The notes under the pieces are model-generated. The model saw nothing but the letters and a program-made list of their open reading frames with translations. It had not been told where the DNA came from and searched no databases. Both the position numbers and the translations under genes were made by a program. DNA of 64,000 bases from Brachycybe producta (taxonomy: Eukaryota > Arthropoda > Diplopoda > Playtdesmida > Andrognathidae), in assembly GCA_036925085.1 (NCBI GenBank), contig JAUPFP010000080.1:248001-312000 (forward strand), written 5' to 3'. This document shows, in pieces, positions 1 through 64,000 of this stretch; position 1 is the stretch's first letter; each line of letters starts with the position of its first letter.

Positions 1-3000
1 ATCAGAAGTGGGATCCGAAGTTTCCAGTTCCAACGATGGATGACTTCAACAAGAAATTAACAGAAACAGATGCGTTTTTACAGATTATGATAAATCAAGT
101 TCAAGTTAGTTTTTTATTTCGATTTTTATTGATTACTTTGCTTGTTTTCATTTGTGTTTGTGTTGTTCTTTTATTAGGATCTCGAAACAAAAATAGAAAA
201 GAATTCTAATTTTGCATCTCAAGAACAACTAGTGAAAGTTCGAGACCGATCAAAAGTGGGTTGATTTTTAAAACACAAAGAAGAACGTTTATTTTCTCTC
301 TTGTCTGCTACATTTTTATCTTCTTGAAAAATTGACTTTTAAGATGAAATTCAAAATTTTGTTATGTTTTTTTTTCTTCTCTTTTTTTGAAAATAAACAA
401 TTTTTCTTTTGTCTAAATCTGAAAACGTGTAAAAAAAAAATAAAAATTATTGAACAATTGTTTGGCAATTAATTTCATCTTATTTAGATTTTAAGAAGCT
501 AAAACTGTAAAAAAAAATACTTTTGAAAAATTAGACAGCTTCTGTTTGGTAGATGAAATTCAGTTAAAAAGACCGTTTCTGTTTCCAGGATATGCTGGAA
601 TCAATTAAACATTCCATCGTTTTGCTACAGATAGCAAAGGTATCAATCGGTTTGTTGATCGTTATTTCTTTGAACAAAAAATCATTCGACTTGCTGTCAA
701 TTCTTCTAGAATGTTGCACATCCGGTAAATGGATTTTATCAGCCGACAGTTGAACAGAAAGGGCTGAAAGATGGTCCTCACAGACAACGACATTCTATTC
801 GTGGTAATGACTAATAAGAAACATTAGAAGTTTCAATCTTGTTTGTTTCTTCTTCTTAATAATATTCAGCATGTCACATTAACAAATTTCCCTCTCAATC
901 TTAACATTTAAGCTGCTATAAAAATGGACGAAAAGTCAGAAGACGCTGCACTAACTAAAAACTTGCCGTCGCCCGGTACGTGCGATTGTTCCTTAACAAC
1001 ACTTATCATACCTCCAATAGCTTTTGAGAAGAAACTGAAATATACAGGATGCCTTAGAAATAATGGACAATGTGTTAATATACAGGGTGTCTTAGAAGTA
1101 ATGGACAGTGTGTTAATATACAGGGTGTCCAAAAATTATTTTTCCAATTGGAATACTTATATATATATATAAAAGTTGTAAAGATAATTTTCGGACACCC
1201 TGTAAAATAAAATTAATTTAAACTGTAACGCAAGGGACCGAAATATTTATTCGTGTTAAAAAGAGTAATTTTTTGTCAGAAAATGGACAGAAAAGATATT
1301 TCTTATTCGATTTTTCTTGCTATCTATTCAGATGTTAAAAGGTCTTCACTGTAATTGTTTTATTTCATATTAATGGTACAATCAGCGGTCACAACAATAT
1401 TATTTCAGCTGTCAGTGACATTTTTTATTTGAAAAAGTTCGACACAAAACAAACAAAAACTAATTACGACAGGCGTTCAAAAATTCATTTATATGAATAT
1501 ACATCTTTCAGATCTTTTTTTCCCCCATAGAATAGTATACTTTCTGACACATATCCGTACTTATTTCTGTTTTAGTTTTAATGGATTTCTGCGCATAAAC
1601 GCAGTAAAGGGAGCTGAACATTAAATTTCTCTTTCCTTGTTTTTATTATAAAGTTACAAGTAGCATTAAAATCTTAGCAATGAATCAAAAACGTGCCAAA
1701 CTTTGCTAAATGATTTCAGAAATCAGGGCTGGAAAAAATCATGATTTTTTTATTTTAATTTTTCGTATTTTTAAACAATATTTTAAGTATTAATTATTTT
1801 ATAAAGTAAATAATGTAAAAAAAGGTACATGAAATTTCTTAGAAAAACGTTTAAAAGTTTAATTAACTATTTTAAAACATTTAAAGTTTAACTATTTTAA
1901 AACATCTAAAGTTTAAAAATAGCAAAACAAAACTAAACATATACCTTAATTAAGATTATTAATTATGCAAAAAAATTAAATGTAATGCAATTATGAAAGA
2001 AATTGCTTAAAGATTCAAGTTGAATCGATTCTTTCAGTTTCATAATAAACTTTATTTATTAACTATTAAAATTAATTTTGTCAATTATAAAAAATCATGT
2101 TATTTTAATGAAAGAGTCCTGTCAGAAACAGATTTTTGTTCATATTCATACAATTTTTTTTCTACTTCCCTTGATTAAAATTGACTTACATCGTTTTGTT
2201 GAAAACAAACAAAAAAAAGGTTCTGCTGGCGATGAGAAAGACAGATTGGATTCCATGTTGAGTAGTACTGCAGCTTCGTTTCTCCAAGCTCCCTTGGATC
2301 CGCCGATAGTTCCTGGGATAGAGGCAGGCGAAGAATGTTTTGAAGATGCGGCTCAGCACACTATAACGGCACCCACCAGAACTAAGAGAAGATCGAAAAC
2401 GGCGGACGGAACAGGAAAAATCAAAGGTGAGATTTAACGATACTTTGATTTATATCTGTTGAATTTATGGTACTTCATTTATTTTTAGCCTCATACAATG
2501 CAGATTTGGACGTGCCAACAGTTGTGTCGACTGCGACTGTGTCTAACGATAGCCTTTCAAATTTTTTCGTACCTGTCAAATCTTATTCTAGTAGTGAGGA
2601 TGAGGATTTCTACGATGCTTTCGAAGAGACGTCCATACCTGCTGGGTAGGTCACTATTCTACCATCTTTCTCCATCATAAATATTTTTTTTGGGGAAGAA
2701 AAGGAATGAATTATGAAAATACACAATTATATTTAATGTATTCTTCGCAAATGAGATTTTTTTTCTTCTTCAATGAAGATACAAATATTCGTATTTCATC
2801 CCTATTGTTACCTCACAATTTTGCAGTCGTAATGCTCCGCCTTTTATTGATCCACACAACAAACCCAGATTAACATTGAAAGATCAGAAGGCCTCCGTTT
2901 GTGCTTGTCGAAACAGTCTGGTGTTCGACACAGACGCACTCATACGAAGAGTCTGAATCAGTTTAGTCGTTCCTCTGTAAATATATATATAAAAAGAATG

Positions 3001-3284
3001 ATGACCGTGGGATCATTTCATTGAATAGACCTTTCAAGTTGAATAAATGCAGCTATAACTTTTTTTCTTGGTTGGGGATGAAATATTTCAAGGAAACTGT
3101 GCCAGGAACTTTAAGTTTGTGATTAAAGTGTCGTCATACAACTGAAATTCAGTCATGAAAACTACTAAATTTCAGTTTCGAGCCAACAATCTTGAACTAG
3201 GAATCAACAAAGTAAGATTTACCTAATAAATTGTAAAATGTAAACTTTTTTGGGGAGAAAAAAAGCGTGTTGAATTTTTTTTTA

Positions 3285-3383
<99 letters not shown>

Positions 3384-6300
3384 ACGTTTGTCTTTAATTA
3401 TATTAAAAGTTTCTCAATTACAAGAAAATATATAAATGTGGCTATCAGCTGACAGATTAAGCGCCATATTAAACGAACGTTAAACTGAATAATTGCAAAA
3501 CAATTAACAGAATATACGCGTTTATTCAATTTAGTGCTTATTTAAATTGATTTTATTCAGTTTGACACTCAATTTTGTTTTTTTGATCTGAGCAGTCTAG
3601 TATATTTGAGAAAATAAAATCTAATATTTTCATTTTAGCCTCTATGTATAGCATTTCGTCTTATTATTACGGTTCTTCAACGTGGCAGTGCATCTCTATC
3701 TCTTTACGTTAGTTTTACCTCAAAATAACACCATTTAATTATAAATATTGATTAGAAACGGCAACTCTTCTGGCTTAGTTAAAGTGTTAATGCGATAGAC
3801 GTTTTCTCACTTTAACAAAGCATAATATTTAGTGATTAGACGTGAGAGCCACATGTGGTGTGCTCTTATATCAAATTGTATTTCTCCTAATAGTGACATT
3901 ATAGTGTCCGGCTAATGGAAATATATTAATTAATTTCATTATAGTATAACTGCCATTATTTTTTCCAGTTGTAATTTTCACTAAATGGAAAAAAGGGCCC
4001 AATGTAAACGTACCATTAAATGAAATTCAATTTGCTTTTTTCTTTACTTCGTTAGCGTTTGCGTCCGTGTTAGTGAAAGTGTGTGTAGTGTGTTTTTTTT
4101 ATCTGTTGTTTGTTTTTCTATTTAATTTTATGAATGACAAAATTGATTTTTATGTTTGTTTTTGATACTTTGTGCCAACATATAAATAATTCAATACTTT
4201 CGAAACCACACATTCAGAAAATAAAACCTATAAAAACCAAACCCGGTAAATAGAATTGATGCTATTCTCATAAAAGCAAAATGGTAATTTTTTTTTCACA
4301 TTATTTTATTACATGTACTGTAGTAGACGAAGAAATTTCCATCTTTCGTATTTGAAATGAACATATTTCACACGACTTTCTAAAGTTTCGTCTTTCTCTC
4401 TTTCTTTTCTCTGCGTGTTTTTTTCTTTGTTATTGTGTTTGTTGTTTATCATTGGCATCCTACAGAGGACCTGAACTTCATTTTGGTTATACATTATATA
4501 AAAGAATATCGATTGCTATAAAGAAAAATCAATTTCTGTCTTCTTTTGAGAATGGAGCTAGAAGAGACATTAAACCACAGTTTTCCTCCGTTTCCAATGA
4601 CACATCTTCAAACATTCACTATAAGTTTGGGTTACTCACACTTTAAAACCTATCATTATTCTTGTTCCTCATATAAGAAACTTTGTCATAAAATTGACAC
4701 TGTAATTGGCCAGTTCACAAAACCTTTACAGATAAAAGTTGTATAATTTTTAACTGATAAAAAAAGAAAACCAATATGAAATGGCAACGTAAACTCTAGA
4801 CACGAACGAGGTATTACATTTCACTAATACATATAGTTTATTAATTTTGTTGTCCAGGTCAGATGGAGAAGCGAATGCAGCGACGACAAAGTTGGTGTCT
4901 TTATCATCCGTCAGTGTCGAGACATCTTCCGTATTGACCTCTGAAGAAGTACCCAAAGTTGAAGACATTGGTCAAAATACGAAACCAATGGAAAGAAAAA
5001 TTGACTTTGATGGTGAGTTATGAGGGCCAAAAAAAAGCTTTTTATGTTTTTTGTTGGGGGGGGGGGGGGGGGGGTTTAGGTATTTGAGACATTTCTTAAT
5101 ATACGAGAGGTTATCTTTCGTGTCATTTTCCGATGAACGAACTCTTTCACTTCGTGACACTCCAAAAGCCCTTTCCATTTCGAGATTGTTTCGGTTTTTT
5201 GATTTGCTGTCAATCTTGATTTCGGTATAATTCTTTGAGTATATGTTACTATGGTAACTGATGTATTTTACTGAAAATGGTTGAACCATAATCTTTAGGT
5301 TTATAAAGCAACATTGCGAACACAAAATTGAAAGTTTGGAAGAAACAACAATAATAAGTGAATTTCATAAAAGTATTGTTAGTATATAAAATTCAGGGTT
5401 CTCACTAACGATGTGTTTCAGCACACACGAATGCATCTTGCTTGACGACGAGGGTTGGATGTGGAGGCTAGCAATGCTTCTAGTTAATGGGATTGGAGTA
5501 TGCTATTCGTAGAAGATGTTAATTTCGTCTCCAGTGCGAAGCTCTGGCACATTCCGTCCTATTCAGTTTCAAAGCACATTTACTCCCACTTAATAAAATG
5601 TCGGTTGATTATATTAATTAGGTCTCTGGTGTACTCGTGATTCTCTAATTTAATCCCCTAATAGCTAGCTTCCACCTCCAACCCTCGTCATCTTGTGAGA
5701 TGTGTACAGCCCCACCAATATTAAAAACCTGGAAACACTGGAATTCTCTCAAGGAATTTACATAAAAAAACAAAACAATCCTGAAACACTCTGGCGAAAT
5801 TAAAATTCTCTAAATATTAGTCGTATTTTCACTACTATATATGATATTTAAAAATACTGTTATTTTTATGGCTCGCTCGGCTCTAAAAAAAATAATAAAA
5901 GGGAGTCAATGAAATTTGAAAGAAAATCACTTGTTGCGCTTGCAGAATAGGAATGGCATTTATGTCTTTCAAAGCTGCAACTCGATTTTAAACTATGCAA
6001 TTATGCCTCATTTTTATGTATTTTCATCTTTGGGGAAAAATCGATCAAATGACTACCCTTCAAAACCTGTAAAACTCAATAAAAATGAAAATGGGCGTAT
6101 TTGAGGTGTTCCTATATGTTTGTTTAAACAATGCAACTTTAAAAATTGATTGCTCCTGCGACGGAAGTACGACAGACAATTGATATATTGAGTGCATTAA
6201 GATCTCAAATAGCCTCACAAGAAAACAATCTCTTCATTTTCCGATGTGGGGATGTGCGCGGACTCCAAAGATTACGCTAATTCAATTTCAATTAAAAAAT

Positions 6301-9121
6301 ATTCTCAGTCAATTGGTATTCAAAGGGGTGTAATTTTTACAATTCCTGCTGCTTTTAAACCTAATTTTAGATTTGCATGGGGAATTTTTATGGCATCTGT
6401 TAATAGATTATTTTGACTATGCATTTCTTATGCAGTTTCTTGATTGAATTGTCTCTCTGCCATAGGCCGTTTTGGCTGTTTGCAAAGTAATCAGTCAAAT
6501 TAAAAAAAAAAGCTTTGAAGGGACAAACAAGTTTGATTTTAAAGGTATAATAAAAAGTACTTATCTAGCACCGCCATCTACTATTCTAGTTTCTAACAAG
6601 CTTTGAATTATTTCTTACGTGGTTCAACTTTGTATCCAATTTTGATACAAGAGATAATTAAATTGTAACTGTTTTCTTTTTCTTTCGTAGCAATTTACGA
6701 AGACGATGAAGAGGAGGATTGTAAGTTTTCACGACGGCACTAACCCATTTTCTTAGAACACTGACCAATAGACATTATCATTTCTAGTGGGTAGTGTGGA
6801 AGGTCATGGCAGTGTCATCAGCCATTTGTTATCTCAAGTAAAACTTGGGATGGATCTCACAAAAGTTGTCTTACCGACGTTCATTCTCGAGAGACGATCT
6901 CTATTGGAGATGTATGCAGACTTCTTTGCACATCCCGACATCTTCGTTAACATCACCGATCATACTGATCCAAAGGACCGTATGGTTCAGATGGTCCGAT
7001 GGTATCTGTCTGCCTTTCATGCTGGACGAAAAAGTTCTGTGGCCAAAAAACCATATAATCCAATTTTGGGAGAAACATTTAAATGTTACTTTGATGTCCC
7101 GGGACTTGAAGGGTCATCGGTAAGAGAATCACTATGATTCCGATCGATGTTTTTTTTTCCATTCGAAACCCTAATTTTTTTCTGAACATAAAAAGGAGAA
7201 GTCATCGGATGGTCCTGTGCCTTTTGCAACTAAGGGACAGTTAGGTTTCATTGCCGAACAAGTGTCTCATCATCCACCAAGTATGGATCAAGTCCTGTTA
7301 TTTAGAATTTGGATTGCGTTAATTAAATCGACTGATTAAACTTTTCTCAAAATAAAATAGAATTTTTTTCATATAAAAATTTGACTAAGATTCTAAAATT
7401 GAAAAAACTTTAAAAATATCTAAATATAAATAAATTCTCTCAAATTTATTATAATGTATATAAAATATTATATTTAATTTATTAGAATGAGTCCAATGAT
7501 TGATTGAATTAAAGATTTTCTTAAAATTAAATAATAAATCAATTTGTTTTATAAAAAATATTTATATTAATTTTTTTTAAAAAAAAAATATTAAAATATA
7601 TAAAAAAACATATTTAGAAAAAATATATTTTATTAATGAAACCAACTAGTTCAAAGATTTCTTTTTAATTATTATTTTCAGTTTTAATTATTGCAGTTTA
7701 AAAATGTAGTATTTAGGCCGAAATTCAAGAAGAAAATTTGGCACTTGATCTTAATTTGAACCATCTTTCATAGAGTTCAAATGTTGAGTTTTCTTTAAAA
7801 TTTGGTGCTTTAAATTGTTTATATTTGTATAGTTTTGGTGTATAAATTTTATTTTAATTATTATTTGAAAATTTTAAACGTGTATTTTTTCAACTTTTTG
7901 CTGAAAAAAGAAAAACTAAGCTGGTTTTAAAACAAAGCATTCAATTGTTTATTTTATAAATTTGAAATCAAAATCAAGTCGATTTCTTGCAACCCTTTTA
8001 GAAATTGTAATGAAATTGATAAATTTATCTTGTAGTTTCTGCCTTCTATGCTGAGCACTACAACAAGCGAATAACTCTTTGTGCTCACATTTGGACTAAA
8101 TCTAAGTTCTTGGGTTTGTCCATCGGAGTTCACATGCTTGGTCAGGGCTGCGTTTCCCTCTTGGACTACGATGAAGAATATATTTTAACTTTTCCAAACG
8201 GCTATGGAAGGTCTATTTTAACCGTGCCGTGGGTTGAACTCGGAGGTAGCACAACCATTACATGTGCTAAAACGGGTTACTCTGCAAACGTCGAATTCCT
8301 AACAAAGGTCGGTTGCGTTGCAATGTCAAAAACACAAACATTAATTTAATTCTAAACATGTGTATCATTCTGCTCAGCCTTTCTATGGTGGTAAAAAGCA
8401 CCGCATCACGGCAGATGTCTTCCAACCAAACGATAAGAAAGCCTTCCTGAGTATAAGTGGCGAATGGAATGGAGTCATGAATGCCAAATGGGCTGATGGA
8501 GTGCGTCAAACATACAAATTCATTTTCCAGCTTTTTAAATCATCATTTTTCAACCATTTTTTTTTTTTCATTCTAGCGTACAGAACTATTCGTGGACACC
8601 ACTTCTATCCCAATTATTAAGAAACAAGTCTTACCTGTGACAGAACAGGAAGACTTTGAATCACGTAGATTATGGTGTAAAGTGACTGTCGGATTAAGGT
8701 ACAAGAACATCGAGAGGGCGACCGAAGCGAAATTCAATCTGGAACAGAAACAAAGAGAAGAAGCTAAGCAGCGGAAGGAAAACGGAACGGAGTGGCAGAC
8801 GAGAGTAAGTATTTGTTACGAATGTCGATTATCATTCAATCAAAAAGACTTTTTAGAGGATAAAATCTAGAATTCTCTGGTAAGTGATTATTACTGTGAG
8901 AACTTTAGCCTCTAAACAGTCTTTTTAATTGAAAAAAAAGCATGATTTTTTTTTCTCCTTATTCATCATACTTAGAAATCAAAAGCAACTTGCTAAGCTT
9001 AGATTTTTTTCTTATATTAAAGGTTTTTCACGAAAACGGTGGCAATTGGATCTATGATAGACCATTACAGAAACGACTCTTAACCGATAATTCATTACAA
9101 CAAAAACGAGGAACATCTTAA
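1..9121 (+). CDS. OSBPL9: Oxysterol-binding protein-related protein 9 (ORP9), 5' end outside the window
   Basis: Lipid-transfer protein of ER-Golgi/endosome contacts; in the family it moves sterol, phosphatidylserine or PI4P. Exons read in frame: 1-104, 178-255, 589-639, 710-803, 913-975, 2220-2426, 2489-2645, 4858-5012, 6691-6720, 6788-7119, 7196-7280, 8036-8307, 8378-8500, 8577-8804, 9023-9121, all GT-AG with matching phases. The first exons encode the coiled-coil region after the PH domain ([24 protein letters not shown]). Exon 2489-2645 carries an acidic FFAT motif (EDFYDAFEE), the VAP-binding signal also present in vertebrate ORP9. The sterol-binding (ORD) domain starts near [16 protein letters not shown] and contains the family fingerprint EQVSHHPP (7255-7278), followed by [19 protein letters not shown] and [11 protein letters not shown]. 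It ends in a conserved tail, with stop TAA at 9119-9121. The match to animal ORP9 is close throughout, and the PH domain should lie to the left. An AATAAA at about 9782 is the nearest downstream poly(A) signal seen. Confidence 0.96.
1042..1203. mobile_element. Small inverted-repeat element in OSBPL9 intron
   Basis: TACAGGGTGTCCAAAAATTAT at 1121 is matched in inverted orientation by the block ending in GGACACCCTGTA at about 1203, enclosing an AT tract. Two further partial copies of the TACAGG(G/A)TG unit precede it (from 1042 and 1081), so the left side is tandemly repeated. The ends resemble the CAGGGTGTCC-type termini of cut-and-paste DNA transposons. No transposase is present. Confidence 0.6.
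1724..1790. mobile_element. hAT-type non-autonomous element end
   Basis: The block begins CAGGGCTGGAAAAAATC and runs into ATGATTTTTTTATTTTAAT, the style of terminus typical of short non-autonomous hAT elements in invertebrates. The right end was not located with confidence; the AT-rich DNA to about 2040 may belong to it. It lies in an intron of OSBPL9. Confidence 0.4.
2827..2956 (+). CDS. OSBPL9: Candidate alternative last exon of OSBPL9
   Basis: After the exon ending at 2645 (phase 2), a second acceptor (TTTTGCAG, ending 2826) opens an exon that stays in frame for 42 codons (begins [14 protein letters not shown], ends DTDALIRRV) and stops with TGA at 2954-2956. An AATAAA follows at 3042-3047. 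Used as a terminal exon it would give an ORP9 with the N-terminal PH/coiled-coil part and the FFAT motif but no lipid-transfer domain. I do not recognise the peptide. A chance open frame of this length in AT-rich DNA is possible but less likely, given the good acceptor, correct phase and poly(A) signal together. Confidence 0.45.
3287..3380. repeat. Compound (CT)n(AT)n microsatellite
   Basis: About 50 bases of CT dinucleotides pass directly into about 40 bases of AT dinucleotides within an OSBPL9 intron. The open frame across it is an artefact of the repeat. Confidence 0.95.
5056..5074. repeat. Poly(G) tract
   Basis: A run of 19 G in an OSBPL9 intron, striking in DNA this AT-rich. The length may be affected by sequencing slippage. 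Confidence 0.9.
5425..5700. mobile_element. TIR element (MITE-like) in OSBPL9 intron
   Basis: The left arm (around CGACGAGGGTTGGATGTGGA, 5437 on) and the right arm (CCACCTCCAACCCTCGTCAT, up to about 5700) are imperfect inverted copies of roughly 40 bp. No coding capacity lies between them. Confidence 0.6.
6440..6500 (+). mobile_element. 3' tail of a LINE-type retrotransposon
   Basis: CTCTGCCATAGGCCGTTTTG and flanking bases match the tail of the reverse-transcriptase fragment at 58.0-58.4 kb and a third tail near 18.43 kb. Only the 3' end remains, as is usual for 5'-truncated LINE copies. It sits in the OSBPL9 intron before the exon at 6691. Confidence 0.55.
8825..8950. mobile_element. Fragment of palindromic repeat family C
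   Basis: Two inverted halves (TCTAGAATTCT and GAGAACTTTAGCCTCTAAAC regions) share sequence with the longer copies at 13.3 and 23.8 kb. It sits in the last OSBPL9 intron. Confidence 0.5.
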
Positions 9122-10353
9122 TATACTTAAAGAATACAATTTATTGACCTCTGATGAGAGATCACTTATAATCTATTGCAAATGCTCTTTGTAGCAGCAG
9201 TCTCACTTATTTTTGTCTTAGCTTTTTTTTTTCATTGTATAATATTGTTGTTGCCTTGTGTAGCCTACTACTTCATGAAATCAAAGAAGCGGAATTTGGG
9301 AGGGGTGTTTGGAGAGTAGGTTGGGCTGAGAGTATTGGATTTCTGCTTTGAATTCAATTAATGAACGACATTCCAAACTAACATCATTCTGTTTACGATT
9401 ATAAAATACAATTAAAACATGAAATATAAAATGGTTATCACACTATTTTTTTTCTCCATCTCTTGCAAGATTTACTGCAAAAAAAAATGTTACAGTAAAT
9501 TTTGCACAATTTCTTGCAGAAAACGAAGATGGGCATTTTATGCAAGCCAGTTTTATGAGCGTACGAGAAATAACTACAAGTATTGCAAGAGAATTATCAC
9601 GTTTTCAATTGCAATTTCTTGAAGGACATATCGCAATGATTAAGATAATGTTCCATACTCACTTTTTTTTTTGTTTCCGTTGGTCACAAAAAATATTTCC
9701 ATTTAACGCAATTGAGTACTCGTTGTTACGTGACGCGGCCTTTCCTTTCCGTATATTTAAAAACGGGTACGATTATTCCTAATAAAATAGAATAAAAGTT
9801 TGGTTTCAATTGTAAAATAATAATACTTATTATTATTATGATTCACACTAAGTTATTCAATAACTGTCTCTTAAACAACATTGATTCAATAATAATTACA
9901 AAAAACATTTTAATGGTAATAAATTAATAATCAATAGAAAAAATAGTTATTTAAAATAAATTTAGAATGAATTATTCCATTCAATCGCAAACATAGAACA
10001 ATTTATCAATAGTAATTTTGTTGTGTAAAAAAAAGTTTTAAAAAAGAATGTATCAATTGATAATTGGATATGATTAATTAATTAATTAATAAAAAGTTAA
10101 TGAAATACTATTTGTTCAGCAATGAGACGATCACTATATGTGTGTACACAATAAATATAATATATATATGAAAAATAAATTTAACAAAAATGCAAAGATA
10201 TTTTATTAGAAAGCCGAAAAAGTGCCAATAAAATTGACCGTTATGGAACAAATGAATTTTTTCTTGTTCCTTCGATTTCATTCAACCGATTTCATTTGTT
10301 CTAAAGTTTTCTTTTATTTTGTTCATTTTTATTTTCGAAACAAAAAATTTAAA
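9122..10353. other. Intergenic: OSBPL9 3' UTR and AT-rich DNA
   Basis: This begins with the OSBPL9 3' untranslated region. Around 9450-9640 there is a region rich in TGCAAGA/TCTTGCA words on both strands, similar in flavour to 22.2-22.45 kb. From about 9800 the DNA is nearly all A/T. I see no supported gene. Confidence 0.6.
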
Positions 10354-10987
10354 GCTGGATACAGGCGAACAATTCTGGCTTGTCCATCTTGGGTTGCCCA
10401 TCCAGTACAGTCTCTCAAAATCGCCATAGGTGTTCATACTATTTCTGTATTATTTTTTTTGGTTTTCTTTTCAAACAATATGTGGGCAGAGTCAGTGGTG
10501 ATTTTTGGGGGGTCAAAACTTCAGTTAAAATATGTACATGTATTGTATTTTTAGAAGACCTCAAATTTGTACCGGATAGTTATGCCAGCAATGTCCCGTT
10601 GCTCAAATTTTTCAGAAAACGCCAAAAAAAAGAATTCTTCTACATGTAAAGATATAGAAAACCTGAATTTGGAGAGGCTATGGGATATGTTCTACTTTGG
10701 CAAAGAAAAAAAAAGAGCATATATCGACTCAGCTCTGAAAGCTGATTACAAAACTGCAATCAAATAGGTGATGTCAAAATATGGACATGTGATGTTTTAA
10801 AAAAAAACTCTACCTTATGATTTATGTTTTCAGGCTGCAAGGCTTGTCAATCCAAGCCACACACGATCCAGTATCATCCAAAAATTGAAAAGATCTGTCC
10901 GCGAGTCAACATTGAAGAGCAATAAAAGTTGAATTAAAAATATCCACCACAAGATGGACAAGCCAGACTTGATCTTGTGTACCCAGC
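10354..10987. mobile_element. ~630-bp TIR element
   Basis: The left end reads GCTGGATACAGG and then TCTGGCTTGTCCATCTTG (10374-10391). The exact inverse complement of that 18-mer is at 10950-10967, and the outer GCTGG is matched by CCAGC near 10987, giving imperfect inverted ends of about 40 bp. Inside are short open stretches on the plus strand that could be exon relics, but no recognised transposase motif. A non-autonomous DNA transposon is the simplest reading. The target-site duplication is not clear. Confidence 0.6.
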
Positions 10988-11324
10988 CTAAGCAATATGT
11001 CACTTTATTTATGTTTTTAGAAACGAACCTACCTTTTCATTTATTCTAAAATAAAATCACCCTCAATATCAGGAATAAGTTTTAGGAAGTTCATTTTTCT
11101 AATTCATTCATGGGTGGCAAATTAGTGTCCGGTGTATTGTCACAAACTCAAACATTGTCGACATCAATGAACACAAACCTTTTATTATTTATTTCGATCC
11201 TAATGTATCTCCCCCCCCCCCCCCGGCCACATTTCCTTCTCATTTTTGAATTGAATCGCCAATTCGGACGAACCAGCAACAGAGAGAGAGACATATAGGA
11301 GAAAACATCCAACTAAAAATAAAC
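10988..11324. other. Intergenic, upstream of the first galaxin-like gene
   Basis: It contains a poly(C) tract (11210-11224) and a short GA run just before the transcription unit at 11325. No obvious TATA box is placed convincingly. Probable promoter/5' UTR of the first galaxin-like gene. Confidence 0.4.
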
Positions 11325-13271
11325 ATGACTTCTTTTAATTTTTGCTTCATTTTTAAATTGTTATTTGTTCTTGTTATGAAGACAACTTGGATTCAAGGTA
11401 GTAAATTAATAATATATATTTCGGATTATTTTCTTGTAACTTATTTTATTGAAATTCATAAAAAAAATGTGTCGATATTATAAGGTTTAGAATTATACGA
11501 CAGCAGCACACAAATATGCTGTCTCGGAAAAGTTCACCAAGCACCAGATGCCACCGAAGAGGACAGCGACTGTTGTGGTGATACTCTGTATGATGCTAAA
11601 CAATACATATGTTGCTACAATGAAGTCTTACCTAGACCGTTAACAGGATCGGCATATTGTTGTGGGAATCAAGTCTACACGGATGATACTCCCGGTATTT
11701 GCTGCGATGATGTCCTTGTAGATATGCAGGCAGACCTGAGATTTAACAGCAGCAGTCTTCAAGAAACAACTAATGAGAGAATTGCAACTTCCTGTTGCGG
11801 TCAAGATATCTATAATACTCAAACAGAAATGTGTTGTAAGAGTGGAGTCGTTCCGAGGCCGTATCCCAGTGCAGAGTGTTGCGAAGATGTCGTTTACGAT
11901 GGTCTCGTAGAAATCTGCTGCCTGGGAAAAATACACAAAACAAATGGCAAGAATTTTTTCTGTTGTGATACCGAAGCTTACGATGCTATCACGAGTCTGT
12001 GCTGCAATGGAGAAATCCATTCAAAACCAGATAACAGATTGATAACCGATGAGGAAGGAAGTAAGAGTAGTGGTGTTGTCACATGTTGTGGTACCGAAAT
12101 GATGGATGTCGAAAATGATATCTGTTGTGAAGATCAAGTAATAACCATTAGTAATAACAATGCGTCCGAATGTTGCGGCACATCTTCGTACGATCCAGCC
12201 ACGCAGCTATGCTGTAATGGAGTTCCGCAAACCTTTACCACTTACGACACAGATGCAAGTATATCCGAAACAGAGGTGCCTGGATACAAAACAGCATGCT
12301 GTAGTTCTCAGATTTACTATATTGACAAAGAGGTGATATTATAAATCATAAATAATAATCTTGTATTTTTCTAAAATGTTCAATAATAATCTTATTACAT
12401 TATTTAAAAATGACAGATGAAGCCAACGTTTCTGCCGTTTTCCGCCATTCTTAGGGCACTAACAATAAAAAATACAATCAATGGGATTCTATTTACATCA
12501 ATATATTTTTAACTTTTAGGTCTTTGGCACATAGACCAATTTTTAACCACTTTTCGAGTCGCAGGTGGTTGAGCTGTGGTTGTCATGTATTTTCTTTGGA
12601 AAGACTCAAAGTGGTCGGTTTTTAACGATAACCCGACTTCATTTTGCAGTCAAAAAGTAGTCTTTGTGCCACGGACCTAAATTTTCTCAAAACTGGGGAG
12701 GAGTTCATCTATGGAGCCACCTTAAAAATACACTGTCAGACAAAATTTGTCGTTTTTGACAATTTGTAATACAAAAGTTATGGTTTTAATCTTTTAATAA
12801 GATTATTATTAAAATTATTATTATTTAATTAATCACGAAAATTACAAATTCTTTATATTTTAATATTTTATTACCGATTTTTATTACCGGTACCTCAACT
12901 TATGAAAGGTGTGCTGCAATGGAGTCGTTCACCAACTGGATTTAATACCGAAAAACAAACCCATCATCTGTTGTGGTAGTGACCTTTTGATAAACACAGA
13001 CTGGGACATGTGTTGCGGCGAGAGAACTGTCACGAAACGGACTCAAAACACACAATGCTGCGGTTCGAATACTTACGAAACGGACCGTCAAATCTGTTGT
13101 AATGGAGGATTGGTTCGAACCAAAGGTTCGGCAACTGAACTTTGCTGTGGAGACATTGTCTTTGATTACAGCAAACAGATTTGTTGCTTTGAAGACGGTT
13201 TTCGAGTGTTAGCAATGGATGAGAAAACCTCATCATGCTGTGCAAAACCTAGCACAATGTCTAAAACTTAA
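11325..13271 (+). CDS. Galaxin-like secreted di-cysteine repeat protein 1
   Basis: Three exons: 11325-11397 (phase 1), 11485-12332, 12909-13271; 427 aa. The first exon is a hydrophobic signal peptide (MTSFNFCFIFKLLFVLVMKT). The rest is 24 di-cysteine motifs spaced about 10-14 residues apart, alternating the forms ICC(N/L/K)G and (E/D)CCG..Y, the hallmark of galaxins. Galaxin was described in coral skeletal matrix; related proteins occur in squid and other invertebrates, so the family name does not by itself prove biomineralisation. Disulphide-rich and extracellular by inference. It is the longest of the cluster that needs no alternative exons and lies first in it. The intron at 12333-12908 carries a family-E repeat. 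Confidence 0.9.
12520..12685. mobile_element. Palindromic repeat family E copy (GGCACA-type MITE)
   Basis: Inverted ends of the type TTGGCACA(T/C)AGACCA and AAGTAGTCTTTGTGCCA flank a body with ACTTCATTTTGCAGTC. Sister copies are at about 18.0, 24.3, 25.8, 29.9, 35.7 and 63.4 kb. It lies within the second intron of galaxin-like gene 1. Confidence 0.7.
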
Positions 13272-13321
13272 AAATACATTCAAATTGGAATTTTAGTGAA
13301 CACACAGTTAACTATTAAGTA

Positions 13322-13630
13322 GGGGTAGAATTTTTTTCTATTATATCAAGCAAGTATTTCTCAATTTGTTTTCCAAGTGGCAATTGTGAAGTAATAATCA
13401 TTAGAGCAAGTGCAATTGTTTTTTTTTAATTAAAAGGCTGTTTAGAGGCTAGAAGGCTGTTACTATAAGTTGTCAACTAGAGTTCTAGCCTTTAACCAGT
13501 GTTTTTTTTTTATTAAAAAACAAAACAATAACTGATTGCTCTAAACTGGATTGTTACTTCACAACTGGAAATTGGGCCACAGATTGAGAAACATTTGCTT
13601 GATATTGCATAAAAATCCGAGCCCTAATAA
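13322..13630. mobile_element. Palindromic repeat family C copy
   Basis: Inverted arms (CAAGCAAGTATTTCTCAATT on the left, GAGAAACATTTGCTTGATAT on the right) enclose second-level inverted segments GCTAGAAGG/TCTAGCCTTTAACC. The right end is TTGCATAAAAATCCGAGCCC. A near-full copy is at 23.79-24.10 kb, a right-end fragment at 17.22 kb and an internal fragment at 8.83 kb. The rest of 13,631-14,112 is AT-rich with no gene seen. Confidence 0.7.
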
Positions 13631-14112
13631 TTAATATTAATTTTAATTTTGTAATTTTTAAAAAAAAGTTCAATATCCTACCATATTCAAAGTGAAATTT
13701 AGCTGCAGTAAATATTAACATGATGCAAAATCTGCAATTAAAATTTTAAAAATGTGATTCAAATAACAATAACATATTTGTTTTGTCATTCATGGAATAA
13801 AAATCCAATATAAATAATTATTAACTAACTATAGAGTTGCTATAGTTTCATAAATGCATAATCAATATATCAATAATCAATTTCTGCAAAGAATTAAACG
13901 TATTATTTACTTTTTTGAAGACAAAAGTAAACATAGTTTGTTTGTTTTTTGTTTGCAAAATTGAAGCCCATTGTGTGCAATACATATGAAGGAAACTCCT
14001 CTAGAAAAATCGAAGTTGAAACGTTACGAAGCAACTGAAGACACAACAGTAGTTAAATTCTAGTTAGTTGATGTTAAATAGTTTACCCAGACAGACGTTA
14101 TACTTTGTTAGA

Positions 14113-16739
14113 ATGGCGGACAAACAGTTACTCATTTTAGTAATGGCCACATTCTTTGCAGTTATTCAAGGTGAAGGTAAAGTATCAAGGTTATGATGAA
14201 ATATTTCAAAATTCAAGATTAATCAACAAAGTAAAAAAAATTTAAGAATTAAAATACAGAAAAAAAAATTCAAATTTGGTTAGAAAATAGAATAGTTAGC
14301 TAAATTTGCTAAACTATTTTTATGATGTCATCTTTAAAGTTAATTTTTTATGAACAGCTGATTTTCGAAATCTGGGGCCTCGTTACAGAAAAATAATAAG
14401 ACTCTCATGTGTCAGTAAATTGTCATATATAGCTCATATTCTTGTACGTCACCAGTCAATGACAAACAAATGACAATATTTGTTATAATATTTTGTAATA
14501 TGCTTTTGTGACTGTTACAAGGTTATACATGTGTGACAGCCTTGTTATCATTCTAGAATGGCCTTCCAAGATTACTATTTTTGTAAGAGTGACCAGGGGC
14601 CTCATTACAGAAATGAAACAAGACTGTCGTATCACAGTAAATTATCATATCTAGCTCATAACAGCTTGTAAGAGTCACACAAGCAAATTACAAAATATTA
14701 CTATGACAAATATTGTCAAAATGATTGCGCACAAGAAGTGGCATCATAAGGTATGACTATCACAATTTCGTGACTTTTTTTTCTGTAGTTTCTGGAGAAA
14801 CAGTAAGGAAAAATTGAAAGTGTGTTAGAAACTAGAATGGGAACTGGTGGATCACTTAATAATATTTTCATTTTGATATCTTTCAAAGAATTTATAAGTT
14901 ATTCTAAAGGATTGAACTGAAAATAAATTTCGTGTTATCCATTTTTGTATCAAAATGGTTTCTACTGTAGTTATGAAAATATTTTAGCTAATTTAGCTCT
15001 TCTAGTTTGTAACAAAATTTGGATTTTTCCTTACTGTAGTTTTTTTTTAAAAGTTTACATCAATATGTACGAGCGCGTACATTTTTGTAAATTGTAAACG
15101 TGTTAGTAAATAACATAAAAAATTTTTATAAAAACCTTTGTAGATCCAAAAGCTTACAACACAGAAATTGAGATCTGTTGCAATGGTGTCGTCTTTAATG
15201 AAGATCCAGCCCAGAGTTGTTGCGGCTCACATCGTTACAATAATGCCGAACAACAATGTTGCGGTGAATTCACTCACGGTATCAGTAATAACAACATCGA
15301 TTGTTGCTACAACGACGAAAACGACAGTCAGGTACCTTATGTCAAGATTTCTGATATTTGCTGCAATGGTAAAGTATGGAAGAGAAGACGCGGGCGACGT
15401 GGAAGAGACGCAGCAATAAACATCGACTGTTGCGGATCTGTTACTTACAACACGGAAACTCAGATTTGTTGCAACGAAAACGACATTCGCTATAAGAATG
15501 GTACAAATATGAATACGACATCACAAAATTACTCTTTTTTTTTTTTACAAATAACTTATTATTTCTCAATTCGAAAATTGCTAACGAAACTTTCAAACTT
15601 AAAGACTTTTTAGAACTTTTAATCATTGTTTCAAAACATTTTAGTATTTTGTTTTAAAACATTTTAGAATTTTGTTTTAAAACTGTCAAACATCTTTCAA
15701 AATTCAAAACCTGATTATTCCGCATTTCTTGAAACAAATTTAAACTAGAACGGAAGCTCAATCAATTAATACAGTAGTATATTAAGGTTGTTATCTTTCA
15801 AAATAACCATTTTATAGACACAAATAAAAAAAAATATTTTCCGCCAATGGTTAATCCATTTTCAAACTTTCATAAAAAGCTCATTTTAAAAAAATATCAA
15901 CATGAAATTACCATTAAGTGATTGAGCTACCCTTCTAGTTTCTAAAATACTTTCTACTTTCTATTCATTTTGCTCCTGAAGTACAGAATAATCAGAGTTC
16001 GAAGGGTGGTTTACACTTTTTTTAAATCACCTTAATTTGCATTTAAAAAAATCATTTTTGAGTTAAAAACGACAAACTTAATTCATAAATGATAATTTAC
16101 AACAATTAAAATGTGATCTGAATTTAATTCACAGGTAACGAACCCGACCTCGGTTGCTGTGTAAGTGAAACCTACAACACACTAACACACATGTGTTGCA
16201 AAGATACAAAATTGATCAATGGTACAAAAATGATTGAATTTGCTCTGATACCTCTGAACAACATCAGTAGCAACAGCAGCAGCAACACGATGCAATGTTG
16301 CAGAACAATCCCTTTCGATCCAGAAGAATCCATCTGTTGTACCGGTGGAGTCGTAGACCGACCTCTAGATCGTAACCTCGATTTTGTCTGTTGTGGTAAG
16401 GAAATAATTACGGATCTAGAGAACGAGCTGTGCTGTGGAGACAAAATTCACAAGAAAGCCGGAAACCATACGGAATGTTGTGGATTGAAGACTGTCTACA
16501 ACAAAGAGAAACACATTTGCTGTGGACAGAATATTTTTTCGAAGACGAATGTTACCATGAAATGTTGTCAAAGTATCGAAAGATTGTACGATCCAAAAAA
16601 GGAAATGTGTTGCCGTACTGGATTGGTAACTCTCAGCCAAGAAGATGTTCAAGCCAGCAAAACTTCTTGTTGCGAAGTTGAACATCCAGAATATAAATCT
16701 AACCATGGATTCGAAGAAATATTTCGTTCTCTACAATGA
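14113..16739 (+). CDS. Galaxin-like secreted di-cysteine repeat protein 2
   Basis: Three exons: 14113-14176, 15144-15500, 16135-16739, joined in phase 1; 341 aa. The signal peptide is MADKQLLILVMATFFAVIQG. There are 18 di-cysteine motifs. An unusual basic insertion (KVWKRRRGRRGRDAA, exon 2) between two repeats carries several furin-type R-x-x-R sites, suggesting proteolytic processing. Several N-x-S/T sites occur, e.g. in NNISSNSSSN. Both introns hold palindromic repeats. AATAAATAAA near 16890 is the likely poly(A) signal. The start was chosen because it directly opens the signal peptide. Confidence 0.9.
14372..14775. mobile_element. Repeat family D copy
   Basis: GGGGCCTCGTTACAGAAA is followed about 220 bp later by a second GGGGCCTCATTACAGAAA. 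Between and after them lie inverted TTTGTCATAATATTTTGTAAT segments and CACCAGTCAATGACAAACAA. A second copy is at 19.93-20.33 kb and a partial one at 21.29-21.41 kb. It sits in the first intron of galaxin-like gene 2. Confidence 0.65.
14775..15050. mobile_element. Palindromic repeat family A copy
   Basis: The left arm has GTGTGTTAGAAACTAGAATG and TTTTGATATCTTTCAAAG; the right arm is CTCTTCTAGTTTGTAACAAA, ending in TCCTTACTGTAG. Intron of galaxin-like gene 2. For the family see the entry at 61135. Confidence 0.65.
15712..16040. mobile_element. Palindromic repeat family A copy
   Basis: Both arms are present: the left with TTATCTTTCAAAATAACC, the right with AAGTGATTGAGCTACCCTTC then CTCCTGAAGTACAGAATAAT. 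The right terminus GGTGGTTTACACTTT is well preserved. Second intron of galaxin-like gene 2. Confidence 0.75.
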
Positions 16740-16974
16740 AAACACAATTAGTAGATAGGAGTAGTAGGGGGGGAAAAAAAAACTACAAATTCCCTAATTT
16801 TTTCTGTTCAAAACTACTGATATTGCTTTATTAATTAATGTCTGTTTTAATTAAGTATTAATTTGAAAATGTATTCGATGTGTTAATGTGAATAAATAAA
16901 ACTTATGTTTGTAAATTGCAAGTAGATGTTTTTTCAATGTGTTCGTCAAATTTTACATGGATAAATAAAAATGG

Positions 16975-17205
16975 ATTTATGGCAAATGGTTTTAGGGCAA
17001 ATGTCCTTTTAAGGCAAGTGTCCTTTTAGGAAAAATTCGAAAATGTTCCTTTATGGCAAATGATTTTAGGGCAAATGTCCCTTTAGAACAAATAATTTTA
17101 GGGCAAACATTCCTTTAGGGCAAATGGTTCTAGGACAAATATTTTTAGGCAAGTGTCTTTTAGGGCAACTGTCTGTAGGGCAAGTCTCTATAGGGCAAAC
17201 GTCAC
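16975..17205. repeat. Minisatellite of GGGCAAATGTCCTTTTA units
   Basis: About a dozen imperfect units of roughly 16-18 bases built on GGGCAAATGTCC(T/C)TTTA, in tandem just downstream of galaxin-like gene 2. Variation between units (GGGCAAACATTCC, GGACAAATATTTTTA) shows it is old. Confidence 0.85.
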
Positions 17206-17214
17206 ACACCCCTT

Positions 17215-17290
17215 CACAATTAACTCTTGGGCCACAGACTGAGAAACATATGCTTGATATTGCATAAAATTCCGAGCCTTAATAATGATA
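17215..17290. mobile_element. Right-end fragment of repeat family C
   Basis: GGGCCACAGACTGAGAAACA through TTGCATAAAATTCCGAGCC matches the right ends at 13.6 and 24.1 kb. The remaining DNA to 17,519 is the upstream region of galaxin-like gene 3. Confidence 0.6.
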
Positions 17291-17519
17291 CATTGTAATC
17301 TTTATGACATCATCATTTAAATTGAGATTTTTATTACTAAATCATCACGCAATAATTGATTGTCACGAAGTTTGGATACAATTTGACAAATTTCAATGAA
17401 TGTTTCCCACTCAATAATGGTGAACAAAGCACGCTACCATCCAGTAGATAGACTACACCTCATACATACAGAACACATTTCAAAGAACAATTTTTTTCGC
17501 TTGAAGAGAACACACAAAC

Positions 17520-19544
17520 ATGAAATTTTTTTTTGGAGTTTTCATTGCAAGTTTTATAGGAATATTGATATCAGGTAAACGTAGTGTTGGACAGGGTAGA
17601 TTAATTTAAATCGCGATTTAAATCAAATGATTTTTTTAATAAAATACAAAAAATCAGATTTTAATTTTTAAAAAATGTAATAAAACTTAAGATACTCTTA
17701 TTATTTGTTAGCATGATGAGATTTTCATTACTTACTTGAAAATTCAAAACTAAAGCTAAATTTAAAAAATGATTACATTTTTTTTTTTAGAAAATTTAAA
17801 ATTAATAATTTGTAATTATAAAGTTAATAAACAATTAAATGGCACGTTTCCTAAAATATTGTTTGTGTTGTGCATTTAAAAATGTAATATATAATTAATT
17901 TTTTTAAATTTTAAGTCTAATGTATTGTGTGTTTTTTTCTATATCGTGATTTAAATTTAAGTTAAAAAATCCGATTTTTTAAAATAAAAATTATGATTTT
18001 TTCCACCCTGGTGTTGGAACACACAGACCACTTTTGAGTCTTTTGGTGGTCGATTTCGACTACAAAATTAAGTCGGGTTATCAAAAAAAAAAAAAACTTC
18101 CATAAAATTTCCATATAAATATTTCCATAAAAAATATTACACACGCGTTGCAACCAATTTGCACACGCGTTGCAACCGCGTTGCAACAACCAGCAACTTC
18201 ATTTGGCAGTCGAAATCGACCATAAAAACTGGTCTGTGTGCCAAGGGCTTTATTTAACAATAAGACTCTTGCAGAAGATTTTATGCATGAAAATAAACTT
18301 ATACTGTATTATAGAGCTCTTAATTTTCAGGCAATGCATTATTTCAGCTGCAACAAAACACATTGCAATTATCAGGTTTATATCCGTGTGTTTTGACAAT
18401 GCGTTTCGCATGTTGCAAATGAACTTATGTCCCTTTGCCACAGACCTTCTTGGCTGATTTTAGAGTCATTTTTCAAATTCAAATACCCAGTAATTTTTTT
18501 TAAAAAAATGTTTACAAAAACTGATAATAATTTCACCAACGTTTTGTTTTAGGTGACAATCTGTATAATCCGCATTCACAGTTCTGTTGCAATGGCACTG
18601 TCCATAACAAGCCATTCATCTCAGGAGGCTATTACTGTTGTAACACCGAACTGGTTCAGCGTACTACAACAAGTTGTTGCAGTTCTAATGGAGATCAAGT
18701 ATCCCACCTTAACGTCTTACGTACAGAATTAGACTGTTGTTATACTGGCTACAACACACGTCAGCTATACAATCCTAAATTAGAAGCATGCTGTCATAGA
18801 GAAATTATTAAGAAACCAAACAGTTATCAGCATTATCGTTGCTGTGGAAAAGAATTGTATGACAATTATGCTCAAATTTGTTGCGACGGTGTAATTTACG
18901 AGTACCGATTCAATGTGGAATGTTGTGGAACAAAACTCATAAAGACAAATGGAAACACAAATACCGAATGTTGTGGTGATGTCATCATCGACACCACTCA
19001 AAAAATCTGTTGCAAGACAAAGAAAATTGTAAATAAATTTGATTTTCCCTCGGGAGATCCCCAAAAGCCATATTACGACGTTGTAATTTACGACAAAACC
19101 AGCTCGAAACAAGAATGTTGTGGCCTGAAATTATACGACAAAGGTAAAGAAATCTGTTGCCAAGTAAAGGAACAATCACCGTATACATTGCAACTTCCCA
19201 TGTTCACTTTCAACGGTGGTGGTGGTTCGGCAATATGTTGTGGTAACAGTGTCATCCTGGATCGTACCAAAGAGATTTGCTGTGGAGATGTTGTTCATGC
19301 TCGACCATCAGTTAACGTAGAATGTTGCAATAAAGAAGTACTCTATGATTATAGCACTCATATTTGCTGTGGAAGAAATATATACGAAAAGGAAAATTCC
19401 AACGATCGCAACGGTCGGCCACTAACATGCTGTAGAAGTGCCGGAAAATTATATGATTCTAACTCACATTTATGTTGTGGAGATCAGATATTTCCCAGAC
19501 CAATAAGTTCCAAAAAACCGGTAGCTTGTTGTGTTAAACATTGA
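17520..19544 (+). CDS. Galaxin-like secreted di-cysteine repeat protein 3
   Basis: Two exons: 17520-17574 and 18553-19544; 348 aa. The first exon encodes only a signal peptide (MKFFFGVFIASFIGILIS), phase 1. The second holds 19 di-cysteine motifs of the ECCG.(K/V)..Y....ICC type, ending RPISSKKPVACCVKH. There is one longer spacer (about 20 residues, VNKFDFPSGDPQKPYY) and a glycine run (GGGG) between repeats. The intron is packed with a hAT-like element, a family-E copy and a LINE tail. Confidence 0.9.
17592..18009. mobile_element. hAT-type non-autonomous element
   Basis: The left end is CAGGGTAGATTAATTTAAAT with the palindrome ATTTAAATCGCGATTTAAAT. The right end, inverted, reads CAGGGTGGAAAAAATCATAA. 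These are the usual hAT MITE termini, with no transposase inside. It lies in the intron of galaxin-like gene 3. Confidence 0.65.
18003..18250. mobile_element. Palindromic repeat family E copy
   Basis: CACACAGACCACTTTTGAGT on the left is inverted as AACTGGTCTGTGTGCCAAGG on the right, with GTGGTCGATTTCGACT/AGTCGAAATCGACC arms. The middle has a local GCGTTGCAACC repeat. It directly abuts the hAT-like element. Confidence 0.75.
18405..18465 (+). mobile_element. LINE 3' tail fragment
   Basis: ATGTCCCTTTGCCACAGACC and the bases after it align with the tail at about 58,350-58,400. A 5'-truncated copy in the intron of galaxin-like gene 3. Confidence 0.45.
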
Positions 19545-19587
19545 ATGTTTCCCCCAAAAAAATCAACTGAATTGTGACAATCATACT

Positions 19588-19925
19588 TTATGGTGGTTTT
19601 AAAGTGTAAACGACTCTTGTTCGAACTCTGATTATTCTGTCTTTCAGGTGCAAAATGAAGTGAAACTTGAGTGTGTTTTAGAAACTAGAATTGTAGTTCA
19701 ATCACTTAACGATATTCTCATGTTGCTATCTTTCAAAATAAACTTTCTAGGTGACTTTTAAAATAATCCAACCCTAAGAGGACATTATTTTTTTTACTTT
19801 TTGCCAAGAAAAAGTTTAATTTGAAAGATATCAACATGAAAATAGCCTTTAGTAATTGAGCTGTATCCTTTTAGTACCTAAAACACTTGAGTTTTACTTA
19901 ATTGTTTTCTAAAAGACAGACTGTT
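19588..19925. mobile_element. Palindromic repeat family A copy
   Basis: A complete left terminus (ATGGTGGTTTTAAAGTGTAA, CTGATTATTCTGTCTTTCAG) and GTGTTTTAGAAACTAGAATT, with the inverted right arm ending TTTTCTAAAAGACAGA. It lies immediately downstream of galaxin-like gene 3. Confidence 0.8.
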
Positions 19926-19929
19926 CCTA

Positions 19930-20330
19930 AACATATGTACTGTTATTTTATGACTAGCACTTACGCTGTACACCAGTCAATGACAGACAAATGACAATAT
20001 TTGTCATAATATTTTGTCATATGCTTTTGTGATTGTTACAATCTTATATCATGACAGCCTTATCTTTCTATAATGACCTTCCAAGTTTTCTATTTTTGTA
20101 ATAGTGACCAGGGGCCTCATTACAAAAATGGAATAAGACTGCTATATGACAGTAAATTAAAATAACCTTTTAAGAGTCACAAAAACAAATTACAAAATAT
20201 TAGTATGACAAATATTATTATATGACTACCATTGACTGGTGTACAACATAATATGATAGTCATAAAATAATAGCACACATGGAGGAACATCATAAGATAT
20301 GACTGTGACAACTTTACGACCATTTTTGCG
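19930..20330. mobile_element. Repeat family D copy
   Basis: It shares CACCAGTCAATGACAGACAA, TTTGTCATAATATTTTGTCA and GGGGCCTCATTACAAAAA with the copy at 14.37 kb, in the same order, including the inverted half (ATTACAAAATATTAGTATGA). Confidence 0.65.
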
Positions 20331-22023
20331 AATAAATGGTAAAATAAATGATAATTTTTACTAGTTCTGGTTGTATTATTACTTCTGTACCAATAAAGGG
20401 TATTTTATTATTTTAATTATTTGTGCTTCAAAATGTAAAAATGAACTTTTTTTCTCTGAAATAAAAATGAAAATAATAAATTATGATATTTGTGGAAATA
20501 TATTTTATGAAAATCTACAAATGCGTATATATTAATCGTACATGACGAGTTTCAAAGTGAATGTAAGCTTTTTTTCTCTCAGAATTAATAAATTATACTT
20601 TTATAATAATTATATTTCAGTGTCTCATAAAGTAAAATGTGCAACCAATAAATGTAAACGTTTCTTTTCTTCAGATATTTATGCTAGAAGCTAAAAACAG
20701 TGAATGAATTATGCTAAGAATATTTTTTATAATGATTATTTTTAAAAGTAAATATTTTATGGTTTGCCTAAAACATTTACAAATTGATAATAAAAAGGTT
20801 ATTACGAAATATAACATAATATACAAATGCTTTTAGCACGCGTTCATCTACTATTCTAGTTTCTAATAAAATATGGTTTCATAAACAGAAGAGCAACACT
20901 ACGGAGAAATTGAAAGCATGTTAAGAACCGGAATTGTAAGCTGTATTTTCATGTTTGATATCTTTTTGTAGACAAAAATTAAAAAATATGGTCTGCTCAG
21001 AATTGGAAAATGTTTAAAAGATTTCAACATGAAAATACTCAGCTATCCTTCTAGTTTCTAAAACATAAGTTTCACTTTCTTTTGCTCCTGAAAGACAGCA
21101 TAACCAGAGTTTTAGGAATTTTAACACTCCAAAACTAGCTTATTTTTTAAAAAAATTGTTTTTTTTTGTATGCAAATTTTTGTCTGAACTGAAATGCAAA
21201 AACAAATTGCTTCATTAAAGAAAAAGAAATCATAAAATTATAACAATCATTATTTTATCATTATTAAAATAATAAAGTTATTTTGTACAACAGACAATAT
21301 TTGTCACAATAATATTTCGTAATTTACTTGTGTACAATATTATGAGCTAGATAAGACAATTTACTGTCATATAAAGATCATATTATTATTTTGTAGTGAG
21401 GCCCCCATGTTTCTAAAAAATATTACTGTAATTTCAGAAACAAAAATATTTTAAAAAATGTTTCAAAGTCATACAGACAAAGTTCTGTAAATTAATTTTG
21501 AAATATAAAAGAATTTTTACCACCATTTCCAGTGAAATTCCAGCCACCAAACAACAGGAAGTCCAGAAAATGAATAGAAACCTAAAATATAAAGTAATCG
21601 TAGATTATGTTTTTCTATTCTAGCCTGAGCTAATATTGAATATAAACAACGTCCCAAACACTAGTTGAGTCATAATTAGATTTATAATATATGTAAATTA
21701 TAGAGATCCAAATAACGATAACTAAAATTATTTATGATTGTCAAGGTTGTCCATTGAAATGAAAAATAAAATTGATCACACAATAGATTTTTTAAAAAAA
21801 AAAACTGAATTCATAAAAATATAATGTGAAGAGACTGCATGTTCGATTTGAAATTACATAATTATAATTGTGTGAAATTTGTATGGATGGATTTCCCTTT
21901 CCGAATCGATCATATCGTTGCTGTCAATCAATTCTAAAAGGTATATATATATAGACGTAAATTCTTGGATAGTCAAACAATATCTCACAGAAAAACCTCA
22001 AGAAAAATATTCTAACAGCAAAC
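20331..22023. other. Intergenic between galaxin-like genes 3 and 4
   Basis: AT-rich with no supported gene. It holds a family-A copy (about 20845-21140: ATCTACTATTCTAGTTTCTA start, TAGTTTCTAAAACATAAG later) and a partial family-D copy (about 21290-21410). The last 150 bp are the upstream region of gene 4. Confidence 0.55.
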
Positions 22024-23511
22024 ATGACAAATCTCATTTACATTTTGGGACTCACTTTGTTGGCCACATTTATCGCTGCTCAATCTGGTAAGTGACACCT
22101 TGTAAAAAAAAATATACATCTAAGGCCCGTTCCACACGATGCGTCGTCCACTTGTCACATATTTTCATCTTAAACTATAGTTGCAATTTTAAAAAAAATG
22201 TGACAAGTGTATGCATTTGCAACTGGCCAAATTCGTATTGGCAATATTGACAGCAAAATCCACTAGAATGTGTCCTTGCAATTGCCAATGTGATAACAAT
22301 CTTGCAAATCTTGCAGTTGTTTGTTGTACATTAACTATTGGAAAATGCTGATCCATCTTAGTTTGTTTTGCAATAAACTATGCAAGATTCACGGCAATAT
22401 TACATTTATTTCTTGCATTAAATCTTGCTAAAAAAAATAGCCAGTGTGATTATCGCTTTAAACTTAAAACAATAACAAAATTAATACTTAGTCTGTTTCA
22501 ATTCTAGATGAAGACAGTCCCCATTCATGTGAGAAAATATGTTGCGGTGGGAAAGAATACAACAGAAACAGAACAACGTCCTGTTGCGGAAATGAAGTTT
22601 ACGACATAACCGTTTTCGGTTGCTGCGAAGAACAGATTGTAGATCTTCCGAACCAATACGACGTATCTTACGGTTGCTGTACTAATGAACAAGAAGGCAC
22701 CGTAGCCAGTTACAATACAAATAAAGAAGTATGCTGTGAAGGTCAACTAATTACGAAACCCGATTGCGAAAAGTACTACGAATGTTGCGGTGGACAGTTG
22801 ATGGATTATTCCGAGGAAATCTGTTGCAACGAAGAGATCTTTCCTAAAGACAACACTAAATATACGGTATGCATTGGAAACGAAGTCAAAGAGTTAGACG
22901 AAGGAACCGAGGTATGCGGAGACGAAATCATGAACTCCAAAGAGAATACTTGCTGCCAGACGTGGATATACGAAGAAGACACCAAAAAATCGATACCTTT
23001 CGGAAAGGTTCATCCTAAAACAGATGAAGAATATCAAACGTGCTGCGGAATTGAAACATATGATTACAATACTGAAATCTGTTGTTACCATCCAGATGGA
23101 GGACAATACAATTATGTCTTAGCTAAGCCTGAAGAATTACCTACTGATTCGTATCAAGAATGTTGTGGAAATGATATCATTACCAATTACACGACCCAAG
23201 GATGCTGTTACGACACTGTCTACAACAAAGAAGAAAGTGAGTGTTGTGGCAAGAAACTCTACGCTATTTCGGAAGTTGAGGATGATAAATTTTGTTGCTG
23301 GCATACTGGTGATTATTACGACTTTCAAACGCAGAAATGCACAAGGAAAGGTCTTACTGATATCTCGACTACCAGCAGCAAAGGTGAAGAATCCGAGGAG
23401 GAAGTAGAGGGATTGGATACCGAGGAAGGAAGTTGTATTTCTTCACCGTACGAACAGTACAGCTGCCAGAGTCAATGCTTTCCATCTAAGCGAGTTGTAC
23501 AATATAAATGA
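22024..23511 (+). CDS. Galaxin-like secreted di-cysteine repeat protein 4, acidic tail
   Basis: Two exons: 22024-22087 (signal peptide MTNLIYILGLTLLATFIAAQ, phase 1) and 22508-23511; 355 aa. Fourteen di-cysteine motifs, fewer than its neighbours. In the middle two motifs have lost one cysteine (TVCIGNE and TEVCGDE), leaving single-cysteine repeats. The C-terminus departs from the family: an acidic serine-rich stretch (SSKGEESEEEVEGLDTEEG) followed by a non-paired CxxxCxxxC segment (YSCQSQCFPSKRVVQYK). Glu/Asp-rich overall, a property often seen in mineral-binding matrix proteins; that link is inference only. Confidence 0.9.
22126..22460. repeat. Putative inverted repeat in galaxin-like gene 4 intron
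   Basis: GGCCCGTTCCACACGATGCG at the left and GCCAGTGTGATTATCGC at the right resemble ends of a short MITE. The interior is rich in CTTGCAA/TTGCAAG words. Low certainty about its limits. Confidence 0.35.
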
Positions 23512-24681
23512 ATACAATTCCTACAAGAGCAAAAAAAAACGTATTAAAATTAATCTAAGTTTCAAAATAAACGCTGTTTCAACACAATTAATTATCTTTA
23601 ATCAACTGCAGACTAATTTCAAAATGTTCCTGTAATGAAAAGACACCTTAAATGAATAAAAATCTTTATGTTAAATGAATTCATTTTCTAGTTTCATTTT
23701 CTGAAATCAAAATATGAAAAAGAACTTTGTTTGACTACTTACAGGGTGAATCTGATTTGGTGGTAATACTATTATTAGGACTCGAATTTTTATATAAAAT
23801 CAAGCAAACATTTCTCAATCTGTGGCCTAAAAACCAATTGTGATGTAGCAATTCCATTTAGATCAACCAACAATTGTTTTTTTTTTCAATTAAAAACACT
23901 GGTTAGAAGCTAGAAACCAAATTGACAACTGACAGTAATCAGAAATCTAGCCTCTAACCAGCCTTTTGTGATTAGAAAAAAAGCATAATTGCAGCCGCTC
24001 GAATCAAATGATGATTGATTACTTCACAGTTGGCACTTAGGCAACAAATTGAGCAACATTTGCTCGATATTGCATAAAAATCCGAGCCCTAATTATTATG
24101 CATCTTGCATGAAATAGCTCTTGAAAAGTGTTAACAGTTTGAAAGTCTCAATTTCCTGCATCTTCTTCACTGCAAACTTTTTTTTTTATAAAAGGTTTTT
24201 CAATTACTTGCATTAGATGCTTTACTTCATGTAGAGAACCACTGCCTACAACATGATTACTTTAAGGCCATTGGCACACAGACTACTTTTAGTGGTCGAT
24301 TTCGACAGCAAAAATGAAATTGCAGGTGGTTGAGCAGTGATTGCAGTGTATTTTTTTTGTCGGAATATACGAAGTGGTCGGTTTTGGCGACAACTTGACT
24401 TCATTTTGAAGGCGAAATCAAACATCAACAGTGGTCTGTGTTTGAACCCTTACTGTCTTTATTTCGAAAGTGGTTTCAAATTCTCAATAAAGTTTATTTA
24501 TTTACATTCTTTATTCAACCTGCATGTTACAGTGTTTTACAGCGATATACGTACATAATAAAGAATAACAAACCAATTGTTCAACTTGCAAGTGAGCAAT
24601 GAATAACAAAGCCCTTTTGAAGAAAAAAAATACAATATGCAAATTTGATTATTTTCGTACTTCGAAGCAAGAAAGAACCTA
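23512..24681. other. Intergenic between convergent galaxin-like genes 4 and 5
   Basis: No gene seen. It contains a near-complete family-C palindrome (about 23785-24100) and a family-E copy (about 24265-24455, TTGGCACACAGACTACTTTT to AACAGTGGTCTGTGTTTGAA). TTTATTTATTT at about 24490 gives a minus-strand AATAAA about 190 bases past the stop of gene 5. Confidence 0.6.
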
Positions 24682-27600
24682 TTAAACAGTGTAATAAGTA
24701 ATATCATTAGCTACGCAGCAGCCAATGTTAGGACCCCCTTGAAACAATTGGTTCTGGCAACATATCTGATTTGAAGATGTATATGCCTGATTGCCACAAC
24801 AATTAAAACCAGAACCAGGAACGACAGTCGTATTACAGCAAGTAGCTGCAGATGGATCGTATAGAGTGTTACCACAGCACTGTTGGGTCGAATTGTCGAT
24901 CGGTACGGCTCCGTTATTGCAACAGGTCTCTTTGGTTGGATCCTGTATAATACCATTGCCGGATGGACAGCAATAAGCCTGATAGCCCAAGCTACCTGTA
25001 TCACTGACATATTGACTTGGTATCCAGACTTCTGGAGGATAGAACACTAGTCCATTGCAACAAAGTTGCTGTGGTCCGAGTATTTCATTGTTACACAGTT
25101 GGTTATACTGATTTTGACAAGATGTATCACTGGGTTTAGGATAGACGACGCCAGAAGTATAGTTACAGACTTGAAGCGTAAGATCGTAACCCACAATGCC
25201 GCAACAACCGTAATTGTAGCTGAACGATGTGGTCGGAACCGGTATTATATTCGTGTTATTGCAGCAGATCGATTTGGTCGTATCGTAGAACGTGTCACCA
25301 CAGCAACCCATGATTTGGTTTGCATCATCCGTTACTTGGCCATTACAACAACTTTGTCTGTTCGTTATGATCTTTTGAATAACCAAAAAAAAAAAGAACC
25401 ATATTTTAGAAACTCGAGTGTCAAAACAGTAAACCATGACGCAGTGCTATTGAAAATTTCAGATACAAATGCAATTCTTCGAATAAAATTTGCCACCTTG
25501 TGTTTTTTTAAGGGCAGCCATTGCAAAATATGCAAAAGCAAGATAAGAAAAGGAGAGAGCCCTGAATGCTGGACATTTTAAAGCACTCTCGAAGAAGAAA
25601 TTGAACGTGTTTTAAAAACTAGAAAAGTAAAATAATCATTTAAGGATATTTTTATGTTGATATTAGTTGCTATTTAAATTTTTAAATCTTCGGTTTAAGT
25701 TTGACGGAAGTTGTCAAATATGGTGTACGTGTTTTAAATTGATACTGTATAAGGGCCTTGGTGCACAGGCAATTTTTGAAACGCTTTTTGACAACAAAAG
25801 GAGGGCTTTTGTCGCAATGTATTTTCTATGGAAAGAAGCCAATCTTGGCACACAGGCGACTTTTAATTTAAAAGTCGACCTTCGACTTCATTTCATCGGC
25901 AAAAAGTCTTTATAAAAGTCGTCTGTGTGCTAAGGCGCCTTAGGACAACTTAATCTATTAGTTTTCAAAAAAAAAATGTTTTTTTTCAAATTTTTCCCGA
26001 AAAAAAATCTAGAATTTAGTCCTACTTTTAAGTAAAATGCCAGATTATCTGGTGGTAACTAGACAAGAGGTTAGCAAACGGTGGAGATACCTTTAGTTTT
26101 CGCGCTATGCAGTGCCTAAAGCACGCAACAACACAAAAACCCTGTTTATGTGAAGATTTATCAGTGACTCAAAAGCTAACTTCTTAGGGGATAGTTAGTA
26201 AATGATAATTATAAGGCGTCAATAATTACTTATTCACAGCGGAATATCTTAACGTATTATCGATTCTATATTACAACCAGTATGATTTTAAGCCCAAAAT
26301 TACGACACACAAAAATAATGTCATTGTCAGTTTAAAGAAGCTAGATTACCGTTGTATCGCAGCAGCTGAAAGCTGCATTAGCATACACAGCTGGAGGTTG
26401 TGTCGATATCACACCATTGCAACATAATTGATTGTAACCAACAACTTGACCCTGTCCAGCACAACAAGTAAGCTCCTCCGAGTCATTAGCAGGGTTAATT
26501 AGAGGGACGACTGTATACTCTGGAGTACAACATTGAGAAACGGAAGGATTGTATGTGGTATTCGTTCCGCAACATGCTGTGTTGCCTGAATTGCCAACAT
26601 CTAAAACGTTGCCATTACAACATAATTGCGTGTTCAAATTATAAGTTGATTGGCCTGAAATTAACAACAAGAAATAACGTTAAACATAGTAACAAAAGCC
26701 CTTCCTAATACCTAGTACACACCTGATAATTTAAATGCATTTAAATATTAAACGGTGTTCTACAGAGCCCTGTGAAGGGCAAACAAACAATATGTCGAAT
26801 TCAATTTATTCAGTTAATAATTCTGAAAATAATTGAGTTAATACTTAAATATAATATATAAACTATTGACTTAGTATTTCAATTTAAAATATTAATAATA
26901 AAGTCAATTTTTATTTGGTGTTCATGTCCTTAACTGAATTCCATATAATTCACCTAAACACATTTAATTTGAATTCAATTAACTCCTGTGTGTACAACGT
27001 ATAAGAGCTTAACAAAACATTATAAAAATTTGAAATTTTAAAGTAAAAGTTATCATAGGCACTTCTTCAAAAAATAATGTATTAATATTAGATAAATTTT
27101 AATATTAAATAATTAAAAAAAACGTTAATTTCAACACGATTTTTAATTTAAATAAGATGACTGACATTTCGACCACAATTTTGATCATCTTCAGAACCTT
27201 AAAATATTTCATTTTAGGTCCTAAAGTTGATACAAAAAAAAGATTGCGATCGAAACGTCAGCCAACTTATTTACATTAAAATTCTTGTTGAAATTAAAGT
27301 GGATTCTAGTCAATTGGGGCACATCGGGACGAACATGATTTGGCTCGAATTAAGTGGCTGCCCTAATTATGCGAAGTAACTAAAAAAAAGGCAAACCTAC
27401 ATGTATTTGTCTCAAACAAGCGGCTGCCCCAACTCAAAGGTTGTTCAATTAACCTGATTTTACTGTATATATTTTTAATAAATTTTAAAATTCATTTTAT
27501 ATGTTTTTAGCATTATTTGTAAACAAATATTTTAATATAATAATTATTGTAAAGCCATGAAAGATTCAAGGATTCAAAAAGAATAAATCCAACAGTCAAT

Positions 27601-28725
27601 TTCGTAGCTTGTTTTCTTCAAAATTGAAGATTTTATTAAATGTTTGTTATTCTTATTGAAATCTCAAGTCTGTAATAGCTTTACAATTATATTTTAAAAT
27701 CTATTTATATTTCACTATCTATTATCTATCGATCTATTATCTAAGAAAAACTTTATAGTTTTACATAATTTTATTATTTTATATTTTACATAATTTATAC
27801 TTCAAAATGACATAATGACTCTTTATCAATAAAAGACATTTTATTTTGAAAAATGTCAAATATTCTTTCATTTTTTTTTCCCAATGGTGCAATTGGAAAA
27901 TCATTCATGGAGTTTTATTTTTACGTAAAATTAGTTTTTTTTTGTGGATTTTTTAATTGTTAAACTACAGAAACGCATTTAAGATGGTTTATGAGCAGCT
28001 CAAGAGAAACTAGAAACTGTTTCAGGAATCAGAAGCTAGAAAGGCAACTCAATCACTTAATCAAGGATATTTTCATGTCGATATCTGTCAAAATAACCTT
28101 ATGTTCACAAAATGTTTAAAAATAAAATGAATTGTCTACACTGTACTTAAAGTTGAGCCATTTTCAAACTCACATAGAAAGCTTGCTGTATTTTAAATAA
28201 TATCAACATGAAAATACCACCCTTCTAGATCCTAAAACACTTTCTAGATTTTTCGCCCCTGAAAGACAGAAATAATTGTGAGGCGTTTACATCACATTAA
28301 AACCACTTTAAGGGGAGAAAATCACACATGCTGAAAAAAATCTTATTGGATTTCATTTTGCAAGGCATTTACCCAGAAGCGCCATACATTATATTTTTAG
28401 TGTAAAGAACACAAAATTTATTTCTATTATCTGGTAGTTTTTCAGCGTATGTGATCTTTTCCTCACTGTTTATCATAATTTCTTGCACCTTTTTGTCACA
28501 ATACGCAGGGTCGGCCTTACGGGTTCTATCTCTCCACTCCGATTTTGTGCCAAACTCTCAAAGACCCCACATGCCTCCTATCCCGTTTTACCACCATGTC
28601 TCTCTGACTTGTTTAAGCCCATTTTAACCCCCATCTTATCAGAAATATAATTTACCAGTAACGTAGCTACTGAACATGAAGACCAATGCCAAAATGACCA
28701 TCTTGATAGATGAAGACAACAACAT
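24682..28725 (-). CDS. Galaxin-like secreted di-cysteine repeat protein 5 (inverted copy)
   Basis: On the minus strand in three exons: 28725-28656 (signal peptide, MVILALVFMFSSYVTG, phase 1), 26654-26350 and 25371-24682; 354 aa. Eighteen di-cysteine motifs. The exon junction was placed so the repeat spacing is kept: ...FSCCDTT | IITNRQSCCNG... gives 12 residues between pairs, like the rest. The composition is Asn/Gln/Pro-rich (GQSTYNLNTQLCCNG), closest in style to the 33-42 kb gene rather than to genes 1-4. Initiation could be at 28725 or at the second ATG eight codons in. An acceptor just upstream of the ATG (CTTTTTTCTAG, 28736 region) implies a further non-coding 5' exon. Confidence 0.87.
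25560..25945. mobile_element. Half copy of family A followed by a family-E copy
   Basis: GTGTTTTAAAAACTAGAAAA with GATATTTTTATGTTGATATT is a left half of family A. From about 25757 a family-E element follows (TTGGTGCACAGGCAATTTTT to AAAAGTCGTCTGTGTGCTAA). Both are in the second intron of gene 5. Confidence 0.55.
26655..28655. other. First intron of galaxin-like gene 5 and its repeats
   Basis: About 2 kb, AT-rich. At 27122-27300 there is a hairpin element with CAACACGATTTTTAATTTAA inverted as TTAAAATTCTTGTTGAAATT and CTGACATTTCGA inverted as TCGAAACGTCAG. It is followed to about 27470 by a GGGGCACATCGGG/CGGCTGCCCCAA element. A full family-A copy is at about 27985-28315. No coding sequence seen. 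Confidence 0.6.
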
Positions 28726-31700
28726 CTTTATTTCCTAGAAAAAAGAAAAAGAAAAAGAAAAATCAAAATTATTTAAACTTTTACAAGAAAACATAACACA
28801 TTTAGAAATTAAACAGACATGTGATTTTAGTTGAAAACGCTGAAATGAAAACTTAGTAATGAAAATGTAGAGAGAAAAAAAAAAGTTCTTGCTTTCGATT
28901 CGATGGCTTCCAATCTGTATTCTGATTCTTTGAAGACCAAGTGAAATGTCATATAGATAGTCCTTGTACCTGTGAACATATGTGTCATTTAACAATTGCT
29001 CCTCCCTCTCTACTTAATCACTCCCCTTAGTTATATTTGAACACCTAAGTTAAATAATAACATACGGGCATCGAATAGACTATTGCCATTAATCATAGAA
29101 ACAGCATATTAAAAATGAGAATCAATATACAGTGTACATTTGCAATTTGAAACATTGCAGAAAAGAAATAAACGACAATAATCTCAAAAAAAAAAAAATT
29201 TAAACAGAATTCTGCAACAGGTGTTTCTAAAATCAACATAACAAAAAAAAAATGTAATTAACAAAAGTTTCCTAGAATCCATAAACGGTTCAATCAACAA
29301 TAATATTTTCTACCTGTCTAGAAATTCGATCAAAACCCTGATATGCTTATAATTAAGGCCATATATTAGTAAATATAATAAAAGTTCAAACAGAAATACA
29401 GTGAGCAAAAATGATATCCTATTATCATGTAGGCCATTATTGTAATTAGTGATTATAATAGTAATAATAACAAAAAACTCTAATACATTAAAAATATCTA
29501 AATAATACTTGAAGAAATGGGTCAAACCCAATTTGTAAAATAAGATAGTAGGACCTAATAACATTTACTATATGATTCACGTATTTACCAAATATTTGAC
29601 CTAACACCTACCACCTTAAAATGAGCCCATTTCTGACAGAAGGACATTAGAAATGACCAACCTTTCTCAGACAAAGGGCCAAATGATAAACTGAAATTTC
29701 GCATTCTAACAAAATTTCGTATTATAGAAGATTAGATCCACTTTTAACTAACAAAAGTAGAAAATGAAAATATTTTAGTTGCATTTATAAAACATGTCAC
29801 AAATAATCATTTTACTGTTCAATCTAAATAAAGACTAAAATAAAACACTGACTTCACATAGACCACTTTGTGGTGCCACACAAGTGGCCGTTTTTAGCAG
29901 ACCACAAGCACGGTTTTTTCCTGTGGTGCACGTGGCAATCACCACCTTTCTTGTCGGTGGTGATCAAGGTCATAAGAGTGGTCGGCACTTGCAGCAGGCC
30001 ATAATTTTAAATGGGTTTCTTTGCACGAAAGCCACTTTGTGCCAACACCGTGTGAAGCCAGACTAATAACTACATGACAGCAATGGCCGCCAATTGCAAA
30101 TAAAGTGTATTATTTCTACAATTTGTCAAAATATTCAGAAACAAATAATGAACCTAAACACAATTAAGATGGTTTATGAACAAATAATTTTCAAACTCTT
30201 GATTATTCTGTCTTTCAGGAGCAAAATTACAATAAACTAGTACGTTTTATAGAAAACTAGAATGGTAACTCAATTACTTATGGGGTTTTACATGTTTTAT
30301 CTTTCAAAATAAACTTTTTATAGACAAAAATTATAAATTATCGTCTGTTAAGCGCCGATTGCTTAAAGTTGGGCCATTTTCACAATGACACAAAAAACGC
30401 TTATTTTAAAACATATCAAAACATTAAACTGCATCTAAGTGGTTGAGCTACCTTTCTAGTTTAAAAACACTCAAGTTTCTCTTCATTTTGAATTCTCTGA
30501 AAGACAGAATTATAATCCAAGAGTTTGAAAAGCTGTTTACACTTTAAAACCACCATAATGATTTAAAATAGTTTCACAGTTAAAAGTTTAAAGATTCAAT
30601 TTACTACTATTTGATTCCATATGAAAACCTAAACAAAAATACATGTTGAGGTTTGCTCGTGGCACATCAACAATTTAATCACCTAGCAACAATGCCAACG
30701 TCCTATTCTAAGAAGTACAAGATTAGCGCCAATCATAATTATTAGTAATTAGCATTTTGCATTGCAAGCGTTTCTGCAAAACAATTTAGAACCTTTTGAA
30801 TTTTAATTAGGTAAATAACATTGCAAGCAGCAATGAAAGCCTGTAACAGAGGGACAACACTGCAAAACTCAATGTCAAAAAAACAGAAAATTAAAAAAAC
30901 AACAAAAACTCCTAAATGAGCTAATGCAGCTATAACTAGTCTGATATCAGTTTATTTCATACAATTGTCAGAAAAATCTATTATGTGCAAACAAAGAATA
31001 TTTCACGCAAATGAATAAGTAGATATCAGTGATGAATACCTTCATAATATTTATAGTGTTCAAGTGTTTTCTTAGTAGTAATACATATAAAAAAATAAAT
31101 AATGTATTAGTAAATAATAAAATAGCAGCAAATGACATTACATTTTCTAGAAACCAAAATTATCATCATAATTATGATAGAAATATTGAACTGAGCAAAT
31201 AACCTCTTCAACTGTTGATTTTTACCATTGATATTTTAAAATAGTTTATGAACAGCTGATTTTCGAAATGCGTTTTAGAAATCGAAAAGTGTGTTAGAAA
31301 ATAGAACGGCAGATCAGTCACTTAATGTTCATATAATTTCAAACTAATCTTTTTATAGACAAAAATTGAAAAATATAATAAACATAAAAGTTGAGTCACA
31401 TTTTCAAACTAACATAAAAAGCTTAATTTATATGATATTTAATATAAAAAATAAACTCAAATGAACTGAGCTACCCACTTCTAGTTTCTCTTAATTTTGC
31501 TCTTGTTTCGTCTTTTAAACTAAACTTTTTATAAACAAAAAATGAAAATATGTCGTCAAACTAACATAAAAAGTCTATTTTAAAAGGTATCAACATGAAA
31601 ATACCCTTATAAGTGGTTGAGCTACTCTTATAGTTTCTAAACACTTTCAAAATTCTCTTCATTTTGTTAATAAAAGACTGGATTAGCCAGTGTTCGAAGG

Positions 31701-33330
31701 GCGTTTACATCTTAAGATGGTTTTTGAACAGCCTTACTTTCGAACTCACTTTCAGGAAATAGCATCTGCTCAAACTTGCGTTACTTTCAAACTGCCATAA
31801 AAGCTTATTTTAAAAGAAAAAGCACCTTAAGAAAATGCACTCAAGTCTCTTTCTAGTTTCATAAACACTTTCAAGTTTCTCGTAACTTTGCTCTTGTTTC
31901 ATTTTCATCTTGATATCTTTTAAAATAAACTTTTTATAAACAAAAAAAAAATTGAAAAATCTAAAAAATAAAGTTGCGCCATTTTGAAACTGACATAAAA
32001 AGCTTATTTTAAAATATATTAATAAGTAAATGCAATTAAGTGATCAAGCTACCCTTCTAGTTTCTAAAAACGCTTTCTATTTTCTCTTTATTTTGCTCCT
32101 TCTCTGCTTGTCTAAAAGGCAGAATAATCAGAGAGTTCAAGGAACGTTTCCCCCATTTTAAAAACCACCTTATAGCAAGAAAACCTAATATATTTTTTTA
32201 AAAAAATCAACACCTTATAAAATTGAATGGCACTACAATATTCATTTTTCAATTCAAGTTAAGCTCTATTAAAAAAAACGAATAATATAAATAATTTTTT
32301 ATACAAAAACTTTAATGACGCACTGTCTGTTCAGTGCTAACACATAAAAACGTCAACTACTGTACCACACCACCATTATATAACTAAAAAGACACAGGCT
32401 GAATAACTAAAAAATGACACACACGCAAAAACCATGGCCCATATTTGACATGTATTGTACTTTTTCAACAATAATGCCATCTATTGAAATAAAGTAAATA
32501 ATACATCTAAGTCACAAAAAGGAAAAAAAACATGGAGCTTCAATAATAAGATCAATAGCACACCTGTATGACATTTTACATTTTAGAAAAAAACAAAAAA
32601 TGTAAACAGAACCGTAAAAAAAAAGACACACATGTGTGTGTTTATACGAAGAAGAAGAAAAATGGTTAGTCGGAAATTGGGAATAACATTTACACCTAAC
32701 TACATGTACACTGGTTCAAACCAATAATAACGAATTTTTTTTGACATTTATCCATGACTTTTAAGTATCAACCGTTCTTTGTCTCCCCCTCTCTTACAAT
32801 AATTAATATATAACATATAATATATAATATTTATGTAGAGTAAATAAAAATTCGTATACAAAGCAGTTCGGCTTAAGCGTCCATATTTTACCATTATGTT
32901 ATTGTGTACATATTTGCAAGACTATAGTGTTGCAAATCGGGTGATAAGAATTCTGAATGCGCTATATATCAAAAGTTTAGAAAAGGCGGATACAAAAACA
33001 CATGTGCAAGCCCTTAATTAGTTCTCGTATAACTCCTCCCACCATTGTCACAATTGGCTGACAACATTTAGAATTATTAACCCATATACTTAGGATTTTC
33101 AACTTCGACATTCAGACTTCTGACAATCGTCACAAGTAGAAACAACTGCAAGCAAAAAAAAAAAAGAAACATATAACAACATTATCGAAAGGTACGAAAA
33201 ACATTCATAACCTCTGATGATATGACAGTTCCATGACAGTACAGAATTACAACACAGAAGTTTAAATACTTTCCTTTTTTTTCTTCTTTATCTGTAGGTA
33301 AAACAATTGCAAATTACCAACAAAATTACA
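28726..33330. other. Repeat-dense intergenic region between divergent galaxin-like genes
   Basis: No gene supported. The right flank of gene 5 (28726-29000) holds its 5' UTR acceptor. A family-E-like element of unusual length is at about 29850-30065 (GTGGTGCCACACAAGTGGCC and GTCGGTGGTGATCAAGG within). Family-A copies are at about 30160-30565, 31235-31715 and 31716-32180, the last two in tandem and partly overlapping in sequence. The stretch 32,500-33,300 is AT-rich upstream DNA of the next gene. Confidence 0.6.
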
Positions 33331-34816
33331 ATGAGTTCATCGAAGACATGGCTGTCAATTTTACTGCTGGTCATCATCACGATGATCACAGTTTCGTCGG
33401 CTTACGAACAACTGTATTCGAATGAAGAAAGCCAACTTGTTCATGATTTCAATGAAGATGAAATTCTGGAACGAACAAAAAGACGTAAGTATAAACATTA
33501 TATAGATTAATCATCATTGTAGAGAGTGGCGTAACTAGCTTTTTGGCGCCGGAAGCATAATTCTTGAGTGCCCTCAGTAATTCATTATTAAGCCTAGAAA
33601 TAAATTTTTAGTGGAAGAGTCTGGTTAGATGCTAGAATTCAGAGGTTAAAGTAGCCTATGGCGCAGACTTATTTAGATTGGAACGCCAGTCTCAAACCAA
33701 GTTCTTTTTAAGGTGGCGCAATAGATATTTATTTTTTTTTCTCCATGTTTTTCCTATGTTTTTGAGAAAATTTGGACGCAAACACGTCAAGCAAACTTTT
33801 TTTTAGAAACAACATTAGAAAAAAATTCAAATTGTTTTCAAAACTAGAATGGTAGAAGATTACGCTAAAAGTTTTTTCATTTCAATATCTTAAAAAATAA
33901 ATGATCCATTTTTAGGTTTTTTCATTAACATTTTATCAAAAATTATTTTCGCCTTTTGTCAAACTGTTATAAAAAGTTTATTTTGAAAGATATAATCATT
34001 AAAAAAACTTAACAGTATCACCAACCATTCTAGTTTCTAAAACACTTTGAATTTTTTTGTAATGTTTCTCCTGAAAAACGTTCACTTAAAAAACATCTAA
34101 ACTTGAAAACTCGAAAACTCTAAAAATGCATTTTTTTCTGGTTGCTTTTCTAATTACTATATAATTATTAATTATTTAATAAGGAAACAGTGAAATTTTA
34201 AAAATTAAAATTTAAATCTGAAAGCACTCTTAGTGGAGGTTAGCGCTGAGAGCAAACTGCTCCCCATAGCTACGTCACTAATTATAGACATAGGTGATCA
34301 AATAAATCTTATTAATGTGGATTCAGATGCTGGAATGTATTCGAAACGAGACGAATTAGCTCAACCTGCGAATCAAAACGTCGAAGAGCACAGCATCGAA
34401 AAAAGACAGATCTGCGGTTATGGTAGTACAGAGCTTTGTTGTGGCAACAAAGTTTACCGTGGAAATTTTCCCTATAATGCTGTATGTTGTGGAAACGATT
34501 ACATCGACTCGAATACAGCCCTTTGCTGCAATAATGTTGTAAAATTAATCAACGGCAACCAATATCAAATGGCTTGTTGTGGATCCAGTGTTTATAATAC
34601 TTCAAGTCAGGTAATAAAAACAACACCTGAAATTATATAGAATTACATCATTTTATATGAATATTTAAAAATTTCTTCTCATTAATTACTTTTTAGATCT
34701 GTTGCAATAATAAGATTTACACTCAAACCGGTAACTTGGGATGCTGTGGTAGTTCTTCGTACAATCCGACAACACAGATATGTTGTAATGGAAATGTATC
34801 TCAAATCAACGGACAG
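33331..34816 (+). CDS. Galaxin-like gene 6, constant 5' exons
   Basis: Exons 33331-33484 (phase 1), 34288-34610 and 34697-34816; 199 aa before the variable end. It has a signal peptide (SILLLVIITMITVSSA), then an acidic pro-region with dibasic sites RTKRR, YSKRD and IEKRQ, and seven di-cysteine motifs from ELCCGNK onward. The IEKR|QICG junction is a good candidate prohormone-type cleavage just before the repeats. The exon-2 start is uncertain: 34233, 34272 and 34288 are all in phase. I prefer 34288 because the DNA before it looks like the end of a transposon. Exon 3 ends ...ICCNGNVSQINGQ at a GC donor (CAG|GCGAGT). Reading through instead gives a non-cysteine tail ending at 35023, which does not resemble the family. 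Confidence 0.75.
33521..34287. mobile_element. Nested elements filling intron 1 of galaxin-like gene 6
   Basis: The left end AGAGTGGCGTAACTAGC and the right end, inverted AATTAGTGACGTAGCTATG, look like one outer TIR element. Within it lies a family-A-related copy (about 33780-34120; TTTTCAAAACTAGAATGGTA, CCATTCTAGTTTCTAAAACA) of the same subtype as 56.1 and 58.5 kb. Confidence 0.5.
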
Positions 34817-35004
34817 GCGAGTGATGCATGCATGCATGATTGCGATAAAACAGCATGGAACAAGCACGCTGATACCTATTACATAGCCTCCTATATTAGT
34901 TTAGTAGTGTACGAGGCTATGCCTATATTATTTTTAATACTTTATACCTTTCAGTTAAATTTCATGTCCTTTTTCGTAACAATGAACCTGAAAATTAGGT
35001 TAAG

Positions 35005-36340
35005 ATGTTTTAAGTACAGATGATTTTCGAACTCTGGTTATTCTGCAGTTTCAGAAGCAACACTGAGGAGATATTGAAAGTGTGTTAGAAACTAGAAACA
35101 TAGCTGAATCACTTATGGAAATATTCATGTTGACTTCTTTCAAGATAAACATTTTATAAACAAAAATGAACAAAAACACCATTTGCTTAAAGTTGGATCA
35201 TCTTCAAAGCTTATTCTAAAAGATGTAATCATAAAAATACCCTTAAGTGATCGAGCTATCCTTCTAGTTTCTAAAACACTTTCAAGTTTATCTTAATTTA
35301 TCTTCTGAGTGACAGAATAACTAAGAGTGGGAGGAGGGACCGTTTACACTTTAATACCACCTTAATTCTACTTAAGATTATGGCAAAAAAAAGGTTGCAG
35401 GCATTAATATGTATCAGAGTGCTTGTCAAATTGACAACGAACACGATTTGTTTGCCAGTCATCCAATCAAACTATATAACATTAACTTTCATTACTTGTC
35501 CCCTCAAGAATACGGGTTGGATTATTTCAATGAGCAGCAAAATCAGTATCCTTATCCGATAGGTTGAATTTTAAGAATTCCTCAGATCCGTCCCTTTTTG
35601 TTTCTTGCTGTACAACTTACAGAAACGTGCTCCTCACTTAAATAATCCAACCAGTAATCTTGACTAATGCCCTTGGCACATGAAACACTTTTGCAAAATG
35701 AAGTTCCAGTGTATTGCAATGTATTTCTTATGAAAAGATTCGAAGTGGTCCGTTTTTTTTTTTTTTGCAAAAACCTGACTTCATTTTGCAGCCAAAATAG
35801 ACCACCAAAAGTGGTCTGTGTGTTCCAACCCTAAAAGAATATTACATATCGTGTGAAATGCCCCAAAAAAAAGTAGGCCTGCAGGCTTATTAGTTAGTCA
35901 TGACTCATTACAACAACATATTAATTCAGCACAATAACCCAAATGTTTACAGTCCTTCGTATATGATTATTTTTAGAAATCAAAATCAATATTTTGTATA
36001 AACTGAACAAGCGTATAGGCGCCTACTTTTCGAAACCTTAAGGGGTGCTCAGCAGCCTTGATTAGGACTCCCACTAAAAGTGGAGCCTATCGTTTTTTAT
36101 ACTAAACCATATGCTTTGACAATAGGATGAGGTGTTGCTTGTTAGAGGCTATAATGTGTTAACCACAGTGTTTTATGTGGTTCGCTTAACCTTTTATATT
36201 GTGTAAAATTGAAATATTTTCAAAGAATGCTGAGCACCACCTTTAGAAAGTTTCATTGGGTGCTTGAGGACCACAGCCTCATGCAGTCTAATGGTTCTAA
36301 ATGAACCAGTATCCCTACATGAGCAACAATTTTCCAAAAG
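35005..36340. other. Intron of gene 6 between constant exons and terminal-exon array
   Basis: It contains a family-A copy (about 35005-35365), a family-E copy (about 35665-35835, CCTTGGCACATGAAACACTT to AAGTGGTCTGTGTGTTCC) and a small TIR element (about 36020-36265, GGGGTGCTCAGCAGCC inverted as GAATGCTGAGCACCACC). No exon seen. Confidence 0.55.
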
Positions 36341-36349
36341 CAAAACACC

Positions 36350-36970
36350 TAAACGTAATAGTCACTCAACTATGTAGCAACCAAGTTATAGATTACACTC
36401 AAAGGTTGTGTTGCAAAGGAAGGCGTCAGCCGAGAATCAAAATAACTACATTCGATTCCTCAGCACAAATGTGATGTAATGGTACCGTTCTCATCAACCC
36501 AGAAAATTATTCGTCATGCTGTGCGATGAAACTTGTCAATGTCAAACTTAACACGTTTGTTGTAATTGCAATGGGAAAACTTCACCAAAACCAGTGAATC
36601 GTGCCATCGAACAGAGGTTACTGATGCCACATTGACGAAGCTTACAATTCATACAGCGATTACGTTGAAATTTTTCATCCCGTATTTTGACTGTTGTGGC
36701 ACAATTTTGTTGCAATAACAAACAGCACAACAACACGATGCCAGCGTTGCCGTGTCGCACATTTATCCAACTATATGGCAACTAATAACCAGACATGATG
36801 CATTGGTAGGTTAATCAATGGCCCTTACCAATTATGTTGCGGGAAAACAAATGTGTGCTGGATGTGACATCGCACAGGCCACAGCCATAACAGCGTCCGA
36901 GTCAACAAATGCTGCTATGCAATGGAGTCATCCGGCCGCGTTGTTTGACAAATAATACAACATACAAAAA
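36350..36970 (+). pseudogene. Decayed galaxin-like terminal exon (relic 1)
   Basis: Translated piecewise it matches the intact terminal exons: VTQLCSNQVIDYTQRLCCKG, then FDSSAQM followed by an in-frame TGA where the first cysteine should be, then CNGTV, SSCCAMKL, and later an island reading FDCCGTILL. Several frame changes are needed. It looks like an old inactive cassette upstream of the first intact one. The DNA from 36,970 to 37,394 holds its 3' tail and the approach to the next acceptor. Confidence 0.75.
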
Positions 36971-37394
36971 AGGACACCAAGAAAGATTCCACTGCAGCAT
37001 ATCGAAACACCTAAATAGATAAACACAGTCTCATAAAACATGCTTACAATTTGATTGTTGCAATTTGTTTAGTTGCACTCAACTAAAACATCGAACCACT
37101 TCAATTTGTAGGATCACGTTAAGTTTCGAGTTTTCACAAAACAAGTCAAACGGAACCTGGATCAAACACTTTGGAACTACTATACCATACTGAAATATCC
37201 AGAAAATAACTAACTGACAATCACATATGACTTACAGCCGATTATAAGTTTTGTTCAAACAAACATTACAGAAAAACCACTTAGTACAGAAGTAGGCCTA
37301 GAATCCAAATATTTAACAAATAAGAGTGGTTCCTATAGCTTATATGTAAGTTCAATACTTAATCTTAATTCTGTATAATTATACACGTTAACAG

Positions 37395-38141
37395 ATATTA
37401 TCCTGTTGTCAAAATATCGCCTACCAGTTGAATGACTATAACTGTATTAACAACGGCAATCTCAAAGAAAAATCCAACAACGCAAGCCTCAGTCAAGTCT
37501 GTGGAAGTGAAACCATAAATTACGATGAACAAGTATGTTGCCAAGGAACTCCTCAGCCGAGAACCAGTAACATGACTCTGTGTTGCGGATCAATAACTAT
37601 CGATTCCTCCTCGCAAATGTGTTGCAACGGTACTGTTTACGACAATCCAGGCAATGTTTCCTCATGTTGCCAGAAGCAACTCTATAATACCAATGAACAG
37701 GTCTGTTGCAATGGAAAAATCATACCTCGGCCAGTAAACAGTGTTGGCGCCAACAGTTACTGCTACCCCCCATTGCCAAGGCCTGGATTTATGAGTCTAA
37801 TTAGGTACAGTCCGTATTTTACCTGTTGCGGCACCCAACTGTTAACCAACTACACAACCCAAATTTGTTGCACTGATTCACTGTACAACATTGAACCATA
37901 TAGCTATTCTCAAAGCTGTTGCGGATCAAATCTTTATAACACCAGTACACAGGGATGTTGTGGATCAAACCTTTATAACATCATTACACAGACCTGCTGC
38001 AATAACCAAATAATACCCAATATCCCTAATCAGTTATGCTGTGGGACAGCACTCTACGATCTCAACCAGCAAGTGTGCTGCAATGAAACGATATACAATC
38101 ATAACAGTGTGCCAGCCAACAAATGTTGCACTTCCTATTGA
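37395..38141 (+). CDS. Galaxin-like gene 6, terminal exon a
   Basis: Open from acceptor GTTAACAG (ending 37394) in phase 0 to TGA at 38139-38141; 248 codons. It begins ILSCCQNIAYQLNDYNC and carries 14 di-cysteine motifs. Conserved landmarks with exons b and c are NYDEQVCCQGTPQPRT, RPVNSVG.(N/S)SYC, LLTNYTTQICC and HNSVPANKCC. No signal peptide precedes it, so it must be joined to upstream exons. Joined to 33331-34816 it gives 447 aa. One 13-residue repeat is freshly duplicated (37917-37955 and 37956-37994). AATAAA at 38259-38264. Confidence 0.75.
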   Translation: MLSCCQNIAYQLNDYNCINNGNLKEKSNNASLSQVCGSETINYDEQVCCQGTPQPRTSNMTLCCGSITIDSSSQMCCNGTVYDNPGNVSSCCQKQLYNTNEQVCCNGKIIPRPVNSVGANSYCYPPLPRPGFMSLIRYSPYFTCCGTQLLTNYTTQICCTDSLYNIEPYSYSQSCCGSNLYNTSTQGCCGSNLYNIITQTCCNNQIIPNIPNQLCCGTALYDLNQQVCCNETIYNHNSVPANKCCTSY

Positions 38142-38299
38142 TTGAGGACTCGCAAATATCAGTTCCCAACAATTACTATAGTCCTATGTCGATTTAAAAT
38201 GTCTCATAAAAATAAGCAATAGCTTAAAACATGTTTATATTTGCTTCTATGCACACATAATAAAATATATGAAAATAATTATTTCTTCTGTCTATGAAA

Positions 38300-38875
38300 T
38301 GCTTAAACGGAAACGTTGTTACCTTTATCAGGAACCAATGTCAGCAGTTACTGCTGACCACTATTCCAAGCAGCCATAGTAGGTATATGAAACAGGAACA
38401 GTCCGTTTTTAAAACCTATTTGGTACCCAATTGCTAACTACACCAACTCAAATGTGCTGTAAAAGTAAACTGACACTGCAACCTCGCCAATTTCAACTAA
38501 CAAGTTTGCTATAAATGGGAAAAGTTGACCAAAACCAGTGAACAGTGTCAGCAACACAGGTTACTGTTACCACTGTGATAGAGCTTGCATACGAAAATTA
38601 CGGCCCATATTTTGACTGTTGTGGCAGAATGTTGTTGCAAAAACAAACCAAAAAATGTTGATCCAAATAACTATTGACAGAGTTACCCTGTCTCGTATAT
38701 ATATCCAACTAATAAACCAAACGTGTTGCATTGATAGTTCAATCAATGGTCCTTACAAATTGCAACATTCAATGCATGCAACAGCGTTCAATCCAACAAA
38801 TGCTGCTATGAAAAGTTGGAAATTGGGCATTGGGATCATCCAGCCCTTAGTTTGAAAAATACAACAACATAGTGA
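38300..38875 (+). pseudogene. Decayed galaxin-like terminal exon fragments (relics 2 and 3)
   Basis: Two degraded pieces lie in tandem. About 38300-38490 resembles the middle of an intact cassette (AACGGAAACGTTGTTACC, then AACTACACCAACTCAAATGT). About 38505-38875 matches the middle to end (AACCAGTGAACAGTGTCAGC, CCATATTTTGACTGTTGTGG, CCAACAAATGCTGCTATG). Frameshifts and lost cysteine pairs rule out function. The second piece parallels relic 1 and the first parallels the relic at 40.2 kb. Confidence 0.75.
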
Positions 38876-39319
38876 AAACGTCGGCAAGAAAGATTCCAGT
38901 GCAACACATCGGAACACATAAACAGATCAACACAGTCTCTCATAACATGCTAACATTTGCTTCTATTTGCACTCTACTTATACACTCAAAACATAAAACA
39001 TCTTTTGGAAAAATAATGGTATATGACAAGTTTCCACAAGAAGTAGCAAAAGAAACATGGATAACTTTACAACTACAATATCATAATGATATACATGCAT
39101 AAAACCTACAATAACCAGCACCGTCCAGGAAATAAATGACAAAAACTAGTCGTAATCCCTTGTGAGTTACAGCCATGTACGTGTTTTGTTCAAACAAACA
39201 TTACAGAAAAACCACTCAGTAGAAAAGTATGCCTAGAATCCAAATATTTAACAAATAGTGGTTCCTATAGTTTATGTAAGTAGAATATTTAATCTTAATG
39301 TTGTATAATTATGTAACAG

Positions 39320-40021
39320 ATCTTATCCTGTTGTCAAAATATCGCCTACCAGTTGAATGACTATAACTGTATTAACGGCAATCTCCAAGAGAAACCCAAC
39401 AACGCAAGCCTCAGCCAAGTCTGTGGAAGTGAAACCATAAATTACGATGAACAAGTATGTTGCCAAGGAACTCCTCAGCCAAGAACCAGTGACATGACTC
39501 TGTGTTGCGGATCAATAACTATCGATTCCTCCTCGCAACTGTGTTGCAACGGTACTGTTTACAACAACCCAGGAAATGCTTCCTCGTGTTGCCAGAAGCA
39601 ACTATATAATACCAATGAACAGGTCTGTTGCAATGGAAACGTCTTATCTCGGCCAGTAAACAGCGTTGGCGACAACAGTTACTGCAACCCCCAAATATTT
39701 TTTGGTTCAAATAGTGGTGGGGTATTTCAACCTTACAGCCCATATTTTACTTGTTGTGGCACCCAACTGTTAACCAACTACACAACTCAAATTTGTTGCA
39801 CCGATACACTGTACAACATTGTACCATATAGCTATTCTCAAAGTTGTTGTGGCTCAAACCTTTACAACAGCAGTACACAGACCTGCTGCGCTAACGAAAT
39901 AATATTAGACGACCCTAATCAGTTATGTTGTGGCACAGATCCCTACGATCTCAATGAGCAAGTGTGCTGCAACGAAACTATATACAGTCATAACAGTGTG
40001 CCAGCAAACACATGTTGCTGA
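39320..40021 (+). CDS. Galaxin-like gene 6, terminal exon b
   Basis: Acceptor TGTAACAG ends at 39319; phase 0 to TGA at 40019-40021; 233 codons and 13 di-cysteine motifs. It begins ILSCCQNIAYQLNDYNC, identical to exon a over this stretch, and differs mainly in the variable loop after SYC (NPQIFFGSNSGGVFQ) and in lacking the duplicated unit. It ends VPANTCC without a tail. AATAAA at 40147-40152. With the constant exons it gives 432 aa. Confidence 0.75.
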   Translation: MLSCCQNIAYQLNDYNCINGNLQEKPNNASLSQVCGSETINYDEQVCCQGTPQPRTSDMTLCCGSITIDSSSQLCCNGTVYNNPGNASSCCQKQLYNTNEQVCCNGNVLSRPVNSVGDNSYCNPQIFFGSNSGGVFQPYSPYFTCCGTQLLTNYTTQICCTDTLYNIVPYSYSQSCCGSNLYNSSTQTCCANEIILDDPNQLCCGTDPYDLNEQVCCNETIYSHNSVPANTCC

Positions 40022-40189
40022 AAACATCAGCAAGAGGACACGCACACATCAATTCGTAACAATATACTTATATGTTGATTATTAATTTCTCATAAGAAAT
40101 AAGCAATAGCTTATAAACATGTTTTTATTTGCTTCTAAGCACAAATAATAAAATTATATGAAAATAAAAATTATTTCTTCTGTTCTTAA

Positions 40190-40440
40190 CGTGGTAAAAC
40201 TCAGGAAGCTAAAACGGAAACGTTGTTACCTTTATCAGGAAACAGTGTCAGTGTCACTAGTTACTACTAACAACTATTCACAGCAGCCATAGTAAGTATA
40301 CGAAACAAGAACAGTCCGTTTTTAAAACCTGTTTGGTGTCCAACTACTAACTAAAATGTGCTGCAACAGTAAACTGACACTGTGCTATCTCGATACAAAT
40401 GGCTATTGCAGTGTTTCAGCTCAAGCATTTAAAATAACAA
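40190..40440 (+). pseudogene. Decayed galaxin-like terminal exon fragment (relic 4)
   Basis: AAACGGAAACGTTGTTACCT through AACAGTCCGTTTTTAAAACC and AAAATGTGCTGCAACAGTAA is a sister of relic 2, displaced by about 1.91 kb. No open frame. The remaining DNA to 41,842 shows no exon that I can support. Confidence 0.7.
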
Positions 40441-41842
40441 TGGATCCACATTACTCAATAAATTGTAGTACAACAGTTAGAAATATGACCACTAAGTTGT
40501 ACCAGAGTTGAAAGAAATAGAAACCGTTCTCCTGCCAGCGCCATAACTAGTTAATTTTGCACCTGAGGCAAGAGATTAGAAATTGTTGCAACTCAACAAT
40601 AGAGATTTGCAATGAATAGAAAAACATCCTGTTACAAGTTTGGAGTCTTACTATAATAAATTAATAATATTATTGGGTTGTGCCCATAAAATGTTATTGA
40701 TTAACTTGACTTGTATGCAAATTAGTGAAAATTCTAATTAGTTACGAGTGCCACACATAAAAGAGTGAAACGAGATCTCTCTCCTCTCTATTTGAACGCC
40801 GCGGTACAATGTCGTGGTAACATTCTTAATTAATGTTCTGCAATTTGTTGAGTAACATCAATCTCCTTTAATACTAACCAGAGTTATTGGATGTTGAGGA
40901 TTTATAACACTGCTGCTACTTTGACAAAATAATTAATGGCACTGAATAATGGCGTTATGCTAAACATGTCTACTATCGCAATGCACAAGTGCGTCGTTAC
41001 GGAACATTATGCAGTCGACAGGTGTCGCACTTAGCATATTCCGCGAAATGATTAAATGTTAATTATTACAGTTAATCCCAATTAAAATGCTTAATGAAAA
41101 TGTCAACAAGGATGTTGTTTTGCACACACACAGCACATCACAAATGTAACCAAACAATTCAACGCATAAATTCATAACTCTGCCTCACAAATCCAATAGA
41201 AGCTTTCCTGACAACACGACAAACATTCAAGAACTTTTACGGGCTCATATCTAGAAACTAGATCCATAAGGCATCTTAGTCATCAAGACATACAGCACTA
41301 GTAAACCTGTCCTACACTTTGCATAAAACAAAAAAAGAACGGAGGCATTGTAACAATCCCATAATTCAAGGATTCGTTTGAGTCGGATTTCATTCTTATG
41401 AAAGTAAACTTATGGAAACACAATGGCACTTTATAATCCAGACTAGATTTGGTTTTTCTCTTCGTTTTTCATGTGTTTTTTTGGAACTTTTCTCCATATT
41501 TTTCAAGGTTTCCAGATGGAAAACATTAATTTGGTTTGTATGTACATTATCACCCCTTCGTCTATTAATAAGAGTAGAATGTATGTTATTCTGTGATTCT
41601 TTGGTGTTTGTAATCTTTACTTGTACCTCACTAATCACTAAGTTTGGACATCCCTGGTATATAATACAAATACTAAAGACTAATGAATATTCCTATAAAA
41701 TTATGCCAGTAAGCAAACTTCAACATACTGTATGTCATAAGTAATATGTATGCTCATATAACTAGGAGTGGAAAAAAAATATCTTCAATTCATTCCAGTA
41801 AAATATCTAATCATTAATCTCTATTATTGTTTCCATTCACAG

Positions 41843-42577
41843 ATACTATCGTGTTGTGGAAGCGTTGCATATAGGCTGAACAGCCATCTCTGCACAAAGA
41901 ACGGAATTCAAGCAAAGCCTAAAAACAAAACAGTAACTCAACTCTGCGGAAACCAAACTATAAATTACAAAACACAAATATGTTGTCAAGGAAAAGCTCA
42001 GCCGAGAACCAATACGATGACTCTGTGCTGTGGAACAACCACTTTCGACTCATCCAAGCAAATGTGCTGCAACGGTACCATTAATTCCAATCCAACAAAT
42101 GTTTCGTCGTGCTGCGTGAAGAAACTCTACAATACGAACACACAGGTTTGCTGCAACGGAAATGTTTTAACTCGACCAGTGAACAGCGTTGGCGACTCCA
42201 GTTATTGTTACCCTCCACTCCTAGATACCGCAGCGAAGGCAGAAAGTTACAGTCCATATTTCGCTTGTTGCGGCAACCAATTGATAACGAACTACACAAC
42301 TCAAATATGTTGCAACAACAAACTATACAATCGTGATCCGACTGACTATTACCAAAATTGTTGTGGATCAAACCTTTATACATCTAATAACCAGACCTGC
42401 TGCGTTGACAGAATAATCAATGGTTCTAACAAACCATGTTGTGGCAACGAAACTTACAATCTCAATAGCAAAATCTGTTGCAACGGAACCATTTACGGGC
42501 ATAATAGTGTACCAGCCAATAAATGTTGTAATAGCAACACGAACCTACCCGTGCCTCTTCCTTTTATAAGATCGTAA
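41843..42577 (+). CDS. Galaxin-like gene 6, terminal exon c
   Basis: Acceptor TCCATTCACAG ends at 41842; phase 0 to TAA at 42575-42577; 244 codons, 13 di-cysteine motifs. It begins ILSCCGSVAYRLNSHLC and ends CCNSNTNLPVPLPFIRS, a proline-containing tail absent from exon b. It is more diverged from a and b than they are from each other, so it is an older copy outside the duplication. AATAAA at 42578-42583 overlaps the end of the coding region. Alternative reading: an upstream ATG (41768) would prefix a hydrophobic stretch that could act as a weak signal peptide, making c an independent intronless gene; the conserved acceptor argues against that. Confidence 0.72.
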   Translation: MLSCCGSVAYRLNSHLCTKNGIQAKPKNKTVTQLCGNQTINYKTQICCQGKAQPRTNTMTLCCGTTTFDSSKQMCCNGTINSNPTNVSSCCVKKLYNTNTQVCCNGNVLTRPVNSVGDSSYCYPPLLDTAAKAESYSPYFACCGNQLITNYTTQICCNNKLYNRDPTDYYQNCCGSNLYTSNNQTCCVDRIINGSNKPCCGNETYNLNSKICCNGTIYGHNSVPANKCCNSNTNLPVPLPFIRS

Positions 42578-42755
42578 AATAAATGCTAAAAGAGATTTCA
42601 GATAAATGTACTCAAATTAGAATCAATTCAGAATTTACTTGTATTCCTTGTGTTACGAGCAAATTAAAATAATTTTGAGAAAAAAATCGATCGCTCGTAA
42701 CAATAAAGTTGAAATACGGAATATTACCATTGTTGTTGTTTTTGTAACTTGTAGC

Positions 42756-43255
42756 AAATTTTACTAGCATTAGCCCATTAGTATTTGCAGAGCGCATGTG
42801 CATTGCCATCTTATCGTTTTATATAGGAAAGTGATTGCAGATTTGCGTTAGCAGCGCCATCTATTGATCACCAATAGAAACTGTCGATGAGAAGTTCACG
42901 TAGGGGCCCTAGGAAGTCGCCGAAAATTAACAAAATTAAATTAAAATTAATAAAATAAAATTAATTTGGCGTTTTTTTGCGTGCAGGTCTCAATATATTG
43001 ACGTACTATGTCAATATATTGAGATTGTTAGGTTAGGTATAGTTACCTAACCAAACCTAACCTAACCTAAGTCAATAAATTGAGATACTAAGTCCAAAGT
43101 CAACATATTGGAGCAGCATTCTTTCAATTTATTTTTTCCCACGTCCTATAAGGGGCACCGTAGTTTTCACTTGCCACACTTTCCTATATAAAACGATAAG
43201 ATGGCACTGCGCATGCGCTCTGCAAATACTAATGGGCTAATGCTAGTCAAATTTT
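42756..43255. mobile_element. Foldback element with ~78-bp inverted arms
   Basis: The left arm 42756-42833 (CTAGCATTAGCCCATTAGTA, TTTGCAGAGCGCATG, TTATATAGGAAAGTG) is nearly perfectly inverted at 43177-43255. The spacer contains further palindromes: TCAATATATTGA copies and TTAGGTTAGG with inverted CCTAACCTAACC. No coding capacity. Confidence 0.85.
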
Positions 43256-43286
43256 AGAATTTTAGTCCTTTTATAGTTTTAAGTAG

Positions 43287-43500
43287 GGCTGGCAAAAAAT
43301 TTCAAAATATCGATATTTTGATATTTTTTGGGGAAATATTGTGCGATATTTTTTAAAAAATATCGTACTCGATATATCGAAAAATAAAAAAAAATGGAAA
43401 AATAAAAAACAAATTGAAAAAATCGAAATACAAAAAAAAAAAAATCGAAAAAAATCAAAATATCCAAAAAAATGTTGGCCAATAGCTATTTTTATTCATT
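43287..43500. mobile_element. hAT-type non-autonomous element end
   Basis: AGGGCTGGCAAAAAATTTCA followed by AAATATCGATATTTTGATAT and more ATATCG palindromes is a familiar hAT MITE style. A second region at about 43640-43760 with GAACC/GGTTC palindromes (AACCGGTTATAAACCG) is similar. The rest of 43,500-44,647 is AT-rich with no gene seen. Confidence 0.5.
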
Positions 43501-44647
43501 AAGAAAATTGGTAATATGTAAAGTTACTGGAAAATACTGATATAATTTAAGTTTACTAACTTAATATATATTTGAGCAGCAAATTAAGACTAATGTGCTT
43601 TGCATAATTTGTTGCGTAAATTTGCTAATAATGCATATTGAGAACAGGTTCGTCAAAGGACGAACTGATCAGAACCGATTTCCCAAAAAATCGCGAACCA
43701 ATTAAACCGGTTATAAACCGTGAATAAACGATTCGGTTCCAACCGTTACAACCTTTACAAATAATACCATTTTGTTTTTCGTTTCAGAACCTTTGTAAAT
43801 TTGTACAATCGATTATACCTAACACATTTTATCTTACCAGTCTTGGATGGTTATGATTAAGTCAATAAACAACCTATTAACAAAAACAAAATTAATTATT
43901 AAAAACAATTTCTTAATTATTATATATATATATTAAGCCAGGTCTGTGTATGTGTGTTTAACGCTGTACAAACCTTGAAGCACGTCGGAATTTATATAAA
44001 TTTAAATGAATAAATGAACCGCTTTTTTTTTTCTCAAGGTCAACTATATGTTGCACCCTTCCCATCCAAGAACCCCATGATATTAAATTGGAGAGGGGGA
44101 AAAGGTTGGAAAGTGTAAAGGGGGGAGAGAGAAAAGTGGGAGGGGGTGACGGAAATTGAAATGAAAGGAGTAAAAAAAGGAAAAAACGAAGCGCATGCGC
44201 ACAATTGCCTGTGAATTTTGCTCCCGTCATTTATGACGGGTTACCCCACTAGTTTCTTAATGTACTTTAAAAAAAAATTAATCTTATGTTTTTACCTGAT
44301 ACGTTGAAAATTTAAATTTTTCAAATAATTAACAAACTAAATTTAGTTACTGAAAAACAAGCAGTTTCGTTTAATCAAATTTAACATTTTGAACATAATT
44401 TCATTAAGACTGTTAGATTTCGAAATTTGCACCAAACAAGAAAAAAAAAAATGTAGTAAAAACCATTTTATGCAAAAGAGAAAAGTGCGGAATATACTAC
44501 TTCGTGTGTTAAAAGAATTTTTATGTTACTCTTAAGGGCCACGAACCGAAAAGGTTTTTCACTACAAGTTTCTATCATTTAGGTTAATCTTCTCGCATCA
44601 TCAATGCTGAGATTTGCATTGAATTGTTTGTTTTGAATGCCAGTGTC

Positions 44648-46432
44648 TTAAGTTCGAACCGCCATAAGATTAGTCTGAACAAGATGAAAACCATCGAGGA
44701 TCACTTGAAATTCATCTGTAGATGAAGACGCTTGAATCTCTTCAATGATATTGTTTGCCATTTTCACCAGTTCCTCTTTAATCTCTTCAACAGTTCCGGT
44801 GAGCATGTGATCGTTAAACACGTTCGCAATCGTGTTGGATTGATCACGAGCGCGTTCCTCGGCTTCGGTGTTCGTTTCGATATAGATCATATTGGCATCG
44901 TTTGCATCCAATCGTACCATTTGCATGTTTTCACCAATCACGCGAGCATGTTTGCACATGTCGTGACATGCTTTATTTTCAACACATAAGCAATTTAGCG
45001 CATGCATGCAAAGGCCACAATCGGAACATCTAATATCGCATCTGTAGGTGATATCCTCGACAACCAGATCGAAGGTACGACCGGATTCGTCAATAGCAGT
45101 AGTGGTGGTGGTGCCGTTGCCTGTCACCTCGAGAATATTATTACCATCGTACAACTTCCGGACGTTTTCGATAGTTTTGTCAATGTTAACATTAACAATC
45201 TTCGTCTTCTTACTCGCTAAAACGGATTTCTCGTCATCGGGTAATCGTAGTCGTTCGATGTCTTTCGAATGTCCCGCGTGAGTACGTTGGTAAACGACGA
45301 CGATTTCGTTCGGTTTTCTCGTGACTTGCATTCCGGCAGGACATCGATTTCCTATTTTATTCGTACCGGTTTTTTTTAAACGTCTCTTGTTCGAACCACG
45401 AGGTTTGTATTTTCCAGATCGGTGACAGCTGTAATACGTCACCAAAACACCATTTGCTTTCTTAATACTTCCTTTAATCGTCACAAAGCTTGACATATCT
45501 CGAATCTCCATTTCTTTCTTGTAGTTGAGAAATTCTTCGTTGGTTTCGAACGTCTTCGTTTCCCTTTCCAAATGGATTTCGTGTTTTTCGGTCAAATGTG
45601 CATATAACAACTTACTCGTTGTTAATGCTTCCGAACAAACTGCACATCTAAACCTCTTTATGACAGCGTGTCCATGTTTTTCTTTCTGATGTTTCTTTAA
45701 ATTTGCAGTCTGAGTAAAAGCACGACCACAGTCCGTACAAATACAAGGTTTTTCTTTCGGTTGCACGACTATTTTATCTTTATGATACTGCTTGTTGTGT
45801 CTTGATAAATTTGAACTACTATAATATGAAACTTTACAATCGATACAAAAGTATCTGCTTTGTTTTTTCGTTAATTGTTCGCTTACGTTAGGGCTTTGCT
45901 CGTTGGGTCCCTTGACTTCTTTTACGTCCTTAGAAGATGCAACAGGATCACTTTTATCAGCAGCAGCAGCAGCCTTAGCCTCCGCAGCAGCCTTAGCCTC
46001 AGCAGCAACCTTAGCCTTAGCCGCAGCAGCAGCCTTAGCCTTAGCGGCCAACTTTCGTTTTGAAACTCTTAAATTGGTGGTGGTCACCTTTGGTTTCTCT
46101 TTATGATAGTTATTCTTGTGTCTTGTTAAAGTAGAAGTGGTAGCAAATGAAATATTACATTCCGTACAAGGATACTTTGGTCTTGAAATAGAAGACGACG
46201 ATGACAACTTTTTCTTTGGAACTTTTAAACTGGTGGCCGTCGCTAATTTGTCTCTATGAAAGTTTCTCTTGTGTCTTGATAAAGTAGACGGAATGGCGAA
46301 CCAAATATCACAATCAGCACAAAAATACTTCCGTTTGGAGTCAGGTGTTGTCTCCTTTTCACTCTGTTCTATAGCTTCTATTATTTTTTCTATAGTTTCT
46401 GCCATTTTTAACGTTTCAAATAGTTCACGCAA
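44648..46432 (-). CDS. C2H2 zinc-finger protein with FAR1/MULE-like module
   Basis: Single exon, 594 aa. C2H2 fingers are at about residues 36-59, 87-110, 194-217, 230-253 and 261-284. Between fingers 2 and 3 lies an Ala/Lys helical stretch (about 128-160). From about 315 a FAR1-like zinc module follows (VTYYSCHRSG ... IGNRCPAGMQV ... YQRTHAGH), the type found at the N-terminus of Mutator-like transposases. Near residue 475 is a Cys-rich knot (CSDCGLCMHALNCLC ... CKH), SWIM-like. The DDE transposase core expected between the two is absent. Probably a DNA-binding nuclear protein derived from, or captured by, a MULE-type transposon. A shorter start at the second ATG (10th codon) is possible. 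The intact long frame argues for function. Confidence 0.85.
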   Translation of the reverse strand: MRELFETLKMAETIEKIIEAIEQSEKETTPDSKRKYFCADCDIWFAIPSTLSRHKRNFHRDKLATATSLKVPKKKLSSSSSISRPKYPCTECNISFATTSTLTRHKNNYHKEKPKVTTTNLRVSKRKLAAKAKAAAAAKAKVAAEAKAAAEAKAAAAADKSDPVASSKDVKEVKGPNEQSPNVSEQLTKKQSRYFCIDCKVSYYSSSNLSRHNKQYHKDKIVVQPKEKPCICTDCGRAFTQTANLKKHQKEKHGHAVIKRFRCAVCSEALTTSKLLYAHLTEKHEIHLERETKTFETNEEFLNYKKEMEIRDMSSFVTIKGSIKKANGVLVTYYSCHRSGKYKPRGSNKRRLKKTGTNKIGNRCPAGMQVTRKPNEIVVVYQRTHAGHSKDIERLRLPDDEKSVLASKKTKIVNVNIDKTIENVRKLYDGNNILEVTGNGTTTTTAIDESGRTFDLVVEDITYRCDIRCSDCGLCMHALNCLCVENKACHDMCKHARVIGENMQMVRLDANDANMIYIETNTEAEERARDQSNTIANVFNDHMLTGTVEEIKEELVKMANNIIEEIQASSSTDEFQVILDGFHLVQTNLMAVRT

Positions 46433-47724
46433 AACTGGACGACGCGTAAAGGAAAATCACACTGTGTTTGCTCCCTTTCTTTTCTTCTCTTAGTTCTCTA
46501 TGGCGCAAAATAACCAGCGTCTGTCCACAAGTGAATAGTAGACAATAATACGGAGCCCGAAAAAGGACATTTTTATTTTTTTATTTTGTAGGTCAATGCT
46601 AACCTGTCGTAATCAGTTACTACTACCCGTAGTAACGTAATTCGTTGTAACAAATTATTTCATTCGTTGCAACAACTTAGGAATTCGTTGCAATGGATTA
46701 GAATTGACAAAAAAATAAAACTGTCTTTTCCCGGGCTCCATATCTTTCTCTAGTCGATAGACACTCGAGGAAAACGACATTGGGGTGAATCTCGTACAAG
46801 TATGGGAAGCAGTTTTACTTTTTATCCACGTTTTACTGGATTTTACGAATTCGATTTTTATTTCGAGCATCCAGTAAAATAAGGGTAAAACCTAAAATAG
46901 CTTGTGATACATACCCTTTGTTGTGAATCTCGATGAATCTTATTGAACCTCGTATGTGATTTTCTTCTATGTCGTCCCCCTTGCAGACGCTAGTCGAGAA
47001 GCAAAGTCTACAGAGAAAAAAATAAAAGTAAACCTTAAAGGAGCGTCCACACCTAACAAACGCATGTATTGTGGACGCCTTGATGAACAAGCACAAACGA
47101 ACATCAAGAATGGCCAACCCCATTTTGTCGGTACCTCAAAGGAAAATGGTTGTTTGCGTCCGTACCTGTATAGTGCAGAATATATAGTATGGTGTACATC
47201 TGAAAGTAACCCTTATTTAGTATTCGTCTGGATGAAATATTATGCGGATTAAAGCTTAATTACAGTAGTCGTACGCACTCATGGGCGCTTGTTCGATAGG
47301 TATGGCCGCGCCTTAAGATATAGATACGGGTAGCTCAACTTAATTTTAATGAAAACCTCATAGGTGAATGAGCTTCGCCTGTCTTCAAATTTTCTCATAA
47401 AGAAAGCCTTGCATTTCTTTTTGCATTCCTTTACATTCCTAGTGAAGTCTGTAAGACAAAAATGTTTTCAATTTCTGGGTGCATTGCAATTTAGAGACGA
47501 TTCAGACTGACTGACTAACATGAAGTTAAGCTACCTGTATGTCTATGTCTTGGGATAAAAGGTTACAGAGGTTAGAAATTCTAGAAGTGGTCTTCGCCTT
47601 TCTGAAATATAAAATATTTAAATATTTAAAAAAGGAAACAATAATTAGAATCAATGGTGATAGTTAATCAATTAATTTTCTTTTGATTAACAAATTTAAA
47701 ACAAAACAAAACAAGCAAGTTCTA
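46433..47724. other. Intergenic, upstream of the zinc-finger gene
   Basis: No supported gene. It includes a GTTGCAACAA-type local repeat (46620-46700) and a possible hairpin around 47040-47160 (GCGTCCACACC and later GTTTGCGTCCG). Short open frames on both strands lack family features. Confidence 0.5.
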
Positions 47725-47796
47725 TGCCGTGACCAGGATTCGAACCTGGGTTATTGCGGCCACAACGCAAGGTACTAACCACTATACGATCACGGC
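47725..47796 (-). tRNA. tRNA-His (GTG anticodon)
   Basis: The minus strand folds as a complete cloverleaf: acceptor GCCGTGA pairs fully with TCACGGC, anticodon stem TTGCG/CGCAA with loop TTGTGGC (anticodon GTG), T stem CCAGG/CCTGG with loop TTCGAAT, discriminator A at 47725. It closely matches animal cytosolic tRNA-His. There is no intron and no encoded CCA. The universal G at -1 is added after transcription; the genome has A there. Confidence 0.97.
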
Positions 47797-48029
47797 TACT
47801 GGAACAACACGAAACACTAGATTTTTAAAAGATAATATAATAGAGAAATCACAAACGAATGTCCCAAAGACCCATATTAAAGCATTCTTAATAATAATAT
47901 TCCATTATTTTGAATTAAATACAATAAAGATTATATTTTAATTAACTAATAAAAAAGATAATTGCCTAAAAACATTTATATTTATGATATAATATTTATA
48001 CATATAATAAAAATTAGAATTGGAATTAA

Positions 48030-50999
48030 CTATAAAACTACGCTCCACAAATTATTAAGTGTAAAACCTTCTCTCAACTCCTCGATTGCTAATCCAAGCT
48101 CTTCTGAAAAACAAGGCTCGCCATCTCTTTCGTTATCCCCATCAGCATAATATGCCTTTAATTGGGATTAATTAAAAAAAAAACATTACAAACCCATGAC
48201 TATAACGTAATTAAAAACAAAGTTTAAACATACCGTTAGAACATCTGCCTTGCACTGAGTTGTGTCCACTTCATTGTCGTCAACGAGATCCGTAGACACC
48301 GTCCGTTCGGAATTACGAGCCTAGATTCGTTAAAAGTTATAGCCTCGGATCGTATTCGTTCCGATTAAGAAAAAAATCAATTAGAAAAAGTCATACCCGT
48401 TCTTCTACAGTGTAAGCAACGCCAAAAACTGGAGCACTGCTATAGACATTATATAAACTCGTTATTTCTTTGAAAACAGACTTCAGTTTTTCTTCGGGAT
48501 CAATACGAAATCCAAGAAGATAACCACCGCTCTTAAAAATCACATTCAAATCAAACAGAATAAAAATAAAACAAGAGAAATAGAGGGGGAAAAAACCATT
48601 TCTGAAGTCTCAAGAACTAAAACTGTTCCGAATTTCGAATCTCGTATCTTGATCGACGCCTGAAATTTAAAATCTATTACGGCTCACGATACAAAACAAA
48701 CAGGATTCTTTATTGTTATGATATGTAACCATTTGTAAATATGGTAAACTTATGTTAAATAAATCATTCATATTTGCGAACCAAACTAGTCGAACGTTGG
48801 TAATAACAAATGCGCCCAAATTTCCCTATAAAAACAAATAAACAGAAAACGTTCACCACATTAAAGCATTTTTAAAGTTTAAAACAAAATACTTGGTCGC
48901 TCGACAGGTTCCAAACACCATTAACCGTAGTCAGAATGTTTTCGGACGGCAAAGTACGTAATTGACAGTTCTGAACAACGGCTCCACGTAATTTAACTTC
49001 ACGATAAAGCCGAGATGATGTATAAGCTCTGAGATAAAAACAAAAATTTTTGTTATTAACGAACGAATCTTCACCAAAGACAAATACAAGGCCTATTTTA
49101 TGTAAACACAAACTGAATATCTTTAAATTGCACCACTATTTTACTGATAAATAAGGCCAAAGCTTTCATGCAAATACATATTCAAAAATGCGAAAATTGT
49201 TTTTAGAAATTACGTATTTTTTCCTGAGTCAAAAAAGTGACTTTTTAAGTGAAATTATACAAAAAAATGTGCATTGTGGATTAAACTAAATTACGATTGC
49301 ACATATGACACTCATATTGTGTCATGGTGTATCAAAAATGGGGTTTGAAACTGTAATTATGCAATTTTTATTTTATGCGAACTTTTGGATAAAAATAAAA
49401 ATAAGATAAAAATGTAAAGTTAAAATAAAATTTGAAAAAATTAGTTTTATTATTGGTAACTTGTAGAAATCTTTACCAAAATTTTAAATATAATTAATTA
49501 TTCTTGAAAAAAGGTCAAAGTTGTATTTGTATGAAGAAAAAACAACATAATGCTTCAATACATTTAAATAATTTAATAGTTACTGATGAAGCCTAGTAAC
49601 TATTAAATTATTTTAATGTATTGAAGCATTGTTATATTTTTTCCCCTACAATATACAACTTTGGCCTTTTTTTACAAGGATAATTAATTATATTATTGGG
49701 AGGGTATTTCTGTAACGTGTTTTAGAGCACCCATTAGGATATTATTCAGTGGGAAGGGTTGGGTGGGAAGGGTAAACTAGCAGTGAACAAATATATAAGC
49801 TACAAAATTTAGTACTTGTAAACTCCTGTAACAGAAGTAAAGAGACGTAAACTGCTTGGAACCTAAATCAATTCATTCTTGATTAGTTTTGAAATGATAG
49901 AAATCGATCAGAAAATCACAAACCAGATTGGTAAAAATGAACTCGAACCGAGTTCCATTTGCTTTCGTCCAAATGTACAACGCTTCAGTCAAACCACGTA
50001 GTTTCTGAAACATATTAACCACGATAAGAAAAAAACAAAAGTTACCAAATATATTGGTGAATCAAAACCGAATTAGCAGTTTTCGTCGTTATATTAACGA
50101 TGCAATTGTATCCAATTGCTAAGAGAAGGGGAGAAAAAACGAGATACGTGTTATCAGAAAAGACTCTAAATCGAGCATTTAGCTACTGACATAGATTGAC
50201 TCTGCCCATACTATGAGAAGTCCAGATCAGACGCAAATTGGTGACAATCAAACGACCTGGAAACAAAAAAAACAATTAACCTAACCAAATCAGAAGAAAC
50301 CTCTGCGATGAAACCTCTGTCGCCGCCGTTTCCCTTTGTGTCTTCAATGGAGTCCAGAATGTCGATTGTCTGTTCACCTGGACGTGTTTTCAACTGGCTT
50401 TAAAACAAGAGAAAGAGAGAGAGAGAGAGATAAAACAACACAAAAGTCTACAAAACTGAATATTAAACTTGCTAAAATTGCCTTTTAATTAAGGCGGTTT
50501 TAAGAACAAACGCCTCGCGCACTCTGATTATTCTGTCTTTCACGTACAAAATGAAGAATAACTTGGAATATGTTTGAGAAACTATAAGGGTGGGTCAATC
50601 AATTAGCTTAGAGCGCCACGCTCGTGTTCTGGTCCCGGCGATCGTGTCGCACTGACCACAACGCAAGCGTAGTCCTAGGCTTAAGGGTATTTTCATGTTG
50701 AATCAACTTTTTATGTCACTTTGAAAATGACCGAACTTTAAGCAGACGATTTGTGTCTCTAAGAAATTTACTTTGAAAGATATTAACATGAAAACACCCT
50801 TAACTTAAATGATTGAGCTATCCTTCAAGTTTTTAAAATACTTTCCAATTTTTCTTAATTTTGTTTCTGAAAGGCGGAATGATAAGAGTTCGAAAATCAG
50901 CTGTTTATAAACTATCTTAAAAGCGGCAATTACAAATTTTTTTTACTTTGACGGGACATCAAAACGAACGTCTCTGTCTTCCCAAACAAACACAGCCAT
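48030..50999 (-). CDS. BBS5: Bardet-Biedl syndrome 5 protein (BBSome subunit)
   Basis: Complete, 340 aa (human 341). Twelve minus-strand exons: 50999-50947, 50397-50315, 50256-50191, 50118-50069, 50004-49924, 49862-49816, 49028-48893, 48825-48730, 48659-48597, 48531-48397, 48320-48234, 48155-48030; every phase matches. It starts [15 protein letters not shown], then [66 protein letters not shown] and the tail [18 protein letters not shown]. The two PH-like (DM16) repeats of the family bind phosphoinositides. BBS5 is part of the BBSome, which moves membrane cargo in cilia. Two donors are atypical (GTTTTT after 48597, GTACTA after 49816) but are required by the reading frame. An RFX X-box lies just upstream. 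Confidence 0.97.
50490..50935. mobile_element. Palindromic repeat family A copy in BBS5 intron 1
   Basis: AATTAAGGCGGTTTTAAGAA, CTGATTATTCTGTCTTTCAC and the matching inverted right side (ATTGAGCTATCCTTCAAGTT, GATAAGAGTTCG). An inserted stretch (GCGATCGTGTCGCACTGACC) in the left arm is not seen in other copies. Confidence 0.7.
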
Positions 51000-51107
51000 T
51001 GAAATTTCTATCTAAATATCTGTATTTTTCAAAACAAACATGAAAGACAACTACAATAAGAAAGACTGGCCAAGTAACATCTTACGGGAACAAACCGTAA
51101 ACAACAG

Positions 51108-51121
51108 GTTGCTATGGTAAC
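51108..51121. promoter_or_regulatory. X-box (RFX-type) motif upstream of BBS5
   Basis: GTTGCTATGGTAAC matches the palindromic X-box recognised by RFX/DAF-19 factors that control ciliary genes (read on the minus strand: GTTACCATAGCAAC). It sits 109 bases before the BBS5 start codon, the usual distance for ciliary targets, inside the roughly 750-bp head-to-head gap between BBS5 and DDX23. Confidence 0.75.
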
Positions 51122-51745
51122 TGTTATTACCGGTGTAGGGTGGTATGGGGACAGAGTTCAAACAAACAACCCCTTGATATAATTGTATTGTATCGTATAG
51201 AGTGGCTTTTCTGCATAACAGTTTATTAGCAATGTGTTTCCTACCAATCACATAATATAATTATCTGGTAGCCATAGCTGTTTACATTTTTCTTATATTT
51301 GATTGGACAACACGACCAATAGCCAAGCTCACTCTAAGACGTAAAATAAAAGAAATCTGATGTGGCATGACGTTCAATTACTGAAACTTTTGACGGCAAT
51401 TGGGCGTCCATATGGCGTGTTTGCTTTTTTTAGAACACATATGAACCGTGATACGGCGCCATCTTTGATTTATTATTACGCATCAATTGAAGGAATAAAA
51501 TTGCCAAGTAGGCCACGCACTTGTGCTTCAATTTAATAAAATAGAAAAGCTCCTCGTGTGATTATGCTGGTTTTCTATTCTGATATTTTGCCCCTTTACC
51601 TTTAGCCGACGTTTAACTTTTTAGTCGCCAGCTAGGTTTGTTAAAAAGTTTTTCGTCGTTCGTTGAACGTTTTTTGGTTGCTGTTTATACAGTTTTGACA
51701 AGTATTTTATAATATCTAATTGTTTTGAGTGATAATTTGATAAAC

Positions 51746-55548
<3,803 letters not shown>

Positions 55549-56750
55549 ATTAAGATATTTCTTATGTAATCGGATTTATTCGATCGTAGGAGATCAATAA
55601 AAGCACTTATAAAAACCACATTTTCCCTAACGCTGCGATTTGCCTGTCGGTTAAACAATTGAATTTCTTATCACTTGTGGCTAATGGACGACTGTTATAT
55701 CATCGAGCATTTTGCCAATTGCCGCTTAGATGCAGTCGTTTGCATACCATTACAAAGACGCTGATTAGAGAATGAGAGATTCGATGTAAGGAAAGTGTGG
55801 AAAATATATTATTACTGTAGTACGTGTGTTACTTGTTTATTTCAATAAAATAAACTTTTCTAATTGTCCTTCTGTAAACTTTCTGTAGAGGAATAGAATT
55901 TTAAGAAAGGCGGGTTGAGGTGGTTCAATTTTATTGATCATTTCAAGTGAATCAATTTATTTATTGTAATAACGAAATTAAACAAGTATTTAAATGTTAA
56001 ATCAAAATTAATCAAGTTTGACGACTGAAGGAAGTAGAACCGGTTCTACTTTTGTTTAAGGTGGCTGACTAAATAATTATATGAAAAAAAAAAATTAAAA
56101 TTGTTTTCAAAACTAGAATGGTAGAGAATTATACTCAAAGTTATTTCGTGATAATATCTTAAAAAATAAATATTTTATAGCAGTTTGAAAATGACCTGTT
56201 TTGTAGGTTTTTCCATTGACATTTCATGAAAAAATATTTATATGCATTTTTCAAACTGTCATAAAAAGTTTATTTTTTAAAGATATCGTCATGAACAAAA
56301 CGTTTAGCATTATCACCAACTATTCTCGTTTCTAAAACACTTTGAATTTTTTTCGGAATGTTTCTCTTGAAAAACTGTTAGGTTGAAAAATATAAGTTTT
56401 CTCAACACCGCGGATGAGAGGAAGAACCTAATAGCCACTGCAGTGGCGATATCCGGATGGACAAAAACAAAATAAATATCTATTCAGCCACCTTAACGTC
56501 GCTGAATAGATATTTATTTTTATTTTGTCGTTGATTGCATTGAATTGAATTGATCGATAAAATTAAACTGTATTAAAAGTGTGTTATAAAACAGAAAACA
56601 ACAAGCAGTTTCAGCTAAAATATTTGAACAGAACAAAATTACAAAGAAAAAAACATTTTAACAATCAAAACGTCACAAAGGAAAACAGTAAAAGAAAAGC
56701 CCATTAAAACGACGATGACAACACAAATGAATATACCATTATGCCTGAAT
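55549..56750. other. Intergenic between convergent DDX23 and the polycystin-like gene
   Basis: DDX23 3' UTR to about 55620, then no supported gene. A family-A-related element occupies about 56060-56510 (ACTAGAATGGTAGAGAATTA, CCAACTATTCTCGTTTCTAA) and ends in AAATAAATATCTATTCAGCC with a mirrored GCTGAATAGATATTTATTTT. That TTTATT also supplies the nearest minus-strand poly(A) signal for the downstream gene. Confidence 0.55.
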
Positions 56751-59700
56751 TCAGTACCGATAGGTTGGATGACGTTGTAAATAGTGAAGATATGTTCGAT
56801 ACTCGTCAATTGTTCCAAATTGAGTGATTAATCTATCTCTCTTCGATAGAATAATTGGGACACCCCAATTCAATAGCCAGTTTTTAGCCTTTAAAAAGAT
56901 TTAAAAAAAAATTAGTATTTTTAAGAATTTATACTATAAAGATTTTCTTTTGAACTTACACTGTTCCTCTTTAGTGGAAAAATAAGTTCAAAAACGATCA
57001 AAAACAGAGGATGCAGAAGAAAAAGACAGATTGCGAATCCGATCAAGGAAGAGACGGTCCAGACGAAAACACTCGTAACATTGTATCTCAGTCCGAACAC
57101 GATGACGACAACAATCAAAGCGGCAAATAACAGCAAAAGTACTGCCCACGATACACATTTAACAATCCAACATTGACAAAACCCGTGGATCGTAATAGTT
57201 TTTTCATTATTATTGTATTCCTTCTCTTGTTCTTTGGAATCTCGACGTTTACTGTTTGCATTTGGAGTCGCCACATATCTAAAATGGTTTCTTCTTTTCA
57301 TTTCGTACTCGTCGTTGTCGTTACGAATCAATTCTTCTGAAATGATCGTTTCTGCAATTGTGATTCTAGTTTCGCCCTCTTTCCAGTCGTCCAATTTCTC
57401 TTTCCAACACCGATCGAAATTGATGACGACTTTCCAACTGATAACAGAAAAGACTTTCCTAAAATATATAAAACCAAAAAGAAAACCACAAAAATCGTAT
57501 CTATTAAAGTTGTATAACGAGTAAATAATTAGAAACGTATTTAAAGTCACTTGGAAGTTGGTTAGAAACTAGAAAATTAAATAATTTGACAAGACAATTT
57601 TCATGACTTTATAATGATGATAATTATTTTAATTTATTTTGTTAATATTATTATTAATAATGACTTCATATAAATAAAAATGAAGAGAAACTTGAATGTT
57701 TTAGAAACTAGAAGGATAACTTAGTGTATATTGCCAGTGATGCCTTTCAAATTAAGCTTTTTTTATGAGAATTTGAAAATCGTCCTACTTTTAGCAGACA
57801 ATATTTTTTTAATTTTTATCTATAAAACATTTATTTTGAAGGATATCAACATGAACGACTGTTCTAGTTTCTAAAACACTTTCTAGTTTTTCTTAATTTT
57901 GCTCCAGAATGACAATAATCAGCATTGGAATATCAGTTGTACATAAACCATCTTAACAATTGCACATCAAAGGCACAAATTTACAGAGAGTGTCACTGAT
58001 ATGCTGTCAGTGCTACAATGGCATAGTTTGGCACATCCCAGGGCTGAGTTAAGTTTGAAATTGTTTGGAAAAATTACACGTGGTGATTGTCCTAAATCAC
58101 AGTCCAGTGTTATTCATAAAGCACTATACATGGGCAGGGCTGACCACTCTAAGAAAATTAGGGAGATTTTTGCTAGGACAGATTCATTTTATTGGTCTTT
58201 TTTCCCTAGAGTTATAAGACAATGGAACTCTCTTCCTGAGGAAGAAGTGGTGAATGGGGATAATTTTGTTTTGTGGGATTGACAATTGTATATTCATTTT
58301 GTTTTTTATATATGTGCATGTATATGTGCTTGACAATGCTTAATGCTGCATGTGGACTTTTATGTCCCTCTGCCATAGGCCTATTTGGCTGCTAGCAGAG
58401 TACTAATTGTAATTAAGGTGGCTTCATAGATGTTATTGGAGGCATAAACATCAAGCAAAACTTTTTTTTTTGTTAAAAAAAGAAATGGTTTTCAAAGCTA
58501 AAATGGCAGAAGACTACACTTAAAAGTTTATTCATGCAGACATTCTTTTTTAAAATAAACAATTTTATACCAATTTGAAAATTATCCCGTTTTTAGGTTT
58601 GTACGTTAACATTTCTAAAAACAATATTTGCGCCTTTTTTCAAACTGTCATAAAACGTTTATTTTGAAAGATATTTTCACAAAAATACTTTTAACAATAT
58701 CATCAACTATTCTAGTTTCTAAAATGTTTTGAATATTTTTTGTAAATTTGTATATTTTATATATTTTTCATTTTAACAAATTAATTTACTATTCTAGTTT
58801 CTAACAAGTTTGTCCATTAAAATAAGTAAGCCACTTTAATTAGATAGGGATACAAACCGAAATAAAAACAAAAAAACGAGACTAGAGGGCAACAACAACC
58901 CTGCCGTAATAGCAGCCAAAATTAAATCCGACTTCAAGAACTTGAACTCCGAGAGTCCGATGTGTTCAACCGGACTTGTCGACGGGAATCCACGAAATGC
59001 CAGATTAATAAAGAAGGCAAGAAACATGAACAGAACAAAGAGTATCAAGCGAACGGCACCTGGAAACTCTGTAAAAATTGCTCTAAAAATACAAATATTG
59101 GAACAATTAAAAATCATGAAGTAATAAATTAATAATTTAACAAGTATGCCATAAGTTTTAACCTGAAGATTGAAATATTTAACAAGTAATATTCATTAAA
59201 ACGCCATTTAAGCCTCTCGTAAAACGAATGTAAATTCTTCGAACCAACACTTGTGGCCGTCAACTTCACGTCAGTCGGTGCCGTCAATTGTTCGTTTACA
59301 TTAAATAACCAATTTTCTTTTGAACTCAAATCAGAAATAGTAATTCCTTTCAAAAACCTTAAAATAATATCTCAATAATTAATCGTCACTGATAATGAAT
59401 TTAAAATATAATAAATTTAATATTGTTCGTGCAGTTACCACACTGCTGAGGTTTCATTTTTGTAGTAATCAGAGGTAAACATCTGAACTGACAAACTTTG
59501 AAGTTCTCCCAAACATCGGTCCGTGAATAGTAGAAAGTGATCTTCGGAGTTCTTCATAAATATGTCTTTTTGCATACGAGAAATGACGTGGTTTTCACTA
59601 TCGAGATCGCTACCGTTGGCACTTAAGGCCACCACAGAGTAAGATGGAGCTGCTGTCACTCCAGTTTGCATGGACACCAAATAGGCATATTCATTTAAAG

Positions 59701-62700
59701 GATCGACGTCCTTCAACACTGTCACAATGGGCTAAAAAAAGATAAAAGTGTTCAAATTACATATTTCTCAAAAAGCTATGCAAAATTGTATCTTAGTTTT
59801 ATCTACATTTAACTTCAGTTTTATTTTTTTTTACTTGGGTGACCAAATTAAGACATTAGTCATTGCAAAATATGTAACAACATTAAAAAATAAATTGCAA
59901 GTGTTTTAGAAAATAAAATAATTAATACATTACATAACGGCATTTTAGTGTTCATGTCGTTAAAAAATAAACTTTGTATGGTAATTTGAAATTAGAAATT
60001 TTCTTTTTCCGCTTCTGGTTAATGAGCCATAAAATATTTATTTTTAAAAATATTATCACGAAAAGCAAAACTAAAAAGAAATTGAAAGTGAGTTAGAAAC
60101 TAAAATCTTTCCATATTGATACCGGGTATCCTCTTACAAAATACAACTTATTAAAGACCAAAAATGATTATCTGTTTAAAGGATAGAAAAAGCTTATGTT
60201 AAAAGATTTCAAAATTCAAAAAACCCTTAAGTGATTAAGCTACCCTTTTAGTTTCTAAACCACTTTTAAAATAATTTCATAACTCATAGTATCCATAGTG
60301 ATAGGGTGAAGTTTTTAGTTATAAAATTAGTAATTCAAATTTCTTTGTCAATTAAGTTAACTTTCACATTTATTTTTGTTTTAAAATATTAATTTAAATT
60401 TAAATAATTTAATATAGTGAAAATTTAATTAAATTCATTAGACTTTTTTTGTTTATAAATGATTGATATAAATTGTAGACAAATTAATTTCGTTATATAA
60501 GTTGAACAAACCACGAAATCTCTTCGACGACGATCAACCAAACAGGCTATCAAGAGAAAGATGAGCAACAAAAGTAGAATGGCTCCAACCACATACAGAA
60601 CAAACGGATTGAATGGAACCACCAAAACGAACTCATAATCTGACTTCGGTGGCGGCACAGGCGACGGTTTTTCAACGACTGGTTCCTCCAGAGGTTTAAC
60701 TAATGACGAATACATTGATCCCAACTTATCGTAGACACAATCAATAAACGTTTTGTTATCTTTTGATCCTCCAAGAAAGACAACTCTCTGTAGATGAAAC
60801 AAAACATACAAAATAATTCTATTTCTAGTATTTTTTTTATTAATGAAACACTTTGTTGAAATGTTAAAAAAAAAAGACCGCTTGAGGTTCGTTAGTCCAT
60901 TCTTGTTTCTCGTCATCATAATGTAAACACTCCACTTGTAAAATGTCCATCAGGTAGCGAAAAATCACTGTTTCATTTTCACTGATGCCTGAAAAAATCA
61001 TATTAATTTAATTTATTTAATTATTTATATAGTTATAATTGATAATATATATTTATAATTAAATATATGCATTACGTATTGAGAGGAATGTCAGACTTCC
61101 CAACAAAGTATTGGTAGAATTGCTCAACATGTTATGGTGGTTTTAAAATATAAACGCTCATCGAACTCTCTTGATTATTCTTATCTTTCAGGTGCAAAGT
61201 GAAGATAAACTTGAATGTGTTTTAGAAACTAGAAGGGTAGCTCAATCACTTAACCGGTATTTTCATGTTGATATCTTTCAAAATAAACTTTTTATGTCAG
61301 TTTGAAATAGAAAATGACCCAACTTTTAAATAGACGATGTTTTTTAAAATTTTTGTCCATAAAAAGTATATTTTGAAAAAAAAAATTAACATAAAAATAA
61401 GTGATTGAGCTATCCCTCTAGTTTGTAAAATACTTTCTAGTTTCTCTTAATTTCGCTCCTGAAAAACCGAATAATCAAGAGCTCAAAACCATATCTTAAT
61501 GAAAATTTAAAATTTCATTTGAAACTACAGAAGAATTAATATAACTGCAATACAATTACTTTCATGAAGATATCGACCTTTAAACACTTACATTTTTGGT
61601 CACCTTGCAAGGTCAAAAGGACAAAATTTTTTTTTTTTTCAAACTGCCATAAAAATTATTTTCAAACATAACGTTACAAAAGTAACATTATAAAATTCTT
61701 TACTCTTCTAGTTTCGAAATAAACTATAAATATTTAAAATCTAAAAAAAAGTAAATTTATGCAGACTATAAGGGTAACTTTTACAATACACTTTTTTATG
61801 TTTGGGTGTGAGTTAATTTGTAATTTTTAACTGAAGTGGCCCATTTAAACTTTCGTGGGCCACATTTATGGCCCAACAAAGTAAGGTTAGCCACTCTGGG
61901 CCTAGGGTCGTAAGTGATTCAGTTACCGTTCTAGTTTCTAACGCATTTTCTTCGTATAGTTTTGCATAATAACCACACTTTGAAAATCAGCTGCTCACGT
62001 ATAATCACATTTTAAAAATTGCTTCTAAAAAGCAAAGGACCTTCATTGAATGCATTTATGTCAAATATTAAAATTAAAATATTAAAATCAAATTATTGCA
62101 AAAAGCAACTTAAATATTTACCACTCCTTATTTTATTTACAGTCTCGTTGCTTATAGAAACAGTGGCGTATCGTTCAATGTCCTCGCGAGATTCCCGTTT
62201 ATAGTCATCCAACACATATTCTACCTTTGACACAAGAACACGTTTGTTCTTCGTATTATTTGCATCTGAAACATTGCCTATCTTTGTTTCTACTGGTATC
62301 AATTCACCGTAATCAACCTATAATATTACATTTTTAGCACTAGTCCTAAGAAAACCTAAGAAATATAACGTAATTTTTCTCACAAAGAACGGCTCGCCAT
62401 TTTCTATCGGAGCAGCCGTAATGACAATTTTATTTCTTGTATTTAAATTCTTATCAAACGGTCCGATTGTTAGTTTGTGAATATGTCGTTTTGGAATAGG
62501 AGACACCGAAAGACTCCGAACGTACATTCCTCTACAAGTCTTGGGATGTTGTAGAGCTCCTTCAGCCGCTGTTCTAAAGTGGACAGGACCCAATTCATCG
62601 GTGACGACCTTTTGCGAAATGTGATGTCTAGCTTCGAACCAGAAACTTCCCTTTGAAGGATTGTGTTTTGAACACTTTCCAGGAAAGATTTCCCAGTTAA

Positions 62701-64000
62701 AAACAAGCAACTGAGAGTATAAAAAACAAATACGCAAACATTTAATTACGTGTGTGTGATTTTTGAACACACACTTTAGGCACAAATGTCGATTGTGGCC
62801 GCATAAGGCCAAATTCAAAAACACGATTTCAAACGCTGTTTAATCTGTCTTTCAAAAGCAAAATTAAGAAAAACTTGAAAGTGTTTTTGAAAGATCTCTA
62901 CTTTCAAACACACTTTCAATTTCTCCTTAGTTGTTGCTCTTCTGAAACGCAGAAGAGTTCGAAACTTAAGCCTTCCATTAAAACTTCAGACTCTGATGAA
63001 CCTTTAAGTCGAACAGTTCCGTCTGATTCATTCTGTCACTGCTCCACTCGATGCGCATAAAAGTATCGCCGATTCCTAACGACAACGATTTCACCTGTTC
63101 GTACGCAATCGTCTGAAACCAGACACTCAATCCTTCCGTTTTCAACACCGTGGCCACTTCATACGGATACAAGAAAGGTGAAAGAGCAAGTCCTAGATGT
63201 GATATTATCTGTTTGTACAGTTGATACCGTTCTTTTTCCTGGCATGCATCAATAACAGAATATAATAAAGAAGAAATACATTGTTAGAACTTGACAAAAC
63301 CACACAATCTAAATTGTTTTACAAAAAGCTGATTTTCGAACTCTGGCTATTCTGCGTTTCAGAAGCTTTTAGTGGTCGGTTTTGACTGCAAAATGTTGTC
63401 GCAGGTGTGTGGGCTGTGGTTGCAATATATTGCTATGGAACGAAGCCAGACCTTAATTGTCATATAAGCGACAACTTGACTTCATTTTGCAGTCGAAATC
63501 GACCACCAAAAGTGGTCTGTGCACCACTAATGCCTTAGAAAGTAGAACAGATACTTGAATAACTTAATACTGTTCTTATGTTGATATCTTTCAAAATAAA
63601 CTTTATATAGACAACAATTTAAAAAAAATTTATTTTGTTTAAAATTGTGTCATTTTCAAACTCACATAAAAAGCTTATTTTAAAAGATAACAATGTGAAA
63701 TTACGAGCGTACTCATTAATTGATTGGAGGATCCTTCTAGTTTCTAAAACACTTTTAAATTTATCTTACTTTTGTTCCTGAAAAACAGAATAATGAAAGT
63801 TCGAGAGACGTTTACACTTTAAAACCAGCTTAAAAAATTATATGAACATCAACGCAATAAAATTACATTTGAACAGAGGCTCAATGCAAACTCATCAACC
63901 GTCTTAAATGAAGTGTCGTTGACATCCCTTAACATATTGAAGATCTGTTTCGCAAACTTGGGTGAAGACTGATCTTTAGCAACACGATAAACTCCATCGA
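56751..64000 (-). CDS. Polycystin-1-like protein with PLAT domain, 5' end outside the window
   Basis: Minus-strand exons: 64000-63867 (partial), 63238-63002, 62710-62384, 62317-62122, 60988-60879, 60787-60515, 59731-59439, 59357-59163, 59082-58858, 57458-56960, 56888-56751; phases agree; about 875 codons seen. Order: extracellular region with cysteines, a GPS-like segment (CLHYDDEKQEW), first membrane span (LYVVGAILLLLLIFLLIACL) followed by RRRR, then a PLAT domain from EYAYLVSMQTG to WFLKGITISDL. Two spans follow (RLILFVLFMFLAFF; ILAAITAGLLLPSSLVFLF), a charged loop with K/R clusters, two more spans (WAVLLLLFAALIVVVIVFGL; LIGFAICLFLLHPLFLIVF) and a 45-residue last exon ending HPTYRY. This is the polycystin-1 family order up to the fifth span. 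The TOP domain and spans 6-11 are not present. I do not assign a specific orthologue. Confidence 0.82.
57550..57960. mobile_element. Palindromic repeat family A copy
   Basis: AAACTTGAATGTTTTAGAAA and GAAGGATAACTTAGTG on the left; GATATCAACATGAACG, CTGTTCTAGTTTCTAAAACA and GCTCCAGAATGACAATAATC on the right. Intron of the polycystin-like gene. A second partial left arm (TTGGTTAGAAACTAGAAAAT) precedes it. Confidence 0.65.
57983..58412 (+). mobile_element. 5'-truncated LINE: end of reverse transcriptase plus 3' UTR
   Basis: The open frame to 58282 reads SVTDMLSVLQWHSLAHPRAE and then FFPRVIRQWNSLPEE, the characteristic C-terminus of the reverse-transcriptase ORF of jockey/CR1/L2-type non-LTR retrotransposons (FF.R.I..WN.LP). 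A 3' UTR follows, ending TAATTGTAATTA. It is inserted antisense in an intron of the polycystin-like gene. Confidence 0.85.
58420..58840. mobile_element. Family-A-related element (subtype with AAGGTGGC ends)
   Basis: TTAAGGTGGCTTCATAGATG and AAGACTACACTTAAAAGTTT on the left; CATCAACTATTCTAGTTTCT and AAGTAAGCCACTTTAATTAG on the right. Same subtype as 33.8 and 56.1 kb. It directly follows the LINE fragment. Confidence 0.65.
59870..60300. mobile_element. Palindromic repeat family A copy, diverged
   Basis: AAGTGTTTTAGAAAATAAAA and, later, GAAAGTGAGTTAGAAACTAA, with the right arm CTACCCTTTTAGTTTCTAAA. Probably two overlapping partial copies in an intron of the polycystin-like gene. Confidence 0.5.
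61135..61500. mobile_element. Palindromic repeat family A, well preserved copy
   Basis: Best reference copy. The left end TGGTGGTTTTAAAATATAAA is followed by GATTATTCTTATCTTTCAGG, GTGTTTTAGAAACTAGAAGG, TAGCTCAATCACTTAA and GATATCTTTCAAAATAAACT. The right half is the inverse complement (AAAATAAGTGATTGAGCTAT, CTCTAGTTTGTAAAATACTT, CTCCTGAAAAACCGAATAAT). About 18-20 related copies or halves occur in this window, none coding. Confidence 0.85.
62830..62990. mobile_element. Collapsed palindromic repeat family A copy
   Basis: Only the outer arms remain: CTGTCTTTCAAAAGCAAAAT, AACTTGAAAGTGTTTTTGAA, then AAACACACTTTCAATTTCTC and GAAACGCAGAAGAGTTCGAA. The middle is deleted, as happens in long hairpins. 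Confidence 0.7.
63310..63840. mobile_element. Family A copy carrying a nested family E insertion
   Basis: The left arm of family A (GCTGATTTTCGAACTCTGGC, CTGCGTTTCAGAAG) is interrupted at about 63367 by a family-E element (CTTTTAGTGGTCGGTTTTGA to CCACCAAAAGTGGTCTGTGC, ending about 63530). Family A then resumes with GAAAGTAGAACAG and continues to GAGAGACGTTTACACTTTAA. Family E was therefore active after this family-A copy landed. Confidence 0.8.

Follow-up and report, generated by a model that had tools for sequence, protein, structure and literature searches.

A galaxin-like gene in the millipede Brachycybe producta appears to end in any one of three alternative terminal exons, homologous cassettes that follow a single leader in tandem. 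We give this reading of one gene and one leader with three endings, cassettes 2 and 3 included, a probability of about 0.7, because splice phase, repeat register, the lack of a signal-peptide exon at the scan threshold, the lack of an early poly(A) signal and purifying selection all agree. Judged from the sequence, splicing of the leader to cassette 1 is in itself very likely. All positions below are those of the window, the 64-kb stretch of DNA analysed, and the features mapped for this locus lie on its + strand.

A leader ending in a GC donor

The leader exons (33331–34816) together encode a signal peptide, a propeptide and seven di-cysteines. Leader exon 1 (33331..33484) carries the predicted signal peptide, with a hydropathy score of 3.48, and the start of the propeptide; its donor, GAC/GTAAGT, closes the exon at 33484 in phase 1, the same phase as in nine other galaxin genes. 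Leader exon 2 (34327..34610) adds the remaining propeptide, in which dibasic KR sites occur at three places across the whole, and di-cysteines 1–4. The joined translation is open through this exon, as it is with neighbouring AG acceptors, and the exon ends at a phase 0 donor, CAG/GTAATA. Leader exon 3 (34697..34816) contributes three di-cysteines and, in the joined translation, ends in phase 0 at CCNGNVSQINGQ. As the GT donor of exon 2 is also in phase 0, exon 3 could be skipped. Hydropathy and the joined translation thus bear out the signal peptide and seven repeats that the initial annotation had placed here.

GC donors are rare. Counting both strands, the window contains 3,744 GC dinucleotides, and the one that ends exon 3, CAG/GCGAGT (34814..34822), has the best context score of them all. 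None of the 7,067 GT sites in the window matches it, although these scores use generic donor frequencies and real donors in the B. producta genome are weak. In the account available from PMC2490688, GC donors are generally closer to consensus and enriched in alternatively spliced genes.

We also considered leader exon 3 as the last exon of its own gene. This was rejected: the readthrough frame stops at 35023, no AATAAA or ATTAAA follows before 38259, and the phase-0 GT sites there score below −5, in agreement with the earlier claim that the upstream part lacks a terminal exon of its own. A scan of the + strand between 34613 and 38259, that is, before cassette 1, found neither signal; the opposite strand of this stretch is also poor in them (2), and base composition may therefore explain why none is present.

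Three intact cassettes

Cassette 1 (37395..38141) encodes 248 amino acids with 14 di-cysteines in an open frame behind an AACAG acceptor, cassette 2 (39320..40021) 233 amino acids with 13, and cassette 3 (41843..42577) 244 amino acids, also with 13. Open frames and translations confirm what was previously reported for all three: where the exons lie, that their acceptors are in phase 0, that they begin with ILSCC and that VPAN(K/T)CC marks their ends. None of the three has a start codon or a signal peptide. Each has a unique loop, at about 37771–37805 in cassette 1, 39694–39733 in cassette 2 and 42217–42247 in cassette 3. After VPAN(K/T)CC, cassette 1 has an extra TSY and cassette 3 an extra 15 residues; cassette 1 also holds a 13-residue internal repeat. 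All three match Pfam PF24748 (Galaxin_repeat) above the cut-off, with E values from 5.8e-33 (cassette 1) to 2.3e-35, and in a profile search of the genome parts of leader exons 2 and 3 exceeded it as well. Cassette 1 is 83% identical to cassette 2 (E=2e-115) and 62% identical to cassette 3 (E=3.7e-81).

Each of the three endings has its own stop and a canonical poly(A) signal 3′ of it, as had been proposed: AATAAA at 38259..38264 for cassette 1, the first AATAAA or ATTAAA past 34613, at 40147 and 40163 for cassette 2, and at 42578 and 42702 for cassette 3.

The donor of exon 3 and the cassette acceptors, which lie 2.6, 4.5 and 7.0 kb from the leader, are compatible, with phase 0 on both sides in all three combinations. 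Joining the leader to cassettes 1, 2 and 3 gives predicted proteins of 434, 419 and 430 residues, respectively, each with 20–21 di-cysteines separated by gaps of 11–15 residues, save for two gaps per protein of 37–42. The junction itself would read CCNG, 13 residues, CC, and each cassette has an internal CCNG-13-CC of the same spacing.

Shared leader or separate genes

The strongest alternative, which we consider improbable, is that of separate tandem genes, with the leader belonging to cassette 1 alone and cassettes 2 and 3 ending short genes whose first exons went unrecognised. As a rule, galaxin genes in the window stand in tandem: we find five further ones, each with its own signal-peptide exon (a second intron was looked for in one galaxin gene, and none was found). 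Tandem galaxin genes also occur in Sycon and Acropora according to the text available for PMC12419799. The galaxin-like triplet described in that source is likewise treated as separate genes, which counts against a single leader.

Intron phase argues the other way. The intron between the signal-peptide exon and the first galaxin exon is in phase 1 in all ten galaxin genes that could be fully joined (six in the window and four outside), and the top-scoring donor of each signal-peptide frame, picked blind to phase, is again in phase 1 in 10/10. The cassettes, in contrast, accept in phase 0 (3/3), as do internal galaxin exons (VCC at 12909 and ICC at 34697). Fisher's exact test gives p = 0.0045 for this difference (9/9 versus 0/3), a value that is overstated because the cassettes are duplicates of one another and their common phase counts as one event, not three.

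A search for leaders in the spacers points in the same direction. At a threshold of 2.3, our scan recovers 9 of 11 galaxin signal-peptide exons, yet nothing in the three spacers reaches that value, the best scores being 2.05, 2.15 and 2.29 before cassettes 1, 2 and 3. For the candidate at 38947, before cassette 2, the aligned sequence in the first of the two tandem duplication units described below has a broken frame, and no leader exon was recognised within the duplication unit. The candidate before cassette 3 (41583..41708; hydropathy 2.29) is a weak signal-peptide-like open frame that favours separate genes: it ends 134 bases 5′ of the cassette in a phase 0 donor, CCA/GTAAGC, whose score of 3.01 is within the range of real donors in B. 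producta galaxin genes; 0.58 such matches are expected in the spacer by chance. The claim that the cassettes lack a convincing signal peptide holds at the threshold, with this sub-threshold frame preceding cassette 3. The broader proposal, that one leader serves several C-terminal halves, stands as the best reading of the sequence and is weakened by the same frame.

Decayed copies and tandem duplication

Decayed copies sit among the intact cassettes. Copy A (36290..36918) is 60–62% identical to the intact cassettes, with 6–8 frame-breaking gaps and 5–6 in-frame stops. Copy B survives as two partial pieces (38305–38480 and 38486–38820) of 56–63% identity, each with 2–3 in-frame stops, and with 2–3 frame-breaking gaps in the first (one long end gap excluded) and 5 in the second. 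Fragment C (40212..40390) has 60–62% identity, 3–4 frame-breaking gaps (one long end gap excluded) and 1 in-frame stop. Frame-breaking gaps thus number 2–8 per decayed piece, as against 0 among the intact cassettes. Two tandem units of 1.9 kb, unit 1 (36529..38478) and unit 2 (38480–40382), each comprise an intact cassette and decayed cassette pieces; they are 73.9% identical by blastn over 2063 columns, and sliding identity supports them as well. On this sequence record, the array is one of birth and death.

Homology between cassettes 1 and 3 begins about 40 bases 5′ of the acceptor; as it spans the acceptor and these intronic bases, a retrocopy origin of the cassettes is ruled out. Duplication in the assembly was also rejected, the tandem units being just 74% alike and the genome containing one match to leader exon 1 and one full-identity match to exon 2. 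A possible mini-exon at about 37272–37346, compared by eye, keeps splice-like ends in both units and is not taken as coding because its lengths in the two differ by five bases.

Selection on the cassettes

Much less probable than separate genes is the explanation that the gene ends at cassette 1, cassettes 2 and 3 being untranslated relics, exon duplicates that have not yet decayed. Decayed copies do sit between the cassettes, as this would predict. However, cassette 2 differs from cassette 1 by 12% and cassette 3 by 29%, yet their frames remain open (233 and 244 codons) without a frame-breaking gap, and few copies stay open in neutral simulations: 11–25 per 1,000 at 11% change, 1–6 at 15% and 0–1 at 22%. 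The ratio dN/dS is 0.34 between cassettes 1 and 2 and about 0.20 between either of these and cassette 3. Amino-acid changes are depleted on the branch of cassette 1 (p = 0.0009) and on that of cassette 2 taken alone (p = 0.002), which shows purifying selection in both lineages. Identity between the 3′ flanks of these two cassettes is 84%, near the 87% of their coding sequence, which counts against the single-gene model.

Slightly less probable still is trans-splicing, in which cassettes 2 and 3 would be transcribed from promoters of their own and attached to the leader in trans. Drosophila mod(mdg4) provides a precedent (available text of PMC12692577), and a shared leader with homologous 3′ exons, each with a poly(A) signal, would fit such a mechanism. 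Against it, the layout can be explained by ordinary cis splicing, and only short distances separate the leader from the cassettes.

Discussion

Under the preferred reading of one leader with three endings, a single promoter and a leader bearing the signal peptide, KR propeptide and seven di-cysteines would serve a secreted galaxin-like gene. The phase 0 GC donor of exon 3 would join one of three phase 0 acceptors, the joins to cassettes 2 and 3 being the more conjectural, and each ending would supply 13–14 more di-cysteines in a continuous repeat register, together with a stop and a poly(A) signal. The choice of ending may be set by competition between recognition of a terminal exon and cleavage at proximal poly(A) sites, and the GC donor may slow commitment, so that transcription reaches the distal cassettes. 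The array probably grew by duplication of an acceptor with its exon, with unequal exchange; some of the copies have decayed and others have swapped sequence. The product would be an extracellular or mineral-matrix protein.

We propose only tentatively the fuller picture of a terminal-exon array under birth-and-death evolution with unequal exchange within cassettes, in which first halves exchange while second halves diverge and the GC donor acts as a slow step through which cell types pick endings. As for the cassette-type diversification system initially suggested, the evidence supports no more than three isoforms from an array in which copies are gained and lost.

The predicted protein resembles coral galaxins in its signal peptide and dibasic site (PMC2726143, in the portion available) and the calcarins of calcareous sponges in its tandem di-cysteines 10–15 residues apart. 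The latter are spicule-matrix proteins with cell-type-specific expression, but in Sycon Cal4, Cal6 and Cal2 are separate neighbouring genes, whereas here one leader apparently serves three terminal exons (sponge data from the accessible text of PMC12419799). For human CAPZB, homologous 3′-terminal exons are described, each with a poly(A) site of its own, and Drosophila Ciboulot is a possible similar case, which the source qualifies with ‘if alternatively spliced’ (PMC3228551, available sections). Unlike in these genes, each ending here makes up more than half of the protein, the array contains three intact copies and at least as many decayed ones, and exchange between copies is visible. Common 5′ exons with alternative 3′ exons are also found in Drosophila mod(mdg4) and lola (PMC12692577 and PMC3228551, as far as their available text goes); those genes are trans-spliced, with more than 30 isoforms for mod(mdg4), whereas B. 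producta has three tandem duplicates. A GC donor beside an exon choice recalls Caenorhabditis elegans let-2, in which the use of exon 10 is regulated (PMC2490688, in part); the choice here would instead be among terminal exons. In literature on galaxin splicing and tandem terminal exons, which was partially covered, we found no published account of such a terminal-exon arrangement.

In a calcareous sponge and coral, the diversity of galaxin-like matrix proteins has been explained by whole-gene duplication followed by changes in expression (PMC12419799, available text). If our reading is true, similar diversification would be reached by duplication of the last exon alone, with variants that share a promoter, the choice among them being made at the RNA level. 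Such loci may be miscounted as several genes by automatic annotation. With intact and decayed copies adjoining one another, the turnover of terminal exons becomes directly testable, and, if the array reading is true, the number of isoforms would differ between species and perhaps between individuals.

Three galaxin exons and a leader upstream

The window (G000:C80:248001-312000, from a 295 Mb assembly of 442 contigs) has animal-like gene content and carries on its forward strand three intact galaxin-repeat exons, cassettes 1, 2 and 3 (37395-38141, 39320-40021 and 41843-42577; Pfam Galaxin_repeat E = 5.8e-33, 2.5e-34 and 2.3e-35). As the initial annotation had it, each is open from a phase-0 acceptor, starts with ILSCC, ends at or just after VPAN(K/T)CC and has its own poly(A) signals (38259; 40147 and 40163; 42578 and 42702, respectively). 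Cassette 1 shares 83% identity with cassette 2 and 62% with cassette 3, and its next-best genome match beyond them reaches E = 6.5e-14 at 27% identity; a 13-residue internal duplication (CCGSNLYN..., 37917-37994) is found in cassette 1 only. Cassettes 1 and 2 have an in-frame stop three bases 5' of the exon, and the frame of cassette 3 is open from 41762 with no methionine ahead of the exon; each cassette therefore depends on an exon further upstream.

The candidate for that role is a forward-strand leader of three exons: exon 1 (33331-33484), which codes for a strong signal peptide, ends in phase 1; exon 2 (34327-34610), with propeptide and di-cysteine sequence, has a phase-0 GT donor; and exon 3 (34697-34816) ends in phase 0 at CAG/GCGAGT. 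Exons 2 and 3 together supply a propeptide carrying three KR sites, along with all seven of the leader's di-cysteines. The claim that this signal peptide and its seven repeats lack a fitting last exon of their own held up: readthrough from exon 3 stops at 35023, and the phase-0 GT sites in that frame are poor, scoring below -5. On this sequence evidence, a single promoter and leader serving three alternative terminal exons is the most likely arrangement.

The splice site and the joined proteins

Donors were scored with a generic donor matrix, ignoring the first two intron bases. With it, the GC donor of exon 3 ranks first among 3,744 GC dinucleotides on both strands of the window, and 0 of 7,067 GT sites reach its score. 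Placed donors score lower. The six inspected in a DDX23-like helicase gene (51713-55548) range from -2.6 to 3.1, and those ending the signal-peptide exons in ten galaxin genes from -1.0 to 6.7; the donors of leader exons 1 and 2 reach 3.0, and that of the inner intron in galaxin gene A reaches 2.5. NAGGTRAGT is absent from both strands of the window. GC donors are described as making up <1% of all donors, as lying closer to consensus and as enriched among genes with alternative splicing; a regulated choice in C. elegans let-2 requires such a donor (PMC2490688). Dispersed repeats of ~300 bases, with many copies in both orientations throughout the window, also lie in introns of the leader gene (33772-34096 and 34978-35367).

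From 34613 to 38259 there is no AATAAA or ATTAAA, against a mean of 8.6 in random sequences of like dinucleotide content (0/1000 with zero), which leaves the leader transcript without an earlier canonical end; because the opposite strand of this stretch also has just two such signals, we do not read the gap as selection.

Joining exon 3 to a cassette gives CCNG, 13 residues and CC, the same spacing as CCNG-13-CC within each cassette. The joined proteins would have 434, 419 and 430 residues with 21, 20 and 20 di-cysteines for cassettes 1, 2 and 3; Sycon calcarins are reported to have 10-23 (PMC12419799). An isoform skipping exon 3 is also possible, since the GT donor of exon 2 is likewise phase 0; it would place 13 residues after a CCGS half, a distance that is 11 elsewhere in the joined proteins, with one exception of 41 where the opening repeat of cassette 3 is interrupted.

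Separate tandem genes as an alternative

The cassettes might instead be separate genes, each with its own leader. Galaxin genes A-D (forward strand, from 11325, 14113, 17520 and 22024) and E (reverse, from 28725) each have a short exon for the signal peptide, which ends in phase 1, and a genome search found further genes, at least one at C80:329k, one each on C7 and C8, and two on C15. The intron from signal-peptide exon to first galaxin exon is phase 1 in all ten joinable genes (A-E, the leader gene, C80:329k, C7, C8 and one of the C15 pair); no signal-peptide exon was found for the second C15 gene. Those donors were hand-picked; choosing instead, regardless of phase, whichever GT downstream of the hydrophobic core scored highest again gave phase 1 in 10/10 (for C8 this site falls within the next exon). 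All three cassette acceptors are phase 0, as are those of internal galaxin exons at 12909 (VCC) and 34697 (ICC). Fisher's test gives p = 0.0045 (9/9 versus 0/3), which is overstated because the cassettes derive from one another by duplication and their shared phase is one event. Leaving aside the leader's, every clear galaxin exon among the matches listed for cassettes 1 and 2 belongs to a gene with its own signal-peptide exon, except for the cassettes and their decayed copies.

A hydropathy scan at a threshold of 2.3 recovered signal-peptide exons for 9 of the 11 galaxin genes (that of gene A was found by eye, that of the second C15 gene never); it also gave false hits, such as those at 11110 and 29282. 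Upstream of cassettes 1, 2 and 3 its top scores were 2.05, 2.15 and 2.29, none reaching 2.3; hits of at least 1.8 numbered 2, 1 and 1, where random sequence gave 0.63, 0.28 and 0.58. For cassette 3, one rival stands, a weak candidate first exon at 41583-41708: its donor CCA/GTAAGC scores 3.01 with the generic matrix and is phase 0, and the segment was found once in the genome, next to repetitive sequence at 41404-41550. The hit before cassette 2, at 38947, corresponds to a stretch of the neighbouring duplication unit in which the frame is broken. Separately, a block conserved between the units (37272-37346 and the corresponding stretch before cassette 2), ~50 bases ahead of the cassette acceptor, has acceptor-like TTACAG and donor-like GTAAGT ends and differs in length by five bases.

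History and constraint of the array

Cassettes 1 and 2 lie in tandem units of ~1.9 kb (36529-38478 and 38480-40382) whose ends both fall within cassette-like sequence and in which no leader exon was recognised. Decayed forward-strand cassettes lie at 36290-36918, in two pieces at 38305-38480 and 38486-38820, and as a fragment at 40212-40390; they are 56-63% identical, and each piece, depending on the reference, is interrupted by 1-6 in-frame stops and by 2-8 gaps that break the frame, the gap counts for two short pieces leaving out one long alignment end gap each. Homology between cassettes 1 and 3 begins ~40 bases 5' of the acceptor, which was therefore copied along with the exon. Identity between units is 87% in coding sequence, 84% in the 3' flank, 78% in the upstream spacer and 75% in the decayed cassette. 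Between cassettes 1 and 2, dS is 0.125 over the first 115 codons and 0.482 over the remainder (p = 0.0012, synonymous changes), with identity peaking at 97/100 (37529-37628), a pattern that fits sequence exchange between their 5' halves.

The dN/dS ratio is 0.34 between cassettes 1 and 2 and 0.20 between either and cassette 3, with a large dS there (1.3). With cassette 3 as polarising reference and columns gapped in any cassette dropped, nonsynonymous changes number 15.5/30 on the cassette 1 branch (p = 0.0009) and 15.5/29 on the cassette 2 branch (p = 0.002), against ~80% expected; dropping 16 unpolarisable differences, 14.5 of them nonsynonymous, biases this towards constraint. The unpolarised comparison, with 50/83 nonsynonymous, still yields p = 3e-5.

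Directly 3' of cassette 3, an inverted repeat (42756-42833 and 43177-43254, 96% over 78 bases) resembles the termini of a small mobile element. Beyond it, on the reverse strand, are a long uninterrupted C2H2 zinc-finger frame of 602 aa (44648-46456) and a tRNA-His (GTG; 47725-47796, ARAGORN and Rfam agreeing).

Proposed working and relation to known loci

Under the single-leader arrangement, one promoter would yield a pre-mRNA spanning all cassettes; splicing from the GC donor of exon 3 to any one of the three terminal exons would compete with cleavage at the poly(A) sites of those exons. The resulting mature, secreted proteins would have the propeptide and seven di-cysteines in common and vary in the last 13-14, the cassettes diverging most strongly at the loop near 37771-37805 and the equivalent loops of the other two. 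By analogy with the family, the proteins may function in extracellular or mineral matrix; calcarins are described as components of the spicule matrix with expression in certain sclerocyte types and stages (PMC12419799).

CAPZB, and possibly Ciboulot, already provide examples of homologous 3'-terminal exons that each carry a poly(A) site (PMC3228551), and mod(mdg4) is a known locus with a common 5' part and many 3' ends (PMC12692577). One coral galaxin has a second transcript, presumed to be alternatively spliced (PMC2726143). The galaxins described in PMC12419799 are whole genes in tandem; the array here is one of putative terminal exons. On sequence evidence, a galaxin with three predicted terminal exons is a new variation on known loci with a common 5' part and homologous 3' exons.
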